A stretch of DNA of 64,000 nucleotides from Nymphaea colorata. Lineage: Eukaryota; Streptophyta; Magnoliopsida; Nymphaeales; Nymphaeaceae. The position numbers and the translations under genes are program-made. The notes under the pieces were generated by a model that was given only the letters and a program-made list of their open reading frames with translations, was not told where the DNA came from and made no database searches. Positions 1-64,000 of the stretch are shown piece by piece. Numbering within the stretch: the stretch's first letter is position 1; every line of letters begins with the position of its first letter. The stretch lies in NCBI RefSeq assembly GCF_008831285.2, contig NC_045143.1, forward strand, positions 5,217,503-5,281,502. The letters are read 5' to 3'.

Positions 1-150
1 AATTGTCATCAAATATCATATGATTGTGTCTGTCAACCAACAAAGAAACATCTGCTCATGCTTCAGTGGGCATTTGTGTTAAATAGATCCCATTTCCATG
101 TTTTCTAATGGAAGCGAGAGTATAAGAAATCATCATGTTAGAATGCTAAC

Positions 151-3100
151 CTTTACTAGTGAACAAGAGAAAGACTCCAACTGCCCCTCTGCACCACGAT
201 AGAACTGAAAATATGGAAGTACTTTAACATTTAAGCTTTTGCACATAGCTTTGTTCTCATCAAAGTTCACTTTCAAGAATAGAATATCAGGGTGCTCTTT
301 TGCTGTCCTGCACAGCTGCATCATACCCAAAAAAAATCAGCATGTCCCCACTAAAAACAAAAGAAACATGCAAAATGAATCAAGAATGTCATTCTACAGA
401 ATAAATAAAAGTATAGTGGTTCATTACTTGTTTGAAAGTTATTTGTAGCAAGCACAGGGAGAGCAAATGAATGTTGCATGCAGTGCAGGAACAGTTCATG
501 ACGACAATTATCTGGTGAAAGCATTGACCGGTGTACTAGTGCATTCTCTATGAAGCTTATTTCCTGAACAATTCTCAAATGGAGAGCAGGAATCCTTTGG
601 AGATAAATAGGACATTGATGTTCTAAGCATGACATATTTTGTGGGACAATCAAATCTGTAGCACTTGAGAGCGAAGTTGAACTAAACATTTTCTGAGTTT
701 TCATTGGCCGACGTTCTTGAAGATAACCATGTCCCAAGTTGCAATCTTGGTGATCATTGACCACCAATTATACTGAAAATTCATCAATATCAATTATATC
801 TCATAGTCAAGAAAAGGATGCATTATCAGAAAAAATGGCTGCAGGGGAGGTGGTGACAGGGGCAGCAGGTCAATTGAAATCTGATTGCTACAAAATATTC
901 ACTAAACCTTGGTTGCCAGCATTGGAACTTCCTACATATTGTTGGTCATATCATGCATATGAAAGTGAAACCAAGGATGGAATTTCATCATTCACTATTG
1001 GGGTTATCAAAGAAGTTCTAGACTTAGGTTGTTTACAAATATTGACCTATAAATTAAATCCCATGTTTGCAGTGGTAGGAATTTACATTCTAGCTCTCCG
1101 GTGTAGAGGTTAGGGGTCGACAGATATGTTTTCTATGATGATCATCTGCAGTTGGAGCAGCTGGCACACTGACTTTTTCCCTGTTTATTTTGAGAGAAAA
1201 GAGAACTATCGTTTATCAAGAGAGATCAGTACAATGGCTCCTTGACTAGGTTCTGAATGAAAAGATACAAGCCAATAATTTAAAGTGGTCTTTTCATGTC
1301 CCATCAGCATAGAACAGCAGTTAGCCAGGTCACCCAGTTCATGCATTTTCTGCATATTGAATTTCCATAAAGAAACCAGCCATGAGAAGCCTTTGCTTGA
1401 GAAGAGGGAAATTCCATATTTTCTTCCTATGAAATGACTCAAATCCATGAACAAAACAAGGATGTGTACTGGACATTTCTGTGACATCACAACAAGAAAA
1501 TAGTTGTCTCGCTTGTTTAGTTTACAGGTACTCAAAACACCCAGCTACTTCAGCCAGTCATCAATCTTGTTATCCTTGAGGAATCTTCTAAACATGATCA
1601 GCCAAACTGCATTGGCCCCACTATTCAAAGAATAGCCCTTTTGTTCGTGTGATTGGCAGGATTAGGATGATGAGTTCAGTGAGGTGCACCATCCACAAGA
1701 ATCTTTCTGCTAAAACTGAATGTATCATATCTTCCCAGGCTAATATTCATCTGTGTTCAAAGTTTGAAGTACACCAAGTCACCTGATAAAGCTCACCCTC
1801 TCCACAATCTATTTATTATTATTTTTTTCATTTTCCAGGTATAAGAAGCTTTTGTATCCTAATGCACGTTTTTTATTTGATTAGAGCCACTAAATTGACG
1901 TCCGCTTATCGGCAGCACAGTTTGAACTTTGAAGCAATATAGGATTACTTCCAGTGAATTTTCTTTCTCCAAATCCCAGTTCTATTAGCATGACCTTAAC
2001 CTATTAACACAAGTTTAAACCTGTTTCATTCTAATGAACATCAACCATGAAATATTTAAATGAGAAAATTTTGACTACGTTTTTTGGAAAGAGTTTCATT
2101 TTGAAGCTCCTCTGAAAATTCACATGATCACATCATAAAGTTAAGGTAATCTGCTCTGTTTACTATAGCTACAAGAAATATTAGAGATTCAACGCCTCCT
2201 CGGTCCTACTGAAATTTAGTTCTTACTAGTTTGGAATGCCATCGATGTAACATGTCCATTTTTCTCCAATTACCAGAATGATAATATAGGCCCTCATGAT
2301 CATATCGTCAAAGGCTACTGTTTTCAATTTCATAACAAAATCATAATTGAATTTGATACTTCTAACTACACTTGATCAGTGACAGCATCGAATAATATCC
2401 TTCTAGTTGGAAAATGCTAACCACATTAAAAATGAAAAAGAAGGTATATCAACGAAAAAAGTCCCACAATGAGAATAGATACCACCTTAGGAAATAATGC
2501 TCTGCAGGAAGCACACCAAGTACCATAAAACTCAACGATGACAAGCCTCTCGCCGGCATCTCTTAATGCATCAAGAAATTCTTGGGTAGAATGAATGTCA
2601 ATCATATTTGGACCAGCATTCTTCTCCCACCACTTTGGCGTTTCATTCTCACCAACAGCAGGATATGCCTAAAACATGTATCGGCAGATGTTTAAAATTG
2701 ACATATGTTGACAAATAGAAGCGAAAGCTACGGTCCACAGCCACCATGTTAGTCTCAATCTCCGAACTGAGAGTGCCCTCGGACCCACTAGCAACCCCTA
2801 GACGGCTACCCATCCAAAATTCCCTATCTTCTTCTAGTATTTCGTCACAAAGTAACAACAAAAATTCAAAATACGAAGTAGTAAACCAAAACTAGCTGAA
2901 ACAGGGTAGACTGTCACATGCTCGTAAAAAGTAGGGCAGTTCTACGTCTCAAGCTTGTCAACTAGCAAAATTCATGAACCCCCAACAAGAACAAAAACGA
3001 ACAACAAAAAAGCGCGCAAGCGAGCAACTCACCTTGACACGAGGGCTTCTCATACTGTGTCTCACAGAAAACTTGGACACCCACAAAAAGAACCTCTGCT

Positions 3101-3212
3101 TCCATTGTTGGGGTTGCAAGCGCAAAACGCTGTGGACATCAATGGAGGCTAAGGAGAGGGCGGTGGAGTTTGTGGCTGTGAAGGACCGCGCTCCATGAAT
3201 AACATTCGCCAT
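151..3212 (-). CDS. Atypical Cys/His-rich thioredoxin (ACHT1/2, thioredoxin-like 2 type), 3' end missing
   Basis: Three exons are visible on the minus strand: 3212-3033, 2668-2486 and 315-151, all with GT-AG borders and intact phase. The reading leaves exon 3 at a donor at 150-149, so the last exon lies beyond the left edge. Exon 1 starts at the ATG at 3212-3210 and encodes about 60 residues rich in Ser, Arg and hydrophobic residues, consistent with a plastid transit peptide. Exon 2 carries [15 protein letters not shown] and the redox site WCASC, instead of the usual WCGPC. Exon 3 carries [20 protein letters not shown] and [15 protein letters not shown], which are hallmarks of the plant ACHT group. 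Such proteins transfer disulfides to or from plastid targets; Arabidopsis ACHT1 is linked to 2-Cys peroxiredoxin. The choice of ACHT1/2 rather than ACHT4/5 rests on remembered motif similarity. The second intron is long, about 2.2 kb. Confidence 0.9.
316..2485 (-). other. Long intron 2 of the thioredoxin-like gene
   Basis: This 2.2-kb intron separates the WCASC exon from the exon with the C-terminal half of the thioredoxin fold. It is AT-rich. It contains several open stretches of 100-140 codons on both strands (351-767 minus, 757-1113 plus, 1206-1535 minus), none with a domain I recognise. They may be decayed insertions. I see no terminal repeats or target duplications that would define an element. 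Confidence 0.6.
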
Positions 3213-3227
3213 AGATTGGACATATAG

Positions 3228-3335
3228 GAGAGAGAGAGAAAGAGAGAGATTCAACTGTCAGCAGACTGTATTACCCATGAAGAGTTAGAGATCCCTCCCT
3301 GCAAAGGAGCAGAAAGAGAGAGAGAGAGACAAAGG
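3228..3335. repeat. GA/CT-rich low-complexity leader
   Basis: Two clusters of GAGAGA (3228-3249 and 3311-3331) sit just upstream of the thioredoxin-like start codon. On the gene strand they read as CT repeats, typical of plant 5' untranslated leaders and core promoters. Confidence 0.6.
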
Positions 3336-4402
3336 AGTGAGAAGGTGACCGGTAGGGATGGCGCTGCCGTTATCGCGTTCGTGTGTGCGCATCCGTTTCG
3401 TACGTGCCCAAAAAGTTTTGGAGGTCGATCTCGACCAAACAAGGTTCGCTCGTATTGCCCTTTGAATTGCAGTGTAATTGACGTTTTCTTTTTCGATTGT
3501 AAATTGGAATTGACAAATCCATTCTTATGCTCCTAACATAATCTATCATTAGCAACTTAACTTCATAAGTTTACATCATAGAAAATATATTTATATATTG
3601 TTTTATGGGCGTCTTTAAGCAAATTTGCGAACAAACTTTAAAGAGAAGAGGAAGAGAAATAATTTTCCTATATGTGTATACTCTCGTACATATTAACATA
3701 TACTTTTCAATTGTTGTACCCGTACTTGTTTCGCCGCACTTGTACCATAATAACCGTATCCATGTGATTTAATTGGTAAATAACATATCACACTCCTGAT
3801 TGCAATTCATTTATGGATTCTTAATCTTTCTTTTAAGACAAGTCCTACTTTTTTATTATTTACTAAGAGGCGATAATAATTTGAATAAAATAAATTGTCT
3901 CCAGGTTTTTGTTTACATACACTCAAATAAAATTTACAAGAGCAATTATGTTTGTAAAGAGGAAAGTTTATAAGAAGAAAATGACACGTAGATATCGATT
4001 GATTTTACGATAAAAGGCGTTTTATAAAACTGATAAGCAATCAAACAAAATAGATTATGATAATGCAACAACAAGGATTTGTTATTGGATACATTCAAAT
4101 AAAATCTTATTTACAAAAACAGAACAAACACAAAAGATCGTGTTATCATCCGTTACTAACTTACCATGGCTATGCTTAGTCCAAGTAAAATTGGGTTTAC
4201 ATCGTTAAAAATGACTTGTTTGCTAGTCTAATGTAAACCACATTTTCATTTGTTTGTCAATATTGAAAGACACGTTACGTCCTCAAATAAAATGGTCCAA
4301 TTACTTACAATGGACAATAAATGTGAAAAAAGAACCCCATAAAATGTGACAAGTCATTAAATTTTCCGCGTAACAATAGCTCCCCTCACATTTGTACTGA
4401 GG

Positions 4403-4410
4403 TATAAAAT
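4403..4410 (+). promoter_or_regulatory. Possible TATA box of the galactosyltransferase gene
   Basis: TATAAAAT on the plus strand is 190 bp before the ATG at 4600. This would imply a leader of roughly 160 bases. In AT-rich DNA the match alone is weak evidence. Confidence 0.35.
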
Positions 4411-4599
4411 TAATGAATACCAACAAACTTCTAGAACAAGCTAAAAGGAGAAAAAGATAAAGATGATGCGTTAATTGGCAAATCATAGAAGTACGAGCGT
4501 CTAAATGAGAAAGGACAAAAGCGGGACGCTCTCGAGTGGCTGCCGCCAAGACGGCGAAGCGGGAGCGGACGGCGCGGACCACAGGACGGAAATGAAATA

Positions 4600-7500
4600 A
4601 TGACGTCCGAATCATCTCCTCCGCTCCCTCTCTCTGCTCACGCCCACGCCCACTACGGCGGTCTCGCCGGCGCCGACGATGAGGAGTCCCGCTGCCACAG
4701 TGACGGCGGCGGCGACGACCATTACGGCAGCCACGGCAAGCCCAAACAGAAATTCAGGAAGAGCAAGAAACGGCCTCTCCTGTCTCCCCTCCTTGTCTTT
4801 TCCCTCCTCTCCTTCTCGCTTGGCCTCGCCGGCCTCTCCCTCTCAGCCTACGCCCTCCTCTTCCGTCCCCTCGACGCCTACTCGTCCCTCCCTGGCTTCC
4901 TTCGATGTCGAGGGTCAGAAGACACGGCACGCGTGGCTCGGCTTGCCAATTCCCATCGGTCAAAGGCGCACATCGATTTCGTTCCCCGCCCCAGGCTCCT
5001 CGGCGTCGTCGGCGTTCAGACCAGCTTCTTCTCGAGGGAGAACAGGATGGCGCTCCGGGATACGTGGTTCCCGGCGGATCACGAGGAGCTCCTTCGGTGA
5101 GATCCGGCCGCCTCCTCTCCGGATCTGCTGATATTTATTCTGTTCTCTGTTGAGCTTCCGCGTCTGCTCATGATTCTGCACGTGATTGATTCGTTTGTGT
5201 TGTGGGACTGTTGAATTACATGGCTATCATTATAAGAATGTCTTGAATTGTTACTTTGCATCATCTCTAGGCGAGATCATATAGGATTTCTGGGATCCTT
5301 TTCCTTTTCTTTTTTGATGTGATGATGCTGTTCTGTATTCCAGTGGTACTGTTTCTTATCATTTGTGGGAGGGAATGTTGGATAAATTACAACGGAATTT
5401 TGATTTTCATTATGATATGAAGACTTTGTGGACCCTCTGGATAGTCTCTCTGTATGGAATTGTTAATCACGCCGTACATTGACCGTGTCTTTGAAATCTC
5501 TGCATGTTTGGAAACTTTTCCTGAATTGGTCAAGCCATTGTGAAGCATATCAAGCTCTATAACTAGAAGTGCTTTAATTTCATTGCAAGATGTGGAAATT
5601 TAGCAACCGTGTCCTGTATTTCTCTATCTCTATTAATTTGGTTTAGTATTCTGTTGATCTGCATGAAATTCTCAGAAACATGTTCTCTACATTTTTAAGA
5701 ATTTTTGATCATGGGCATGAAATGTGTTGGGAGTTGAATTATTATGTATACAACTTGAAAACAGTAGGTGACTATCTTTTCTATCCACCTCTTGCAGCTT
5801 AGAGCATGCTACTGGCTTAGCATTCAGATTTGTCATTGGACGCACAAATGATGCAAAGAAAAATGCTGACCTTCAGGAGGAGGTGGATAAATACAACGAC
5901 TTTTTGCTTCTAGACATTGAAGAGGAGGAGGGTCTTAAATTGCCGTACAAAACGTAAGAATGTAAATTCATTATGATGACTTTCCGTTCCTCAGATAATG
6001 CTTCTGGAGGAGAATGATCTTTTGCCTTATTCCAGGTTGGCATTCTTCAAAGCAGCTTTTGATCTTTTTGACGCAGAATTTTATGTGAAATTAGATGATG
6101 ACGTATATCTGAGGCCCGGTAAGGTTAAATCTTAAGTGGGTGAGTTTTGGATAGTTATAGCAGACTTACTTTATTTTCTCTTTCTTTGTCAGATCGTCTT
6201 GCAACCCTTCTAGCTAGAGATCGCATTAATCCGGCCACTTACATTGGCTGCATGAAAAAGGGCTCAGTTGTCACAGATCCAAAGATGAAATGGTAGAACA
6301 GAATGTAATTGGACATACAAAAACATTTTTCCTGCTGTTCTAGAATGTAATGAATCAGCTGATATGGGCATGTTTCACCTTTCTGGAAGTTACTCCTCAC
6401 TTCTCTATTGAATTGCATGCATCTTCAGGTATGAACCGGCAGGGCATTTACTTGGTAAAGAGTACTTTTATCATGCCTATGGGCCTCTATATGCTCTATC
6501 AGCTGAAGTGGTGGCGGCATTAGTGAACACAAGGAATGACAGGTAGGCTTTGCAAACTTTGCCTTGTGAGTTGTGACCTCTGGTGGTTTAAGTGTGATAG
6601 TATGTGCATGCACATGCTTGCACAATGCACAGGAACGGTTGCCAACTTCTAGAACTTCTATTCAAGTTGAGGACAAACTTTTCTTCCCCAGGGATCAAGG
6701 ATGGATTCTATGAACATAAATGTGTTGTGTAGTTGAAATGGTTGTGTAGTTTGTCAGTATAGTTGAAATCGCATCTAAATATAAGAAATTGGAAATTCTA
6801 AAACTTGTTGTATATGATGCATCGCGTTGATGAACTGGCGCCACCCTGTGCCCCAGCCCTTGCTGCCACCAGGCCTAGAACCACGTACCAACTTTTACAT
6901 GCACGTACTGGTTTCCAGTTGTGATGTTATACCTTCTGTGAATCGGTCACCAATTTAAAGATTTCATGATTAACTGAACTGGTTTTTCTGGCTCATTAAC
7001 TCTATTGCATAACTTCTTCCTTTTTTCTTTTTTTTTTCTTTTTTCCAGTTTGAGGATTTTCAGTCATGAGGATGTTACTATTGGTTTGTGGATGTTAGCT
7101 ATGAATGTCAACCATGAAGACAGTCGGGCAATGTGTGATAGTCAATGCACACCAACGTCCATTGCAGTGTGGGATGTTTCAAAATGTTCAGGTGAGATAT
7201 TGGTCTTCAAACAACGAAACTTGAAATGTTCGTGAAGCAAGTTTTCTCAGGGTGACTGGTCGCCTGTTCTAGAATCGCCGGGCAAAGATACAATTTGTTG
7301 AGTAATTTTTAAAACTCTTGTTCCAAATTTACTCTAATGTTATGTACAGAAAATGCTCTAACTTATCCTCGCAAACGTAACATGCTATAATCTACTTGAA
7401 CATGGACGTGAAGAAAGTGCCTGCTCATTGGCATTCAATGTTCATATATCTACCAAGTCATCTTTAGTAAGTATGCTTCCGCAAGTAGCAACCCTTTTGC

Positions 7501-7771
7501 AGGTCATAAACATGTCTAGCACAACAAAAGTCATGTTTTTACAGAAAAATAGTAGATCAAGGCACATGATCATAATGTTATCCTAGTGCTCCGTTTCCTT
7601 AAAGCAAATTGGATCGAGATTATTTTTAAGTTGGCATCTAGTAAGTGGCATGCACTAATGACAGGAAATTTGGTGCTTTCAGGGCTTTGTAGTCCCGTTG
7701 ATAGCTTGAAGGAGCTTCACAAAACCAGCATGTGTTCCAAGAGCCCCACAATGTCACCCGACGGGAAGTGA
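4600..7771 (+). CDS. Probable beta-1,3-galactosyltransferase, GT31 family (B3GALT12/13/14-like)
   Basis: Seven exons: 4600-5096, 5798-5953, 6036-6118, 6193-6292, 6429-6542, 7049-7191 and 7683-7771. Splice sites are GT-AG and phases match, giving 393 residues. It looks like a type II Golgi membrane protein: a polar N-terminus with a His/Gly/Asp-rich part, a basic KFRKSKK stop, and one membrane segment at about 59-88. The lumenal catalytic domain has [45 protein letters not shown], the metal- and UDP-binding DxD-type motif in [12 protein letters not shown] (Asp238-240), YIGCMKKG and [13 protein letters not shown]. These motifs match the Arabidopsis B3GALT12-14 subgroup, which lacks the DUF4094 and galectin domains of other plant GT31 members. 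Family members add beta-1,3-linked galactose to glycans such as arabinogalactan proteins; the exact acceptor cannot be read from sequence. The ATG at 4600 is the first in frame. Confidence 0.93.
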
Positions 7772-7838
7772 ATACGTTTTTCCTTGTGATTGATATTGTT
7801 TCTCGCCCTTGTATCAATGGTACCCGCTGGTATGAATG

Positions 7839-7844
7839 AATAAA
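7839..7844 (+). terminator. Polyadenylation signal AATAAA of the galactosyltransferase gene
   Basis: AATAAA lies 68 bases after the TGA at 7769-7771, a normal distance for a plant near-upstream polyadenylation element. T-rich sequence follows at 7861-7877. Confidence 0.5.
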
Positions 7845-10233
7845 TTGAGCCAGATGATTCTTTCCTAATTTTTTTGTACGTTACGTTTGTATTTTGTCAC
7901 GAAAACAATGGTCCGAGTTTTGATGTGTAACTATGATATGCTTCGTGATAATAGAAGTGAGAATAACAGAGTAATGATAGAATTCAACTTTTCTTTTCAT
8001 GATGCCCATTATTTGTCTTCAAGAAGGCGCATTGTGACAAAAACTAAAGGCGGAAGCTGGATTATGGGGTCGCCTGTTATTATTCATGGGTTTCGTCAGC
8101 TTGGCGCGTTACACAATTTATGTTCATTTACTTTTCTGCTGTCCCTTTTCATGCAATGTTCTTATCTACATGTAAGCCTGTCGTTGAATGCTCCCATATT
8201 TACAAAAAACTGAGAGCTCCTAGTCTTTCGTCATGCACATAAAGTTGTTAAAATGCAGTTCATATAACTTTCTGAAGAAAAGTAATGTTAATTGGTTATT
8301 ACCAACCGAAATAATCAGGAAGCTGGCCAACAGGACCTTAGCCTGCAAGAACTCTGCCTACTGTTAGGTCGAGTTCAAAGTACTAGAGTGCTCGTATGAC
8401 AATCGACTAGCTAACTCTGCTTAATCTGATCAAATAGCTATTAGTAGTAGAAGCAGCAGAAGCATATTACCAATGTTTATTTAAGTAAAGGTTCCTCCGA
8501 CCTGATGTACTTATTTTCCAACAAAGATTCTATTCTTTCACAGGAGAGAGAGAGAAAGAGAGAGATGGAGATGTTTGGCAATATTATTCTACAGCTAAGT
8601 TAAACTGTGCCCTTTAAAAGAAACTTGCGAGCAATAAAGTTTATGACTCGCATTTGAGAAAAAAGGCAGAAAGTGTCATACCTGGAGGTGCTCATTCAGT
8701 TTGAGTGGCTAAACTCAAAGATCAATTGATCTAGACCAATTTGAGCATTACTTTGTAAAAAAACAACTCCACACTTGTTGTAGCTCTCTTAAGCGATCAT
8801 CTTAAAGATCACTTCTCCTTTTATTTATATATAATGATGACTTGGTTATTAATAATCACTCAGCTATCTAATCAAGGTTGTTCATTTGAAACAACTAGTG
8901 GTCGAAAGAAAAATAAAAAAAAATACATGAATTAATATTAGATAACGAAAATGCCCACCACTTTTTGTCATTGGTTTTCTCTTTACTATCTAACATGTTG
9001 GATCAGACGATATAGTTGGATGACTCTCAAAAGATATAGTTATGATTGCGGTATAGGTAAAATTTAAATTTTACAATATTTGCAATGCTAAAAATGTCAC
9101 AAATAATACATCATGTAGCAGGAAATCATTGGTCAAGGTTTCTAGCTGCATAATGCACCATTTGATAATTTTTAGTATTACAAAATTAAAAAGTCCTGGA
9201 ACAATAGATGTTGGCAATTGATTTCAATATATATATATATATACACAAAAATGTAACATTGAGTCGCAGGTATATGAGAGGCCGGATGACTGAATGACAA
9301 GGTGTGCTAGAAGCCTAAGCCAAGCCAAGGTGCACGCTACGCTAAGCTGGTGGACAGCTCTTATTTTATTTTTATTTTTTTCTTCAACCCCTTCCTCTCC
9401 CCTCGATTCTCTCACCATCCATCTCCCAATAAGGAGTCCGGTGCCACTGGTGTGAGGAGGGCAGCCGTCAAAGGGCTGAAAAATCCATGGCGGGGGAAGG
9501 AGGGAACATGGCATTTCGCCCTATCGTTTCCGAGAGAAGAAAAAGAGAGGGAGAAGAGGGAGAAGAGAGAGAACCCTCCCCCACCATGGCATTTGTCCCC
9601 TCCAACGGCCGCAGCCAGCCTCTCCCTGGTGTGGATAGAGAATGAACGCAATGGTGGTGGAAGAGGCAGAGCGAGAGAAAAGAGAAGGAAAAAAGTACTA
9701 GAAACTGGCGGCCGTCCGTTACCACTACCAAAATCACCGCGTTTATTTTTTAGCTTAATTTAGTTTATTTACCACTAGCACCGGTGAGTTAAGGAGATCT
9801 CACCTTCGTTCATATGTCACAATTCAATGAACTGTTTGACAAATTGCCATGAAAAGTTAGTGTTTGATAATTGTTGCTTTAATGCATGGATTCGTATGCT
9901 GTAACGAAAGTTCACAATCAGCATTAGCGGCATAAATAAGATGGGACGGTTTTGAATATTATTATTATTATTTTATTTGCCGCTATAATGAATCCGCTTT
10001 TTTCTTTCTTTTAACTGATCGGAATTTGACCCCAGCTAATCTGTTACGTCTTAGTTGCAGAGAACACTAGGACGATCATTTCACAAGACCCAAAAAAACA
10101 ACACCAACCAAATATGCAATTGCTTTTCATACGACACTTGAGCTCAAATGATGCTTCTCGATGGCTGCAAGCTTATTATTCATAAGAAACTACAAAGCAA
10201 GCAACATCCACAAGTCTCGATCGTGGTGGCTGC
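7845..10233. other. Intergenic region, no recognised gene
   Basis: About 2.4 kb between the galactosyltransferase 3' end and the RNase T2 stop codon. It is mostly AT-rich with a short GA run near 8545-8562 and a (TA)n run at 9228-9243. From 9390 to 9720 it becomes GC- and purine-rich and stays open in several frames on both strands. Those readings are dominated by Arg/Lys/Glu/Gly low complexity and match no family I know. Confidence 0.6.
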
Positions 10234-11921
10234 TCACTCGTTTTCCGGATAAAGCTTGATGGGGTTGAGCTCGGGAAGTGCAGTAAACCCCTTGAGCATG
10301 CCTACATCAAAGTGTGAGAACACAACTTCATCTGGGCACTTGTATTTGGAGACAAATGGACAGGAGACTATGGTGGAAGCATCAGACTGGTCCACGCAGA
10401 AGAAGATCCGAAACAACTGGTAGAGGCTGGTGTTGTAGATCTTGCTACATTGAATTGCAACCTTCTGTCCAATGCCATTGTCAAGTGCCTGCTGGATCGA
10501 CGCCAAACTGTAGTTACTTCCATCGGGAACAATGCCTAGGAGAACAGGGGAAGCAAAAACAAATTAATAGAAAGATATATCATGAACCATAAACTACAAA
10601 TGCTACGGAGAGCAATTCTGAATTGGTATTATTGTGGAGAGAGATGAACTTGAGAATGAACAGAGTCAATAAGGAAGTAAAAGATTTTGCACGGGTTGCC
10701 CGTCTGAAAGTCTCCCTGACCAGTCAAAACTTCAAGTAAAAGACGCAACAGAATCGAGCTCAAAGAGCGTTCACATGCTGTTTACGAAAGAAGAATGTTT
10801 GGTGTATGATTGACGTATGTTGGTGGAAAATTTTTCTTACCATTGTCTTCTAGTATTCGCAGTACATTAACATCTGTTCTTATCTGCAGTGCCTTCTCAA
10901 AATAATCATGTTCACTCAGATTGGTGCACACTCCAAAAGTCTTCCAAATGCTTCTCCAGCTAGATTTTCCATCATTTTGTGGACATTTTATGCTAGGCCA
11001 GTAGAGTTGGAGGCTTTCACTCAGATCCAAAAGCTGAAAAAATAATGACGACAGAGGTTCTCCCAGATTAGCCCAGGCACTATACTTACAGAAAAACATA
11101 TGATTAGTTACGATCAAGTGCATAATAAGTTTTCTTTCCTTTCAGTGACAGAAGGCTAAGAGAACCATGTTCCTGCAAGATTGTTCCAACAGAGGTGCAC
11201 CCACGAATTGAACTCAGCCTTTGAAGCTCTTTCTTAGCATTTTCATGGTAATTAAGCCAGTTTATCTAGTTGGTTCTTATGTGAGTAGTTGTTTTTACTA
11301 GGGGAACAATGTCAGACATAAGCAATTGGAGTATCAGCTAGAGCTTATAAATAGATTTTAACGGTAGTTAATCTACCTCATTGATGTAAAAATTAGAGGA
11401 ACTGCACTTCTTAACTTCTTTTCCGTCATTCGTGTATGTGGCCATGGTAGATACATAAAAATCTTCTGCAGGGGCACCTGTGCTGGGCATGCAGCACCTT
11501 CCTGGCTTCATTTGTGTACAATACGCACCTGGCCACTGTAGATCAAAGCCGTTAGTAGCAAGTGCAGTTGAGCCAAAGCAATGAAGAGAGATTAAGAACC
11601 GATAGATTTAGCTCCTTCAACATTGCTGGAAAGTTTTCATAGTTTTGACTGAAAGATAGTTATATATACATATATAAAGTTTTGCGTGCAATGCTCTCAA
11701 ACCAAGAAAACTTTCACAGTAAAACGTTCACATGACAGACGTTGATACCAACACCTGTCAAAAGAAAGTTCCTAATTTCTTGATATTGAATGTTGCGTGC
11801 ATGCATACACACATGTGTGTGTATGTGTCAACATGTGAACACCTTCGCACACGAATTAGAGACAGAGCCAAGCCATTTCACTACGATACAGGAAAAGCAT
11901 TTCTCCCTCTCTCAATCTCTA

Positions 11922-11965
<44 letters not shown>

Positions 11966-12107
11966 CCTGTCTCTAAAGTGGTATAGGCCAAACGGTGGAT
12001 ACCATTACGCCATAATAGTAAACATCAAAATCAGCAGCAACAAGCGACGAGGTCAGAGCAAGAAACAATGCAACAGAAGTGAGAGCAGAAGAAAGAAAAG
12101 AAGCCAT
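10234..12107 (-). CDS. S-like RNase T2-fold secreted protein lacking catalytic histidines
   Basis: Four exons on the minus strand, 12107-12003, 11535-11377, 11033-10841 and 10535-10234, have GT-AG sites and consistent phase and encode 252 residues. Residues 1-25 are a signal peptide ending VAA before DFDVYYYGVMWPGAYC, the usual start of a mature RNase T2. The fold is well supported: WPGAYC, CCMPSTGAPAEDF, YWPSIKCP, GIVPDGSNYSL, VAIQC, FRIFFCVD and SCPF. All ten cysteines of the canonical class I pattern are present. The active sites are not: CAS I IHGLWP is replaced by VSTMAT (residues 63-68), and CAS II WSHEWEKHGTC by WRSIWKTFGVC (114-124). Both catalytic histidines (Ser64, Phe121), the auxiliary histidine (Ser116) and the acid (Ile117) are gone. 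Likely N-glycosylation sites are NLS, NYS and NTS. RNase activity is not expected. Known inactive class I members exist in plants, with suggested storage or stress roles; the role here is unknown. Confidence 0.92.
11160..11290 (-). mobile_element. Possible degenerate tRNA-derived SINE in intron 2 of the RNase T2-like gene
   Basis: On the minus strand TAGATAAACTGG (near 11270-11259) resembles a polymerase III A box, and GAGTTCAATTCGTGGGTGC (near 11214-11196) resembles a B box followed by the sequence seen in the better SINE at 51869-52107. Spacing is plausible. No target duplication was found and similarity fades outside the B box, so this may be chance or a very old fragment. Confidence 0.3.
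11909..11965. repeat. Compound (TC)n(TG)n microsatellite in intron 1 of the RNase T2-like gene
   Basis: About 28 bases of TC repeats are followed by about 26 bases of GT repeats. On the gene strand this is an (AC)n(AG)n tract that begins about 37 bases after the 5' splice site of intron 1. The length is probably polymorphic. Confidence 0.9.
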
Positions 12108-12183
12108 TTTCTGATCCCAAATTTCCCAAGCAGCGAGACCAGAAATGGATTAGCTAGTGAGGAGTTACTGAGGCCATGACCGC

Positions 12184-12191
12184 TTTATATA
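12184..12191 (-). promoter_or_regulatory. TATA box of the RNase T2-like gene
   Basis: The minus strand reads TATATAAA, 77 bases before the ATG at 12107. This gives a predicted leader of about 45-50 bases, normal for a plant class II promoter. An intact TATA box supports the view that the gene is still expressed despite the lost active site. Confidence 0.65.
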
Positions 12192-13193
12192 GAGAATTGA
12201 AGAGAACCATGTCCCTCCATGGCCCGTTTAGATCGATCAAGATCTGGATAAAATGGGATAAAATATTGATCAGCTTTCTTGAGGAGCAGGTGGGTGCCAG
12301 CCCTTTATGGAGAAGGCTCCAAATTAAGTTAATAATTGTACTCGTATTGGCTCTCTCATTCTTTGATGCTTATCTCTCTGTGGTCCTTCATGTGATCGCA
12401 CAACTCGATCACAACTTCATCTGCAAAATCCACACATCTTTGAAACACCTTTGCATCCCGGCCGTGAACTTTGGATGTGGACGGTCATGATCACGAGCTT
12501 GTTGCTCAACACCATTGGCATGGTTTCACGACTTGCTTCCAGAACCGCTGGATAGAAGAAGCAGAGGGTGCAGATGTGAGGGCATGCACTGTAACAATGT
12601 AGGGATGTCAGATCAGATGGTAATCTGATGCTGTTGTGGTCATCTCATGAGGGCATGGCTTCACGTGGGAAGAGACACAGCATCGCTGAGGGCCATGGCG
12701 GCCTCCCGGGGCCGGGAAGGTTGAAGAACAGACCAATACAGGTGGATGGAGTGGATTCCTCCACGTAGTGGGAGTTCTTGTTCTCAGGGATACGTGGCAG
12801 CTGTTCTTCCATGCTTTCCTTTTGTATTTATGCACTCTTTTGTCCCAATCCATATAAAGTATGCCTGCATGCAAAACATGCCCTTTGATCATTCCATTTT
12901 TGTCTACAACAGTTTCTACTGCACTTAGCCTTCACTCATTCACGTAAAGTTACCAAGGTGTTGGTCATATGGTGTGAATCGATTTGTTGTTGATAACTGC
13001 ACGAAGAAGCCCACAGCCTTCACTTAACCTTTCATCTTTCAGGGTACAAGGGCCTGCACTTCAACTTACTTGGTGGTGGTGGTCTCAGCATATATAATTA
13101 GCTCTCAATGGAGACTGATCGCCTATCAGTCCCTACTCAATCATATTGGCCCATTGGACCAACCCCCCTAGTCAAGGATGAAAAATGAAGAAG
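12192..13193. other. Intergenic region upstream of the RNase T2-like gene
   Basis: About 1 kb holding the distal promoter of the RNase T2-like gene and unassigned DNA. Short open frames at 12176-12490 (plus) and 12608-12892 (minus) have no recognisable domain. Confidence 0.5.
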
Positions 13194-15055
13194 TCAGCTC
13201 CTACCTTGAACAGAACATAGAAGGATCTTTCCATTTTTTGATGTTAGTGAAGAGAACATAACCAACTTACCAGTAAGGTGGATAGAGGCATTTGTGTGCT
13301 CATCTATTGGCCATTGATCAATAAATATACCATGGTTGATCCAAAATTGGACCTCTTTTTCTATATCACCACAATTCTGCGGCAGATAGGAATCCACACA
13401 AGTTTTCTAAACTGCCCACTTAAGTTTTTTTATTGAATAATGAGTACCTTGGTGGTGGATCTCATTCCTTAACATCCAAATCTTCCAAGACACAATTGGA
13501 AAAGTCACTGCATTTGCAAAGCCATCCTCTTTTAAAAGATGTCAGTTTCCACTTCTTAGTTAATTTCTTGGGTAGTAGAGGCAAAAAGGGTAATCCTTTT
13601 CCTGAATTTTCTAGAAATAAATAGCCAAATGTTGGCTGTGTACTGTGTAGGAACGTCCAAAAAGGGCATGGGACGGTTCTTCTTCTTGATTACAACAGAA
13701 ATAGCAGCAGCTAGCTAGCTGAGTACCCATTTGTTTCAATCTATATATTAAGGTGTCGAAACCATTTGCCCCTTGAAGATTTAAAACAATTAATCTTTCG
13801 ACGAGAAAAAGAAAGGTGGCCAAAAATTAAAAATAAATATGAAAACAAAAATCCAGGTAACTGAAAAAGATTTTTCTAATAAGCGTCACCCAAGCATTAG
13901 CCACCTCTGGCCTCCCAGTCTCTAGACACAAAGCATCGATATTGTTTGCAATTTAATTGTGCACACTCATTGGTTCATGAGGGTGAAAGTGAGATTTTTC
14001 CTCTTACTATTCTGTGCTATTGTTGTGTTATAACACATATAGTTTGATAAACAATAACTTTTTTCCAATAGTTTATGAAAAATCTGATTTTTATATTCAA
14101 TAACATTGTCAGTGAGCTCAGCTTTGATTTACTGTTTGAAATCTAAATGCTCCATCTTTCAATTTCATCAAATAAACCTGATATGCGCTTTGGCAAATCA
14201 TCAAGAAAACTTGTTTAATATTCAAATCTACAATATGCACGCACCAGACCCAGACTAAACATTAGAGTGAACCAACTGAAAAGGTATTTTCTGTGAAATT
14301 TCCAGGCAAAGGAAAAGAAGAATTACTAAGTTTGAAATATCAAAACACAACTCACAACTTGAAGTATCAGGAGAACCTTGTTGGGTAGCCATGTCTGCGA
14401 TGCCATAGCTAATATCGTGTCATTGTTATATAAAATGTAAAGACCATTATCACATTTTCCATCACCAATCGTTCTCATGGTCGAACAGTCCTCATCAGTA
14501 GGAGGAAGCAACACACTGCGGTCGTGAGCCACAGAGGATGGTAAATTGAGGACATAGCTATAAACTACTGATACCAAATTTAGTATACATAGAACCTCTC
14601 TGGAATCAAAACAAAGAAAACTAATGTATCTACTGCGGCTTCCTTCTCTCTTAGAGCCATTTGCAGGACGCCATTTTCAGTTTTCTAACATGTGGATAGT
14701 TTCTATAATTTGTCAATCTATGATCCATTCAAATGAGTTAGAAATCAGTACTTGAGAGGGCTGAACAACTGTTGAATGAACTGGTTTCTGCAACGACTGA
14801 AGCAGCCAATAGTTGTTCTTGCTAAAATTTTGTAAAATCTGAGTTAGAGTCTTAATATATAGTAAGAAGAGTTTCACCGTCTTCTCTTTTGTTTGAAATT
14901 TGGAGTAGATTGGACTGAGAAGCACCTGGGTACCCATTGGAAAACCAACAGCTTCCACACACACGACCCATCTTTTTATAATGAGTACATTTGATCCCTT
15001 CGTTTCTTCCTTCTCGATTGGCAAACTTTTGTTTGATTATGCCTCTTTGAAGCAC
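13194..15055 (-). mobile_element. Decayed Ty1/copia retrotransposon remnant
   Basis: Fragments of a copia polyprotein appear in the right order on the minus strand but in different frames with stops. Near 15000-14930 is a gag zinc-knuckle context, KCTHYKKMGRVCGSCW followed by NGYP, with one Cys and the His of the CCHC replaced. Near 14735-14715 is SFEWIID, the lead-in of the aspartic protease motif WIIDSGA, ending in a stop. Near 14500-14420 is a gag-pre-integrase signature, TMRTIGDGKCDNGLYIL. Near 13397-13340 is TCVDSYLPQN, resembling the copia integrase TPQQNG motif. No reverse transcriptase, RNase H or LTRs were found. The assignment rests on remembered motif patterns; the gag and protease parts are the strongest. 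Confidence 0.6.
13611..13823 (-). mobile_element. LINE remnant: zf-RVT zinc-binding region
   Basis: The minus-strand frame contains YRLKQMGTQLASCCYFCC, then NQEEEPSHALFGRSY. This follows the pattern of the zinc-binding domain found after the reverse transcriptase of plant LINEs (QLASxCxxCxxxEExxxHxLFxC). The final cysteine is replaced by Arg. No reverse transcriptase sequence lies upstream, so it is a short 3' fragment. It sits inside the span of the copia remnant. Confidence 0.5.
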
Positions 15056-15597
15056 CTATCATTAAAGCATTCTTATTGATATCGTCATTCCTTTTAGATA
15101 TCATTTCATGATTCATTATTATACATCTGTGATCCTCTTTCGTGATGAATGGAAATGAACAAACTAAACATAGTGAAGTTAAAGCTTAAGTAATCAAAAT
15201 CTGACTCTTCAAGGATTTCTATTCAGGTCTCAAACATGTCAACGACTAAAGATTTGCTGTTTCTCTTTCAATTGTGAGATATGAACAGGATTGCTGACAC
15301 ACATAATATTTCCGGAAAATTTATTCAGTGGCATTTGGTTGGGTGTCTTAAAATCATGTAAATTTGTACAGTTTAGCAATATTATGTTGTTCTCCATACA
15401 TCAATCTAAGGCGCACAATATGTGGTCTCTACTTATGAAACTACGACTCGTGGACCGTCAGATGTGACTGATCTAACGGTGCATAAGAATGGCATATCTT
15501 ATGTCCTAGTCGGAGTTCTTTTTCCCGCCTCCTGCTTGTGTCCGCCCATATTCCTGCTCTTCCCGCCGCCGCCGGGGGCCTTTCCCACCCACCGGCG

Positions 15598-18500
15598 ATG
15601 CTCTTCTCGGCGTTCTCGCGGCGGCTTCTCCGCCGTAATTCGGCTCTGACAATCTCCTCCTTCCTCGCCACCGCCTCCGTTGCTCGCTTCCCTCCGCCAA
15701 CAACGCCGTCGGATCACATCGTGGAAGTTCCCGACCCTCCCTCCGTCCCCTGGCATCCTACCTTCCTAGGTGCTCCTTCCTGGAGATTCTCTCGGAGTTT
15801 CTCGGAGGGAGTCCTCCCCAAAACCATAAACTACAGGAGCCATGGCGACGCTGATGGAGACGACCTCCTCGTTTGCCCCGGTTGCGGCGTCTACTTGCAG
15901 GACGAGAACCCCAAGCTACCCGGTTTTTTCATCAAACCCTCGACGAAGACTCCCAAATTCTGTTTCCTTTCCGATGATGAGGACCGCAAGCCGGAAGACG
16001 CCAGCGTTAGTTCCAATCCGGTTGAAGAGAAGCCGGTTGTCTGCTCTCGGTGCCACTCGTTGCGATACTACGGCAGGGTGAAGGACGAGAGCGCAGAGAA
16101 TCTGCTGCCTGATTTCGACTTCGATTACTATCTAGGACACCGTCTGTCGAGTTCGACTGGGAGCCGGTCGGTGGTCATGATGGTCGTGGATGCCTCCGAT
16201 TTCGACGGGTCGTTTCCCCGGCGAGTCGCGAGGTTGGTGTCTAACACGATTGAGGAGGACTCTGCGGCGTGGAAGAAGGGGAAACCCGGGAACGTGCCGC
16301 GAGTTGTGCTCGTCGTGACGAAGATCGACCTCCTGCCGTCGAGCATCTCGCCGACGAGGCTGGAGCATTGGGTGCGGCAGCGAGCAAGGGAAGGGGGATC
16401 CAACAAGTTGACGAGCGTTCACCTCGTAAGCGCAGTGCGCGATTGGGGAATGAAGAATCTGATAGAGGATATCAAAGAACTGGTGGGGACGCGGGGGAAT
16501 GTCTGGGCAGTTGGGGCACAGAATGTGGGGAAGTCGACGCTGATCAACGCGATAAGCAAGCAGGTTAAGGGGAAGGTTATGCACCTGACGGAGGCGCCGG
16601 TGCCGGGGACTACATTGGGGATCATTCGGGTGGAGGGCGTGTTTCCCGGTCAGGCCAAATTGTTTGATACACCGGGCATCCTGCATCCTTATCAGATTAC
16701 GACGAGGTTAACGAGAGATGAGCAGAAGTTGGTTCACATCAGTAAGGAGCTTAGGCCAAGGACTTTCAGAGTGAAGGTTTGACGCTTTGTAACTCGCTAT
16801 TTGTTTTCTTGAACAGATTTCGAAACCAGCATGTTAGTTTTTCTGGTTTGGGTTTGGTTAACACTTTCATTCGTGTATTCGAGCTCGAGGAACTGTTCGA
16901 CAAATTGCCACAGCGAACACGAAGAATTCATGATGTTAGATGAATTTTCTAACGAGAACTCATGAAGGTGGTTTTGTATCTACCCATGTCAAAAGTGTTG
17001 TGTAGAAAATAAATGCAATTCGATCAAACGTAAGATTGGCAAATTCATGTCTGAACAACTCAACATAAAAAAGAATAGTCGAAGGCATGAGGATTGATGG
17101 CTTATCTTTATAAGAGCTATGACCATTGAAATCACAGCGTCAATAAGTTGAACCTGGTTACTCTACAAATCCAACCTTGAGGTTACATGGTAGATCGGGT
17201 TCATTTAAAGGAAGTTTTAAAGCTACCAAACCACCTCGTCCATATAAATAATCCCTGTCCATCTTGAAGTCACTTTGCATAACCGAGGAGGTTTCACAAG
17301 ATTTGTTTTAGCCCATGTGCAATATCGTCTTAAGTTTATTTTCTGAACTAATGGTTATGCTCATTAAGTTTAACCTTTTGGTCATAGTCAGAAATGACTT
17401 TTCTCCATCCAATCGCCATTACCGTGTGTTTATCAGTTGGGTAAGAGAAACGCAGGATTGGTTATCCTCCTCTTTTTGTCGATGAATTTATAGTCGTGGT
17501 AGTCTAGTGGTCATCCATCTTTATGGTCCCATAATCTCGCGTATGGAAACAAAGGGCTTTACGTTCTTCTGAACTTAGATGTCTATAATTTTCCTGCAAC
17601 CTTTAAAAGGACGTTCATTGGCATGTGCAAACCGAGCTATGTCTTGATTTATCAAAGCCTGAAACTTTGTTCGTGCTTTGCATTACAAATTAAAATAGTT
17701 TTACGGTTAGATGCACTGTGGAGGTCCAAACTTCAGATTCTTGGTTAAATTGTTACTTTAGCAGTGATCAATGTCGAATAGTTTCTCTACTTGAATATTA
17801 GCTTCTCTAAAAAGATAAATGTTCTTAGTAGCAAATATACCCAATCTTGGAGCATTTTCTGACGAACATTCAGAAGCCTTATGTTGAAATGCTGTATATT
17901 TTACCGCAATAAGTGCATCCAATGTTTTCTCTGCAGGCTGGCTATGCAGTTCATATAGGTGGACTACTGAGGCTGGACGTGGAAGAGGCATCAGTTGATA
18001 CCATTTATCTTACAGTCTGGGCATCTCCTTATATCCCACTTCATATGGGCAGGATTGAGCATGCAAGCACAATGGTGGAAGCTCATTTTGGTCGACAGTT
18101 ACAGGTATTAATACCACTGATTCTTGTGATTTTGAAACGCCAAACTTCATGTCGGTCCCTCTTTATATCCTCATCTAGCTATTGTGATAAATTCTTAATC
18201 TGTGACCATTGTTCATGCAGCCACCAATCGGTGAAAAACGAGTTGGCGAACTTGGAAAATGGATCAGGCGGGAATATAAAGTTTCTGGAGCCAGTTGGGA
18301 CGTGAACTCCACAGATGTGGCTGCTGCTGGGCTTGGTTGGTTTGCCATAGGATTGAAGGGAGAGGCTGTTCTTGGTGTATGGTGTTACGATGGAATTGAT
18401 ATCACGGTGCGCAGTGCATTAATCCCTGACAAAGCAAAAATGTTTGAAACTGCTGGATTCACAGTCTCAAAAATTGTGTCAAGGGCTGACAAAGCCATGA

Positions 18501-18607
18501 ACAAGACTCGTCGTGATGAAAAGATGAAGCAAAACGAAGGGCCTAGTGAAAGAGTTGGCAGTGATCAGTCATTACCTCTGGACAATCCGGATGCTCATTC
18601 CTGTTGA
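15598..18607 (+). CDS. Circularly permuted organellar GTPase, BPG2/YqeH-like
   Basis: Three exons (15598-16776, 17937-18104, 18221-18607) with GT-AG borders give 577 residues. The first 30 residues are rich in Arg, Ser and hydrophobics with no acidic residues, an organellar targeting peptide. A four-cysteine zinc site is formed by CPGC (93-96) and CSRC (149-152), followed by HSLRYYGRV. The G motifs come in the permuted order G4 TKID (241-244), G5 SAVR (278-281), G1 GAQNVGKST (306-314), G2 PGTT (336-339), G3 DTPG (357-360). This order is diagnostic of the YqeH/YlqF class, which acts in assembly of the small ribosomal subunit. Plant homologues are BPG2 (plastid rRNA processing, brassinosteroid-linked greening), its paralogue At4g10620 and NOA1/RIF1. 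The zinc site and length favour BPG2 or its close paralogue over NOA1. The ATG at 15598 begins the basic presequence; an in-frame ATG 60 bases upstream (15538) would add a Pro/Ala-rich stretch and is less likely. Exon 1 is GC-rich. Confidence 0.92.
16777..17936 (+). other. Intron 1 of the BPG2-like gene
   Basis: A 1.16-kb AT-rich intron between the GTPase exon and the exon beginning AGYAVHIGG. At 17492-17510 the text TGGTAGTCTAGTGGTCAT resembles the D-arm of a tRNA, but no T-arm follows. No other feature was seen. Confidence 0.6.
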
Positions 18608-21600
18608 TACTTCTTCCACCGTGGCGGTGGCTGCATTGGTGATCTCCCCACTCTCAAGAACATGCCATGTGTGCTTCATGGTAAAGCTGTTGATGGAAGC
18701 AGCGTCTTGTCTATCATATGCTAGCGTAAAGTGGTCTAGGGAAACATGGAGTGCTAAAAACAGAGGAAATGAGCTACACATGTTGATAACGTGATCAAGC
18801 ATTGGGAGACCGACATGATATTACTCTGGGCAACTGGCGTCATTGACTGGTACAAACAGCTATCAAGAAACAAAACATGGAAACTGAGTGCGAGAAGGTT
18901 ACATCACACGATGATGACAAGTCATGCTTCACACTGAGGATCTTATGGATGACCAGTGGTCGAAGGTTTTATGCAGGACCGATGATTGAACACAGAGCTT
19001 TCTAAATTATTTATAAGACCTGCAACTCATCCAGCTCATTTGGCAGGAGTGGAGATATGGACGGCAAGAATAGGATGGACTGCAAGATGCTGTTGCTGCT
19101 TCGTCGTATGTATCCGGAACTCCACTTTCATAAAGGTTTGGCCACATGCACAAAGGCTTACAATTTTTTATATGCCACAATGAATTTTTTGTTATTCCGA
19201 TGGGTGTTCAGTTATTATGCTTTCAAGCATGGGCGTCATTTCCAAATTTTGCTGTCTTCCTCATCCATGTTCGGTCCTTCCATGGTCGAGTCCAGCCATG
19301 AAGCATGATACGTTACCATGTCCTTTCAAAGGCTTACAGCAACAAGTGTAGTGCACAGTGGATTCATTCGTTGATGTTCTGATCCATTACTGCATGCTTG
19401 CGCATAAGAATGAACGCTTCACAAGTGTCTGGCTAGTGGAGAGCTTCACTTATCCCTCGAGACTGACTGAGCATGTAAGGTTAAGTTGATACCATCACGG
19501 GGTTGGAACTCTTAGGTGTAAGTCCCTTTTTACGAAGGTTGTGCCGCGTAAACTCACTGCACAACTTTTTCTTTTCACGATTCTAGTTATATAAGTACAT
19601 ATTCTGGTGCGCTTATTCTTTTCTGGTCAGTAACTGGATGAGACTACCGCGTTTTAAGTGGATGAGAAAAAGTTTACCGTAGTTGAGATCGTTAGAGGTC
19701 CTCCTAATCCTATGGTCTTTCTTCTCAATGTCCTGGTTAGTTCGAAACGGTAGAGGCAGGATGCAGTCTTTTCTGTATACTGGGTCGCAGTTGTTCCCCA
19801 AGTTGGGAAATAGAAAGACAGGAAACATCTTCTGACCCTTTCATGAACTGTTGACCACATGCTAGAATGTTCTGCTTTATTGCTGTTAAGAGAGAATTTG
19901 TATATGCGATGATCCATCTATTGTGTAGGCATCGCTGCATATTTTTCAGCTCTGCTGTTATTTCACCTGAGCTTTGTCACGGTGTTTCCTTTGAGGCAGT
20001 TAAGCTCACCAATGTTGTTAATATTGGTAACAGTGTTGTACCTGTTTGCTCAAATTGTACCTGTTTGCTCAAAGGTGCCCATAAGCATTGCGTCATCTTA
20101 GCTTGTATTGACTTATTTTTAATTTTTGAATTAGAAATATTTTCAGTGTATTTGTCAATAAGCATTTTGTCATGGCATGGCCTTTTTCTTTTACATCTTG
20201 AAATTTACCTGCATGATATTTGAGTTTTGATGGTGGCAAAGCATCAGAGTCTCCATTAGACAGATTTCATTGTGAACTAGTAGGAATAACCAGATTTTTC
20301 ATTCCCCAACTAACCACATTGTCTAAAATTTTGACAACTAATCAAGTTATTACACATCCTTTATAACAATTCAGCATCCACACATCTTGTTCCTTGTCAG
20401 ACGAAACAAGTCAGGTTTCTATGGGAAAATTTTGCCAACAACCCACTGATTACTCGAAAACTATTATTAGTCTGATGTCGTGGTTTTGGTATTCAAATTA
20501 AACAGTCTTCTAGATAAGATGACTAAATGTAAATCAGCACACAATGGGGATTGACAGTAAAAAAAAAAAGGCTCCAAATCTTGGTGGTATTGAAGGTGCC
20601 CATGTTTAGATTTTTCTTTTTCTTCTTTTTTTTGTTTTTCTTTTTGGTTCTCCTGTAACTCTCTCTTTTATACGGACCCAAGCGCGTTTCCTGTTACCTC
20701 TTCAAAAGTTGAGTGTGTTTTGGACAACTTTTTGACTCAAAGTGACATTTTAACTCAATGATTTTAAGCATGAGACCGGTTAAAAGTTGGAACATAAATA
20801 TTTACCTCGTGGGTCAGCAAGTCCAACTGATGAAAGATAGAATGTAGATAGTCAGTCCTACAGATTCCTTCCTCGGGAAAAAGGTAAACTGTAAATCGCT
20901 AGCAGGCTTTGTCCAAAAGCCGCATTGCACAAAGTGTTTACTGATGAGCATGTCGACGGCGAGTGCCTCTCTCCATTTCTTTTTTTTTTTTCTTTTCTTT
21001 TCTTTTCCCTAAATATCATTTTCAGTGTTTGTTGATATGGGTCTTCTGCATATGCGCATTGAATGTAGGTGAAAAATGAGATGATAAGGCGCCCAAACGA
21101 CCTCTTTAAATGGCAATTATTACATGCATTAAGTTCTAACGCATATTGTTAGAACAAATGTTCCAAGTCCACTTTATTTTTGTAACAGGAATCGTTGCGT
21201 GATCACTTTTAACGTTTTGATTGTTGAATTGATGAACGACATTTATAATCAATCACATTATGTTTTCCTAAACTAGAAAGATAAAGTGTTTTTTAGATAA
21301 TGTGTTGAAGAAACATGTATTTCAAGAACACAATGTTTTTCTTTGCTTAAAATATTGGTTGGGTGCGCTAAATCCGCTTATGTGAGCTGCATATTGACAA
21401 CCAATACCGTATATTTTTTACTCAATTCGCAGTGGCCGATAGAAATTAGATGTACATGAGGGGTCGGGTGTGATTCAAATCACCACTTATAAAATTCACT
21501 GTTTAAAAGAACATGGCTTAATGTGTCACTATTTCATTAAAATATTGAAGAGTGTGAAAACGCATATGCATGGAGGAAAAGAAGGAAGAAAGTGAGATTT

Positions 21601-22050
21601 ATGGTAGGAGACATGCAGGGGTCCCTACCCACGTTTCTTAGCTCCCCTTCCTGTCCGCTGGATTACAAGTCAAACTCACTGGACACATGTACTGAACCAC
21701 CACTTTCAATGCTCCTCTGACTTTTCGACCGAGGACTCGGATCCGATCTGCTTGGACACCGAATCCGAGTTTAAATTCTTTCGAGAGTCTCTCGTAGCAT
21801 AGCTGGTTGGTTTGAGTGGTTACTGTCGACATGGCGTCAGTTTGATTTTGTGGGTGTTACTACTATAGGCTTCAAACCGTGACATGCACAACACTCAAGT
21901 TGAATGATGTATGCCGCTGAGCCCAGAAGCAGCTTTAGACTTCACGCGTAAATGAAAAGAGGAGTTGGCTTCGGCCACATTTGAATCTAACTGGTACCTG
22001 GCTAGGTTAATTTCATGGTGGACCCTACTCGACTGAAAACCGGATAGCGA
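18608..22050. other. Intergenic region, no recognised gene
   Basis: This 3.4-kb stretch follows the BPG2-like stop codon and includes its 3' untranslated region. It is AT-rich with pyrimidine runs near 20610-20645 and 20979-21008. Near 20036-20075 a 20-base sequence containing TGTACCTGTTTGCTCAAA is repeated in tandem. Open frames here are short and match nothing known to me. Confidence 0.6.
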
Positions 22051-22132
22051 GCAACTGGGGAAACAAGGTCAAGGGGTGTGCTTGGATCGCCTACCCGTGC
22101 AACTGGGGAACAAGGTCAAGGGGTGTGCTTGG
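22051..22132. repeat. Tandem duplication, 48-bp period
   Basis: GCAACTGGGG-(A)AACAAGGTCAAGGGGTGTGCTTGG occurs at 22051 and again at 22099. The copies differ by a single-base indel. A third partial GCAACTGG follows at 22134. The copies are nearly identical, so the duplication is recent. Confidence 0.8.
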
Positions 22133-23310
22133 TGCAACTGGTAGCTGGTCCGCTTGCTCGAACCCATTTGTGGGTCAACGGATGGAACCAAGTTGTTGAC
22201 ATTGGATCCAGGGCTGCCAAATAGATTAGATATGGCAAGCAGATCCAAGCCACCCTTATTAGTACTGTAGCAACCTACCATATTTTATATATTTGTAGTT
22301 GTACTTATAGATCCGATTCGAGGCTTTGGACCTACAACTGGATCCGGCCATCCGAGTTCAATAAAGTAGTAGGCTCGCATTAAGCTGTGACATTGATGCC
22401 CCCTGACAGCTAACATCACATGCCATGCAGCTTTGGACAGCCTTTTGCCTCGCTTTTGGCCTTTTACATGACAAATAATAATAATAATAATGTTAACAAA
22501 TAAATAAGTCAAAGAATATTTGACTTTGTATAAATATAAACTAAGTAAAATACAAAATTATCTTATTTTTTTAGAAGTTAATTATTTAAGAATCTCAAAT
22601 CGGTGAAATGAGAAATCGACGGATCAGCTTAACTCACTCACTCAAGGAGTTGTCTGGTCCGGGCTTCGGGTTTTTTAGATGGAGAAGACATCTATGGACC
22701 CGACCCGCTCGGCTGGTCAATTCCTAGATCTACCTGATTGGGTTAGATGAGGGGCGACCGACTGATACAGACAAGACGGGAGAGGAGAAGCAAAGTTCAG
22801 GTCCGGCTGCCATCCATTCAGGCCTGAGCTGGATCCGGTGGGTCCGGACCCAAGCCTGGTACAGGTCCAGATCGGGGCCCCAGCGTTGGGTGATACAAGA
22901 GAGATCAGATCTGAGTCTGGTTCCAAGACAGCGAGTGCCAAACCCCCATTAATTTTACAGTGCACATGCTTTAATGAAGATCGGGCCAGGTGACAGCCTG
23001 GACCCGGGATCCACGTACTCCATAATTGCTTACTGATCTGGATCCTCTTAAGCTCAAGCGGTTTGTGCCCGACCCGTTTGAAGGGAGAAGGGAGAAGGGA
23101 AAAGGGAAAAGGGAAGCGACCCTTCAACCGCAGACCGCGCGGTAGGTTAAACGGGTCCCGGTCGTCGAGGCATCTAATAACGACCCGACCCGGACCAAAG
23201 GGAGAGAAAGAGGAGACATCACGCGTGTGACGGAAGCAACACGCTTCCTTCCCCCAACGCACGCACGCACGCACACACACACTGACACAAACCCCTTTAT
23301 GCCCTTCTCT

Positions 23311-23326
23311 TTTCACACGTGTGAAA
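23311..23326. promoter_or_regulatory. Perfect 16-bp palindrome with G-box core
   Basis: TTTCACACGTGTGAAA is a perfect palindrome centred on CACGTG, the core bound by plant bZIP and bHLH factors. It is 1.3 kb upstream of the NHL start codon. Which gene it serves, if any, is unknown. Confidence 0.4.
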
Positions 23327-23473
23327 GGAGAAGCTGACGCAACAAATGTGGGTCCCACCGGCCCACCACCCCGAGCACGCACTTTGCTTCTCGACCGACT
23401 CAAAAGTGTCGGTGATTCCCCACAGGGGCAGAATCTTTTCCATAAATGACTACCGAGCCCCCACCAACTTTCC

Positions 23474-23485
23474 TGCCACGTGGCA
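23474..23485. promoter_or_regulatory. Palindromic G-box TGCCACGTGGCA
   Basis: TGCCACGTGGCA is a full high-affinity G-box palindrome. A TATA-like sequence, CTATATATTA, follows at 23508-23517. The pair looks like a core promoter, yet no coding sequence starts downstream until 24660. Confidence 0.4.
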
Positions 23486-24659
23486 GCACACCGACAGTCC
23501 ACAGGCCTATATATTATTTATAAATTCATTTCACGAAATTATTTTTTAATGGCTTAACTTTAAGGCAGGGAATAATTAATTAGCCGCCCCCGTTCCGAGA
23601 AAGGTGAAGCGGTTCGGATATAACCGGATCCAAACCAGATAACAAAGTCATCCATCCATCCAGCGTTTGTCTTCAGTCGGATATCGAAGTTTTAAGTCCA
23701 AATCCGGGTCCCAGTGGGGCTCCACTCGACTTTTTCATGCATCGACAGCTTTCATTATATCAAAAAGAGTTGTTCCGATCGACTTGCTTAAACCAAAGTG
23801 GTAGAAAGCTTCAAAACTCATGAGAGTTGGTGCCTTTTTATAACCAAACTTCTCTTGTACCATGAACCAAAGAAACATTGAAAAGAAAAAAGATTTCAGA
23901 TATACAAAATATATCGCTATTATTATTCTAAAAAAGAAGTTGTTTGTGGCACTTAATTACGTGTTGACTCTCAAATTGCATGAGGTTAAAGTACGATCTC
24001 TGTTTTTCTTTCTTTCTTTTTAATGTAATCTTGATCGGAAGAAGGTGACTAAGAAAGCATGGGATCAGTATGGATCCACGGAATTGATGTCAAAGATAAA
24101 AATATATATATATATAAATGAATCAGATGCACCGCCGCATATTACTCACCGCTCCCCATTAACCAAATTCAACATTTATTGCCACCTCCGGCCGCCCACC
24201 AGTTACACTAAAATTATGAGCCTATCCATTGGTGATTTGGATCCAAATTCAACGTCCAATTGAATTCAAATCTGTTTAATATAATATGCATCCGGCTGCT
24301 TATAAAATAAATTATATGAAGGGAAAAAAATAAAGAAAAAAGCTGAAAATCAAATTCTTGAAGAATTTAATGGTAAGTTCCAATTATTGAGAATGGGGGG
24401 TTAAAGTTAAGGAGTAGGTAAAATGGAAGGATCGGCGATGGTTGCGTAGCGGCTGTCGCTAAACCAAGGCCACTCGCACCTTCTCCCCCACTTTCCGTTA
24501 CATATTCCCTTCTTCCCCCTTTCTCCTCTCTCCTCTCCTTCCCTCTTCGTCACTCAACTGAGCAGCAGTGAGAGGGAGAGGTGGTTTCCTGACTTCCCCT
24601 GCGGTTTTCCGACATACCATCGTGAAGTTTTTTGGTTGGGAGCGGATAAATCTTCAGAT

Positions 24660-25433
24660 ATGAACGATCGCGTTTATCCGGCGTCCAGACCGGCGGGGGC
24701 GGCGCCGGCGGGGGGAGCGGCTGGGGCCGGTGGGACTGGCGGGCCGACCTACATGAAGTCCCAACTTTACAGCGCTAATCGGCCTGCGTACCGTCCTCAG
24801 CCCAAGCGGCGGCGGTCGAAGAGGCGGTGCTGCTGCCTCTGCTTCATCTGGACCTGCATCGTCGTGCTTTTCCTTATCCTGGCGGCCGCGGTGGCCGCCG
24901 CTGTCTGCTGGGTGCTCTTCCGGCCTCAGCGGCCCGTGTTTACGGTGTCGGCGCTCCAGATCTCGAAGCTCAACGTCACGGGGGGGTCGACGGTGGACTC
25001 CCTTGTTTCCATCTCGCTCGACGCGAAGAACCCGAACAAGAAGGTCGAGTTTTTCTATGACGACATCTCCGTGACGGCCGACTCTGGGGGCGTGTCGCTC
25101 GGGTCCGGGTCGGTCCCTGGCTTCCAGCACGCGGCGAAGAACACGACGATGGTGTCGGCGACCCTGTCCGCGAAGGGCGAGAAGGTGGACTCCGACGGAG
25201 CGAAGGCGCTGGCGGCGGATCTGAAGAAGAACAGCGTGCCGCTGTCGATCGAGTTGGACACGAAGGTTCGGGCGAAGATGGGGGCGCTGCGGAGCTGGAG
25301 GTTGGGAATCAAGGTTTCCTGCGACGGCTTCTCCGTCGCCGTCGTCAAGAAGAAGGGCGCGGCTCCGCCTTCCCTCTCCGACGGCAAATGCGCCATTAAA
25401 ATCCGGGTCAAGATTCTCAGATGGGAGTTTTGA
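24660..25433 (+). CDS. NDR1/HIN1-like (NHL) membrane protein with LEA_2 domain
   Basis: Single exon, 257 residues. The N-terminus MNDRVYPASRPAG is followed by a Gly/Ala-rich stretch, YRPQPKRRRSKRRCCCLC with a basic and cysteine-rich juxtamembrane part, a membrane segment at about 62-87, then FRPQRPVFTVSALQISKLNV. The extracytoplasmic part has the LEA_2 signature DAKNPNKKVEFFYDDISV (near 121-138), a glycosylation site NTT and a late Cys pair. This arrangement matches plant NHL proteins (YLS9/NHL6/NHL13 type), plasma-membrane proteins involved in defence and abiotic stress signalling. The ATG at 24660 is chosen because MNDRVYP matches the family start; the reading is open upstream but has no ATG there. 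The exon is strongly GC-rich compared with its surroundings. Assignment to a specific NHL number is not possible from sequence alone. Confidence 0.93.
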   Translation: MNDRVYPASRPAGAAPAGGAAGAGGTGGPTYMKSQLYSANRPAYRPQPKRRRSKRRCCCLCFIWTCIVVLFLILAAAVAAAVCWVLFRPQRPVFTVSALQISKLNVTGGSTVDSLVSISLDAKNPNKKVEFFYDDISVTADSGGVSLGSGSVPGFQHAAKNTTMVSATLSAKGEKVDSDGAKALAADLKKNSVPLSIELDTKVRAKMGALRSWRLGIKVSCDGFSVAVVKKKGAAPPSLSDGKCAIKIRVKILRWEF

Positions 25434-27026
25434 TAGTTTTAAGGGTCCTTTCCTTCTGCTCTCCTCTACCCACCTTCAATTTTATTGACATGGCGGTTTG
25501 TGAATTCTTGCTTTTCTTTCTTTTCTCTTTAAATCTTCAGTCAGTCGATTGTTCGAAAAGAAGAAAAAAAAAACAGCTTTCTTTTTCATTTTGAAATATG
25601 GATTGTTATATGGTGTATGTGAAATCGTTGAAGTGAGTTAGGCTTAGCACAATTGGATATATTTATGGAATATATGTGTAATTTTCTGGTTTAAAGTTAT
25701 AACGATTGCTTGCTCCTTCCATCTTCGTCCTCTTTCTTCTTCATCTGGCCTCAGAATTAGTGACTGAGAAGCTGAGAACTCGACGCCCATCTGGTCCATG
25801 GCTGCCTCTTCAAGCTCTTGAAGAAGGCATTGAAGAGCTTGCTGTTCACTGCAATTACCTCGATGAATTGATGCAGATGTTAATGCCAATTGATGCATTA
25901 TAAAATTTGGACACTATTGGTTGCCATTTTAACTGTGGAAGGTGGACTAATCTTTGGTCCTATGCAATTGGCAACTTTCTAGTCAACTTTCCCCACTGTA
26001 GCCATGAATTCAGGAAGGTCGAAGCTGTTTCATTTTTTTTTTCTTGGGAGGGACTCCATCTCCATTCTGTGCTTCAGTTTTGTTGCTCGAATTTCCTGAG
26101 ATTTCAGATAATTTCAATCAATATTATTTCTAAAAGTACCATCAAATTCGTATCGTTGAAAAAGGGAAAGGATCCGAAGCTTTCCCTAAACGAAGATGTG
26201 GGCATCCCATGTAAAACAGCTCATCTTTGTCTCACATGCCTCATGGTTGTCTCCTCCCTTGACTTGCTCTCTCACGCACAACTGGCAGCCTAGCTCTTCG
26301 TGTCTATAGATGTACAATAATGATAGAGTGCTGTCATTCCTAAAAGAGATTATTTTTTCATTAATAACATGGTTTTTTTATTCATCTAACTTTATAAATG
26401 GGGTCGACATATATATATCTCTTAGTGGAAAAATAAATTCTTGATCATATATTTCTACCCTAGATATGGTATGTTATTATATTAAAAATTTGATGTCACA
26501 GTCCGGTTTCGAGTTCTTGGTTTACTCGTTTCCTAACAGTTTTATCTCTTAAAAATCAATAAACTATATGTGATCACTTTCTAGTTCTTGGTTTACCTGT
26601 TTCCTAACAGTTTTAGGAGGAAACAGTTTTAGCTCCTAAGAATCAACAAACTATATCTGATCACTATATTACATACGGCGTGTTTGCGTCAAATCAAACA
26701 TCACTATATTACATATGGCGTGTTTGCGTCGAATCGAACAGACCCATATTTGTTACATGTTGAACAGGGTTCAGATGCTAGCGTTTTAGTAAGAGGATCT
26801 GCAACCAGTACTGAATCCATAACAGATGATTCTCTGTCCTCTCTTTAACAACAAAGTACTTTAATTCCATATACTTACATGAATATAAATTTCAATTAAT
26901 CCAGCATGTGAATGCAACTTCCAATCATGCAGGAGAAAAATATGTGTACATACCATTCTGATAAATCTAGCACTTAGGAGCCTGGCTCACATTCATGTTA
27001 TAATGCAAAGAAAAATGATTTGGAAA
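25434..27026. other. Intergenic region downstream of the NHL gene
   Basis: Contains the NHL 3' untranslated region and AT-rich DNA. A weak open frame lies at 25706-25903 (plus) overlapped by one on the opposite strand; neither has a known domain. At 26511-26668 two diverged copies of a roughly 75-bp unit (TTCTTGGTTTAC, GTTTCCTAACAGTTTTA, AAACTATAT, TGATCACT) lie in tandem. Confidence 0.6.
26661..26740. repeat. Exact-length 40-bp tandem duplication
   Basis: The 40-base unit at 26661-26700 repeats at 26701-26740 with three substitutions (for example ACATACGGCG against ACATATGGCG). It directly follows the older 75-bp tandem pair, so this spot has duplicated twice. Confidence 0.85.
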
Positions 27027-28219
27027 TCATGCCCTTGAATCTTTTGATAAATATTCTGATCAAGAAAATGGTAACTTCTGCTTAAAAAAAAAAAATGGAT
27101 TCAAAATATGTTCTTAAGAAACGATCCACAGCAAACACATCTGCAGTTGCAGGAGCATATATAATTGCCATGTGAGCGCCGTAAATTCAGATGCATCTTA
27201 GATCAAGGACTTTCTCAGTGAATCCAAACATGGATGTACATTAAGCACATATCGGTAAGGATTATGATTCGGTAACAGTCCTTTTTTCCAAAACAAAATT
27301 ATGAAAGCTTCATGAACTGACATAATTTGTTTGTTTGTTTCTAATGGGCCTTTAAGTTTTCTTGCACATGTGATGATGTGACTGAAAGCTTGTTTGTTTG
27401 TTAAACAAAGAATACAACATGCATCTAAAGGAATCATTTAATGCTCCAATTATTTGAATGAATGCTTGCAAGTGGGGTTTAAGGCACACCATCCACTTTC
27501 TTAGCAGGAATCAATACAGTTGTATGGGTATCCAGATCCAAAACATTTCATGCTACATGTTACTAGAAAAAAATTGCATGCTAAATTTATCTCGAAGCAG
27601 ACTAAGTCGGAGAATGTATCCCACCAACTGTACACAATCCATCCTATTGGATCCAGTCCAGTCTGTATTTATCCACGTTGGTTTACTAAATCAATGCATA
27701 TTCTTAAGAAGGAATTTGGTAAGAAAAATATTATGTTCTTAAAACACAGGTTTTACAATGCATGTTTCAAAATCATGCAATATTTTTTTTTGCATAACAG
27801 AACGTTTTTTCTAAACATGTGTATTAAGTTTCATAGTCACAAATAATGTTTCGGAGTTTTAAACGTGAGTTTTTCCTCAGATATAATACGGCGAGCTTGA
27901 AAAAAGTGTGATAAATTTTTAAAAATTCTAAAAAACTAAAAATAAAAGAAATAAGTGAGAAACTAATAACAGAGACATCAAAAGATAAGTAGATTTGCAA
28001 CAAATAAAAAATAAAAAACAAAAAAAAAACTTTTTGTCATTAAAAAACTAAAAAGAATGAAAAAAGTGGAAAAAATTGGGAAAAGCACGTTATTTTTTTT
28101 TGTTTTTAACGTTTTTTTTCAAAAAATACGCGTTGTTTTAAAGTTTTAAATAGTTATTTAATTTATCATGTTTTTTTTTTTACGTTTGTTTCAAAAAAAA
28201 CACGTTATCTGTGACTATG
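27027..28219 (+). repeat. Copy A of a diverged dispersed duplication (with MITE at its end)
   Basis: This block shares an ordered series of matches with 29395-30332: CCTTGAATCTTTTGATA, AACTTCTGC, TTTCTAATGGGCCT, CAATTATTTGAATGAATGCTT, a GGATCC/CAGATCCAAAA stretch, then a complete AT-rich terminal repeat element. The order and orientation are the same, with indels of up to 200 bases. It is either an old segmental duplication or two copies of one longer element. Confidence 0.6.
27832..28219. mobile_element. AT-rich MITE, copy 1 (TIR CATAGTCACaaATAA)
   Basis: The 388-bp element begins CATAGTCACAAATAA and ends TTATCTGTGACTATG, whose reverse complement is CATAGTCACAGATAA: 15-bp terminal inverted repeats with one mismatch. 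The interior is rich in runs of A and T with AACGTT and ACGCGT words and has no coding capacity. A second copy lies at 29921-30332. I could not find a target duplication, so the superfamily is open. Confidence 0.65.
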
Positions 28220-29058
28220 CTTATTCTAACCACTAAAGTTAAGCCGAAAATTTGGACGGCCAACACTGCATGTAAATTGAAAAGAGAAAAAAAAAAACTT
28301 GGGACTTCGAGACTTAGGTAGTTTTACGATGTATGTTTCAACTTCAATCTCTTACATGACAGAAAAGTAGTACTCATAAGAGTCAAATTAAAAACATTCC
28401 CAATAATAGATTAGGGAGAGCTGACTAGCTATCCAGATCATCCGGCTTTTAAGAACCATTTATTTTTTCTTTGAAAAAGGTAGTTGAATAATCTCATCAT
28501 GAAATAATGATGAGAAATGGAAGATGGTCCAAAACCACTGTCCATGACGTAGACAAAGTAGTCAAATTCTAATGGAAAAATTACTAGTGATGCTGGAAGG
28601 GGTCGCATTGACGTCTAAAACTGGGCGTTTGGTAGGCGGTTAAAATTTTTCTGGGCGTAGACTTCTCTATAAAAGAATTCAACCAATCACACTTAAAATC
28701 ATTAAAGAAACTTCAACTGCCGCGCATCATGAATGAAATATTTCTACCATGCATATTGGGAGTGTGTAAAAGGAGAAAGTTTTGGACAGAAAAGAAAAGT
28801 TGAGATGTAATTAATGGTCCGGATCATGATCAGGCCTGCGAAATTAGTGGGCTTTAGCCGAATTCGGGTCTACGTATGATTCTGGTGTCGTCCTTTCCGG
28901 ATCCATGTTTGTTGTACAAGACAATTAATCGGTTTTTGATTGGGACATTATTGACATTGAAAGACAGAAGCTCCGCATTAGATACTTAAACCTTCAAGTG
29001 AGAAAATTAAGCACGTGGTTTGGACCTAAGTTTCTTCGACTCTTTTATTTTATTGCCG
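28220..29058. other. Intergenic region, no feature seen
   Basis: AT-rich DNA between the first MITE copy and the next terminal-repeat element. No open frame or repeat structure stands out apart from short homopolymer runs. Confidence 0.5.
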
Positions 29059-29368
29059 CACCTGAGTCGCATCAAGTCGGGTGCGTACCGGATATGGGTG
29101 CGGCTTCAACTTACACTCGAGACTAGTTAAAATGTCATATTACTAAATTACTAATATAACATATGTTGTTATGATATTTTTCTATGCAATACGATTGAAT
29201 TATTCAAGTATGTTATATACATTAATAACTACATTGCAATAATAATATATACATGATTATTATGTTATATATATAATAAATTAAAATAATAATAATAATA
29301 AAATACCCTCGCCGCACCTAAATTTTTTGAGATGTGCCGCTCTGACACTCGGACCCCGCACTCAGGTG
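29059..29368. mobile_element. Possible MITE with CACCTGAGT termini
   Basis: CACCTGAGTCGCATC at 29059 faces CCCGCACTCAGGTG at 29355-29368, whose complement reads CACCTGAGTGCGGG. The terminal match is 9 bases plus scattered further matches. The 310-bp interior is AT-rich with an (AAT)n run and no coding capacity. No target duplication was found. Confidence 0.4.
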
Positions 29369-29394
29369 ACATAGGTTTGGGCATTATATTGGTT

Positions 29395-30332
29395 TTATTT
29401 ATAATTTTGAAAATCAAGGCCTTGAATTTTTGATATATATATTGTGATAAAGAAAACGATGACTTCTGCATAGAAAACATGGTTTCAAGTATTTATTCTT
29501 GTGCAGCGACCACTAAAATGTGGTTTCTAATGGGCCTCTAAGCTTTCTTTCACATGTGTTGTTGATGTGATTGAATCCAAACGAATCTGGATCAATACAC
29601 AAGGCATCTGCAGGAATCTTTTTATCCTCCAATTATTTGAATGAATGCTTTCTACACGAATCTGGATCTGGCACCTGTGTGTTACATTCACCATCATTTT
29701 TGGACATTCGGATCCAAAAAAAGCTTTATGACACTATAACTCTATGGGTCATGTGTTCCACCAGAAGAAAAACTTTTCACCAATTCAGTAAAAACTTATC
29801 CCCAAGAGATTGGTGCAACGAGGTAGGGGCAGTTACGTGGCCAGGCTCCGTTTCCACCGAACGTGGAATCAACCCTTTGAGATGTAAAAGGAAGAACACC
29901 GATATGTAAGTTGACATAGTCATAGTCACGAATAACTTATCAGAGTTTTAAACGGTAGGGTTTTTCTCGGGTATAATACGACGAACTTGAAAAAAACAAA
30001 AAAAAAAGAAAAAATATGGTAAATTTTTAAAAACTAAAAATTAAGGAAAATAAAATAAATGAGAAACTAATAACACAAACATGAAAAGAAAGTAGATTTG
30101 CAACAAACAAAAAATAGGAAATGAAAAAAAAAAACTATTTGGCATTAAGAATTTGAAAAAATGAAAAAAGTGCAAAACAGTGAAAAAAATGCGAAAAATG
30201 CATTAAAACGCATTTTTTCGTTTGTAACGTTATTTTTCAAAAAAATGTTTTTTTTTAGTTTTAAATGGCAATTTAATTTATTGTGTTTTTTCACATTTTT
30301 TCGAAAAAAAAAACACGTTTTATATAACTATG
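29395..30332 (+). repeat. Copy B of the diverged dispersed duplication
   Basis: It is collinear with copy A at 27027-28219, sharing TTTCTAATGGGCCT, CAATTATTTGAATGAATGCTT and the terminal MITE. It lacks about 200 bases present in copy A and has some unique sequence around 29640-29880. Confidence 0.6.
29921..30332. mobile_element. AT-rich MITE, copy 2
   Basis: 412 bp, starting CATAGTCACGAATAAC and ending TATATAACTATG. Internal words are shared with copy 1, for example GAGAAACTAATAACA and GTAGATTTGCAACAAA. The right terminus has decayed more than the left. Confidence 0.6.
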
Positions 30333-32305
30333 CTTGAAACATCGCAAAGACATCACCTCGAGGCACCAAAGCAGCTTTAGACTCTTAGGGATTGAGGAGG
30401 GTTTCGGCATTCACTCGAGCAGCAAGAATAGCCAGCTCCCCCCTTGAAAACTTTAGCATAAGCCCGACTGCGTCCAAGAATGTGCAGGACCAACTGAGTT
30501 CCGACCTCTTTGGGACTGATGCTATGCTCAGATGTTCCAAGATGATCTCCCAAGATCTGAGGAGTGAGCTTCCTCCTCCCTCTCCTGGTCAGGACTTTGG
30601 ATCTGAGGTTTTTACTGCTTAATCTGGATTTGAAATCCATATGTCTCCTAAATTGGGTCCGACAAAGTGTCAGATTTGAGATATCTACTAAATCCATGTC
30701 TACCCCTGGGGTCATATGGTGCATTGGCACAACGATGACACCTGTGTATCCTTCAACTTAAATAACACTCCATCATCTTGAGGGTTTTTTTTTTTTATTT
30801 GTCTTTAATCCAACCATTTTTTTTAATTGTCTCTAATCTAACCAACTATGCTGTGCCCTCAAAATATACAACTTAATTTCAATGTAGAGGCGTGAACGTC
30901 AATATATAGTTAACAAACATATACATTCATTGTTTATATATAAAATATAAATAAAAGCATAAGAATGAGTAAAAAAATACCAAACAACATTTTCTTGTAT
31001 GGTACAGTGTCCTTTCAAGAGAGTCAGCGTGAGATAAGCAATATCAAATCAAAGATGCTTGGGTCACGATCTTAACTCAGCGGCCAAATTAACTTTTTTT
31101 TAAAAAGTTATGAACTTGCGTGCAAAAAAAATCAGTTTTATAATAATCATGCCACTAAAAATTTCTGTGCATGAGAAACAGGTTTTCAATTTATGTCGTA
31201 CATATAAACAAAGTCTTCTATATTTAAAGCAAGTTCAGATGCATAAATTTTATGCATTATAAATTAATCACTTATTCAAACAGAAGACTCGTCCCATATA
31301 TTTTAAATGTAAAAAGGCAGCACAAGGCGTTGAATGAAATGAGGCAAAGAACTCATAATTTGAACACTCGCAGCATTTCCACCACACTTCTTCAGTATGT
31401 TCTAACAATGCAAGATACGATCTTCACATTGCATTTGCAGGGTGTGTTTGAGAACTGAGAAAAGTTTCATCTTGCATCCTTTGAAATGTCATCATCCGAT
31501 GGAATTTTTCAGTTGCAGCCCATTAATATCAACTATGATGTGTTTGCTTTCACATTGAAGGAAATTGGGAATTTTTTTTATGTGATTCATAACTATCATC
31601 AATCATTGGATGAGTAGGAAGAATATTTTATCATACCATCTAAAAAAATAAATGGTATTACTAACAAAATAATAATAAATACAGTGCATGACATGAACAA
31701 ACCCATTTATTGTGGCCAGCAGTTTCAAAATAAGAACACCAAATTTTGAAAACCAGATCCCAGCCGTTCAGATCACTATCTTTGGGGGAAGACCTTCTAA
31801 GCTTGTGATTGTCGATCACGAGCGTGGTAAAAAAAATCACGGCTCTGATTTCTCAGCCTGTGATTTTCCATCCCACGACAGCAGAAGATGAGAATGACTT
31901 GTCTCGGTAGCCTTTGGTAGTTCGTTAGAATTTTTTCGATGAATATTTGCAGTACTGCTCCTGCTTATTCAACGTTAAAAAATATTAAAGGACAAACGCA
32001 TGTGCACATGCATATCGAATCTTTACGACGTTCCTCTTAAATGACCCATTCTTTTCTTAGTTTAGATTTCTTCTCACTACAGCATGATAGAATCATTATG
32101 TGGGCGGGCTTCTATATGTCTATAACAATTTCGGAAATTATGTGCTGAAGAAAAATATTCATTAAATGATCAATTAAGTTGAATATTTAACCAATTATGT
32201 GCTGATAACAACCAGAGTTTTTGGTTTGCACGCAAAAGTTATGACTTGTTTGATATAATGTTTGAAACGAATTGATTTGGTGTTTGGTAATGGCTTCTTT
32301 TCAGG
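30333..32305. other. Intergenic region with an unassigned open frame
   Basis: At 30377-30730 the minus strand is open for 117 codons, and another minus frame reads GLMLKFSRGELAILAARVNA, which looks protein-like. The two frames together suggest a frameshifted gene or transposon fragment, but I cannot name it. The rest, to 32305, is AT-rich and shows nothing definite. Confidence 0.4.
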
Positions 32306-32505
32306 TAAGGCTGGGTGTCGGGCCGGTAAGTTAAAATTTTTTTTTTTTTTTTTTGTTTTAATAATATTTTTGTATTCTTAATAAATATATTTTATATTAA
32401 AAAAATGTTATTTTATAATTAAAAAATATTTTTTTAATTTAAATGACCCGTTGCGGGCCTGGCCCGACCGAAACGAGACCCAGACCGGCACGATACCCAC
32501 CCTTA
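32306..32505. mobile_element. hAT-type MITE with 8-bp target duplication
   Basis: The 200-bp element begins TAAGGCTGGGTGTCGGGCC and its end, read on the other strand, is TAAGGGTGGGTATCGTGCC: inverted repeats of about 22 bp with three mismatches. It is flanked by TTTTCAGG (32298-32305) and TTATCAGG (32506-32513), an 8-bp target duplication with one mismatch, as expected for hAT transposition. The interior is A/T runs with no coding sequence. Confidence 0.75.
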
Positions 32506-32725
32506 TTATCAGGGCATTCGATCCCACCAACTGGTAGGCTGGGCTCTAGTCCAGTCTCCTTTCTCTTTTCCCCAACAAAAAAGCTTCATCTTGCATAACC
32601 TACTATGATATCAAAATGAAGCATCATTTTCCTGTGTGTAAGCAAAGGAAGCAAACCACTAGAGCTCTATGCCCAAGAAATAAGTACGAGCTATCAAATT
32701 ATCCTCATTGGCAGCATTAATTCGT

Positions 32726-33401
32726 TAGAGATGTCAATAAATCTGATTTAACTATGATACTGGACTAAGAAAAAATTAACATTTGATTAAGAAACTGGGT
32801 CGGATCTGGAGTTAGACCCTGTTTGATGGCAGATAAAATATTGGAATGGTAAATTCACCACAGAAAAAAAAAAATCCATGGTAAAAAGTCAAACCACAGA
32901 GGGTCTAACTTTTTTGGAGGGTAAAATTGCCATGATCTATCTATTTCAGCATGTTAATTTTTCTTGTGGGTGATTTAAAAGTGAAAAGTCATATAAAAAC
33001 GGCAAGTTTCCCTCTATGCACAGTAAAATCCATATGCATCAAACGGGGCTTTAAACGGGGCTTTAAGAAATGACGTTTGATTGGATTTGGATTTAAGTAC
33101 AAATAAATATCCAATTAAATTCAGATTCAATGCGATCGGTCTTAGCTTTAAATAAATATCATAACATCCAATGTCATACATTTTGAAAGTCAGTACTTGA
33201 CATACATAACGCGGTTGGAATTTGAGCTGGATATGAATTTAAAAAATCAGGATTCATATTGTGAATTCGGATTCGGATATGACGTGTGCTTTTCTTCATT
33301 GCATTTGAATTTGCATTGAAATATGAATATCCGGAAAAATAGATATGAATATCCGGAAAAATAGATATGTCTGATTCAAATCTAATCCATAGACATTCCT
33401 G
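32726..33401. mobile_element. Older terminal-repeat element carrying a nested Tourist-like MITE
   Basis: TAGAGATGTCAATAAATCTG at 32726 faces a right end whose complement reads CAGGAATGTCTATGGATTAG. The termini resemble the common plant hAT-derived family beginning TAGGGATGTCAAT. It is interrupted by a MITE at 32815-33050. Near the right end a 22-bp unit (TGAATATCCGGAAAAATAGATA) is repeated at 33325 and 33347. No clear 8-bp target duplication was found. Confidence 0.4.
32815..33050. mobile_element. Tourist-like (PIF/Harbinger) MITE with TTA target duplication
   Basis: 236 bp. The left end reads GACCCTGTTTGATGGCA; the right end on the opposite strand reads AGCCCCGTTTGATGCAT. Both ends are flanked by TTA (32812-32814 and 33051-33053), the preferred 3-bp target of PIF/Harbinger elements. 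The right flank includes a 14-bp duplication of the ACGGGGCTTTAA text. There is no coding capacity. It lies inside the element at 32726-33401 and is therefore younger than it. Confidence 0.75.
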
Positions 33402-35593
33402 GAGTTCACAAGTCTTTCTCTTAAACAGGCCACTCCTCTCATAAAGGATGACTTAAGAGCAAGGAAGAAAGTAAAGTAGCAGAGGACGCCACTACCCATC
33501 GCAAAACCAAACACAAGTGGAGGAACTAGTGGTAAGTGAGAAACCATGGAAATTATTGCACATTCAAGTCTTAATTCCTATCGCTTTGCATTGTGTTTCT
33601 CTTTAAATATTTTTTCTTTCTATTTCTTTTCGCTTGAAACTTTGGTATGAGGGGTTGAGTGGGTGCTTCAGCTCCCTATTTGATCAGCAGAATCCTTTCA
33701 AGAGGGCGGCCTCTTTGATTTTAGTTTGGAGGGTTCCTCATCATCAAACAGACCAAGAAAAACAAGAAAAAGCCCATGATAAAAGATTAAAGAAATACAT
33801 ATTATTGAGGGGAAGTCTTCAATATCAAGAAGAACAAGAGAATGAGCCAAAGATTTCGTTAATGGAAACCCCTGCCACTAAACGTTCGCTGGCAAAACGA
33901 CGCAGAGTTGGTGAAGGCAGCAGTAATAAGAAGTAGAAAACTGACACTGTCGTTTAAATAAATAATTCGCAACGAACACGGAGTCATCTGTATCGACACC
34001 CCGTTTACATCCCACCATCGTCGCCCACCAATGCAAACTCGTAAATCTGACTACACAAAAAGTAATCGCCACCTTCAATACGTAAATCGTTACAAAGTCA
34101 TAAAAAATTGGCCAACCTTTTGGTGCAGATTGTTTATTAAGTCTCTTGTATTGGAATTTGCAGCCACTTTCCTTCAATTTTTAGCAAACTGCAAAGAAAA
34201 CTTCGACATGTTCATATTATACCACGAAAGAGATTGTTAGATAGATATATAAACCATAGTGATATAAATATATGTATAGTTGAACATAGGCAACCCAATG
34301 GTGTGTGTACATAGGAAAACTAAGTAGCTACCGGCCCCTTATATACTAAACTTAATGCCTGCAATTATCTGAGTCAATTAGATGGTAGACATTGAGTTGA
34401 AAATATGTAAGCCAGGTTATTTTTCAAAAAAAAAATACATAAATCAGTTTCCGTTAATGAAATCACTTGCTTTACCTTCGTTTTCACATTATCAACTTAA
34501 TCTTCACTCTCATCTGCTTAACATCAATTACTTAAATGATTCCTATTAAGTATAGCATATAAAGGTTTGATAACTACATGTTTTCCTCTCTCTCTCTCTC
34601 TCTCAATATATATATATATATATATATTCCTTTTCCTTTTTTTTAAAGAGAGAAAATTGCTGAAAATGATGAAGAGATTCATACGAGACAGCACGTGAGG
34701 GGAAGTCTTCTTTGCTTTGGAGCGGCATTCATATTATGCTTCAGACAGAAGCACCAAGAAGAAGGACGCACGCTCCTTCCTCCCCAGTCTCCCTACAGTT
34801 GATAGCTTCCCATCACGGGGCGAAAGCCTTTTCTCCTCTCTGTCGTCGTCCCCTTGGAGCCTTTTCCACCAAAGTCCACGACTCCAAGGTACCCATTTCC
34901 TCTCTTTTCCCATTCTGCTTTCGTTGCCTTTTCGAGTCCTTTCTCTTTCAACTGTTTCTTCGCTTCTTTACTTCCAAGACGTTTGGTTTCACCTCTCTCC
35001 TTTTTTTACAACCGTGAGGTCGACGTTGGCAGATCACAGATTTATCCCCGGTAGTGCCGTTGCTCAGTTTACGGAAGATTTATTTTATCAGTTGGAAGCG
35101 GAGAGGTCAATGGCGAAAAGATAAGAGCGCAGGAGTTGTTGTCTGTTTGAAGTATTAGGGCGAGGAATCCCTCGATGGTGCCAAGAAATTGACGGGTTTG
35201 TCTTCTGATGGTTGAAGGCTTGCCCAGCAGACAACAGCAAAATGTCAAAGATCTCAGTGCTCAGTAGAGAGCAGAGAGGGTTCCCGCTCCACTGGCCCCA
35301 TTTGTCCACAAGAAACAAAACAGAAGATGACACACAGTGCCATAATATATATATATATATAAATCCACCGACTATGTGCTTCATTGTTTTTACTTGGTGC
35401 TAATTTCCACACAGCCCAGAGGGCGCTTGAGGAGATGCTGGTGGATCGGCGGATTTACTGGTTCAGGTGAATCTGTTGTGAATTGGGCAGAAATATTTAG
35501 AATTCTGCTTTCTGAAGAAAATGAAAGATATCTAAAAAACAAAAACTAAAATTATCAAATTGCATTCATAAATAATTAAAACTTGAAATATTG
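33402..35593. other. Intergenic region with unassigned open frames
   Basis: An open frame at 33634-33936 (plus, 100 codons, Lys-rich end) has no known domain. At 34712-34888 a plus frame reads SLQLIASHHGAKAF and FSTKVHDSK and ends at a GT, like a first exon with a targeting peptide. At 35416-35468 a short AG/GT-bounded stretch reads QRALEEMLVDRRIYWFR. Together they hint at a decayed or unrecognised split gene on the plus strand, but I cannot join them with confidence. Confidence 0.35.
34585..34627. repeat. (TC)n(AT)n compound microsatellite
   Basis: About 20 bases of TC repeats followed by about 23 bases of AT repeats. A similar TC-then-TA arrangement occurs at 56759-56818. Confidence 0.9.
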
Positions 35594-36396
35594 TTGGGGC
35601 TGCTTGGATGACAACCCCAAAACCAAGTTTTGAAGGCAAAACCAGGTGTGGTTTTGGTTAGTTAACAAGAAGAGAAGAAAAACTATAAATATTAAGAGGT
35701 ACCTAATAATGCCTCTAACCATGGCCGAATGCACTGTTGTGGGGAGGAGAATCTGCCATACTTTACAACCATGGCGGCAGGTCAAAAACTCCACTAGCAG
35801 GCTTTGAAGGATTCAAGTGTGGACAAATTAAATTAAGGTGGACTAATCGACTTTCTATTGAAACCAGTGAATTTAGAGTATAAATGGCTCTATTCTGTCT
35901 CGATTCATGCTTTTGAGTGCTTTATGTGCATGCTTATTTGTCACTAGGTATTCGTGTGCGCCTTCATGGTTGCGAAACACAACACATTATATGTTTAACT
36001 AACATGCACACATACAAACCCATTAAATGATGTTAGGGATGTGAACAAGTTGCTTTGATCATTACATACTGTGAGGCCAATTTGTTGACTGTAGGTAGTG
36101 AAATTTATATTTGAAAATACTCTTTTTCTTTTATTCGAATATATATATATGTTACTTAAGTGTATATATATGTGGTAGCTATTACTAACAATATTCAACT
36201 GAACTTTTTTCTTTTTACAAGTATCCTCAAAAACTTGTTTTTTGTCATCCCAACAAAAATGAGGTTTTGAAAAGTGAAAACCTGGTTTTTACCTTGTAGG
36301 CAAGCTAAGTTTTGAAAACTCGATAAAAAAAACCATGTTTTGACCAAGCCAAAGTTTTAGGGGAAGCATGTTTTGTATCATCCAAGCGCTCTAACT
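35594..36396. mobile_element. Possible non-autonomous DNA transposon with GCTTGGATGA termini
   Basis: GGGCTGCTTGGATGACA near 35597 is matched on the opposite strand by GAGCGCTTGGATGATAC at the right end (36374-36392). Both ends continue with CAAAAC and ACCAGG(T/G)TT words. The roughly 0.8-kb interior has no coding capacity and includes a TA run near 36142. No target duplication could be fixed. Confidence 0.45.
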
Positions 36397-39300
36397 GGGG
36401 GGCGTTCTTGCTGTACCAACAAGAAAACCAGGTGCTTGTGAAGCGGCCAGCAGCTGACCGACTGTGCTGATCAACGCCGATTTGGTGGTGGCTCTCACGA
36501 CTCCCGAGTTCGGTCGCGGGCATCGATCTTTTTTCAAAACAGAGAACACTTCTCCAACGTCATCGAAGTCTTCTCAGAAAGGCAAAAAGATGAGAGGAGA
36601 GTTTGGAAGGCCAATGTCTAGAGATCAATGGGCGGCATTCACTAAGCTTCAAAAAGTTGAAGGAGAGAAAAGTCAAGGCAGAGGCTCAAAATCAGAGTCG
36701 GAACATCGCCAACAGCTACGCCACAAAGTGGAAGAAGTCAAGAGTTTATTATTTAAAATGCCAGTTTCTGTGAAGCGTTCACAGTTTTTTTTTTATGCAC
36801 AAGAATTAGCTTTTGCTAGACAGAATAAAACTATCATAAAGTTGTTATTTTTTCATTCAATTCTTAAAAATTAAAATTTTAATCATTTTATGCTTTTTAT
36901 ATTATATATTAAAAAAATAAATGGTGATTTTAGTGTTTTAGAATCACTCAACCATCTAACCAAAACTATTTGATCCAACATGATGCCAAGAAATAGTGAT
37001 TTATGAGCTTTTAACTTATCTTTTAAATATGTTAAAATTATCAATCGACAGTGAATCAGTTGGTTATAAGTGCATTAAATTTGAAGGAGCACTCCTATAC
37101 AAATAAACTAATAAATATCAACACATGAATAACACAATTTGTATATGGGATTCGGCAATTGCACAGCTCAACCCACAACGTCGGAAGGTGGCGAAGATAG
37201 AGGTGGCAGGGGCCATGCCTGCACACCCCAACCCCCCTTTCCAATATTTAAAAAAAAAATCAAATTTAACATATAATGTTTTAAAAAAATTTGATTTGCC
37301 TGCTTGAAATATCACATTCAACAAAATGAATAAAAGAAATAACACGTTAACAAGTTTTCTAAAACATTAACATGTGAAATCTTGTTCCAAATCATTCTTG
37401 CAAGGACTAAGACGAAACTTTTTTAAATGTGCACGGGACGATTCAATTTCCCAAAACTCATATTAGGGGTGAAATTAGAAAATTTTCAAAACATTAAAAC
37501 CATTCCATTCCAAAATTCTTACAAGGGCCAAGGTGAAAACTTCCAAAATATTAAAGGGGGTCATTCAATTCCAGAATTTTTACCATGCCAAGTTGAAAAT
37601 TTTCAACATATTAACTTATAAAATTTATTTTTTCAAATTTTCTGTAAGTCCATGGCTCCCACTGGCATCTCTTGGCTCAGCCTCTTGAGTCTTGAGCTAG
37701 GCAAACCGCTCACATCACTAATTGGCTTAGACCTATGACTTAGAACACCTGTTGAGGCAAAGTGTGCAAACGGCCCAAAAACACACACCCACCTTTTCAA
37801 CTTGAGCATTTTTTAGAATTGAAGAAGGGTAATTTGGTTCTTTGATAGAAAAAAAAAAAAAAAAAACAAAGAAACAAAAAAAAGAAATTGAGAGTGGCTT
37901 GACTCACATCGTATCAAGGGACATAGCATAAACTATGACATGCCAAAACAAGCTGTAAACGATGCACACCATTTGAATTGAAGGGTATAAAGAAATTGAA
38001 TTGAAGGGTATACAGTAGGTGGAAGAAAGGGAAGGTGACTTTACTACCAAGCTGGGCACCACTGTGGTGCATTGATTTGTTGGTATCATATATACAAATC
38101 AGTCAGATTTAGTATGAACGTTATGCCATCAAGGCTACTGCAGGAGGCTACATGAGAGGAACAGACCATTAATGAATCACAACCTCAGACTGCAAACTTT
38201 TGGATCGACATTTACCAGGCTACAGTAATTTCGTTGTCCATGGACATTCTCTCCTTCTTCTTCTCTGCAAACGTAGGCATCAAGCCCCGTCCCTTTCCCT
38301 CCTCCCCACGATCGAAGAGATGCTTTCAAGATAAACAAATTTGCAGAGCAGTACGATTTTAAACAAAAAGAAGTATGGAAAAGGGAATGACAGCAGAAAG
38401 GTTAGAGCAGGAAACAGATCTGCAGCTGCAGATGCGCTGACAACGACGTTTAAATTAGGCAGCTGGACGAAGGACTGAGGTTTATTTTGAATTCAAACAC
38501 ACCACTCTCCACCACCAATCGATTTACAGCAGCCCCTCTGGTCTCTCTTCTGATCATAGAAGCTCAGAAACAAGAAAAGAAATAATAAGATAATGTCCCC
38601 AGGACGAGATTCGCGTCTCATCATACAAACAGGCCGGCGCACCTCGCGCTATCTCCTCCTCTCTCAAAGTTCCTTTTGAATTTGCCTTTTGAAAAAACAT
38701 TCAAGCAATCATAGGCGAATATTGCAGTAGGATTACGGGAATAAGAAAATACCAGTTGTATCGGCGAGGGTCATGTGCAAGAATATAGAATCAGATCAAC
38801 CAAACTTTAGGCCTAATGCATAAAAATATTCATCCCTATTTGAAATTATGTACCTTTTCCCCGCGTTGGGGTGCAACCAAACAAGCTAAGTGTTTATTTT
38901 TGTTTATAATAAGAGTGTTTTTGGCATATGCTAAGTTCCTATATAAATTGTACTCATTTCCTTGACTTGCTTTCAAACTTATATTCTGCTTTCAAACCTG
39001 GGATGTAATTATCCAACTAAGCTAGAGACTAACTTAGGTAGCTAACTAAGAAGCATTTCTAATTAATCTTTTTCTTGGTAGGGAGTTTTGTTTGCTTGGA
39101 TAGCTAGGTTTCGCATGGGCACATTGTCTGAGACAATTAGTTGACTTGAAAAGGCTTCTTGTCACATACCATTTGTACATGGAGATCAACAATCAGGTCT
39201 TCATGAATTCATCCGTCTCCATTACCTCCATCTTCTTCACGGTACAGACTGATTTCTGCTAGCCCTTCTTCCCCACCATCGTTCTGCCACTGTAGTGGGC

Positions 39301-40525
39301 TAACCCCCCTATCCCTCTCTCCCTCTCTATTTCTCTTTCCAATCTCTTCTTACGTCATTCTAGTTCTGGCTTTTCTTCTGTTTTCATTTCTCTTTGCTGT
39401 GTTTTTTGTGCAAACTTGGGTCTCCTTGCTGTGTTTTTTGTGCAAAACTATGAATAATAGCTGGCCGGATTGGTGGACAGGTGAAAACTGGTCATCAGTT
39501 CAATTCATGTGGATACAAGACATTTTAATTGACAAGTATCTCTACCTAAGTTTCAAAGCAATCCTAGACCCAAGGGGCAGGGACTTAGAACTTGATATCT
39601 CCACGCACCCCCTTCCAACCTCTTCAACTATGATTCTATGAATAATATCCAAAAGCTAATTATTTTACATGTTCATATTATTTAAAGAAACAGAGTTTTT
39701 TTTTTTTTTTTTGAACCTTGGGCACATGAATTGCTGGTCCTCGCAAGCATCACAAGTTTGGTGACCTTCTACCTCATGTTAGATAGAAAATCTCACAAGC
39801 ATGCATGGATGCCGCGTTTGCTTCATCTTAGACTGCCATGTGAGATACTGTAACATCATGTCCAAGACTACCCATCTACTAAAACTAACACGACCTAATT
39901 CAAGAAGGATAAATTTTATACTGGACTAAGAAAACATGAGAATGTCATTAGAAAACTGTTTCTTTTATGATCAGAAACTAAGCAGCAGCCTAAGCTCCTA
40001 GAAGAAGCGATGGGATGCGATGATGAGCTAATCCACAAGCAAGAACAGTCATGAAGTCACCTCGAGCGACCAAAAAAATTAGTTTTCTAGTTGTGTCGTA
40101 TTAAATGTCAATAGCTTGGAGGAAAATTAAGTTGCACTCGGTCCTGCTGCCAATGCAAGCTTCGGTATTCGTGCTTTGCCTCTGACTCGAACTCTTTTCG
40201 GCTCCTACTCATTGTCTTATTATTAATAGATATTCCCACTTTCATGTATAACGAATACATATGTATATTCACATAATAGGGAGAGAAGCATGAAGAGAGC
40301 AGAGACTAGATGTGTCTCTTTTTAAGTGCAAAGCAGAACAGAGGCCTGGCAGTCTGATCTTTCCCTGCCCGGCTGCCCCTCCCTCCCTTTTCATAGGTCG
40401 TCGACCGACTCGATGCCCATCACCCTTTAATTCCCTCTGCGGCTTCTTCTTAATTTCTTCTGCAGAAAATCTTCATATTCAAGCTGATGAGAAGCTAAGG
40501 AGTGGTTGCCAACCAGAGTTTCAAA
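36397..40525. other. Intergenic region upstream of the OFP gene
   Basis: A 136-codon plus frame at 36464-36874 begins in GC-richer DNA and encodes a charged polypeptide (FGRPMSRDQWAAFTKLQKVE) of unknown identity. Degenerate tandem repeats occupy about 37427-37621. The rest is AT-rich with poly-A runs and (39660-39715) a T run. The last 1 kb should include the promoter and the CT-rich leader of the OFP gene (40360-40500). Confidence 0.45.
37427..37621. repeat. Degenerate tandem repeat, about 60-bp unit
   Basis: Three diverged units share CAATTCC, GTGAAA/GTTGAAAAT, TTCAAAACATTAA or TTCCAAAATATTAA. The plus-strand translation shows the period as ENFQNIK, ENFQNIK and ENFQHIN. A further degenerate unit may precede at 37350-37420. 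Confidence 0.55.
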
Positions 40526-41710
40526 ATGGAAACGAGGCTCAAGCTTCGGTTGTCCAGATTACTGCGTTCCTCCTTCCATTCTTGCAAGTCTGGAAACCCA
40601 ATGGACTCAGTGCAAGAACCGGTGTTTCTTGCCAACCATGGCAGCGATCTCCTTCCCCTCCTTCCCTGTAGTGAGAAAGCAGGGGCAGCAGGGCTCCCGC
40701 TGGGCGTCGCAATTGGGTGGGGCTGCAGGCCTCGCCGGCTGCCGGGATCGACGGCGACTACTGCAACGACGTCCGCCTCTGATCAGTTAGACATGTCTGA
40801 AGACGACGAGTCACTCGTTGAGTTCCTGCACCTGGTGGAGACGCGTAAGGCGATGTTAGAAGCGAGAGCCAAGAGCAGCGAAGGGTGCGAGGGTGAGGAC
40901 CAAAGCAGTGATGACGGAAGAAGCAGCCGTCGGGTCTCGCCTAGCGCCGTCTCCGTTACCGCTGAACATGCCAACTACTGCGGGACAGGTGAACCTAACG
41001 ATGCTCGTCGTGTTGATAAGAATGATGGAAGGAAGGTGCTCAGTGGCAGCCAGGAGAGGAAGATGGAAAAGACCAAGACGAAGAAGAAGAAGGCAGCGAA
41101 GAAAAAGAAACAAAGGAAAGAATCCTGTAGAGTCAGGAGGAAGGCTCGTAACGGAGACAGGAATCTGCAGAGCACGTCCTCTTCTGACAGCGGGTGGTTC
41201 AGCAGCCAGGAAGACAAGCAGCAAAGAATCGATGGCAGAGAGACGGAGGCACTCTTCTCCTCGAAGAGCGGTTCGTCGGAGTCGTCGGAGCTCCGCCCCG
41301 TCGATGGCAGCAGCTGCGTCGGCTCTACCTCCAACAGGCACCAGAGACGCCCTAGAAGAAAAAGAGAGAAGAAGCAGAGCAGGGCTCCCCAACTCAACCC
41401 CACAGCTTCTTCATCTTCTTCCTCATCCTGCTCTTCCTCAGCTTCCTGCTGCTGCTGCTCGTACGGAGCAGGGGCTGATTACACGATGAACCAGAAGGTG
41501 AATGACAGCGTGGCAGTGGTTAAGCGTTCGAACGACCCCTACAGTGACTTCAGGGAGTCGATGGTGGAGATGATCATTGAGAAGCAAATCTTCGACCATG
41601 GCGATCTGAAGCAGCTCCTCCACTGCTTCCTTTCCCTGAATTCTCAGTACCACCATCCCGTCATCATCGACGTCTTCTGGGAAATTTGGCACGCTCTGTT
41701 CAGCGCCTAG
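40526..41710 (+). CDS. OVATE family protein (OFP), transcriptional repressor
   Basis: Single exon of 394 residues. The C-terminal OVATE domain (about 328-394) is complete: VVKRSNDPYSDFRESMVEMIIEK, DLKQLLHCFLSLNS and HPVIIDVFWEIWHALFS. The N-terminus METRLKLRLSRLLRSSFHSC resembles the conserved basic start of several OFPs, and this chooses the ATG at 40526; the frame is open upstream but has no ATG there. The middle is long and disordered, with acidic (SEDDESLVEFLHLVETRKAM), Lys/Arg-rich (KTKTKKKKAAKKKK, likely nuclear localisation) and Ser/Cys-rich homopolymeric parts. Plant OFPs bind TALE homeodomain and TRM proteins and repress growth genes, shaping fruit, leaf and secondary wall. Absence of introns is normal for the family. 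GC content is higher than in the flanks. I cannot assign an OFP number. Confidence 0.95.
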   Translation: METRLKLRLSRLLRSSFHSCKSGNPMDSVQEPVFLANHGSDLLPLLPCSEKAGAAGLPLGVAIGWGCRPRRLPGSTATTATTSASDQLDMSEDDESLVEFLHLVETRKAMLEARAKSSEGCEGEDQSSDDGRSSRRVSPSAVSVTAEHANYCGTGEPNDARRVDKNDGRKVLSGSQERKMEKTKTKKKKAAKKKKQRKESCRVRRKARNGDRNLQSTSSSDSGWFSSQEDKQQRIDGRETEALFSSKSGSSESSELRPVDGSSCVGSTSNRHQRRPRRKREKKQSRAPQLNPTASSSSSSSCSSSASCCCCSYGAGADYTMNQKVNDSVAVVKRSNDPYSDFRESMVEMIIEKQIFDHGDLKQLLHCFLSLNSQYHHPVIIDVFWEIWHALFSA

Positions 41711-42458
41711 GCTCGCTCTCTTCGCTTGATCATTTCTCCACTGTGCTTGTGGAGCACTCTTCTCTATGACTCTGCTAATAAGTTTTTCTGTCCCTCATGT
41801 GTTTTCATACGTACGTTAACTTTGTATGTCGTCTTCATTAATTCCATGTGACTCTGTTCTGTTCTCTACCAATGCCGATTACCAGAATCCAATCTTTCCT
41901 TGCGCTTGCCTTACGTCGATCGCAACTTCAAAACTGTAAGAGATTTGGTTTCGAACCATCTAAGGGATGTTTGATTTGTTGTATCTTGGATGAGATTTTA
42001 CTATCGATTCTTGATTTCTTACAGGAACTTAGAATCCTGTATTTGGAGGCTACAAAAAATTGTATGGTGGATTTACAAATGTATGAAACATATGTCTATG
42101 TCAAACCACTTCGTGTGTCGAGATCTTTGAATTTGAGATACAACGAGATCCTGGATGAAGAGATTTCCAAATTCACAGTCACTTAAAACCATAAACTTAG
42201 CCTCAATAGGTGTACATAACATGGATTGGTAAGATGGCCAAAGTCTGATCATCAATTTGATTATCATGAACATTACTCAGTTGTACTGTGAACACTGACA
42301 CATGACTTTCTAATTAATGGATATCCCTCTTCCCACTCGAATCATGAAGTGGGTCTAATGTTAAAAGAAAGGAGAACATCAAATTTATGACCTAAGATGC
42401 CACCATGTTATGGTATCAAGATGTCATGAATTGTCAGCTATTGAGTACTCTCGTGATG

Positions 42459-42460
<2 letters not shown>

Positions 42461-42515
<55 letters not shown>
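42461..42515. repeat. (AT)27 microsatellite
   Basis: 55 bases of uninterrupted AT repeats, the longest pure dinucleotide tract in the window. Confidence 0.95.
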
Positions 42516-42517
<2 letters not shown>

Positions 42518-43445
42518 TCAAAAAGTTTGCATGGTAAGCTAATTTTGACTTAAGATTCTGAGTTCCACAAATTCTGCCACGTCATCAAGGTTGTTTAACT
42601 TTGGGTCTAAAGCCAAAGAATGCGGCCTCAAGATTGGCGAAGGTCATTGTCGTATGACAAGAATCATTCCAATTGTTTGAAGCTTCGTTAGAAAAGTTAA
42701 ACTTCTCGTAACTTGTGATCGCTCATTCGTAATAAGAAGAGGGACATTAATCCGTGGTAGGAAGCTGCGTTACATACGCCAACAGCATAGAGGCAGCCAA
42801 AGTTACAACCTCAAATCTAACACCCTTGCGTGGATACCTTGTTCGGAACGCCGGAACCAAAGCTACTGTGGAGGCTAAAGGCCAAAGACGACAGCTCTTG
42901 CACTTTGGCATCATGCGTGTGAAAACTTGTAGTCGGCTCGATGACACGTTCCGTTCTTGGAGAACGCCATTTGTGGAATGCACAAAAGGTCACAAGGATT
43001 TAGAACTTGCAATTTTCTGGTGTGCTTTTGTGAAAATGTTACGGAGCCGCCTCTTCATACAGATTCAACACTCTGACATGTCAATTTACTAAATATTTTA
43101 AGAGTTTATGTCATATACATATATTCAAAATAAGTAATCACTGACGGTGGGGAGGGGAAACTGAAAGGTTGACGTCGTATGTGACCTGTGTAGTATGTGA
43201 CTGATTTGAATGCTGAACGGTGACGGCCATACTTTACTTTGCTGCCTTCTTTGCCTGGATGCTTTCCAATGAACCTCTGACTCAGCTCAACTCCATCCAG
43301 ACACCTGTACTGATCAAATCAGATGCTCATGAACAGTTTTTTCTTTAATTTTTTTCCACTTCATCTCCATTTAATTGTTTGAGAAAGAAAACATTAGACT
43401 TAAAGAGGAAAAACAAGCATGTGAACGTCCGGAACCCATCTCAGA

Positions 43446-43470
43446 AGAGAGAGAGAGAGAGAGAGAGAGG
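43446..43470. repeat. (GA)n microsatellite
   Basis: About 25 bases of AG/GA repeats. Confidence 0.9.
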
Positions 43471-43875
43471 ACAAAGCCAAAAAACCTTTTGTTAGATAGG
43501 AGTCGACATAGTTGAGACAAAAGACAGGCGTACGTATCTGGTGGGTTGCTATGTACCCACTTGAATCGGATCCATCAGTAAGGCAATGCGATTATACTAA
43601 AGGGATTAGACGTCTGCATAGAAATTGTTTTTGATGGGGTGAAATTAAAGTTTTTAAATTTTGATTAGGGTTAAAATATTATTTTTTAAAATATTTATAT
43701 AAAAGAAGTGAAATTTTCTAAAATTTAGATATAAATTAAAAAAAAAATTGAAGTAGAGCGAGGGCCCATGCTGACTCTATCTTGGCTCCACCCCGTTGTT
43801 GTCATACTTGTTGTGTTACTCATCTATATTATAAACTGTGGTAAACACACCATTTGAGTTGAAAGATTTATTGTA

Positions 43876-44176
43876 GGTTCAGTTAACATGAAAAAAAAAA
43901 AATTGAGACCTAAAGGTATGGCCTTAGGTTTTATTGTCAAACAATTTCCCCTAAATACAACATTTAAATCATTTTGAAAAATGGCTTCTTCACCACCTTA
44001 TTCTCACCCATATCCATCCATGAATCCTAGGTTCAGTTAACATACAGACAAATGAGACCTAAAGGTATGGCCTTAGGTTTTATTGTCAAACAATTTCCCC
44101 TAAATACAACATTTAAATCATTTTGAAAAATGGCCTCTTCACCACCTTATTCTCACCCATATCCATCCATGAATCC
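43876..44176. repeat. Tandem duplication, about 154-bp unit
   Basis: Unit 1 (43876-44029) and unit 2 (44030-44176) both start GGTTCAGTTAACAT and end CCATCCATGAATCC. After the first 30 bases, where unit 1 has an A12 run, the two copies are almost identical; one clear difference is GGCTTCTTC against GGCCTCTTC. The duplication is recent. Confidence 0.9.
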
Positions 44177-46782
44177 CCTCTCCACAACTTTGTTTATTTC
44201 TTTTGTTTTTTTTTTATGTCATTAAAATCCAATATGAGAAATTGCTTTCAGCTAAAGAAGAGACAAGCTTGGATGTCAAAGACAGTATGGCCAGTGCAAT
44301 ATCGTACCTGTTTGTCTTCCTGGCCAACACAGTATGTCAGGCCACTTTGCCATTTTCTTGAGAAAAGTAACGTAAGGATTCATAAAATAAGAAGAACCAG
44401 TCTTCAAGCTCGGTATGGGCGTGGCTGTATTGTTCTGCCATTGTTTGTGAAGCAGCACTATACAAGGGACTCTGTAGGTATGTCAATAGATGGGATTTGA
44501 TTGATACCTACTTTTAACCATGTAGTTCGTTTAACTCACCTCGTGTAATTCAACTTGACTCGAATAATGTATTTATTGTTATTATTTTCGTTTGATTTCA
44601 TTTTTCAACTAGCTTTCTCCTTCGAACCACGTCTCCTCTAGCTTCCAAGCAGCAGTATTCTCCTTGGAGGCTCGTCTCCTTCAGCTTCCAAGCAGCAGTA
44701 TGCAGCAGCAGGGTACCTCCCCATCCTCTTCCTGGGTCGGCTCATCGAGTTTACCGAGTCGAGTGAGCTCGACTCGAGCTCGACATTTAGCTGCCCAGTC
44801 GAGCCAACCAACTCGGGCTCGGCTCGACTCGTGTTCAAACACTCCCTTCGTGTGTTGCTAATTATGAAATGTTCGGCATCATGTCTTTGAACATAGACGA
44901 GTTCTGCGTTCGAATTTCAGGCAATAATTGTAGTTGCTGCCCATATATCGCAAAAACTTTTAGCTGTTTCCAACAGCTCAGTCCGATGCTTAAAAAATAT
45001 TAAGTGAGGATTTTCCTTTCTAGAAAACCACAGCAACTTGCCAAATAAATATTCGCCGTTTTTATTTGAACACACAAATTGCATATTATACATATACATG
45101 TAGGCCCATTAAATAATCAAGATGAAAAACATAATAGAAAAAATCATTCCAGGAAACAAGACGTAATTTGGGTTTTGCTGGTATAAATTAACTGAACTCA
45201 ACGACGTTGCCTAATGACATGTTTTGCATGTCATTAGCAAAAAATTACTTTATTTTTTCCTTTTTTATTCACCTCTTTTTTCTCAGGCAATAACACTCTT
45301 AGGAGGCATTGAATGCCAGGATTTGAGATCCGTGAATTTAAGATCTTACCTTCCCCTTTCTATCTTTCCTCAATGCAGAAAGGCAACAAGTGTGGATTTT
45401 AGGTCCAATTTAAGATGCTTAGTTGGGTGAACTATGCTCTTTATCATGAATATTTTGCCACATTCACAAAAACATGTCACATCATATAACATTAGATCTA
45501 TAAATTTCAAATTGAAAGTAATTAAATGTCCCATTTAATCTCTTGACCCGGCTGCACCTTCATCGCCACAGCTGCCTGAATTGGTTGCATCATGCGACTA
45601 AAATGATGCCACATATCTTTTTCTAATCATTTTTTTGTATTTTCAATATCATTTTCCGTCAAATGTCTACTTTTGATCATTTATTTCAATCAAGGGGATT
45701 GTCTGAAAGTCTTTGAAACTTGAGAATGTTTTGTGAACTTCTCCCTAAAAAGAAAAGGGATTTTGTAAAAACCTCAATTCTGGGGTTTTTTAGCATCTTC
45801 AGAACTTATATTATCGGTCTTGCTGCGGTCTAAGTGTTGTAGAAAAACATTTACATTACTATGTTGAGAGAGAAAATGGATCGTAGAAAAAAACCAAACA
45901 TTAAATTCGATCAGTAAGTTTACTCCAGCCTAGCTGTAATGTTCAGTGCTTTAAATGGCAGGAAGAGTTTCATATGTAAGAACAGAGGTGTCCAAACAAA
46001 GTACTTGGTCACATCATTCATATATATAATGATAGTCAACTATACCTCTTAACTTAGGTCTTATGAAACCTGAAAAAATAGTATCCACGCGAATGGAACT
46101 AGTGATGCCTAGTATGCCACCAACCTGACCTAGAACACCCGAATTACAGCTCCATCGTTTTCTTTTTTTAATCAAGAAGGGACCATCGTGAGATATGAAC
46201 TGTGACTGCTCTCACTGCCAACACTGGAGAAAGTTCAGGATCAGCCTTCCATTTTCTGCTGGTTGCAGTTGAGGGGTTACCTTCAGCAAATTGAACTTTC
46301 GTGAAGCTTAGCTCATGGTCCAATCAACTGGGCACCACATTGAAAGCTACCTAACTTGCCTTTATGTTACTGCAGCTCAGGAAACGATGGAGAATCTGAT
46401 GAAGACTCAAGGAGGATCATCATTAATGGGTCCAAAACCAATCTGCTCTAGGTGTGGTTCTACGTTGCAACTTCAATTCGATTCATCTTCCAAAATAACA
46501 TATTGGGAAAGGTTGTAGATTAACCAAGGCGGATCTCTCTCACCATACGATTATAGAAAGTTTATATTCAACAGTAACACATGAAACGTATACTATGGGA
46601 AAAACGAGAACAAACCATCGCCTTCGCCATCATCAGTGGCGGTATCATACATAGGGTTCTACTGCACTAAGCGTAACAATGGCACTCTTATTTTACAGGC
46701 GACGACGACGACCCTCATGAACACAGACGACATGGATCTCACGGCAAACCTGAACTAAAACTAAACGATGGTGCTGCTGTGT

Positions 46783-48777
46783 TCAGTTCACCGGAGCCCA
46801 GACGAGGTGATCCTGTGGAAGGAAGTGGCAGACAGGGACGGACCCAGGCTTGACACCAAGAACCCGGAAGGCCAAGTGCTTGGGATTCCAGGTGGAGGTA
46901 TCCAAATGGCACACGGCCACCGCGTTCACCTTGCTGCCGTCGTCGGCCCCCAAGGGCACGACGTAGGCTCGGCTGGCCGTGGTCTTGTGGCAGTAGAACA
47001 CGGCGTAGGGGTAGGGCTGGTTGTGGCAGACGACGGAGGTCGGGGTGGCCACCAACTCGACCCCGCCGAGGACGGTGTAAGTCCTTCTCTCCTGTGGGTT
47101 GTCCCCCTTCTCGACCTCCGTTGCCAGCACCTGGAGGTGGCGGGTCCCGAGCTGCGAGACGGAGAAGTCGACCATGGACTCCAGGGAGGTGGCGCAGTAC
47201 CTGGTCTCCCCCTTGTTGGCGGGCTCCTCGCACTCCTGCAGCGTGCGCTTCATGAGGGAGGCCTCCTTGGAGTTGGGGGACAGAGAGAACCGGTGGAGGA
47301 TGTCGGGGAACTTGGCGGTGGAGAAGGGCGTGGCGTCGGCGACGGCCCGGGGCACGAAGGCCGGACCTGCGCCGTCGGTCCTGACGAACTGGAGGTTCAT
47401 CTTTTTGCCCTGGTGGAGGTCCTTCTCGAGGAAGAAGAGAGCGACGTTCGGGTCGTACTTGAGCTGGTCCTCGCTCGCCGCATAGTTATACAAGAAGGGA
47501 CCATATGGGGCTCGCACGACGACGGGCTTCCGGCCGTGACCGGAGTACACTCCGACGCCGTGACCGACGTTCACATAGGTGCCGGGAGCGTGAACCCTGA
47601 CGCCGGGACGACCGACGATCACGTGAGTGCCGGGGGCGTTCACTACGACTTCTTTTCCTTCTGCGCCCACTTCGGTTGCCTGCTTCTCCACCAAATCTGC
47701 AAAGTTTGACATCAGTTTCGCGCTATCTCCCAATTCAGGTCAGGTCAAGGTTATTTTATACTTACATATATTGAATGTCATGAGAACCATTTACTTTTAT
47801 AGTCTGTAAAATCTTTAGCATTCTCATGAGATTGTCGATGGTATATCTATGATCTTACTATTTGTGTAGCAATGCATGCTTGAAATAGTGCTGTCTTTGT
47901 CTCTCTCAAGGTCGTCTTCTTTTCACCTTTTCACTTTGACTAGCTTGTGATAGTTACCGGAGTGCGGATGAAAATGGAAAATGGGTGGAGGGAGAAAATA
48001 AATGCTGGTTGATCGGAAGGTGCTGCAGTTGGCTCTAGAATCGCACCATTGAATGATGAAATAAATTTTAAGCACACGACTTCAGCATGGTGTAATTTAA
48101 TTTACATTCAATGTAAGTGAGCAAAGTGTTCGTCCCACTTTTTGGGTTCATACTGTTCTCACCAACCAACTTGTTTTCCTTTCATTTGAAAGGTTTTTCT
48201 ATATCTGCTACTTTTTCTTGCCAATTATAAAGAAACTGTATAAAACGAAGACAAGAAGAAGCAAAAGAGGTTGTGCCAAAATGAATTGGGCCCAAAAGCA
48301 TGATCAGTCAGTTGCCTCAGTGGAACACTGGCTTATGGGAATGACAAAAATCAGTTTCAAGCCGCCTTCTATTTTGAAGCTATTTCATTTTCTCAATTCA
48401 AGAAATTTATAGGTACAGATTTTTTACACCATTTCCTTAGCAGATTGGAGTTCTGCAGGCACAGACTCGATTCCACTAAGAAATTTAATTACCAGTGTTT
48501 GAGATGGCAACTCACCGGGATATAAGAACGCACGGACGACGTCCGGCATGTGAGTATCAGGCAACACATGCTTCCAATAGCTAGAAGGGCTGAGAGCCGC
48601 ACTGCTGACTTGAACGAGCTGAGGACCAAAAAACAGGGATCAAAGAGAAGAACAGGAAACCCAAAACTACTTGCTCAGTGAACTCCAGTATTCAACTGAA
48701 ACAATCACATAAACACTTGACAGTGAAGCCAAATAACTCACCAGGAACGCAGAGAGAAGGAGTGCGAGTCTCGCCAT
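46783..48777 (-). CDS. BURP domain protein, RD22-like
   Basis: Three exons on the minus strand (48777-48742, 48618-48516, 47696-46783) encode 350 residues. MARLALLLSAFLVQV is a signal peptide. The post-signal segment LSPSSYWKHVLPDTHMPDVVRAFLYPD is the conserved BURP-family segment. Next come short valine-rich repeats with THV/TYV motifs (residues 63-100), as in RD22. The BURP domain (about 134-350) begins FFLEKDLHQG and has the exact diagnostic spacing CH-X10-CH-X25-CH-X25-CH, with CHNQPYPYAVFYCH and VCHFLPQDHLVW. These are secreted plant-specific cell-wall proteins; RD22 is induced by drought and abscisic acid, and others modify pectin or form cyclic peptides. I see no cyclic-peptide core repeats here, so the RD22-like class is favoured. 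Exon 3 is GC-rich, and a TATA box sits 98 bases before the ATG. Confidence 0.95.
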
Positions 48778-48874
48778 CGATGAACCTGGTCTGAGCTCTA
48801 CTGGAGAAGACCTATCAGGAGCTCAGTGCTCGTAGAACACGAAAGGTTGAGGAAGCCTTCACCTGGCTATCTCA

Positions 48875-48880
48875 TTTATA
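48875..48880 (-). promoter_or_regulatory. TATA box of the BURP gene
   Basis: The minus strand reads CTATAAATG, with TATAAA 98 bases before the start codon at 48777. The implied leader is about 65-70 bases. Confidence 0.65.
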
Positions 48881-50109
48881 GTGCTTCAGCAGCAGAAGGA
48901 AGTAGATGCGCCTCTCGGATTTTAATACAGGGAACTGAATCCTACCAGCTTGAAGGACTCACATTTATTCCTCAACTGTCGTCTCCATTTTTTTATAATG
49001 TTGGAAGACTCATAAGTTGCGGGCGTGGCAAGCCTTCAAGCTAGCGTAGGGACACCAAGTAATGACCACCAACCTAACGCTGACACCACCATGATCATGT
49101 GGAGAAGCTTCTCTTCAACTTTGCTTCTTCGGGTTTTTAAAACTAGTCAGAAATGGCTTCCGGTGGAACATCAACTTCCTTAAAGATCGTCCATCTGTGT
49201 AGATGAACGTTAAGCATGGAAACCAATGCTTGAAGTGGCATGGCAGCAGGAATAAGGATTTTTGAAAACATATTGCATTAAATATATATAGGTTGTGGGA
49301 TCTGAACGAGCTGATATTAAAGGAGAAAGAAAAGCAGGTTTCCTGGTAACTGTGCTGTTATGAAAGGTCCTTCATCATGCCAGGCATTAATTGGAGTGAA
49401 ATTTTTAATGGGCACCGTCTGTAGTAACCAGATCTCCAGCTACAGTTGTTGGACACATCCCATTCTGAATTTAACCTCAAGTAATTAGATTCAATAGAAC
49501 CATTTACGCCCATGCAGGTACAGTAACGAGTTTTCTTATTGAATCCGATAAATATCTAACTCTGAGGAGAATCTAAATCCAATTATGCGACAAAGTCCGG
49601 ACATGATATGATCTTTTCTTTTTGTATTTGAATTAGAATATGATTCTAAACCAAAGTAAGCAACACCCAGAATGTGGAATATGATAATATTGTTCATGAT
49701 AATTGTTCTATCTGACCGGAATACGACTGATTTATGACGTTAGGCCCCAACACCTGCGGGGACGGTCACCTTGCATGTATCAGCAAGAAAGAAGGGTCCG
49801 CCGGCACACGACAATCTAGCACTAAATCACAGGGTAGGTTGCAGCTGAAGGGCTACATTCAATTACAAATTTGAGCTTTCATGGAGGTGATAATGTACCA
49901 AGCAAGTCGGCGCCGTATTGAGAACCGCCTTCGTCTTGTGAACCAGGGACATGTCGGTGGTTCAGCCGCCGAGGCAATGAAGTTGTACTCAGGTGGAGAT
50001 TCATGGAAGCTCATCAACGCCTTGAGAACGGATGAGGTTTAGAGCTTTCTAGAGAGAAATCTACTCAAGGTGCTTCGGATATTGCCTGTCGATAATATAG
50101 ATCTTTGAA

Positions 50110-50149
<40 letters not shown>

Positions 50150-50774
50150 TTAAAACAAGCAGACCTTTATGTACCAAACTCATTGGGAATCATCTGGGCG
50201 TATATGGATGCAGTATAAGAAAAGTAAAAACCATGTTAAAAATTTGAAAGTCAAGCTTTTTTTAAGAGACTAAAATACTTCTTAAATGAAGCAAGTACTC
50301 TCTCTTTGTTTTGTTCGTTTCCTCTCTTCCTTTGAGGGGCATAGGTTTCTTTTTAAAAAATTGCCTTTCATATTTTCAACTTAATTTTTACTATTTAATC
50401 TACTTAGAATGGCTAGAACCAACAAACAATTCCCATTAAATGTAACATATAAGAGTATGGTAGATACCTATTTTCCTATATAAAAAATTTATGTCAAAAA
50501 ACTTGAAATGTCTATATAATTAAAAGCTAGAACATGGCTCACTTGAGTAGTCTAGCGTATGATCTGTCCGGATCAACTAATTCAGGGTGGTTCTGCTAAG
50601 TCATCAGTTCCTCGTCCCCTAACTTCACGCTCCTTAAGTTCGCACCTATAAAAATTTAATACTTTAATATTATGTCATTTGGATGAGTCCTCACATCTCA
50701 TTTAATTAAGATCGATATCCTAGTCGATGGAACTAATCTTTGTATGTACGATTCTCGTAAACTTGAAAAGAAAG

Positions 50775-50806
<32 letters not shown>

Positions 50807-51850
50807 CCGGTCTTAAGGCCGATTCGTGGGACGGTGAGTTTCTTAATACATCTCGATTTACATAAAATAAAGCTCAAGAACGAGTTCTGAATGGGTGAAC
50901 ATTTAAATCATATACTATGGGAATTGCTGTTGGACCCATAAAATCTGACTTGGTGCCTTGAGCCTGTTTTCAATTGTACCAGGACAATATATCTCGATCT
51001 TGGGATTCTGGGAATATGGGATATTTCGAGATATGGGTGTTTCCAAACTTCCAACTCCCAAGTTGGCAATAACTCAGCCATGTCCGGATTTCCTGCAATT
51101 GAACTGGAGTGAAATCCGCTTGTCAATGTGAAAAATCATTTAGGTTCTTCACGTTTCGTTATCTGAAAACTGAGGCATGTGCACCGGTGTAGTGTAAATG
51201 GTTCGAAATTCGGATCAAATCCAGTGCCATCCTATTTGACTTTGTTGGACCCGCAATTCAAACTTGAATTTTTTTAAATAGAATTTGTAGTTGGATTGGA
51301 TCTTCATCAAGTCTCCAACTCAATTCTGCAACAGGTTTCCTAAACCACTACCATGTCCAAGCTTGGTTAGGATTTGAATCCATTTTCTTCTATCCAAGGT
51401 AGTTTTGCATTAATGGATCAAATTTATGTCCTCGGTTATACTTTAATTAGATATTACCCACCTTTTATGAGGGAGCAGGAGGTTAACAATCCAATGTCAA
51501 TAAAAAAGTCTTGATCTCTCCCTTATTCCACTTATATTTTGGTGTCTATAACAAAAGAGACAAAAAAGATGTCTATAAAAAAAGAGAAAGAATTCAAAGA
51601 CTATGAAATTACATTTGTTTACTGCTGGATTTGATCATCGAGAATCTTTGATTCATGGATTCAAGGTCGGATGAAAGTACATCCTTTTTAATTATACAAT
51701 TTTAGGTGAACAGAATTTGATCTACTACTGCCCGAAGATGGCCGACGCCTCCATCCAACCCCTAGAGAGGCCAGCTTTGGTGCATAAAGGTGTCGTCCTG
51801 GTGCACTTCAACTTGCACGTTGATGGCCTCTCCTTATATGCATGTTGCAT
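48881..51850. other. Intergenic region upstream of the BURP gene
   Basis: Distal promoter of the BURP gene and unassigned DNA. A small plus frame at 49881-50042 (53 codons, with RRRIENRLRLVNQGHVGGSA) reads like protein but has no neighbour exons that I can join. A (TA)n tract lies at 50114-50148 and a short (AT)n(GT)n at 50776-50806. The rest shows nothing definite. Confidence 0.5.
50114..50148. repeat. (TA)n microsatellite
   Basis: About 34 bases of uninterrupted TA repeats. Confidence 0.9.
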
Positions 51851-51868
51851 AACAATTCTTCAACATTC

Positions 51869-52107
51869 CGGGTGAGCGAAAGGTATTAATCCTACCGCCC
51901 GAAAAGGGCTTGAAGGCCCTCTCGTTCCCCCTGCCTCCGGGGTTCTGGGCTGCTTTGGTGTCAGCGATAGCAACTGTGCACCATTCAACTTGGATGTCTC
52001 GTCCTACCGCCTTAAGACACAAGAACATAGCACCCACATGAATCGAACTACAGACCTGCCTTTATACAGGTCCCTAGTCCGACCAGCTACACTATGTCCC
52101 TTGAGGC
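51869..52107 (-). mobile_element. tRNA-derived SINE with 18-bp target-site duplication
   Basis: The 239-bp element is flanked by perfect copies of AACAATTCTTCAACATTC at 51851-51868 and 52108-52125. Read on the minus strand it starts GCCTCAAGGGACA. It then has a polymerase III A box TAGTGTAGCTGG that fits TRGYNNAGYNGG exactly, and a B box GTTCGATTC about 45 bases later. The body is tRNA-unrelated and GC-richer than its surroundings, and the end reads CTTTCGCTCACCCG with no poly-A tail. No intact tRNA fold can be formed, so it is not a tRNA gene. The perfect duplication points to a fairly recent insertion. I cannot name the family. Confidence 0.85.
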
Positions 52108-52998
52108 AACAATTCTTCAACATTCATTCAAGCTAACATCCCAAACAATTTTGTCATTTCTGAAGCTTTTCTTGCGGCAGTCAACAAGCTACTAAGAAAA
52201 GTAAGGAAGACGCGGGGCTGTCCTAGTCAAACATGGACACGTTTACTGCAAGAGGAAAATCTTGATCATCCAAGTCTTTTCGTGTTCGTGTTTATATCAT
52301 TTAATCATCCAGTATTTACTTTGTAAATTAATTAACAATGCTGATTTGGTGGATTTAAAATGAATATACATACATAGATGCTGCATGTCGTCGAATGCTT
52401 AAAATGAATTGTCATTAAAAAATAATTTGGTGTAACAATTTAACAAGAGATTACAGTGTAACAGTGGTTTATGGTGCTTTGAGCAATAATTTATGATGTT
52501 TTCAACTACGAATTTTAGTTTTTAGTCATCTATCAACATCCCACCTATTTAGTCGAGCTCGAACCTGGGTAGCTTGGTTCAACAGTCTCCAATAAACTCG
52601 TTTAAAACCTACATAAACTCGTTTTAAAATGCATATAAACAAGCTTTCTTAATGTTGCTATGATCGACTTTCAGTTATCTTATTTACCTCCTTAAATGGC
52701 AAGGCTTAATTATAAGTTCTTTAATGCTTGCTTGGGTTGGCTGGGAGTTAGTAGTGCCCCATAACCTAGCTCGATCGAGCAAGTCGACCCTAGTTCAAGC
52801 TGGTGAATTCAAGCTCATGCTAATCCTTCAAGACCCACGACAAGTTGTTGCTGCCCGGGTTGGCAGGGCTCAGATTTTGAATCCGAGTTTAGTTTGATGC
52901 AGATTGCAAAAAATATATCTTATTATTAAAGGTAGAGTCAGAACTTTTTGGTTAAGGGACACCACGCTTTGTCTTCCTACAGCTGGGTCCAGTATGGA

Positions 52999-53226
52999 TA
53001 GGCCTGGGCATCAGGCCGGCCGAATACCGAAAACTCAACCTCAGGCTCGGCTCGGTTAAAATTTAAAAAATATATATTTAAAATATAAAATAATATATAA
53101 TGAATCGTAATAAAATATTATCATTGTATATAAAATAAAAATAATAATATTTAAAAAAGTTTATCTAGTTGAACCGGGTTTAGGCGGTCCGGTGCGTTTT
53201 TTTAGGGCCCCCAATGCCTAAGCTTA
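52999..53226. mobile_element. hAT-type MITE with perfect 8-bp target duplication
   Basis: The 228-bp element is flanked by AGTATGGA at 52991-52998 and 53227-53234. It begins TAGGCCTGGGCATC and its other end, complemented, reads TAAGCTTAGGCATT (10 of 14 matches). Subterminal GGCCGG/CCGGTCC words and an A/T-only core resemble the element at 32306-32505, so the two likely belong to one group. Confidence 0.75.
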
Positions 53227-53234
53227 AGTATGGA

Positions 53235-54034
53235 CAGCTCTATTCGACTGGGTTCAGATTTCGATTTGGCTAGGCTCAGAACTGACTTCAATGCAAAAAG
53301 GTTTTCACCGGCCCATGTAGCATGTGGGCAACTGCCCACACTTCATGAGAGGGCTCCCCTTCTTCTCATGGGAAAATGGCATCTGATACTGATTGTTGGT
53401 GGGCACTTGCATTCAATCTCACCCGCCACCTAAATTCTAGGCATTATTTTTTTGCAAGGCCTTGATGTGATAGATCCGGCCCCTCTATTTAACTGTCATC
53501 GCCGCTGCCTTAGGTTAAACTGAGCAATAACGTGCTTGAGAACAAAGCTTTCAGCATGGCAGCTGAAGTCTTGGGAGGGCGTTGCGTCTTGAAAAGGAAA
53601 GAAAGAAAGAGTAGAAGGCTGGAAGGAACCGGAAATTGAGGCACTTCTTTTCTACTCTGTGGATTACGATGCTCCAACGATCCTTCTTATACAAGTCCTT
53701 TCGTTTAAAATGGGAAGAAATTAATGGAAGATGAGGTTACGTTGGATGAAGTACTAAGATATGATAGCAGAAGAAAGGAAAAGGGGAAAGTAGCTAGTGG
53801 GGAGTCGCTCAATTAAACAAACAGTTGGTAGGTTTGACGTCTTTATTGTGTGGAGCAACAAAGTCCTAACGGGTTGCATTCAATCGCTTCCTTGAAAGCG
53901 ATGCAAAAGATGGGGCGGTGTGTGTTTCCTGTCCAAGTGATCCTCCTTAATTTCTACCTTCTTTTAATCGGCTTACAAGCAGGGCGTTCCATAGTAAGAA
54001 AATATTTTAATAAAAAAAAAGTTCATGGAAAATG
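53235..54034. other. Intergenic region, no feature seen
   Basis: About 800 bases between two transposon-like elements. A GAAAGAAAGAAAG run lies near 53599. No gene or repeat structure was recognised. Confidence 0.5.
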
Positions 54035-54430
54035 TAGAGTTGTCAACGGACTGGATTCAAATCGGCTCTCTCTTTTTGTTGTTCACATATTTTGGATTTG
54101 AATATAAAGGAAGAAAAGTCATATCTGAATTTGAATCCAAAGTTGGATTTTGCAATCCAAATCAAATCTGAATCATGTTCGTACGTTCATATCTGTTATG
54201 AATCCAAATTTTGAACCGAATGTCGTCCGTTTTCAAAATGTAAGAATATGAGATATAGGATATTTATTTAAAAGTAAATCTGATCTAAATCTGAATCTAA
54301 TCGGATGTTGTTTCTTGAATTCGAATTTGGTAAGATTTCTTAGTCAGATATTAATTTTTTTTGTGTACCTGATTGTTTTGAATGACTCAGTCGGATATCC
54401 GATCCAAACTCGGATATATTGACATACCTA
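54035..54430. mobile_element. Possible hAT-like non-autonomous element (TAGaG/TTGTCAA termini)
   Basis: TAGAGTTGTCAACGGACTGG at the left is opposed by TAGGTATGTCAATATATCCG at the right. The interior has repeated CAAATCTGAAT and GATCCAAA words typical of this plant family. A related but poorly bounded copy starts at 54784 (TAGGGATGTCAATAAATAGG). No target duplication was found. Confidence 0.45.
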
Positions 54431-54988
54431 AAAAAAAAACTTATCACTAAGTCAGATGTTTTCATTTGTCTTGCATTATTTAGTTTAATTTATTAATTAG
54501 TTATTACATTCCAATTAATTAAGCCTTATAGCTCATTATTTGTTTTATTTTGTGAACCTTTTTCTAATCCTGAATTTTCTTAATTTTTATTGTTTTTTTC
54601 CATTTTTATTAATTGGAGCAACACTGGTCTTTTGAACTTGAGACCTGAAAAGGGTAATTAATTTGGAACCGCGTAAATCAGCTGACATTTCGTGAATCCT
54701 TAATGTGATTGTTTTTAGGAGCTTTTATGTGACAAAATGGTTGATTTTATACATGTTCTTCTCAGCCATTAGAATTGGATAATTAGGGATGTCAATAAAT
54801 AGGATTGAGACAATAGTTATTATCACATTATCTAATTTGACCCAGAATCGATTTCAAATTTGAATGCAAAAAATTCAAAATCATATCCAAATTTTTACTT
54901 GCCATTGAATTCACATGTCTATGAGAACTGAATATTCATGTGATATAAGAAAAACCATGTACCTTCTTCGCTTAATGAGATAGAACCA

Positions 54989-55214
54989 GTGAAGGGTGGC
55001 AGCGTACTGGGCGACAATATGGTCTGGCTCCTCTAACGACTCAGGTTCGAGTCTTGGAGTTGTTACTGTCACATCCTAGTGCGTTTTACCTCTAAACCGT
55101 AAAAGGTCCTAAAGCATGCTCAATGAAAACCTGGTGAAGGGAGAGGAGCCGTGTCCTTTCTTAGGAGCAGTAGAATGAACCGCTCACTCATAAAAAAAAA
55201 TAAATAAATAAAAA
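54989..55214 (+). mobile_element. Second SINE, with A-rich tail and 12-bp target duplication
   Basis: The 226-bp element lies between GAGATAGAACCA at 54977-54988 and 55215-55226. It has an A-box-like TGGCAGCGTACTGG, a clear B box GGTTCGAGTC about 40 bases later, and a 3' tail of A9 followed by (TAAA)n. The body shares no evident similarity with the SINE at 51869-52107, so it is a different family. The A box is imperfect. Confidence 0.75.
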
Positions 55215-55226
55215 GAGATAGAACCA

Positions 55227-56141
55227 TACACCAAGCCCTCGATGACTTCTGCCCTTTGCTATAAATTAAATGTAAGCAGTGCATCCATTTCTTCTCTCAT
55301 AAAGTGTTGAGCACAGCTCACAGGAAACTACCGTATTGCTAGTTATCTCTACTGTTGTCAATCTTTTTGTTAACTGGTGGAATTTTTGAAAGGCACTAAA
55401 CTTCTGGCAACACTGCCCATGATATCGATCACTTTCAAGAAGATAGTCCTGCCATCAAGGGTTGGACTTAAAAGAGCTTGAACTTGAGCAACTTCAGAAG
55501 CTAATTAGCTCCCTGCTCTCATGGGGTAAGGCGTAGGTGCCGAGTGGGCAGCAATAAATGGCCACACAGATCAGTTGGATTAATTCCATGGTCATGCACT
55601 CTCAATTAGGGTCGAGTGTCGTATCAGATAATGTGTGTTGGGTCCACTATACATACATATATATAGTGAAATTGATAATTATTAGACCTTTAGGTGCAAA
55701 ACCTATAAAAAATCATCTTAGTATTAACCTTTTTTAGATAAATCGGTAAAAAAAATTAGGAAAAAGGAGAAAATAGGATATTTTAGTCATTTAGTACAAA
55801 TTAACAGCTTTTCTCTTTAATTCTCTCATCTATTTTAGATTAATCAATGGCCAAGATGATTCATGATAGGTTTGGTAATGAAGGGTGTATATATATATAT
55901 ATATATATAAAGAAAGAGAAAAAAATAGAAAGATTGATAAATAGTAGAAACTTAAATGCTAGATGAATAAGAAACAATCTGTTGAGAGAAAAGTAAGAAG
56001 ACAAATACAGTGTGACGCTTTATTAGTTTACCCTTTTTTTTTCTTTGTTTTTCTCTCGGACACTAAAAAAAAACGGTGACTAAGGTTGTTCCTTGTTCAT
56101 CTAAGATCCAATTATCTAGCACCTAACTCTCTCTGCTACTT
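55227..56141. other. Intergenic region, no recognised gene
   Basis: AT-rich DNA with a (TA)n run near 55889-55910 and pyrimidine runs near 56032-56056. No coding sequence or repeat ends were recognised. Confidence 0.5.
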
Positions 56142-56560
56142 TTGGGTTGGCTGTTTCATGGATCATTCGTTGTGACCTTTGGTTCTCTAACCCTTCCTTC
56201 CATGTTATGGTTTTCACTTACCTTGCTCTTTTTTACTGGCTACATCAACACTTTAGATCATCTCCAACGTCTTGGTATTCATTTAGCTAACCAGTGTCTT
56301 CTTTACCTCTCCAGTGTGGGGTCAAGACACTACCTTTTTATTAACAGCCCTTTCTTTTGCCAGCTATTTGCCACCGCTGGCCTTCCTTCTCCCATACACT
56401 CCCTTCTTCCCTCTCCCCAAGGCAGCTTCCTCTCTTTTCACCTTTACCTTCAGTCAGCAGTGGGTGGCATTTTACTTGGCAGACTTGGCTCATTTGTTGT
56501 TGGTGGCTAGTTTGGGAAGAGCGCAACAATCATATGTTTAGTGACACAGCAGAGAGAGTC
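56142..56560 (+). mobile_element. LINE 3' remnant (zf-RVT region)
   Basis: The plus-strand frame near 56250-56357 reads NTLDHLQRLGIHLANQCLLY followed by HYLFINSPF, the pattern of the zinc-binding region after the reverse transcriptase in plant LINEs. Two expected cysteines and a His are replaced. In another frame, near 56507-56545, LVWEERNNHMFSD matches the conserved WxxWxERNxRxF motif further downstream. The frame change and lost ligands show it is dead. It lies on the opposite strand to, and is distinct from, the fragment at 13611-13823. Confidence 0.6.
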
Positions 56561-56756
56561 ATTACTGTTGGATGTGTCGTGAAGAGAGATGTCCACTTTG
56601 CCGTTCACATTGGCCATAGGATGACTTCCACCTTGTGTTTTTTTGCTCTTGTTTTCTTTGTTACTTTACTTTTTTGCCGCTTTCACCTTTTCCTTTTATT
56701 ACTTGTTGTTGGGTGACGCCTTGTCACTATTTTTGTCTTGAATCAATTCTCATTTT

Positions 56757-56758
<2 letters not shown>

Positions 56759-56818
<60 letters not shown>
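56759..56818. repeat. (TC)n(TA)n compound microsatellite
   Basis: About 29 bases of TC repeats joined to about 31 bases of TA repeats. Confidence 0.95.
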
Positions 56819-56822
<4 letters not shown>

Positions 56823-59173
56823 CCTTTGAGCTTTTTAAATTTTCTACATGTACCATTATGAGGGCATTTGATTACGCTGAATTTGAAATCCATGGATCTG
56901 ATGCGGAACTGAGTTGCATGTTTTTGCTTATATTGCAAAAGGCACGCCTAAGATCCACGCTTAGGACTCTTATTTTACTTATTTGAATTGAGAAAAAATC
57001 AGATTTAAGATCGGAAGGGGGTGGGTCTGATCCTAAATCTTTGGCTCTCAACTCCTCATGATCTCAAACCCTAATCTCCATAGGTTGCTTTACTGGAGAT
57101 CAACTTTTGAATTGCGGGAATCTAACATGTACTAAGTCGTTTTTGGCAACCCAAAAATTATATGCTGAATAGATACATATTTTTACATTAGTTTGTTTTT
57201 TTAACTAACAATTTACATATCAATGTGCTTCTAAATAAAATTTCTGGCTCTGCGCGGCCAGCACGGTCCGCCCCGATTGAATGATCAGATGGTCCAAAAA
57301 GACGTGACTGCGATTTATATGGTTTAGAACAACTTTTGATTCACTTTCCTCTTTGGAATCACCTTTTGGATCATATAATTGTAAAGCAGATGAAGCATAT
57401 TCAAAGGCGCCCAGAACTCTATGGCTTCCACTCCTTTGAGCAATAAAGTGCGGTTTGCAGATCTCCTCATGTTGAGATAAAGCGAGAAAAGTACACGGAT
57501 ATCCCATTCCAATCCACTTCAGATTCGAATAAATGAAATGGGATGTCCCGAACTTTTCCTTTTGGAATTCCTTTGTCATGATTCTCCAAAACCCACCTCC
57601 AAAATGAGAGCGATGTTCCTTGCTTTTTGTTTGAGAATTTGAGATGGAAATCCGTTCTCATACTTGACTGGAACCATTTTATGAAGCCAAAATTAAAAAA
57701 AAAAAAAAAAATAGTTTGAATTCTCATGGTTGATATCTATAGTCAAGTCTTCGGCATCTAAGTCATTCCATTGTAAAGACATCCGCATTTAAGTCGTTTG
57801 ATTGATAGATAGAACACTTGATCGGAGACTAGAGTTTTCTTTTCCAAGCGTTTTATGGTGGGAGTGAAATGTGTGGAACACAAAAAACGTACTCTTCTCC
57901 AACAAATTCTATGTATTTTTGAGAGGTGTTTGTTTCTCGCTCTTAGATTGACTAGGTAAGTAAGTCAATCTAAAGAGTATGATATAATTATAGATATTAT
58001 TTTTAAATTCAATAAGTAAATGCTATATATAATCACATCTTATTTATTGGAATCTTCTTCCAACATGTGTTATAAGAGAGTATGTTTAAAGAAACAATGT
58101 TTTTAACAAACACCTTCCAAAGAAACTCATCATTCCTTGGACACCAAATACAAGTGTTGTGGACGCCCCTTTTTTTTTTTGAAAGAGGATGGTGTTCATT
58201 CTTCAAGACATTACCTGGGATGCAGTAACTCGAGGGGAATTATATCAGTTGTTCTTGGGACATAATCTTCCACATTGATCAAAGATTCGACAAGGGGTTG
58301 GATAGAAACTTGGGCTCTCTATCAGATCGGTGAGTCTCTTCTGCTCATTCGGAAAAGATTCCATTTGAGCCAAGCCCACATGTTGTAGTCATAATCAAAA
58401 GATAAATCTCTCCCCCAGGTCAAGTGCAGTCATCCTCCCCTTTGGCTTAATGAATGCACAACTTTTGCTTGAGAACTTGACACAAGAAATGTGTTTTAAT
58501 TGATAATTGCGCTTGGTTTGCCTTTTGCTTTTTTGCTTTTACTAAGATTCTCTCCCTTAAACCATACTGTGTTAATCTCACCACCCATTCTTCGAATAAA
58601 GTTGTCACTGCAGATGTACGATCTCCATCTTCTGAATCTCGAAGTACCGTGAAGCTTGGCTTGTAGTTCATTTACAAATCATAATAAAACTGGCTTTATT
58701 TACTAGAAAAAATAATTTAAAAGCCTAATGTTGGGTGTCTAATGGTTGTGGTTACATAATTAGGATTGTTACTGAATTTCTTCTGTTCTGAAGTATCAAA
58801 AATCTCTCAAGCGTTCCATTCACACATTTTAGAGCAATAATATCAAGAACATAACCTCTTAAGGCCATGACTTATTGCAGAAACTGCGGGTGCGTGGTCA
58901 CCATGGTATATGTATGCCCCCAAAACTCCCAAACTTGATTGAAGAAAGCTTGAATGCTTGATTTCTCCGCATTGGATCTGTCTTCCCAAACTTAAACCTT
59001 CTATAATCGTATAGAAAATCTTGAAATGTTCTATACAGTGATCATAATCTCCACAAGTAGCAAACAAGTTATCCAGCAATCAAACATGGCCTAAAGAATA
59101 CCATCTGCCCATGTGAGAAGCCAATTTCCATTACACACTCATCTAGTAACTGATGGAAAACATGCTGCTGCAG

Positions 59174-59218
<45 letters not shown>

Positions 59219-61474
59219 ATAAAATCGCTTTAGGTCTAGCTAATTGAAGAACATTCATCTTCCTGAGGAGTAATGAACTCAGCTTTGGTATTTCCAGAAG
59301 TGATGATCTAGCTTTGACTTTCCCCTTCGGGTTTCAAACTCGCTAAAGAGGAGCTACCCACTGTATAACCTCAATCAAAGAGCACATGGGGAGGATAAGA
59401 TCTGATGGAACCCGCCACGGCCAATGACTGAAGTTCTCTCTTTAATTCGTCCAGCCATGTACGTGTTGGCTTCAGACACTTGTCCGAAGCGGAAAAAGAG
59501 AAAAGGAAAGTCGAAAGAAATTGTAATAGAGACTACAGCTTAAAACTTTCTCCAAAGCAAATGGTTTTCATTTCCTGCCCATAGAAGAAGAATCATGCTT
59601 CTTTTTTAAATTCATTTCACGCCCACCATCTTGACGACGATCAGAAATCGACCTATCACGCGCCATCTATATCTTTCTTTGCTCTTTTGTATGCATTTAA
59701 AAAAGGAACTTGTTTCTTGAATAGTCCATTCCCAGTTCCTCGAAAGTTTGTCGTGGCTCACTGAAAAAGATAGCAGGATCTTGGGTAGGATGGAATGCAG
59801 AACCGCTCCACCTTTGTCATTCATTTGAAGGGGATCAGTGCGAGGTCCTTTTCTGAAACCTTTCCTAGTAGCTAGAAGCCTAGAACTTAGTTCAGTATAC
59901 CAATAATCTTCTGCTCAAGTTGCATTAATCTGTTCAATCTGTTTTCCTTTCATAGGCCAAATTGAGTTAAGAAGATCTTACCAGCCTACCAGTTTATGCC
60001 AAGAGATGTTATCCCGAAGTTTAGACATCTTTCAATTTGAGGATTGTTAAGTCTAAAACTCTAAACATTCTGAAACTTTTGATGGTCTTCTGTCCAACCC
60101 CATAGCTAGGGAGAAAGAACTCCAGCTGCAGCTTCTTTTGTTGCCGTGCTTACCTGTTTTCTTACCAGATCCAATAACTATAATATCTCATCTTCTGTCT
60201 TTTGTCATTACATGCGTTCCGTTTGATTCTAATAATGACAGCCTCCCTTAAAACCAAAAACAAGTAGAAAAAACAAAGCTGTTTCAATATACTGAAAAGC
60301 ATTGCTGTCATGCTACGTCAGCGCCAGCAGCTTTATCAATAATTTATAGAGCGGCACCACACGCCCTGATCGTCAAGCCACGTCTGTTTCAACACCATTA
60401 TTTGGCCAGACGCAAGAAAGGAGGTAAAATGCAAGAAAATGGGCACTCGAGAGTTTTGCTCCCGAGAGATCACCGGAGCAGAAGATAGTGAACAGAGGCA
60501 ACTAGAACAGAGCATGGTAAATCAGAATTTCCGGCATACTGGAAAAAGAACGTTGTTGGTCTTGACAGTTTCCACTCCTTAGCGGTCATTCGATGTGAGA
60601 AACAGAATGGCCGATTCACTAGATCGGCACTCTGATCTGCTGTTCCACCAATTTGGCGGAACAGTGAAACACCAATCAACGACCTCTTAAGGCTGCTGTT
60701 CTAAATCTGAGGCTAATGTGTGATTGTGTAGTTTAATGCTTTAAAAACAAGAGCACAATGGACGGATTAGGACATATCAAATTCGTGCTTGAGCCTTCTC
60801 CCAACTGAAAGAACTTTCACATTAACTATCCTGACCATTATTGGGTCTCGAGCTTCCTGTTATACCAATCTTGGAAGCCTAACATAAGAAATTTAGCTAG
60901 AACGTCGTGAACTGGTCACGTGGTTGATGAATTGTAAATAATGAACCCAAGTGCATAATGACAATGGAGGATGGTCTTGAAGGATTGAACTTTGGGGTAA
61001 AGGAAGCCCACAATTGCTGTGAAAAACAGATTCTGACAGATTCCCTCCCGGGCCTTGCTTCCGAGAAACGATTGACATGTGAAAATGAAATAAAAATGCA
61101 TACCATTACTCATATATTTAATACTTTTCTACCTGTTTACACTTTACACCCAAAAGAAATGCATAAGCGACACCCTATCTCAATATCATGGAAATTTTAA
61201 GACAGGAGGTTTCAAGACAGCTCTGAGTCGTCACTCATTCAGGACATGTGATATATTCATATTAGCAACCAGGCTTTGCATAATCCATGACTAAACGTTA
61301 CACACTTGAATCATTTTACATCTGATAAAACTTACCCACATTATATATCCTACATGCGCAAAAAAATCACATTTCACGCATTTATGCTATGGAAGCAACT
61401 CCATGGAACAAAGGAAGCAAAGATAAAATGGAAAATGTAAATGGGTTTCAATCCATCCTGGGCATAAACTCCTT
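56819..61474. other. Intergenic region with decayed open frames on the minus strand
   Basis: 4.7 kb with no confident gene. Minus-strand frames at 57220-57727 (two overlapping, 119 and 86 codons), 58447-58671 and 58843-59079 look like pieces of one damaged coding region. The last includes CGDYDHCIEHF and LGRQIQCGEIK, faintly like pentatricopeptide repeats. None joins to a neighbour by clear splice sites. A T15-A17 run lies near 57691-57711. The end of the region is the 3' flank of the polyol transporter. Confidence 0.4.
59177..59217. repeat. (TC)n microsatellite
   Basis: About 40 bases of uninterrupted CT/TC repeats. Confidence 0.95.
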
Positions 61475-63203
61475 TTATGGATGAACGCCATCCTTGTCAT
61501 GCTGTTCATGAGTACTTTCTCGTGTCCCCGGCCTTCGGCAGCAACAAGCGTCTGACGAAATCACTACTCTTTCATCCTCAAACAGAGAGCCAATCTCTTC
61601 CAGTGTCTTGCCTTTGGTTTCAGGCAGAAACATGTAGAAGAAAAGGGCACCGAGTGCTGCTATTCCTGAGAAGAGGAAGAAGGTTCCACCCACTGAGAGG
61701 GCCTTCACCATGGAAAGGAAGGACATGGACACGACTCCACTAACCACTCTGTTGACAGACAGGGCCAAGCCGGAGCCCTGGGCTCGCAGCCTCAACGGGA
61801 ACACCTCCGACGAGTAGACCCAGTTTATAGGGCCCATCCCTATGGAGAAGAAGGAGACGTCAGCGCAGATGGCAACAATGGACAGGGCAATAGTCCAGGT
61901 GAATTTAGTAGCTTTTCCGGCTTTTTCGATGAGCTTAGAGCACACGCCCAGCGTGAAGAGTGACGCTGCCATCCCGCAGGAGCCCGTTAGCAGCAGCGGC
62001 CTCCTTCCCACCCTGTCTAGGAACAAGGCGGAGATGATCACAAAGGATGTCTTCACAAGTCCCATTATTATGGTCACAGCCACCAGATGCTGCTTCTTTT
62101 GGATGCCGGCCGCCTTGATCACCTCCGGCGTGTAATACACCACGGCGTCGTTCCCAGATGCCTGCATAAAGATGTTGAGTCCGATGGCTACCAATAGGAT
62201 CCGCCGCACGGCTCTTGAGGGGCTCACCAGCAGCTCCCTCCACACGCTCTTCTTGCCTGCTTCCAAGCTTTCCTGCCTTGCTGCTGCCACTATCTCCGCC
62301 AGCCGGGCCTCTGCTTCTTCGCCATCCACTGAAGTTCTGTCCAGCACTTTTTTGGCTTCGCCCGTTCGACCTTGAGCCACCAACCATCTAGGGGACTCCG
62401 GCATGGCTATCAGCCCGATTATTAGCATCGCAGCAGGAATGCCGGCAACTCCGAGCATCAGTCTCCAATTCAGGTGTTCCGGCAGACCGGAAAAAGCATA
62501 ATTGAGAATGTAGCCCACCAGGATACCCACGGTGATGAACACCTCAGGCAAAGATGTGAGCAATCCCCTGGTTGAAGCCGGTGAAACCTCGGCAGTGTAA
62601 ACGGGCCCCGTCATCAGAGAGTACCCAACACCAATGCCCGCGACTGCCCTTCCAACCATAAGGATGACGAAGGAGTTCGCTAGGCTCATGGACAGCGCAC
62701 CCACGAGGAAGGTGGTAGAAGCTATGACCATGGTGTATCTCCTTCCTATCCAATCTGCAGTCTTTCCTGATACCATGGCACCAAACAGGGAGAAGAAGTT
62801 AAGTGATCCCACCAAGATTTCTTCCTGTGTGGAACTTATCCTGAGATCCTCCTTGATGAACAGAATTGCTCCGCTCATCACGCCAATATCTGCATCAGTC
62901 AATGGCAAATACAATCTGTTTCAGTTCGTTGGTAGAAGATGAATTGTTCAATTTCTGCACCTTTTTTGCATAAAAACGAATTGGAAAGAAAACAGGAACT
63001 CCAATTATAAGAAGATAACACTCACCATAACCCAAGAGGATTGAATTCATGGAAGCCAGGACAGCACAAGCAAATGCATACTTGCTTAGAGGCGCCTTCC
63101 CCTCGCTGCGGCTGCTGCTTGCAGGTGTGACAACCTCTCCCTGCTGGCTCTTTTCCAGCTCCACTCTGACTGCTTCCCGTCTCTCGTCCTCCGGAGCCAT
63201 CAT
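61475..63203 (-). CDS. Polyol/monosaccharide transporter (PLT family, MFS)
   Basis: Two exons on the minus strand (63203-63026, 62889-61475) encode 530 residues, normal for plant polyol transporters. The N-terminus is cytosolic and polar, then KYAFACAVLASMNSILLGYDIGVMSGA starts helix 1, with the intron splitting the Asp codon. Sugar-porter signatures are all present: GRRYTM after helix 2, PESPRWLV after helix 6, RVGRRPLLL after helix 8, PINWVYSSEVFPLRLRAQG and PETKGKTLEEI after helix 12. Twelve membrane segments can be drawn. PLTs are proton symporters of sorbitol, mannitol, inositol and related sugars at the plasma membrane. The FIKEDLRISSTQEE segment favours PLT over STP or inositol carriers. 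Two adjacent ATGs (63203 and 63200) are possible starts. The C-terminal 25 residues, with CCCRRPG, are unusual and may be lineage-specific. The substrate cannot be read from sequence. Confidence 0.95.
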
Positions 63204-63355
63204 CCCTGCACGCCCTCTGTAGTCCTCTGAAGCTGAACACGGCAGACGAACAGCAAGGGTGGTGCGGCGATCCTCGGATCCGTTGACTGTATAAGAGAAG
63301 TGTGGATCGTGGGAGTCTTCTCTTTATGTCACCGCGCCATTATCCTCAGAAGAGC

Positions 63356-63361
63356 CACGTG
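63356..63361. promoter_or_regulatory. G-box in the polyol transporter promoter
   Basis: GCCACGTGC, with the CACGTG core 153 bases upstream of the start codon. The flanks fit the ABRE/G-box type bound by bZIP factors, so light, sugar or abscisic acid control is possible. Confidence 0.4.
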
Positions 63362-63750
63362 CTCTCGGAAGCCTATGTGTCAAGAGGCCCACCAGCATGG
63401 CCCAGCAGAACGGTGAAGATCAGAGAACCTGGAAGGAATGCGTTCGGCCATGGCCACTCTACAAGAAAAGGCAGCGTGATATACCTGCGGCTTAACGGAT
63501 TCAACCAAAACGGGCGAATTTCTCGCTGAGATTGCAGTTATTATTTTCTTTTTGGATTATTCAGTATTACTTACAAGGTCTTAAACCTTACCCCTATTGT
63601 GGTATTCTTAAATTTCGGGATTACCATCTCAGTAGTCGGAGTGTAAATCCATTTATTGTGGATGAGGCCCTAATAATTATTACTATATAACAAACGCATT
63701 TCCATTCAAAGGCTTCATCGTTATCTACATCCGTTAAACGGAGCCCACAA
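63362..63750. other. Upstream flank of the polyol transporter gene
   Basis: About 390 bases beyond the G-box. The first part is GC-richer, the rest AT-rich. No further element was recognised. Confidence 0.45.
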
Positions 63751-63860
63751 CTAGTATGGTTTAAACACCTGTTTCTTTAACTAGGTAACCTCCTCAAGCA
63801 CAAGGCTAGTATGGTTTAAACACCTGTTTCTTTAACTAGGTAACCTCCTCAAGCACAAGC
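63751..63860. repeat. Exact tandem duplication, 55-bp unit
   Basis: CTAGTATGGTTTAAACACC starts both units (63751 and 63806), and each runs 55 bases to CAAGCACAAG. They differ only at the last base. This is a very recent duplication about 550 bp upstream of the polyol transporter start. Confidence 0.92.
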
Positions 63861-64000
63861 CTACTTATTTTTTATTTAATCATGGAAACAAATAGGAGGA
63901 AACATAGGCCCTCAAAGGCTCAATATGAGAGCTAATAACAGGATAACTAAGAAGAAAAACTACGGACACATTTCGACGATATTTTATTAAGCAAGTAATA

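What the first reader, a model, noticed from the sequence alone, without database searches (positions are those of the whole stretch)
10234..12107. Intact RNase T2-fold gene whose two active-site motifs are erased while all ten cysteines remain
Read directly: CAS I IHGLWP is VSTMAT, and CAS II WSHEWEKHGTC is WRSIWKTFGVC, so both catalytic histidines, the auxiliary histidine and the acidic residue are all substituted. Yet the frame is open across four exons with GT-AG borders, the signal peptide and TATA box are present, and the ten Cys of class I RNase T2 line up. This suggests selection on a secreted, non-catalytic protein rather than decay. Inactive class I members are known from plants, but loss of both motifs together is extreme. 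Possible roles are storage protein, RNA or glycan binding, or defence; all are inference.
Basis: partly seen in the sequence, partly recalled or inferred. Interest (0 to 1): 0.8.

Follow-up and report, generated by a model that had tools for sequence, protein, structure and literature searches.

The report
Intact plant RNase without active site
A flowering-plant gene still encodes a complete ribonuclease-type protein although its catalytic residues have been replaced; it is a further example of a kind already known from grasses and other plants, with an unusual tail that may send it to the vacuole.

Summary
On the minus strand, four GT-AG exons (12107-10234) encode a 252-aa RNase T2 protein (PF00445, E 1.1e-39) in which IHGLWP reads VSTMAT and WSHEWEKHGTC reads WRSIWKTFGVC, with all ten class I cysteines. 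Two class I paralogs on C2 are intact with both motifs. Two copies on C3 are decayed: frames broken or exons missing, motif residues largely kept. The window gene is the reverse. Of positions invariant in six active enzymes it keeps 24 of 33 outside the motifs but 4 of 18 inside (p = 0.001), so gradual neutral decay is unlikely. "Extreme" is overstated: rice OsRNS4 and OsRNS5 lack both histidines, OsRNS5 also the glutamate, and a 37-sequence grass clade lacks one or both. I read the protein as non-catalytic, probably a vacuolar reserve or stress protein. Vacuole and storage are inference. New member of a known kind.

The parts
12184..12191 (-). TATATAAA, TATA-box-like, 77-84 nt upstream of the ATG
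   Evidence: Pattern match only
12003..12107 (-). Exon 1 (codons 1-35), signal-peptide-like start included (codons 1-24 = 12036-12107, cleavage guessed by eye)
   Evidence: donor chosen among four in-frame candidates by alignment and paralog intron position
12003..12008 (-). Val34-Met35 where active enzymes have Gln-Gln before WPG
11377..11535 (-). Exon 2 (codons 36-88)
11437..11454 (-). Former CAS I: VSTMAT (63-68) in place of IHGLWP; catalytic His to Ser64, Trp to Ala67
10841..11033 (-). Exon 3 (codon 89 to the first base of codon 153)
10926..10958 (-). Former CAS II: WRSIWKTFGVC (114-124) in place of WSHEWEKHGTC; His to Ser116, Glu to Ile117, Lys to Thr120, His to Phe121; W114, W118, G122, C124 kept
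10234..10535 (-). Exon 4, to the stop codon
10237..10308 (-). C-terminal tail of 24 residues (229-252), absent from both active paralogs, which end at EFPAF-stop
10252..10266 (-). NPIKL (243-247), resembling the NPIRL vacuolar sorting signal
   Evidence: meaning of the motif from PMC4844349 and PMC3095312 passages

Best explanation
It is a class I plant RNase T2 pseudoenzyme. A duplicate of an active secretory RNase kept its frame, splice sites and ten-cysteine scaffold but lost both catalytic histidines, the glutamate and lysine of CAS II, the CAS I tryptophan and the two glutamines before WPG, so it should not cleave RNA. I propose that the C-terminal tail with NPIKL is read by vacuolar sorting receptors and that the protein collects in the vacuole as a stable disulfide-rich reserve or stress protein, the role suggested for the inactive rice OsRNS4 and for CalsepRRP. 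Shown: gene model, substitutions, retained scaffold residues, active paralogs without a tail. Inferred: folding, lack of activity, sorting, storage. By step: non-catalytic class I paralog kept by selection, about 0.85; vacuole, about 0.5; reserve or stress protein, about 0.4. The confidence below is for the whole chain.
For: PF00445 and class I enzymes match. Introns at the same codons and phases as two intact active paralogs. Motif residues kept 4 of 18 against 24 of 33 elsewhere, p 0.00095. No stop-free run among 1000 simulated decays to the same motif loss. Decayed C3 copies show the opposite pattern. NPIKL in a tail that both active paralogs lack. NPIR or similar sequences are named as vacuolar sorting signals (PMC4844349 passages). 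Inactive OsRNS4 is strongly induced in zinc-deficient rice and storage is suggested (PMC5520845 section 7 and passages).
Against: No transcript or protein data. Nitrogen per residue is the lowest of the five proteins compared (1.259 against 1.267-1.406), and the genome searches found only this one inactive copy, neither of which suggests a storage protein. The NPIKL match was noticed after reading; a loose form of the motif occurs in 11% of shuffled tails and also at residue 144. A lost stop codon alone would also give a tail. PMC4844349 says these signals were identified from lytic vacuolar proteins. pI stays acidic at 4.90, unlike the basic shift reported for His-less class I members.
Confidence: 0.4

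Rival explanations
1. A non-catalytic apoplastic protein that binds a ligand (RNA, glycan or a microbial molecule) in defence or stress signalling; the tail is only run-on after a lost stop.
For: The active class I relatives are largely secreted (PMC5598434 section 14); inactive OsRNS4 is reported to respond to biotic and abiotic stress and to raise salt tolerance when overexpressed (PMC5943562 passages).
Against: The residues of the former cleft that would meet RNA are gone (QQ, H, W, H, E, K, H); NPIKL fits a vacuolar signal.
Confidence: 0.25
2. A pseudoenzyme that regulates, or pairs with, the active paralogs.
For: Motif sites diverged more than the rest (pN 0.60 against 0.43 with C2a, 0.58 against 0.41 with C2b), as expected if the cleft was remodelled; pseudoenzymes often regulate active relatives (general knowledge).
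Against: No evidence of co-expression or binding; plant RNase T2 enzymes acting with inactive partners are not known to me.
Confidence: 0.1
3. A relic: functional for long as a non-enzyme, now silent or recently dead.
For: No expression evidence is available; the branch is long (1.27 against 0.11 and 0.13 for the paralogs).
Against: Open frame, splice sites, TATA-like box and all ten cysteines are kept.
Confidence: 0.12
4. Still an enzyme, with other residues doing RNase or another catalysis.
For: PMC10211241's abstract (seen in the listing) notes that some pseudoenzymes have migrated catalytic residues.
Against: Only two histidines remain, 130 and 227, neither at a catalytic position in the alignment; no structure could be predicted.
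Confidence: 0.05

Closest known systems
Rice OsRNS4 (AK061438) and OsRNS5 (AK109411), the 'monocot inactive cluster' of class I
   Same: Class I; both catalytic histidines lost (Lys66/Tyr125; Ala67/Ser125); OsRNS5 also loses the glutamate (PMC5520845; cluster name in PMC7793952)
   Different: Other replacement residues here (Ser64, Ser116, Phe121, Ile117). Their sequences were not held, so whether they have a tail, and whether they are sisters of this gene, is not known here
His-less class I sequences of PMC5598434: 67 sequences in nine clades, among them 37 from grasses and 14 from Caryophyllales
   Same: Class I with three introns is the commonest pattern there; catalytic histidines lost
   Different: pI stays acidic (4.90), whereas the paper ties loss of the histidines to a shift to basic pI (it counts nine such shifts in class I, seven with His loss)
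CalsepRRP of Calystegia sepium (1jy5)
   Same: Inactive RNase T2 protein proposed as storage protein; E 1.1e-10 to the window protein
   Different: Class II and lacking one histidine according to the papers
Active class I RNases: RNase NW (1iyb), LE (1dix), NT (1vcz), and C2a, C2b of the same genome
   Same: Fold family and ten cysteines; 34-38% identity; introns shared with C2a and C2b
   Different: They keep both motifs and are 60-85% identical to each other; C2a and C2b end without a tail
Sporamin NPIRL vacuolar sorting signal
   Same: NPIKL keeps Asn, Pro, Ile and Leu (signal described)
   Different: Here it lies in a C-terminal tail, not in an N-terminal propeptide, and is untested

Membership tests
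RNase T2 family (PF00445) | Match over the whole domain above the curated cut-off | tested here: met
   137 bits against a cut-off of 26, profile 1-188 of 188
Catalytically active RNase T2 | CAS I and CAS II with two catalytic His and Glu | tested here: not met
   Ser64, Ser116, Phe121, Ile117
Plant class I RNase T2 | Three introns at conserved positions (pattern I-D; one of them, position 2, is class I only) | tested here: met
   Same codons and phases as C2a and C2b. The position numbers come from PMC5598434, whose figure is not held, so they were matched through the paralogs
Plant class I RNase T2 | Ten cysteines of class I (number recalled) | tested here: met
   10 of 10 Cys columns of five class I enzymes
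Plant class I RNase T2 | Groups with class I in a tree | tested here: inconclusive
   Seven-sequence tree, supports 53-65, long branch; identity 34-38% to class I against 24% to RNase MC1
Monocot inactive cluster (OsRNS4/5) | Common descent after the loss of catalysis | not testable with these tools
Processed or decayed pseudogene | Broken frame, lost splice sites or lost introns | tested here: not met
   Open frame, three GT-AG introns; contrast with the C3 copies
Vegetative storage protein | High abundance and remobilisation | not testable with these tools
   No expression or proteome data
Vegetative storage protein | Raised nitrogen content (a common but not strict trait, recalled) | tested here: not met
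   1.259 N per residue, lowest of five compared
Cargo with an NPIR-type vacuolar sorting signal | NPIR(L)-like motif in a propeptide or tail | tested here: met
   NPIKL 243-247
Cargo with an NPIR-type vacuolar sorting signal | The motif directs the protein to the vacuole | not testable with these tools
   Needs a fusion experiment

The most novel reading that the evidence does not exclude
One duplicate of an extracellular RNase lost its whole active site and gained a C-terminal vacuolar sorting signal, turning a digestive enzyme into a vacuolar reserve protein, in a lineage far from the grasses (perhaps water lily) and without the usual change to a basic pI: a separate origin of an inactive storage RNase in which relocation was the second step.
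Probability: 0.3. Interest if true: 0.5.

Novelty: new member of a known kind. Interest (0 to 1): 0.3.

Why it matters
One genome holds active, decayed and inactive-but-intact copies of one small gene family, which lets pseudoenzyme and pseudogene be told apart side by side. If the tail sorts to the vacuole, it would show how a secreted RNase can turn into a reserve protein. Otherwise it adds one case to a documented pattern of repeated loss of catalysis in class I RNase T2.

Tried and rejected
Gradual neutral decay: rejected; recent silencing is not excluded. Second copy in the window: tblastn gave only chance-level hits outside the gene (E 1.7 and higher). S-locus-like F-box linkage: my own rough pattern found no match in six frames; weak evidence. 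Relatives in public collections: in viral contigs 1 locus matching 18 residues, judged chance; in prokaryote genome contigs 27 pattern matches, none a relative. Rfam and tRNA scans of the window: nothing. NCBIfam: nothing. Promoter elements were counted but not interpreted; the sigma-70-type scan does not apply to a plant. dN/dS on the branch: saturated. Species from rbcL: gene found, but PDB relatives do not name the species. Structure prediction and fold comparison: not available.

Papers. Passages only: PMC9250077, PMC5479900, PMC7793952, PMC7994793, PMC4844349, PMC3095312, PMC5943562, PMC5006382, PMC8774079, PMC7015852, PMC13149400. PMC5598434: passages and section 14. PMC5520845: passages and section 7. 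PMC10211241: start of the abstract in a listing. MacIntosh 2010 is not held and is known only through citations. I do not claim that the tail is unreported; one search with RNase T2, NPIR, vacuolar and inactive listed 12 of 32 papers, none holding both RNase T2 and NPIR.

Full report
What is there. The gene lies on the minus strand. Exons 12107-12003, 11535-11377, 11033-10841 and 10535-10234 join to a 252-residue protein without internal stops; the introns are GT-AG with phases 0, 0 and 1. Four in-frame choices exist for the first donor; the chosen one aligns without a gap there to solved enzymes and falls at the intron position of the active paralogs. The protein matches PF00445 at 1.1e-39 over the whole profile and RNase NW, LE and NT at 3.3e-43 to 5.4e-37. 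IHGLWP is VSTMAT, WSHEWEKHGTC is WRSIWKTFGVC, and the Gln-Gln before WPG is Val-Met. All ten columns that are Cys in five class I enzymes are Cys here.

The window's own genome as control. The assembly has 407.8 Mb in 783 contigs, with the window on C6. Searches with PF00445, the window protein and a paralog point to five class I loci. Two on C2, on one strand about 9 kb apart (C2a and C2b here), give intact four-exon models of 220 and 219 residues, carry IHGLWP and WSHEWEKHGTC, and have their introns at the same codons and phases as the window gene. Two on C3 are decayed. In one, the mature start follows a stop codon without a signal peptide, exon 2 has an 11-base gap, and no exon 4 was found; in the other, no exon 1 or 2 was found and exons 3 and 4 hold gaps (one search found none of the missing exons nearby either). 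The first still reads IHGLWP and WSHEWERHGAC, the second WSHEWEKHG before its frame breaks. So decay in this family breaks frames and largely spares the motif residues, while the window gene shows the reverse. The decayed copies are young (90-98% and 82-92% identical in DNA to a C2 gene), so they show early decay only. Further matches on C209 and C554 look like contamination. The searches read exon by exon and score only the best candidates, so class II genes, with eight introns, could have been missed.

Selection. Of 51 columns invariant in six active enzymes the window protein keeps 4 of 18 in the motif windows and 24 of 33 elsewhere (Fisher p 0.00095); with five class I enzymes 4 of 18 and 45 of 73 (p 0.0035). 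Earlier runs gave 4 of 18 against 25 of 39 with four enzymes (p 0.0045; without Cys 3 of 17 against 20 of 34, p 0.0073) and 4 of 18 against 50 of 97 with three (p 0.038; without Cys p 0.032). As control, each of the four active enzymes, scored against the other three, keeps 18 of 18 motif positions and 39 of 42, 40, 48 and 82 others. The motif windows come from the finding, so these tests are post hoc. Simulated neutral point substitution to the same motif loss left 0 of 1000 runs free of stops (mean 8.0) and 0 of 1000 with all ten cysteines; with one fifth of the motif changed, 123 of 1000 were still free of stops. The simulation starts from the window gene itself and has no indels. Against C2a and C2b, pN is 0.445 and 0.422 and pS 0.900 and 0.957 (pN below pS in 1000 of 1000 bootstraps each); pS is saturated, so omega is not estimable, and the comparison also covers the time before the loss. 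C2a against C2b gives omega 0.14. In a seven-sequence tree the window branch is 1.27 against 0.11 and 0.13 for the paralogs; supports of 53-65 do not fix its place.

Tail. C2a and C2b end at EFPAF-stop; the window protein runs on for 24 residues, DVGMLKGFTALPELNPIKLYPENE. NPIKL resembles NPIRL of sporamin; NPIR or similar sequences are named as sequence-specific vacuolar sorting signals, identified from lytic vacuolar proteins (PMC4844349 passages). PMC3095312 (passages) shows that a related tetrapeptide, SPIL, sorts a protein to the vacuole and that replacing its Ile abolishes this, and it cites a paper whose title places the core of the sporamin signal in the Ile and Leu side chains; both are present here. 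NPI(R/K)L occurs in 6e-5 of shuffled tails and in none of 50,000 random 24-mers; a medium pattern in 0.014 and 0.0012; a loose one in 0.11 and 0.043, and the loose one also at residue 144 of the protein. The match was noticed after reading and a lost stop alone would give a tail, so it is a lead, not a result.

How it most likely works. The protein enters the secretory pathway, forms its disulfides, cannot cleave RNA, and is probably sorted to the vacuole, where a compact disulfide-rich glycoprotein (three N-glycosylation sequons) could serve as reserve or stress protein. Everything after the gene model is inference. Against storage: nitrogen per residue is the lowest of the five proteins compared, and only one inactive copy was found.

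Compared with what is known. PMC5598434 counts 67 class I sequences without the essential histidine in nine clades, among them a 37-sequence grass clade lacking one or both. In rice, OsRNS4 lacks both histidines and OsRNS5 both and the glutamate; OsRNS4 is raised 29-fold in zinc-deficient roots and storage of amino acids is suggested (PMC5520845). OsRNS4 overexpression is reported to raise salt tolerance (PMC5943562). Loss of both motifs is therefore not new. Different here: pI 4.90, next to 4.92 and 4.89 in the active paralogs, where PMC5598434 ties loss of the histidines to a basic shift; and the tail, which could not be looked for in the rice proteins.

Which plant. No tool named it. The total of 407.8 Mb and the sampled contigs (C1 44.0, C2 36.3, C3 30.9, C6 26.3, C13 18.0, C14 12.6, C15 7.3, C16 1.3 Mb) fit the 409-Mb, 14-pseudo-chromosome genome of the water lily Nymphaea colorata (PMC7015852 passages), and contamination by an aquatic protist would fit too. 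Against: that paper reports 804 scaffolds with 770 anchored, which would leave far fewer than 783 sequences, and C15 is large for an unplaced piece. I put it at about 0.6. If right, the loss is probably independent of the grass cluster. PMC9250077, with 81 genomes, names Amborella as its basal angiosperm and does not mention Nymphaea in its main text.

Verdict. A real, well-formed pseudoenzyme gene, a new member of a known kind, with one new lead, the tail.

Noticed in passing
G000 contigs C209 and C554 (L014, L015): Several RNase T2 genes of another type, some with in-frame TAA/TAG, beside a kinase-like ORF. One copy reads WEHEW across a TAA or TAG under the peritrich code (Glu). Looks like ciliate contamination of a plant assembly; ciliate origin is judged by eye.
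   Followed up: partly
G000 C3:5257500-5268500 (L012, L013): Two decayed class I RNase copies with motif residues largely kept, 82-98% identical to the C2 genes over the matched exons against C2b and C2a.
   Followed up: yes
window 11904-11966: CT/GT microsatellite inside intron 1 of the RNase gene.
   Followed up: no
window 43904-44176 and 63751-63863: Near-perfect tandem repeats of 149 bp (1.8 copies) and 55 bp (2.1 copies).
   Followed up: no
window 15487-16782, 24450-25433, 40499-41710, 46783-47739, 61475-62920: Neighbours with Pfam matches: GTPase, LEA_2, OVATE, BURP and sugar transporter. Third-position GC is 0.83-0.84 in the BURP and LEA_2 genes against 0.46 in the RNase gene.
   Followed up: no
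G000, many small contigs (C70, C168, C669, C783 and others): Full rbcL frames on four of the small contigs and fragments on others and on chromosome-size contigs: plastid pieces or nuclear plastid DNA in the assembly.
   Followed up: no
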